Source of the DNA: an uncultured Oscillospiraceae bacterium
GTDB taxonomy: Bacteria; Bacillota_A; Clostridia; Oscillospirales; Oscillospiraceae
Assembly: GCA_900757695.1 (NCBI GenBank)
Contig: CAAEOU010000248.1
Span: forward strand, 1-7,002
Reading direction: 5' to 3'
Length of the DNA: 7,002 nt
Part shown: piece after piece, positions 1 to 7,002 of the stretch
How positions within the stretch are numbered: position 1 is the stretch's first letter
Layout of the letters: each line of letters begins with the position of its first letter
Notes under the pieces: generated by a model
Told to the model about the DNA's origin: nothing
Database searches by the model: none
Seen by the model: only the letters and a program-made list of their open reading frames with translations
Program-made: the position numbers and the translations under genes

Positions 1-302
1 AGCCGCATATTTTTCCCACCGTTGGCCGTTTTATCGTAGCCTTCGATTTGGAATCGCATCCCACAATCGCAAAACAGAATTTTCGTCCATTTGTTCTGCG
101 GAAAGGACACACCAAATTTATGGGCACGACCATCTTTTCCTTTGACAAATGCAGCTCGCTTACTGCGGATCTGATTGCAGGTTTCCCATAGCTTCTCTGA
201 GACGATTGGCTCAAAGTTTCCCTTTACAAGAACAAAGTCCTCCTCGCTGTGATTGATGCGGTTATGGCTGAGGAAGTCATCAATATGGGATTTATTATGG
301 AC
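1..302 (-). pseudogene. Large serine recombinase, internal fragment lacking the catalytic N-terminus
   Basis: Read on the minus strand, the frame from about 302 to base 1 is open for roughly 100 codons and has the features of the recombinase domain followed by the zinc-ribbon of large serine recombinases. I see NKSHIDDFLSHNRINHSEED near the start, then the family-typical stretch GNFEPIVSEKLWETCNQIR, and then the first half of a zinc ribbon, ILFCDCGMRFQIEGYDK (Cys-x-Cys-Gly). These enzymes catalyse insertion and excision of integrative elements. The N-terminal resolvase domain with the catalytic serine is not present upstream in any frame; instead the sequence is an acyltransferase gene start in another frame. 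The C-terminal part lies outside the window. It is therefore a 5'-truncated remnant or the product of a rearrangement. The family call rests on motif recognition only; the exact left limit of homology (about 290-310) is uncertain. Confidence 0.72.
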
Positions 303-517
303 CAGCTGCGGCTTTTTTCCTGCCAGCACAAGCAAGATCCAGAAAGGAGAGTCATGGTGTATACCGCCACTTGGACCAGCGGCTCCATAGCGGGAAGAAA
401 ATCTGCTGGACATAGTCCCCGAACGGCGGTTTCTACCTGATAATGATAGAATACTACCACCAAGATTCCGAATACCCGAATCAAATCCAGACCGGGAAGA
501 TGTTTGAACTCTTTCAT
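224..517 (-). pseudogene. Acyltransferase family 3 (OafA-like) membrane protein, truncated after about 72 codons
   Basis: The 97-codon frame starts at the ATG at 517-515, chosen because a TAGGAGG box (530-524) sits 6 nt upstream; a longer upstream ATG at 607 would lie above the predicted promoter and has no such site. Residues 8-30, with PGLDLIRVFGILVVVFYHYQ, are the first TM segment of acyltransferase-3 proteins and contain their Arg-x10-His motif (R14, H25). Residues ~50-68 (TLLSGSCLCWQEK) resemble the 'FFxLSGF' second segment. Family members have about 350-400 residues and about ten TM helices and transfer acyl groups to sugars or cell-wall polymers. After W72 (about 302) similarity ends, the frame runs 25 more unrelated codons to a stop, and the other frame becomes serine recombinase. 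The product is almost certainly non-functional. Its promoter matches those of the neighbouring regulator and transporter operons, suggesting that it was once co-regulated with them. Confidence 0.7.
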
Positions 518-523
518 GGCCAG

Positions 524-530
524 CCTCCTA
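524..530 (-). promoter_or_regulatory. Ribosome binding site that fixes the acyltransferase start
   Basis: TAGGAGG on the minus strand, 6 nt before the ATG at 517-515. It is a near-perfect Shine-Dalgarno sequence and decides for the internal methionine over the ATG at 607. Confidence 0.8.
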
Positions 531-546
531 AACTCTCTTGACATAT

Positions 547-600
547 AAGATAGGAGGCATTTCTTTCTATTCGATGACTTGGAAGGTGACAAAGTTGTCA
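547..600 (-). promoter_or_regulatory. Predicted regulator-activated promoter of the acyltransferase
   Basis: Reading the minus strand from 600: TGACA-ACTT-TGTCA (600-587), a perfect 5-bp inverted repeat with 4-bp spacer; 7 bp; AGTCA (579-575); 22 bp; TATCTT (552-547) as -10. No -35 box is visible at the expected 17-bp distance, as expected of an activator-dependent promoter. Transcription would start near 540, giving a leader of about 23 nt that contains the TAGGAGG site. The layout matches the ABC promoter at 2401-2454 base for base in spacing, including a shared GAAAGAAA within the 22-bp spacer. The inverted repeat resembles the TNACA-N4-TGTNA type known for BceR-like regulators. Activation is inference. 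Confidence 0.68.
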
Positions 601-624
601 GAAACAATGTATTTACCAGGAAGA

Positions 625-678
625 TTACATATCAGATGACAGATCAGTCACGCACAGAGTACTATTCCGTGATATAAT
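625..678 (+). promoter_or_regulatory. Predicted autoregulated promoter of the response regulator/kinase operon
   Basis: TATAAT at 673-678 is a perfect -10 and lacks a recognisable -35 at 650-655. Exactly 22 bp upstream is AGTCA (646-650), and 21 bp before that, TTACA (625-629), the left half of the operator seen at the other two promoters; the right half here (AGATG, 634-638) is degenerate. An alternative overlapping imperfect palindrome TGACA-GATC-AGTCA (637-650) abuts the -35 region. Both readings fit an activator bound just upstream of polymerase. Start of transcription would be near 685, about 35 nt before the ATG at 720. The weaker operator could mean lower or later induction than for the ABC genes; that is inference. 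Confidence 0.6.
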
Positions 679-719
679 AATATGGCACATTAAACATTTG
701 AAGTGAGGAAATCATCCCA

Positions 720-1403
720 ATGGTTCGGATATTGTTGATTGAAGATGACTCCACTATTGCAGCCGGGCTGGCGTATTCTCTGGAACAGGAGGGGTGGAGT
801 GTCACTTGCAAGGGCACTCTGGCGCAAGGGAGAAACGCCTTAGAGACTGGAGAATACCAGCTGCTATTGGTGGATGTCGGTTTGCCTGATGGTAGCGGCT
901 ACGATCTGTGTGCTGCTGCTAAAAGCAGGAATATTCCGGTGATTTTTGCCACTGCAAGAGGGGATGAGGGAAGCGTAGTACTGGGCCTGGATATGGGGGC
1001 TGACGATTATATCGTTAAACCCTTTCGGTTGCGGGAAGTGGCCAGCCGCATCCGGGCCGTACTACGCAGAGCGGCCGGAGAGCGGGAGCAGTTGGTTCGG
1101 TTGGGGGAACTGGCGGTAGATACACAGAAAGGCCAAGTGACCCGTAACGGAACTCCCATCTTGCTTACCGCTCTGGAATACCGATTACTGCTTACTTTTC
1201 TGTCTCATCCTGGACAGACTCTCACCCGGGGGCAACTGTTGGAAGGAATCTGGGATGTGGCAGGAAATTTTGTCAATGACAACACCTTGTCTGTGTATAT
1301 CAAGCGACTGCGTGACAAGCTGGAAATGCCAGGACACCCTCTCATTTCCACTGTGCGTGGAATGGGCTATCGGCTGGAGGTAGATGGCCATGACAAGAAA
1401 TAA
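720..1403 (+). CDS. OmpR/PhoB-family response regulator (BceR/VanR-like)
   Basis: 227 residues, the usual length for the family. Residues 1-118 form the receiver: acidic pair in LLIEDD (E8, D9, D10), phospho-acceptor D52 in LLVDVGLPDGSG, T78, and K100 in the IVKPF motif. Residues ~126-222 form the winged-helix DNA-binding domain, with DNTLSVYIKRLRDKLE as recognition region and the wing signature TVRGMGYRLE. The DNTLxVxxxRLRxKL pattern is typical of regulators linked to peptide-sensing ABC systems. The start codon is preceded by a modest GAGG (705-708) 11 nt upstream. The gene overlaps the start of the kinase, so the pair is translationally coupled. It probably binds the operators at 587-600, 625-650 and 2401-2426 and so controls itself, the ABC genes and the acyltransferase. 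Family call is firm; regulon is inferred from promoter similarity. Confidence 0.95.
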   Translation: MVRILLIEDDSTIAAGLAYSLEQEGWSVTCKGTLAQGRNALETGEYQLLLVDVGLPDGSGYDLCAAAKSRNIPVIFATARGDEGSVVLGLDMGADDYIVKPFRLREVASRIRAVLRRAAGEREQLVRLGELAVDTQKGQVTRNGTPILLTALEYRLLLTFLSHPGQTLTRGQLLEGIWDVAGNFVNDNTLSVYIKRLRDKLEMPGHPLISTVRGMGYRLEVDGHDKK

Positions 1404-2403
1404 GGAATTATATCTGCCTATCGCCCTCAGCATGGCTCTGACTTTTGTTTCGGGGCTGCTCTGTGGCTTTTTGGGTGGCCCCTGGGCAGCACTGACAGGG
1501 AGCGGGTCCGTTCTTCTCACCACACTGCTCTGGATGAGCACAACATGGAGCCGGTATAAAAAGCTGCAGGAATTAGGAGAATACCTGGCTTCGGTATATG
1601 CAGGCGGGGAACTTCTGGATATTCGTGACAATCGGGAAGGAGAACTGAGCCTTCTGAAGAACGATCTGCACAAGATTACCGTTACCCTTCGTCAGCAAAG
1701 TGCCCAGCTGGCTCATGACAAGGAATTTTTGCAGCAGCTTCTGGACAATATTTCCCATCAACTGCGCACCCCTCTTACCGGAATGCTGGTTATGGCGGAC
1801 TTGCTGGCACGACCAGACCTACCGCTGGAAAAGCGCCAGGAATTTACCGGGCAGCTTACTGCACAGCTGGAACGAATGCAATGGTTACTGGAGAGACTTT
1901 TGACCTTGTCCCGGTTGGATGCCGGGTGCCTGGAACTGGAACGAAAAACCGTTTCACTACCATCTTTGCTGGATAGAGCTACTGCTCCGGTAAGGGTGGC
2001 CCTGGAACTGCGTGGCCAGACTTTAAAAGTGGAGTGTCCTCAAGACCTCCTGTGGGAAGGGGATGAAAAATGGACCGCAGAGGCTGTAACCAACCTGGTG
2101 AAAAACGCTTCTGAGCATTCCCCGGAAGGAGGCTTGGTAAAAATTTCCGTGAGCAAGGATGTACTGAATCTTTGGATCACAGTGGAAGATAATGGCCCCG
2201 GTATCCCGGAATTGGATATGCCCTATTTGTTTCGGAGATTTTATCGTGGCAGTAATGCCGCTCCGGGCAGCGCTGGTATCGGCTTGGCTTTGGCGGCAGA
2301 ATTAGTTCGAGCTCAAGGCGGCAGTGTGGTGGCAGAAAATCAGACCCCAGGCCCTGGTGCTCGTTTTATCCTCAAATTGCCCATACATCCCGGTAGTTTG
2401 TGA
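1390..2403 (+). CDS. Two-TM sensor histidine kinase with minimal extracytoplasmic loop
   Basis: About 337 residues. Two adjacent TM helices (roughly residues 7-30 and 31-53) are separated by only a few residues (GGPW), so there is no extracellular sensor domain, as in intramembrane-sensing kinases such as BceS. A linker/coiled coil follows, then the H-box NISHQLRTPL with the phospho-histidine, and the catalytic ATPase with N-box TNLVKNASEHSP, G1 DNGPGI, F-box LFRRFYRG and G2 AGIGLALA. Two in-frame ATGs exist at 1384 and 1390; GGAGG at 1376-1380 is 9 nt from the second and only 3 nt from the first, so I prefer 1390, and 1384 would add two residues. It overlaps the regulator gene by 14 bp. The stop TGA at 2401-2403 is the first three bases of the ABC operator. 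With no sensor domain, the signal most likely comes from the neighbouring transporter (inference). Confidence 0.93.
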   Translation: MTRNKELYLPIALSMALTFVSGLLCGFLGGPWAALTGSGSVLLTTLLWMSTTWSRYKKLQELGEYLASVYAGGELLDIRDNREGELSLLKNDLHKITVTLRQQSAQLAHDKEFLQQLLDNISHQLRTPLTGMLVMADLLARPDLPLEKRQEFTGQLTAQLERMQWLLERLLTLSRLDAGCLELERKTVSLPSLLDRATAPVRVALELRGQTLKVECPQDLLWEGDEKWTAEAVTNLVKNASEHSPEGGLVKISVSKDVLNLWITVEDNGPGIPELDMPYLFRRFYRGSNAAPGSAGIGLALAAELVRAQGGSVVAENQTPGPGARFILKLPIHPGSL

Positions 2404-2454
2404 CAAAACTGTCACCCAGACAGTCATCAAGAGGAAAGAAACAGCCAGTATACT
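2401..2454 (+). promoter_or_regulatory. Predicted regulator-activated promoter of the ABC transporter operon
   Basis: TGACA-AAAC-TGTCA (2401-2414) is a perfect 5-bp inverted repeat beginning on the kinase stop codon. After 7 bp comes AGTCA (2422-2426), then 22 bp, then TATACT (2449-2454) as -10. No TTGACA-like -35 is present (ATCAAG at the expected place). Spacing is identical to the acyltransferase promoter at 600-547 and, for AGTCA and -10, to the regulator promoter at 646-678. TGTCA and AGTCA form a direct repeat with 12-bp period, so binding of two regulator dimers, a main and a secondary site, is plausible. Transcription would start near 2461. Function is inferred from the triple conservation. 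Confidence 0.7.
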
Positions 2455-2464
2455 CAAGATGTGG

Positions 2465-2484
2465 GGGCAACAAAGGCGTTGCCC
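2465..2484 (+). other. Hairpin in the 5' leader of the ABC operon
   Basis: GGGCAAC (2465-2471) pairs perfectly with GTTGCCC (2478-2484) around a 6-nt loop. TCAAGA (2454-2459) and TCTTGA (2487-2492) could extend it beyond an asymmetric internal loop, though that arm lies at or before the predicted transcript start. The stem ends 12 nt before the AGGAGG site at 2497-2502. There is no T-tract, so it is not an intrinsic terminator; it may stabilise the 5' end of the mRNA or be incidental. Confidence 0.4.
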
Positions 2485-2507
2485 AGTCTTGATACCAGGA
2501 GGGAAAT

Positions 2508-3191
2508 ATGGAATTACTGCGTGTGGAACACCTTAGCCGTTATTATGGGGAAGGTCCTGCCCAAGTAAAGGCACTGGATGATGTGTCATTCTCCGTAGAA
2601 AAAGGGGAGTTTGTCGCCATTATGGGCCCGTCTGGCAGTGGAAAAAGCACCCTCATGCACCTGCTTGGAGGGGTGGACAAGCCCACAGCCGGACATGTAT
2701 GGTTACAGGGCACCGATCTTTACAAATTGGACGAGAACGCACTGGCCATTTTTCGACGGCGCCAGATAGGTCTGGTGTATCAGTTTTACAATCTACTTCC
2801 TGTGCTCAATGTACGGGAAAACCTGACCTTACCTTTGCTGTTGGATGGACGCAATGTCAACAAAAACCAGTTGGAACAGCTGGCCCAAATTCTGGGCATC
2901 CAGGATCGGATGAACCATCTGCCCCATCAGCTTTCCGGCGGTCAGCAGCAGAGGGTCAGCATTGGCCGGGCCCTGATTACCAGCCCTGCCCTTCTGTTGG
3001 CAGATGAGCCTACCGGCAACCTGGACAGCAAAAACAGTGCTGAAGTGATGGCTTTGCTGCGTTATTTTCATGAGAAAAAAGGTCAGACATTATTGGTCAT
3101 TACCCACGATGAACGGATTGCCTGTCAGGCAGACCGACTCATTACTGTGGAGGATGGGCATATTGCTCAGGACGAGGCGGTGCGGCCATGA
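2508..3191 (+). CDS. ABC transporter ATP-binding protein (MacB/LolD/BceA type)
   Basis: 227 residues, a single full-length nucleotide-binding domain. Walker A is GPSGSGKST (40-48), the Q-loop is in YQFYNLLP (Q92), the signature is LSGGQQQR (142-149), Walker B with catalytic glutamate is LLLADEPTGNLD (E167), and the H-loop is TH at 199-200. The PTGNLDSKNS sequence after Walker B is characteristic of the MacB/LolD/SalX group, which power mechanotransmission or peptide-handling permeases rather than classical import. The ATG is preceded by AGGAGG (2497-2502) with 5 nt spacing. The gene has its own promoter and hairpin leader and ends in a 4-bp ATGA overlap with the permease, so the two products are made together and should form one complex at the cytoplasmic membrane. 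Substrate cannot be read from the sequence; an antimicrobial peptide role rests on context. Confidence 0.96.
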   Translation: MELLRVEHLSRYYGEGPAQVKALDDVSFSVEKGEFVAIMGPSGSGKSTLMHLLGGVDKPTAGHVWLQGTDLYKLDENALAIFRRRQIGLVYQFYNLLPVLNVRENLTLPLLLDGRNVNKNQLEQLAQILGIQDRMNHLPHQLSGGQQQRVSIGRALITSPALLLADEPTGNLDSKNSAEVMALLRYFHEKKGQTLLVITHDERIACQADRLITVEDGHIAQDEAVRP

Positions 3192-5869
3192 AAAATATTG
3201 TGCACACTTTGACTCTCGCTCAGATGCGGGCTAATCCCCGTCGTACTCTTGTGACTCTGGTGGGTGTGGTTTTATCGGTGACCATGCTCACGGCAGTTTT
3301 TGCGGGGGCTGATTCCTTTTTGAATCTTCTGTACCGACAGGCAGCACAGGACAACGGCACCTGGCATGGCAGAGCCTTTGAGACTGGAGAACAGGTGGTA
3401 GAAAATCTGTCCCAGGATGACAGGATTGACCAACTGGGCCTGGCAGCCAGTTGGGGAGTGTCTCCCTTGGACGACAGCAATAGGTGGGGGGCCGCTCTCT
3501 ATGGAGTAAACCAGTCATTTTACCAGCTTTTGAGGGTAGAGTGTCTGGAAGGAAATCTTCCTTCCACAGAGAACGAACTGGCCATTTCTCAGACTCTCGC
3601 CAAAAAGACCGGTTGGAAGATTGGAGACCAAGTCTCTTTGGATTTGTTACGAGTATGGACCCCACAAGGGGTGGATTCCGCAGGGGAAATGATCTATCGG
3701 CAAACCAGCGGCCCGGGAATCATGGGATTATCGGACAGCTATATGCTCCGTTCTGTGGGGGAAAAACAGTTCACGATTACAGCTATTGTGGACCCAGGCG
3801 GTTTTGATGATCAAAATGTGTTCGCCTGGGAACCATGCTTTACAGTTCTGGAGGATCAGATCCCCCCGGATGGATTGTGGTGCGCTTATTATACTGTCAG
3901 TTCGCTGGGGCGAGAACTGTATGACCTGCTGGAAAGTATCCAGGAATGGCAGGCAGACTTGCCTGTCGATGCTGGAGGCGTGGGGACCATCGATCTAAAC
4001 CGGCAGCTCTTGCTTTATTATGGCATAGATTATCCGGGCAGCCTTCTATTGCCTGCCTTTTACGGTTTGATGGCGGTAACACTTCTCATTATTCTGGTGG
4101 ATGCTGTGTCTCTGGCTCGAAACGCCTTTGCCATCAGTATGACGGAGCGCATACAAATGCTGGGAATGTTGGCCAGTGTGGGGGCTACCCGGGCGCAGAA
4201 GCGGCAGTCCGTCTTGTATGAAGCCTTTATTCTGGGATTGATTGGCATCCCTTTGGGCCTGATTGCAGGCTGTGGAGGTATGGCGATTACACTGGTTTTC
4301 CTGAATAGTCAGGTACAGGAACTGTTTCAATTTTCTCAGCCTCTTTATCTTTCGGTACGGCCTCTTCCCCTGGCCGCTGCAGCCCTGCTGGCAGCCTTGA
4401 CCCTGGCATTCAGTGCACTGCAACCGGCCTTGAAAGCCGGCAGGATCACGCCCATGGATGCCATCCAAGGAGAAGGTCAGGTTCAATTTCATTCCAATGA
4501 TGTAAAAACAGGAAAACTGACTGGAAAGATTTTCGGCTTTCCTGGAATTTTGGCCCTCAAAAATTGTAAGCGAAACCGGGGACGGTATCGAGCAATTGTA
4601 TTTTCCCTGGCGCTCAGCGTAATTATGCTGCTGGCTGGCACCGGACTTTCTTATTATGTGGACCGTGCCATGGGAGTGCGTTACGGGACAGACAGTCCCT
4701 TAGCAACGGCGACCATCACCTTCAACGATCCTTCCTTGGATACCGCTACCTATACGGATGATCTGAAAGCTCTGGCTGGAACAGGGGAAGTACGGTTGGT
4801 CGGAGGTTTGCAGGCTGGAGAGATGGGCAGCTTCACTTTGAATTGGGCGGATATGAGCCAAGACGCAATAAAATGGTTTCAAAACCAGAGCGGTCTCTTA
4901 GATGAACAGGATTATACTTCTGAGGACGGCCAAAATGTCACCGTCTATCCCACCTTGCTGGTCATGGATGACCAGGAGTTTTCCGACTGGGCAGGCAAGG
5001 AAGTTTCCTTGAATTCGGATTATCTGGATTGTGTTATGATCACCAGCACCTATCTGTATAATGCAGGCAGCTACACTCAGCTGAAAAATGCTCTGAATCT
5101 ACAACCTGGATTTTCTATGGAGTTTGCACAAGAGAACGGGTTTGCAGACACTTGGCACGTAGCAGCACTGGCGGAGGATTTCCCTTATTCCGGAAACACG
5201 GTCACCTCCAACACCGTGGAAAGCCTTACTTTACAGTTGGTGACCAGTCGCAGTGTATTCCAAGCATTCCTGAATCGGCAGGCAGACCTGGGCAGAAGCG
5301 GTGCATACTACTGGCAGGTGCAGTACATTCACCCTGAAAGTATTTCCGCCCTAACCAGCGGATTGGAGGAATGGTCCCTAAACAACAGCTATGGCCTGCC
5401 CCAAGGGGTGATCAGTGCAAACTACAATTCCTTTGCCATGGGTGGCCTTCAGCGGTTTGGAATGCTTCTACAAATCTTATGTACCGGGTTTGTTCTGCTG
5501 CTATGTCTGGTATGTATGGCCAATATTCACAATAGCCTCTCTACGGGAATGGAACTGCGTGCCCGGGAATATGGAATTCTCCGCAGCGTAGGAATCACAC
5601 CCGTGGATTTCCGTAAGATGATTTGGCTGGAAAGTCTTTTCTACGGAATCAAAGCGCTGTGCTGGAGTTTACCTTTTGGAATGGGCGTGTTGGCCCTGGA
5701 ATACTATGCTATCCGACGAGCATTCCAACTTCCCTTCTGTCTGCCAGTGGGCAGCATTGTCCTGGCAGTTGTTTTAGTAATGGGGGTATGCTGGATTTCT
5801 GGACTTCTGACCCGCAGGAGTCTGGAGGAGCAGACTATTACCGAGGCCATTCAGAAAAGACTTTTTTAA
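3188..5869 (+). CDS. FtsX/MacB-type ABC transporter permease with two large extracytoplasmic domains
   Basis: 893 residues with an internally duplicated plan. TM1 is at about 20-42, followed by an extracytoplasmic domain (43-282), TM2-4 (about 283-306, 345-371, 392-411), a cytoplasmic linker, TM5 (about 467-489), a second extracytoplasmic domain (490-755) and TM6-8 (about 756-778, 815-837, 853-874). Each half has the FtsX-type coupling segment between its second and third helix: RIQMLGMLASVGATRAQ (321-337) and EYGILRSVGITPVDFRK (794-810). This 8-TM, two-FtsX-domain layout differs from BceB, which has 10 TM helices and one large loop of about 200 residues. It overlaps the ATPase gene by ATGA; a GAGG near 3174-3177 may support initiation. 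It probably works as a fused heterodimer-like permease that extracts or expels membrane-active peptides or lipids and may signal to the kinase. Specific substrate unknown. Confidence 0.93.
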   Translation: MKNIVHTLTLAQMRANPRRTLVTLVGVVLSVTMLTAVFAGADSFLNLLYRQAAQDNGTWHGRAFETGEQVVENLSQDDRIDQLGLAASWGVSPLDDSNRWGAALYGVNQSFYQLLRVECLEGNLPSTENELAISQTLAKKTGWKIGDQVSLDLLRVWTPQGVDSAGEMIYRQTSGPGIMGLSDSYMLRSVGEKQFTITAIVDPGGFDDQNVFAWEPCFTVLEDQIPPDGLWCAYYTVSSLGRELYDLLESIQEWQADLPVDAGGVGTIDLNRQLLLYYGIDYPGSLLLPAFYGLMAVTLLIILVDAVSLARNAFAISMTERIQMLGMLASVGATRAQKRQSVLYEAFILGLIGIPLGLIAGCGGMAITLVFLNSQVQELFQFSQPLYLSVRPLPLAAAALLAALTLAFSALQPALKAGRITPMDAIQGEGQVQFHSNDVKTGKLTGKIFGFPGILALKNCKRNRGRYRAIVFSLALSVIMLLAGTGLSYYVDRAMGVRYGTDSPLATATITFNDPSLDTATYTDDLKALAGTGEVRLVGGLQAGEMGSFTLNWADMSQDAIKWFQNQSGLLDEQDYTSEDGQNVTVYPTLLVMDDQEFSDWAGKEVSLNSDYLDCVMITSTYLYNAGSYTQLKNALNLQPGFSMEFAQENGFADTWHVAALAEDFPYSGNTVTSNTVESLTLQLVTSRSVFQAFLNRQADLGRSGAYYWQVQYIHPESISALTSGLEEWSLNNSYGLPQGVISANYNSFAMGGLQRFGMLLQILCTGFVLLLCLVCMANIHNSLSTGMELRAREYGILRSVGITPVDFRKMIWLESLFYGIKALCWSLPFGMGVLALEYYAIRRAFQLPFCLPVGSIVLAVVLVMGVCWISGLLTRRSLEEQTITEAIQKRLF

Positions 5870-5909
5870 ACAGAAGCCGCAGAAGTGTTTTCCTTCTAAA
5901 GGGCTCTCG

Positions 5910-5937
5910 GAAGAGGTCACCTAAAGGTGGCCTCTTC
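5910..5937 (+). terminator. Strong hairpin after the ABC operon, lacking a U-tract
   Basis: GAAGAGGTCACC (5910-5921) pairs with GGTGGCCTCTTC (5926-5937) over 12 bp with one G-T wobble and a TAAA loop, 40 nt after the permease stop. It is the likely 3' end of the operon transcript, but the following bases (TCGTGTCAAGAG) have no T-run, so it may act as a weak or Rho-assisted terminator, or as a 3' stabiliser. Confidence 0.5.
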
Positions 5938-6044
5938 TCGTGTCAAGAGAAGAAATACAGTACAATGGATATGAATAATGAGAAGAGCTGATATTGTTCC
6001 TGTGTAAACAGCAAATAAAAACCTGTAATTATCTTGTACAGAGA

Positions 6045-6084
6045 CAATAAAAATGACGGGTAAGCATTTTTGTGTGCTTACCCG
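6045..6084 (-). terminator. Intrinsic terminator of the DUF6061-like gene
   Basis: CGGGTAAGCA (6057-6066) and TGCTTACCCG (6075-6084) form a 10-bp stem with an 8-nt loop. On the minus strand it is followed by TCATTTTTATTG, a U-rich tract, and it starts 15 nt after the stop codon of the minus-strand gene. On the plus strand no T-run follows. Confidence 0.8.
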
Positions 6085-6098
6085 CCTTGTTTCATCTG

Positions 6099-6347
6099 TT
6101 AATTTTCAAATGGCTTGTATACAGTCACGGTTTTCAGATACTTCACGGGATCGCCGTTCAGCACCAAATCTGCATACTCAGCCGGAGCATTATAAATCAG
6201 CCAGTCCAGCTCAGAGCGTTCATACATATTGTCGGCCACTTCATTCTCTAAGGCGATGGTATCAATGGAAATCATGCTGCCATCGGCATATTTTAGCTCG
6301 ACGCAAGCGGTGTCAATATTGAACTCACAGGATAGTAAATGGCTCAC
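6099..6347 (-). CDS. Small DUF6061-like protein of unknown function
   Basis: 82 residues from a GTG start at 6347. The sequence SHLLSCEFNIDTACVELKYA is followed by DGSMISIDTIALENEVADNM, then YERSELDWLIYN and DLVLNGDPVKYLK. I recognise this as the DUF6061-like family, small soluble proteins common in Clostridia accessory regions; no function is known to me. No TM helix or signal peptide is visible. The frame is open further upstream to an ATG at 6449, but AAGGAG (6362-6357) lies 9 nt before the GTG, and family proteins are about this short, so the GTG is preferred. It is monocistronic, convergent with the ABC operon and closed by its own terminator. A clear promoter upstream was not found. Confidence 0.75.
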   Translation of the reverse strand: MSHLLSCEFNIDTACVELKYADGSMISIDTIALENEVADNMYERSELDWLIYNAPAEYADLVLNGDPVKYLKTVTVYKPFEN

Positions 6348-6672
6348 GGTGTTGATCTCCTTACAGCTTTCATTTTTAACAAATAATCTGTCGTGATGAA
6401 CCCGCTTCCCGAATGTTGCTTCCCACACTCCGCACCAATTCCGCACCAATTTGTCATGAAAGTATATGTAGATGCATGGATTTATGTAACGGAAAAGTTC
6501 GTAAATATGGGAAATATTGAGCTTTATGAAGGTGTATTGAGATATGAAAAGGCCGATTATACAGCCGGACAGCAGATGCGTTCTCTGCTACGACCTCCAG
6601 CTCTATTTGCAGATACCAAGCAAACGCCCCCGCCTAACGCATAAGGAGCCGGACACTTTATATTTGTTACCC
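6348..6672. other. Gene-poor stretch, no supportable gene
   Basis: This stretch holds the RBS of the DUF6061-like gene (6357-6362) and an 11-bp tandem repeat (6430-6451). On the plus strand, frames open at 6458 (the MKVYVDAWIYVTEKF frame, within the frame 6393-6644) and at 6544, but neither ATG has a good Shine-Dalgarno site (bases before 6458 read CCAATTTGTC), and I recognise neither product. The stretch may be a remnant of an integrated element or a long leader running to the terminator at 6673. Confidence 0.5.
6430..6451 (+). repeat. Perfect 11-bp tandem duplication
   Basis: CCGCACCAATT occurs twice back to back (6430-6440 and 6441-6451), in the gene-poor region upstream of the DUF6061-like gene. 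It may be a slippage duplication or part of an old element junction; no function can be assigned. Confidence 0.85.
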
Positions 6673-6706
6673 CCGCTGTATCACCCGATACAGCGGTATT
6701 TTTATT
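6673..6706 (+). terminator. Strong intrinsic terminator or attenuator
   Basis: CCGCTGTATC (6673-6682), loop ACCC, GATACAGCGG (6687-6696) is a perfect 10-bp stem, followed at once by TATTTTTATTG. No recognised plus-strand gene ends just before it, but a good RBS and ATG (6727) follow 7-20 nt later, a layout also seen in attenuators ahead of regulated genes. Confidence 0.85.
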
Positions 6707-6726
6707 GTCAAAAAGGAGTTATTGCA

Positions 6727-6912
6727 ATGTCTAACGAAAACAAAATCCGCATACGAAGTAAATTATATTCCTGCGGTCGAATTCTGGGATCAAATATAAT
6801 AGAAAATGGGGCTGCCACATACAACAGCCCCACTTTTTATTTCTTTTCGCGTCTTGACACAAATGGCATCACTGCCCTACGCAGCACATCCGCCGTACTC
6901 GCAACATTTTGA
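6727..6912 (+). pseudogene. Orphan short ORF with good RBS, possible relic of a lost gene
   Basis: ATG at 6727 follows AAGGAG (6713-6718) with 8 nt spacing, a genuine-looking initiation site. The predicted 61-residue product begins MSNENKIRIRSKLYSCGRI and has no motif I recognise. From about codon 27 the frame runs through the bidirectional terminator at 6807-6848 and then antisense across the 3' end of the minus-strand gene, so the second half is not credible coding sequence. The likeliest reading is that the first 25 or so codons, the RBS and the upstream attenuator-like hairpin are what remains of a gene whose body was deleted; a short leader peptide is the alternative. Confidence in a functional product is low. 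Confidence 0.25.
6807..6848. terminator. Bidirectional intrinsic terminator
   Basis: TGGGGCTG (6807-6814) pairs perfectly with CAGCCCCA (6825-6832). The plus strand continues CTTTTTATTTCTTTT; the minus strand continues TTTTCTATTATATTTG. The minus-strand gene stops at 6837, 5 nt before the stem, so it is chiefly that gene's terminator, but it would also stop plus-strand transcription past 6727. Confidence 0.85.
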
Positions 6913-7002
6913 AGCGTAATATACAGCTTCATTGCATCGCGTTTGACGGGGTTCTCGTCAACCAGTGCTTCCATCACCTCCTGCAATTCATCCAGTTTTC
7001 GA
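6837..7002 (-). CDS. C-terminal end of an unidentified protein (5' end outside window)
   Basis: The minus-strand frame is open from the window edge to a TAA at 6839-6837, giving 54 residues, starting RKLDELQEVMEALVDENPVK and ending FVSRREKK. It looks helical and charged, with a basic tail and no TM segment; heptad-like spacing in the first part suggests a coiled coil. The overlapping terminator directly after the stop, and good codon structure, support a real gene. I do not recognise the family. An internal ATG has AGGAGG before it, but only 2 nt away, so the start is probably outside the window. Confidence 0.6.
   Translation of the reverse strand, partial: RKLDELQEVMEALVDENPVKRDAMKLYITLQNVASTADVLRRAVMPFVSRREKK

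Follow-up and report, generated by a model that had tools for sequence, protein, structure and literature searches.

The 7,002-nucleotide stretch of Oscillospiraceae DNA analyzed here (the window) carries a two-component system, an ABC transporter operon behind it and a divergent acyltransferase gene, and it raises the question of whether the promoters of these genes are read through one shared operator and, if so, by which regulator. A sequence-only reading had proposed that three promoters share a single exact operator and -10 arrangement, that all three lack a good -35, and that the regulator at 720 probably activates each of them. The features of the locus, including the corrected position of one operator box, are collected in the table below.

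Table. Genes and predicted promoter elements of the window, with positions counted from its first nucleotide.
Feature	Position	Strand	Basis or remark
Response regulator, OmpR/PhoB family, 227 aa	720..1403	+	Response_reg and Trans_reg_C domains, both over the gathering cut-off
Histidine kinase, 339 aa, short N-terminal membrane part	1384..2403	+	Domain search, hydropathy
ABC transporter ATPase, LolD/MacB/FtsE-like	2508..3191	+	Family profile scores
Permease, 893 aa, two FtsX stretches, two long stretches between hydrophobic segments	3188..5869	+	Profiles, hydropathy
Truncated acyltransferase gene, divergent	224..517	-	Acyl_transf_3, E 0.0011, below gathering score
Inverted-repeat box TGACA-ACTT-TGTCA, acyltransferase promoter	587..600	-	Motif search; same spacings before related gene in G249
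Second half-site AGTCA, head-to-tail, 12 bp on from the right half of the box	575..579	-	
-10 box TATCTT, acyltransferase promoter, 22 bp after half-site	547..552	-	
Inverted-repeat box TGACA-AAAC-TGTCA, transporter promoter	2401..2414	+	
Second half-site AGTCA, head-to-tail, transporter promoter	2422..2426	+	
Third half-site place, transporter promoter	2434..2437	+	GAAA here; GTCA in 82/89 relatives with core
-10 box TATACT, transporter promoter, 22 bp after second half-site	2449..2454	+	
Operator box TGACA-GATC-AGTCA (TGACAGATCAGTCA), regulator promoter, corrected register	637..650	+	Conservation in relatives
-10 box TATAAT, regulator promoter, 22 bp after box	673..678	+	

We found that the pattern TGACA-N4-TGTCA-N7-AGTCA-N22-TATNNT occurs at zero mismatches exactly twice in the window, at 600-547 on the minus strand and at 2401-2454 on the plus strand. 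The full composite gave no match in 200 dinucleotide-shuffled windows, even when three mismatches were allowed, and the earlier argument that such identical spacing is hard to obtain by chance holds for these two exact sites. The claim of one shared architecture also stands for this pair, and the third site, which had been read as starting from 625, was misregistered by 12 bp. A promoter scan of positions 500-2520, requiring at least 4/6 matches per hexamer and at least 9/12 overall, reported no promoter using any of the three -10 boxes, so at this threshold the statement that all three lack a good -35 was confirmed. The same scan returned two other promoter-like sites, with a chance level of 1.8.

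At the regulator's own promoter, it was noted that the TTACA at 625 is present, but its proposed right half, AGATG, fits nothing; the conserved box lies at 637-650, and the AGTCA read earlier as a secondary element is the right half of this complete box. The box occupies the place of the second GTCA of the transporter promoter, about one turn nearer the -10. Because a single box sits about one helical turn nearer the -10 here, the three promoters are not identical in architecture, and the three sites are two layouts with a common 22-bp gap. The idea that AGTCA is a promoter-proximal second site was therefore right in kind for the transporter and acyltransferase promoters, where it is a second repeat, and wrong for the regulator promoter. 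A minus-strand reading that combines the 637-650 box with TGTAA (629-625) gives a one-mismatch form of the 12-base composite in both the window and genome G222; this candidate at 650-625 was given no weight because the TTACA there, 12 bp upstream of the regulator box, is absent by eye in loci L139, L001, and L118.

The single-box layout taken alone in the window is only moderately unlikely, with 12 of 200 shuffles giving at least one match at one mismatch. The 637-650 site is supported because the box is conserved before the regulator gene in 25 of 108 usable loci and in none of 109 shuffled ones, counting boxes with at most one mismatch that are followed by TANNNT 19-36 bp on (L113 was left out). 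The gap was 22 bp in 22 of these loci and 23 bp in 3. The box stands at the same place in G222 and G387, and it carries one mismatch in G001, G012, G130, G205, and G249, the last with a gap of 23 bp. Six of the 25 loci belong to named genomes, five of them Clostridia and one an unplaced Firmicute; the rest are the window and genomes from one family, and no named Bacilli were found among the 25. By the criteria used, the box was not found in 83 of the 108 loci, which indicates that autoregulation through an own box is not universal. A genome pattern of exact box, 22 bp, and TATNNT recovered none of the regulator promoters in seven close genomes, all seven promoters differing from it by one base or more, and it marked three other sites in two of those genomes.

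The transporter promoter was compared across relatives of the regulator from two sets, namely named genomes (the best 80 of 583 confirmed matches) and 58 of 297 genomes of one family. Before counting, 14 repeats of the same places were removed (for example, L121 = L001 and L084 = L114), as were 10 loci without one of the two genes or without enough sequence. The sample comprised loci with a related kinase and transporter ATPase, 99 at first and then 100 with the addition of L139. With a fixed 8-base gap, the core was found before the ATPase gene exactly in 42 of 99 loci and with at most one mismatch in 49 of 99 (shuffled, 0 of 99). When the gap was allowed to be 7 or 8 bases, TGAC-N6-GTCA-N7/8-GTCA was found before the ATPase gene exactly in 68 of 100 loci and with at most one mismatch in 89 of 100 (shuffled, 0 of 100), counts that overstate the number of independent events since the loci are akin to each other. 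The shuffle controls of these conservation counts, and of the one for the regulator promoter, used a single mononucleotide shuffle per locus. A reverse-complement control of the core gave no exact and five one-mismatch occurrences among 99, as expected from a partly palindromic box. The 11 loci with more than one mismatch, all counted as failures, include L023, L026, L068, and L074, in which the motif lies about 1 kb before the ATPase gene.

Among the 89 core-bearing loci, 87 possess TANNNT at exactly 22 bp after the second GTCA, which makes the 22-bp distance a trait of the family as a whole. A further GTCA, starting 7 bp after the second, was found in 82 of the 89. The consensus reads TGAC.AAAtTGTCA, a spacer, AGTCAC, then GTCAT, about ten bases, and TAtACT; the last GTCA is absent from the transporter promoter of the window, G222, and G387, where GAAAG stands in its place. 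Conservation of the motif upstream of orthologues, a check set beforehand, was therefore found, and judged by this conservation the element is a family-wide operator. It was noted that the transporter operator begins with the kinase stop codon TGA (2401-2403), and three bases of the box are thus explained by the coding end.

Directly 3' of the point where transcription of the transporter operon is predicted to start, a stem-loop was observed at 2455-2491, where 70 bases fold at -20.4 kcal/mol, a value computed for the actual sequence only. Across five sequences, two-sided changes occur at four of seven consensus pairs, four of the seven pairs are broken in at least one of the five, and the covariation term is near zero. 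The stem-loop is a possible leader element of the transporter operon; no Rfam match was found in the window at gathering scores.

We assessed the breadth of the regulon by searching the 16-base form with all repeats in 50 whole genomes chosen from the 80 loci, with motif-bearing loci preferred. It was found in 41 of the 50 chosen genomes, which is not an unbiased rate given this preference, with 42 sites in total and none for the reversed pattern. All but one of the 42 sites lie between the kinase and ATPase genes of the module; the exception comes from the genome of L053, which has a second, diverged module copy (L145 1995-7367) with the site ahead of its ATPase gene. A chance origin of the motif was rejected on the counts of 89 of 100 versus 0 of 100 loci, 42 versus 0 genome sites, and 0 of 200 shuffles. 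The module itself is regular in its layout, with all four genes in order on a single strand in 73 of the 80 loci (the best of 583 confirmed matches), and with at least one of the four missing within the stretch available in the remaining seven.

The shorter 12-base core was less discriminating at one mismatch, with 72 occurrences in six whole genomes versus 91 for the reversed control, which is no excess, and 9 versus 2 in G387. The evidence taken from the 12-base genome scans was restricted to exact matches. In G222, these are the acyltransferase promoter, the transporter promoter, and one site inside long open frames. The fragmented genome G249 possesses two exact sites only, at the acyltransferase and transporter (L122) promoters. 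In G387, whose contig reaches 263 bp upstream of the regulator gene, the transporter promoter is the only exact site.

The acyltransferase gene was then considered together with its operator. In the window, approximately 74 residues match the intact G222 gene and the match stops near 296; beyond this point lies a different minus-strand frame (3-413), whose Recombinase match falls slightly short of the gathering score (20.0 versus 21.1 bits). Intact copies are carried by G222 and G249, and the divergent promoter in the window strain probably serves a broken gene. The identity to G222 is 98.8% over 6.3 kb (window 297-6563), and colinearity is confined to this stretch, so the flanks of the segment differ between the two genomes. 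Within this colinear stretch, downstream of the transporter operon, a DUF6061 protein was observed at 6099-6449 on the minus strand (134.3 bits). Beyond the acyltransferase in G222 (L114 1039-6638), genes were found that resemble, by eye, a mobilisation protein and a primase, and these suggest a mobile element that adjoins the module or carries it.

The acyltransferase of G249 is 59 percent identical to that of G222 and is encoded away from the regulator, with starts near 1288 and 5544 on the contig, respectively, and other genes between them. Its promoter consists of the box, 7 bp, CGTCA, 22 bp, and TAGTAT, so the operator marks this gene even when it does not adjoin the regulator. The earlier proposal that one operator serves a small regulon, made up of the transporter, the regulator, and the divergent gene, was supported in that the motif is conserved and marks this acyltransferase at a distance of some 4 kb from the regulator. 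Among 14 acyltransferase matches, the operator was found only with the two closest; the other 12 (26-46 percent identity) showed at least 3 mismatches in 12 within 250 bp of the gene starts, whose positions come from alignments and could be off. Regulators with 78 percent identity or more were found in 7 of 396 genomes, and two of these seven have the acyltransferase with the operator.

From this examination, we consider it likely that the module is served by a dedicated two-component activator, for which an inverted repeat and head-to-tail GTCA repeats would replace the -35, the boxes being the predicted sites of the regulator at 720. By its domain scores, this regulator is of the OmpR/PhoB type, with a receiver (PF00072, 71.5 bits; cut-off 30.2) and a winged-helix Trans_reg_C domain (PF00486, 80.5 bits; cut-off 26.2).

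A different assignment, to a Bce-type module, takes up the resemblance to BceR-type boxes noted in the sequence-only reading, and we regard it as improbable, if the best of the alternatives. Here a BceR-like regulator would bind a main site with high affinity and a secondary site with low affinity, and peptide antibiotics would be sensed via a BceAB transporter. The inverted repeat does fit TNACA-N4-TGTNA, the box of BceR-type regulators, and the second site lies towards the promoter; Fang and others in 2017 are said to have described main and secondary sites at the BceR and PsdR promoters of Bacillus subtilis. By score, the best solved relatives of the regulator are RegX3 (142.5 bits) and MtrA (141.1), and it reaches 119.8 bits with KdpE, all above the 108.5 and 107.4 bits with 5dcm and 5dcl, which we take to be the BceR-like NsrR. 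The kinase carries a HisKA domain, against which BceS kinases are reported to score poorly. Its membrane part is very short, with a clear first segment at 13-31 and a second (approximately 33-52, by eye) below the threshold used, and the ABC transporter adjoins it, as in the Bce-like modules of PMC3023708 and PMC10858260. The former describes Bce-like kinases in which a linker of fewer than 11 residues connects two membrane segments, and Bce-like permeases with ten membrane segments and a 197-213-residue loop between segments 7 and 8. The 893-residue permease of the window instead showed, by hydropathy only, seven segments above threshold and two long gaps at 40-285 and 488-758 (approximately 245 and 270 aa), and not ten segments with one loop. 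The PsdR/ApsR consensus printed in PMC10858260, AnnTTACnAnnnnGTnAG, was matched in part only, by eye. BceRSAB and PsdRSAB resemble the module in their adjoining regulator, kinase, and ABC transporter, in an inverted-repeat box before the transporter gene, and in a kinase that appears to be nearly without an extracellular part; the module differs from them in permease topology, by hydropathy, and in regulator kinship, by score, and on these two points the BceR assignment was not supported.

It is less probable still that the boxes are repression sites, or sites of another OmpR-type regulator, rather than sites of activation by the neighboring one. The sites overlap the -35 place and the claim on activation is drawn from sequence, but no -35 was seen there to block at the scan threshold, the fixed 22-bp distance to the -10 suits an activator touching polymerase, and all 42 of the genome-wide 16-base sites lie within module copies. 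That the shared spacing shows descent and not function, one of the acyltransferase and transporter promoters being a recent duplicate of the other, is very improbable: the two window sites are alike beyond the boxes (AGTCATC, then GAAAGAAA), but the transporter promoter keeps its geometry across distant Firmicutes and the G249 acyltransferase promoter keeps it with many spacer letters different, so duplication may be the origin of a site and leaves its upkeep unexplained.

The dedicated activator would work as follows. An envelope signal, perhaps a peptide antibiotic (a guess by analogy with Bce-like modules), would reach the kinase. Since the kinase appears to have almost no extracellular part and hardly any room outside, it would probably sense with the help of the ABC transporter, as the same analogy suggests. 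A dimer of the phosphorylated regulator would then bind TGAC-N6-GTCA. At the regulator promoter, one dimer would end 22 bp before the -10, at the -35 place, and touch RNA polymerase. The transporter and acyltransferase promoters have the box 12 bp higher, about one turn, and there additional regulator subunits would cooperatively fill the head-to-tail GTCA nearer the -10 (two such repeats in most core-bearing relatives, one here).

Two further known systems share parts of this arrangement. PhoB half-sites are given as TGTCA(T/C), head-to-tail, in PMC3264566, and the Pho box as direct repeats of 11 bp in PMC3978041. The operator is similar to the Pho box in its head-to-tail half-sites and in the OmpR/PhoB type of its predicted regulator, and the last two GTCA of the relatives stand at an 11-bp pitch in 82 of 89. 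Unlike the Pho box, it has an inverted TGAC-N6-GTCA box upstream, and in the window, which is without the last repeat, only the 12-bp step remains. No phosphate genes were seen in the window, unlike the Pho system, and the regulator falls far under the PhoB family cut-off (TIGR02154, 182.1 versus 296.2 bits). The transporter is similar to LolD/MacB/FtsE systems, as LolD and MacB give the best scores for the ATPase and the permease matches the FtsX and MacB_PCD profiles; it differs from them in having one fused permease with two FtsX stretches behind a two-component system, and the ATPase scores shown are below the curated NCBIfam cut-offs. A partial search of the open-licence literature, which is no proof of absence, found no printed account of the operator or of the double-FtsX module.

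More tentatively, and at somewhat less than even chances, the module could represent a widespread class of dedicated two-component switch, for which the papers searched give no description, with mostly one full operator per genome, and in which the box position and the repeat number set the output: a single box at 22 bp for the regulator, and for the transporter a box one turn higher with one or two head-to-tail repeats. A membrane acyltransferase would have joined the regulon in one lineage through its operator, which marks it both beside the regulator and 4 kb off. If the reading given here is true, one short signature at a constant distance from the -10 would identify the control region of the module across many Firmicutes, and it would predict the module's target genes genome by genome. 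The three layouts (a single box, or a box followed by one or by two repeats) would form a natural series for OmpR/PhoB-type activation without a -35, and the acyltransferase would be tied to what may be an envelope-defence response.
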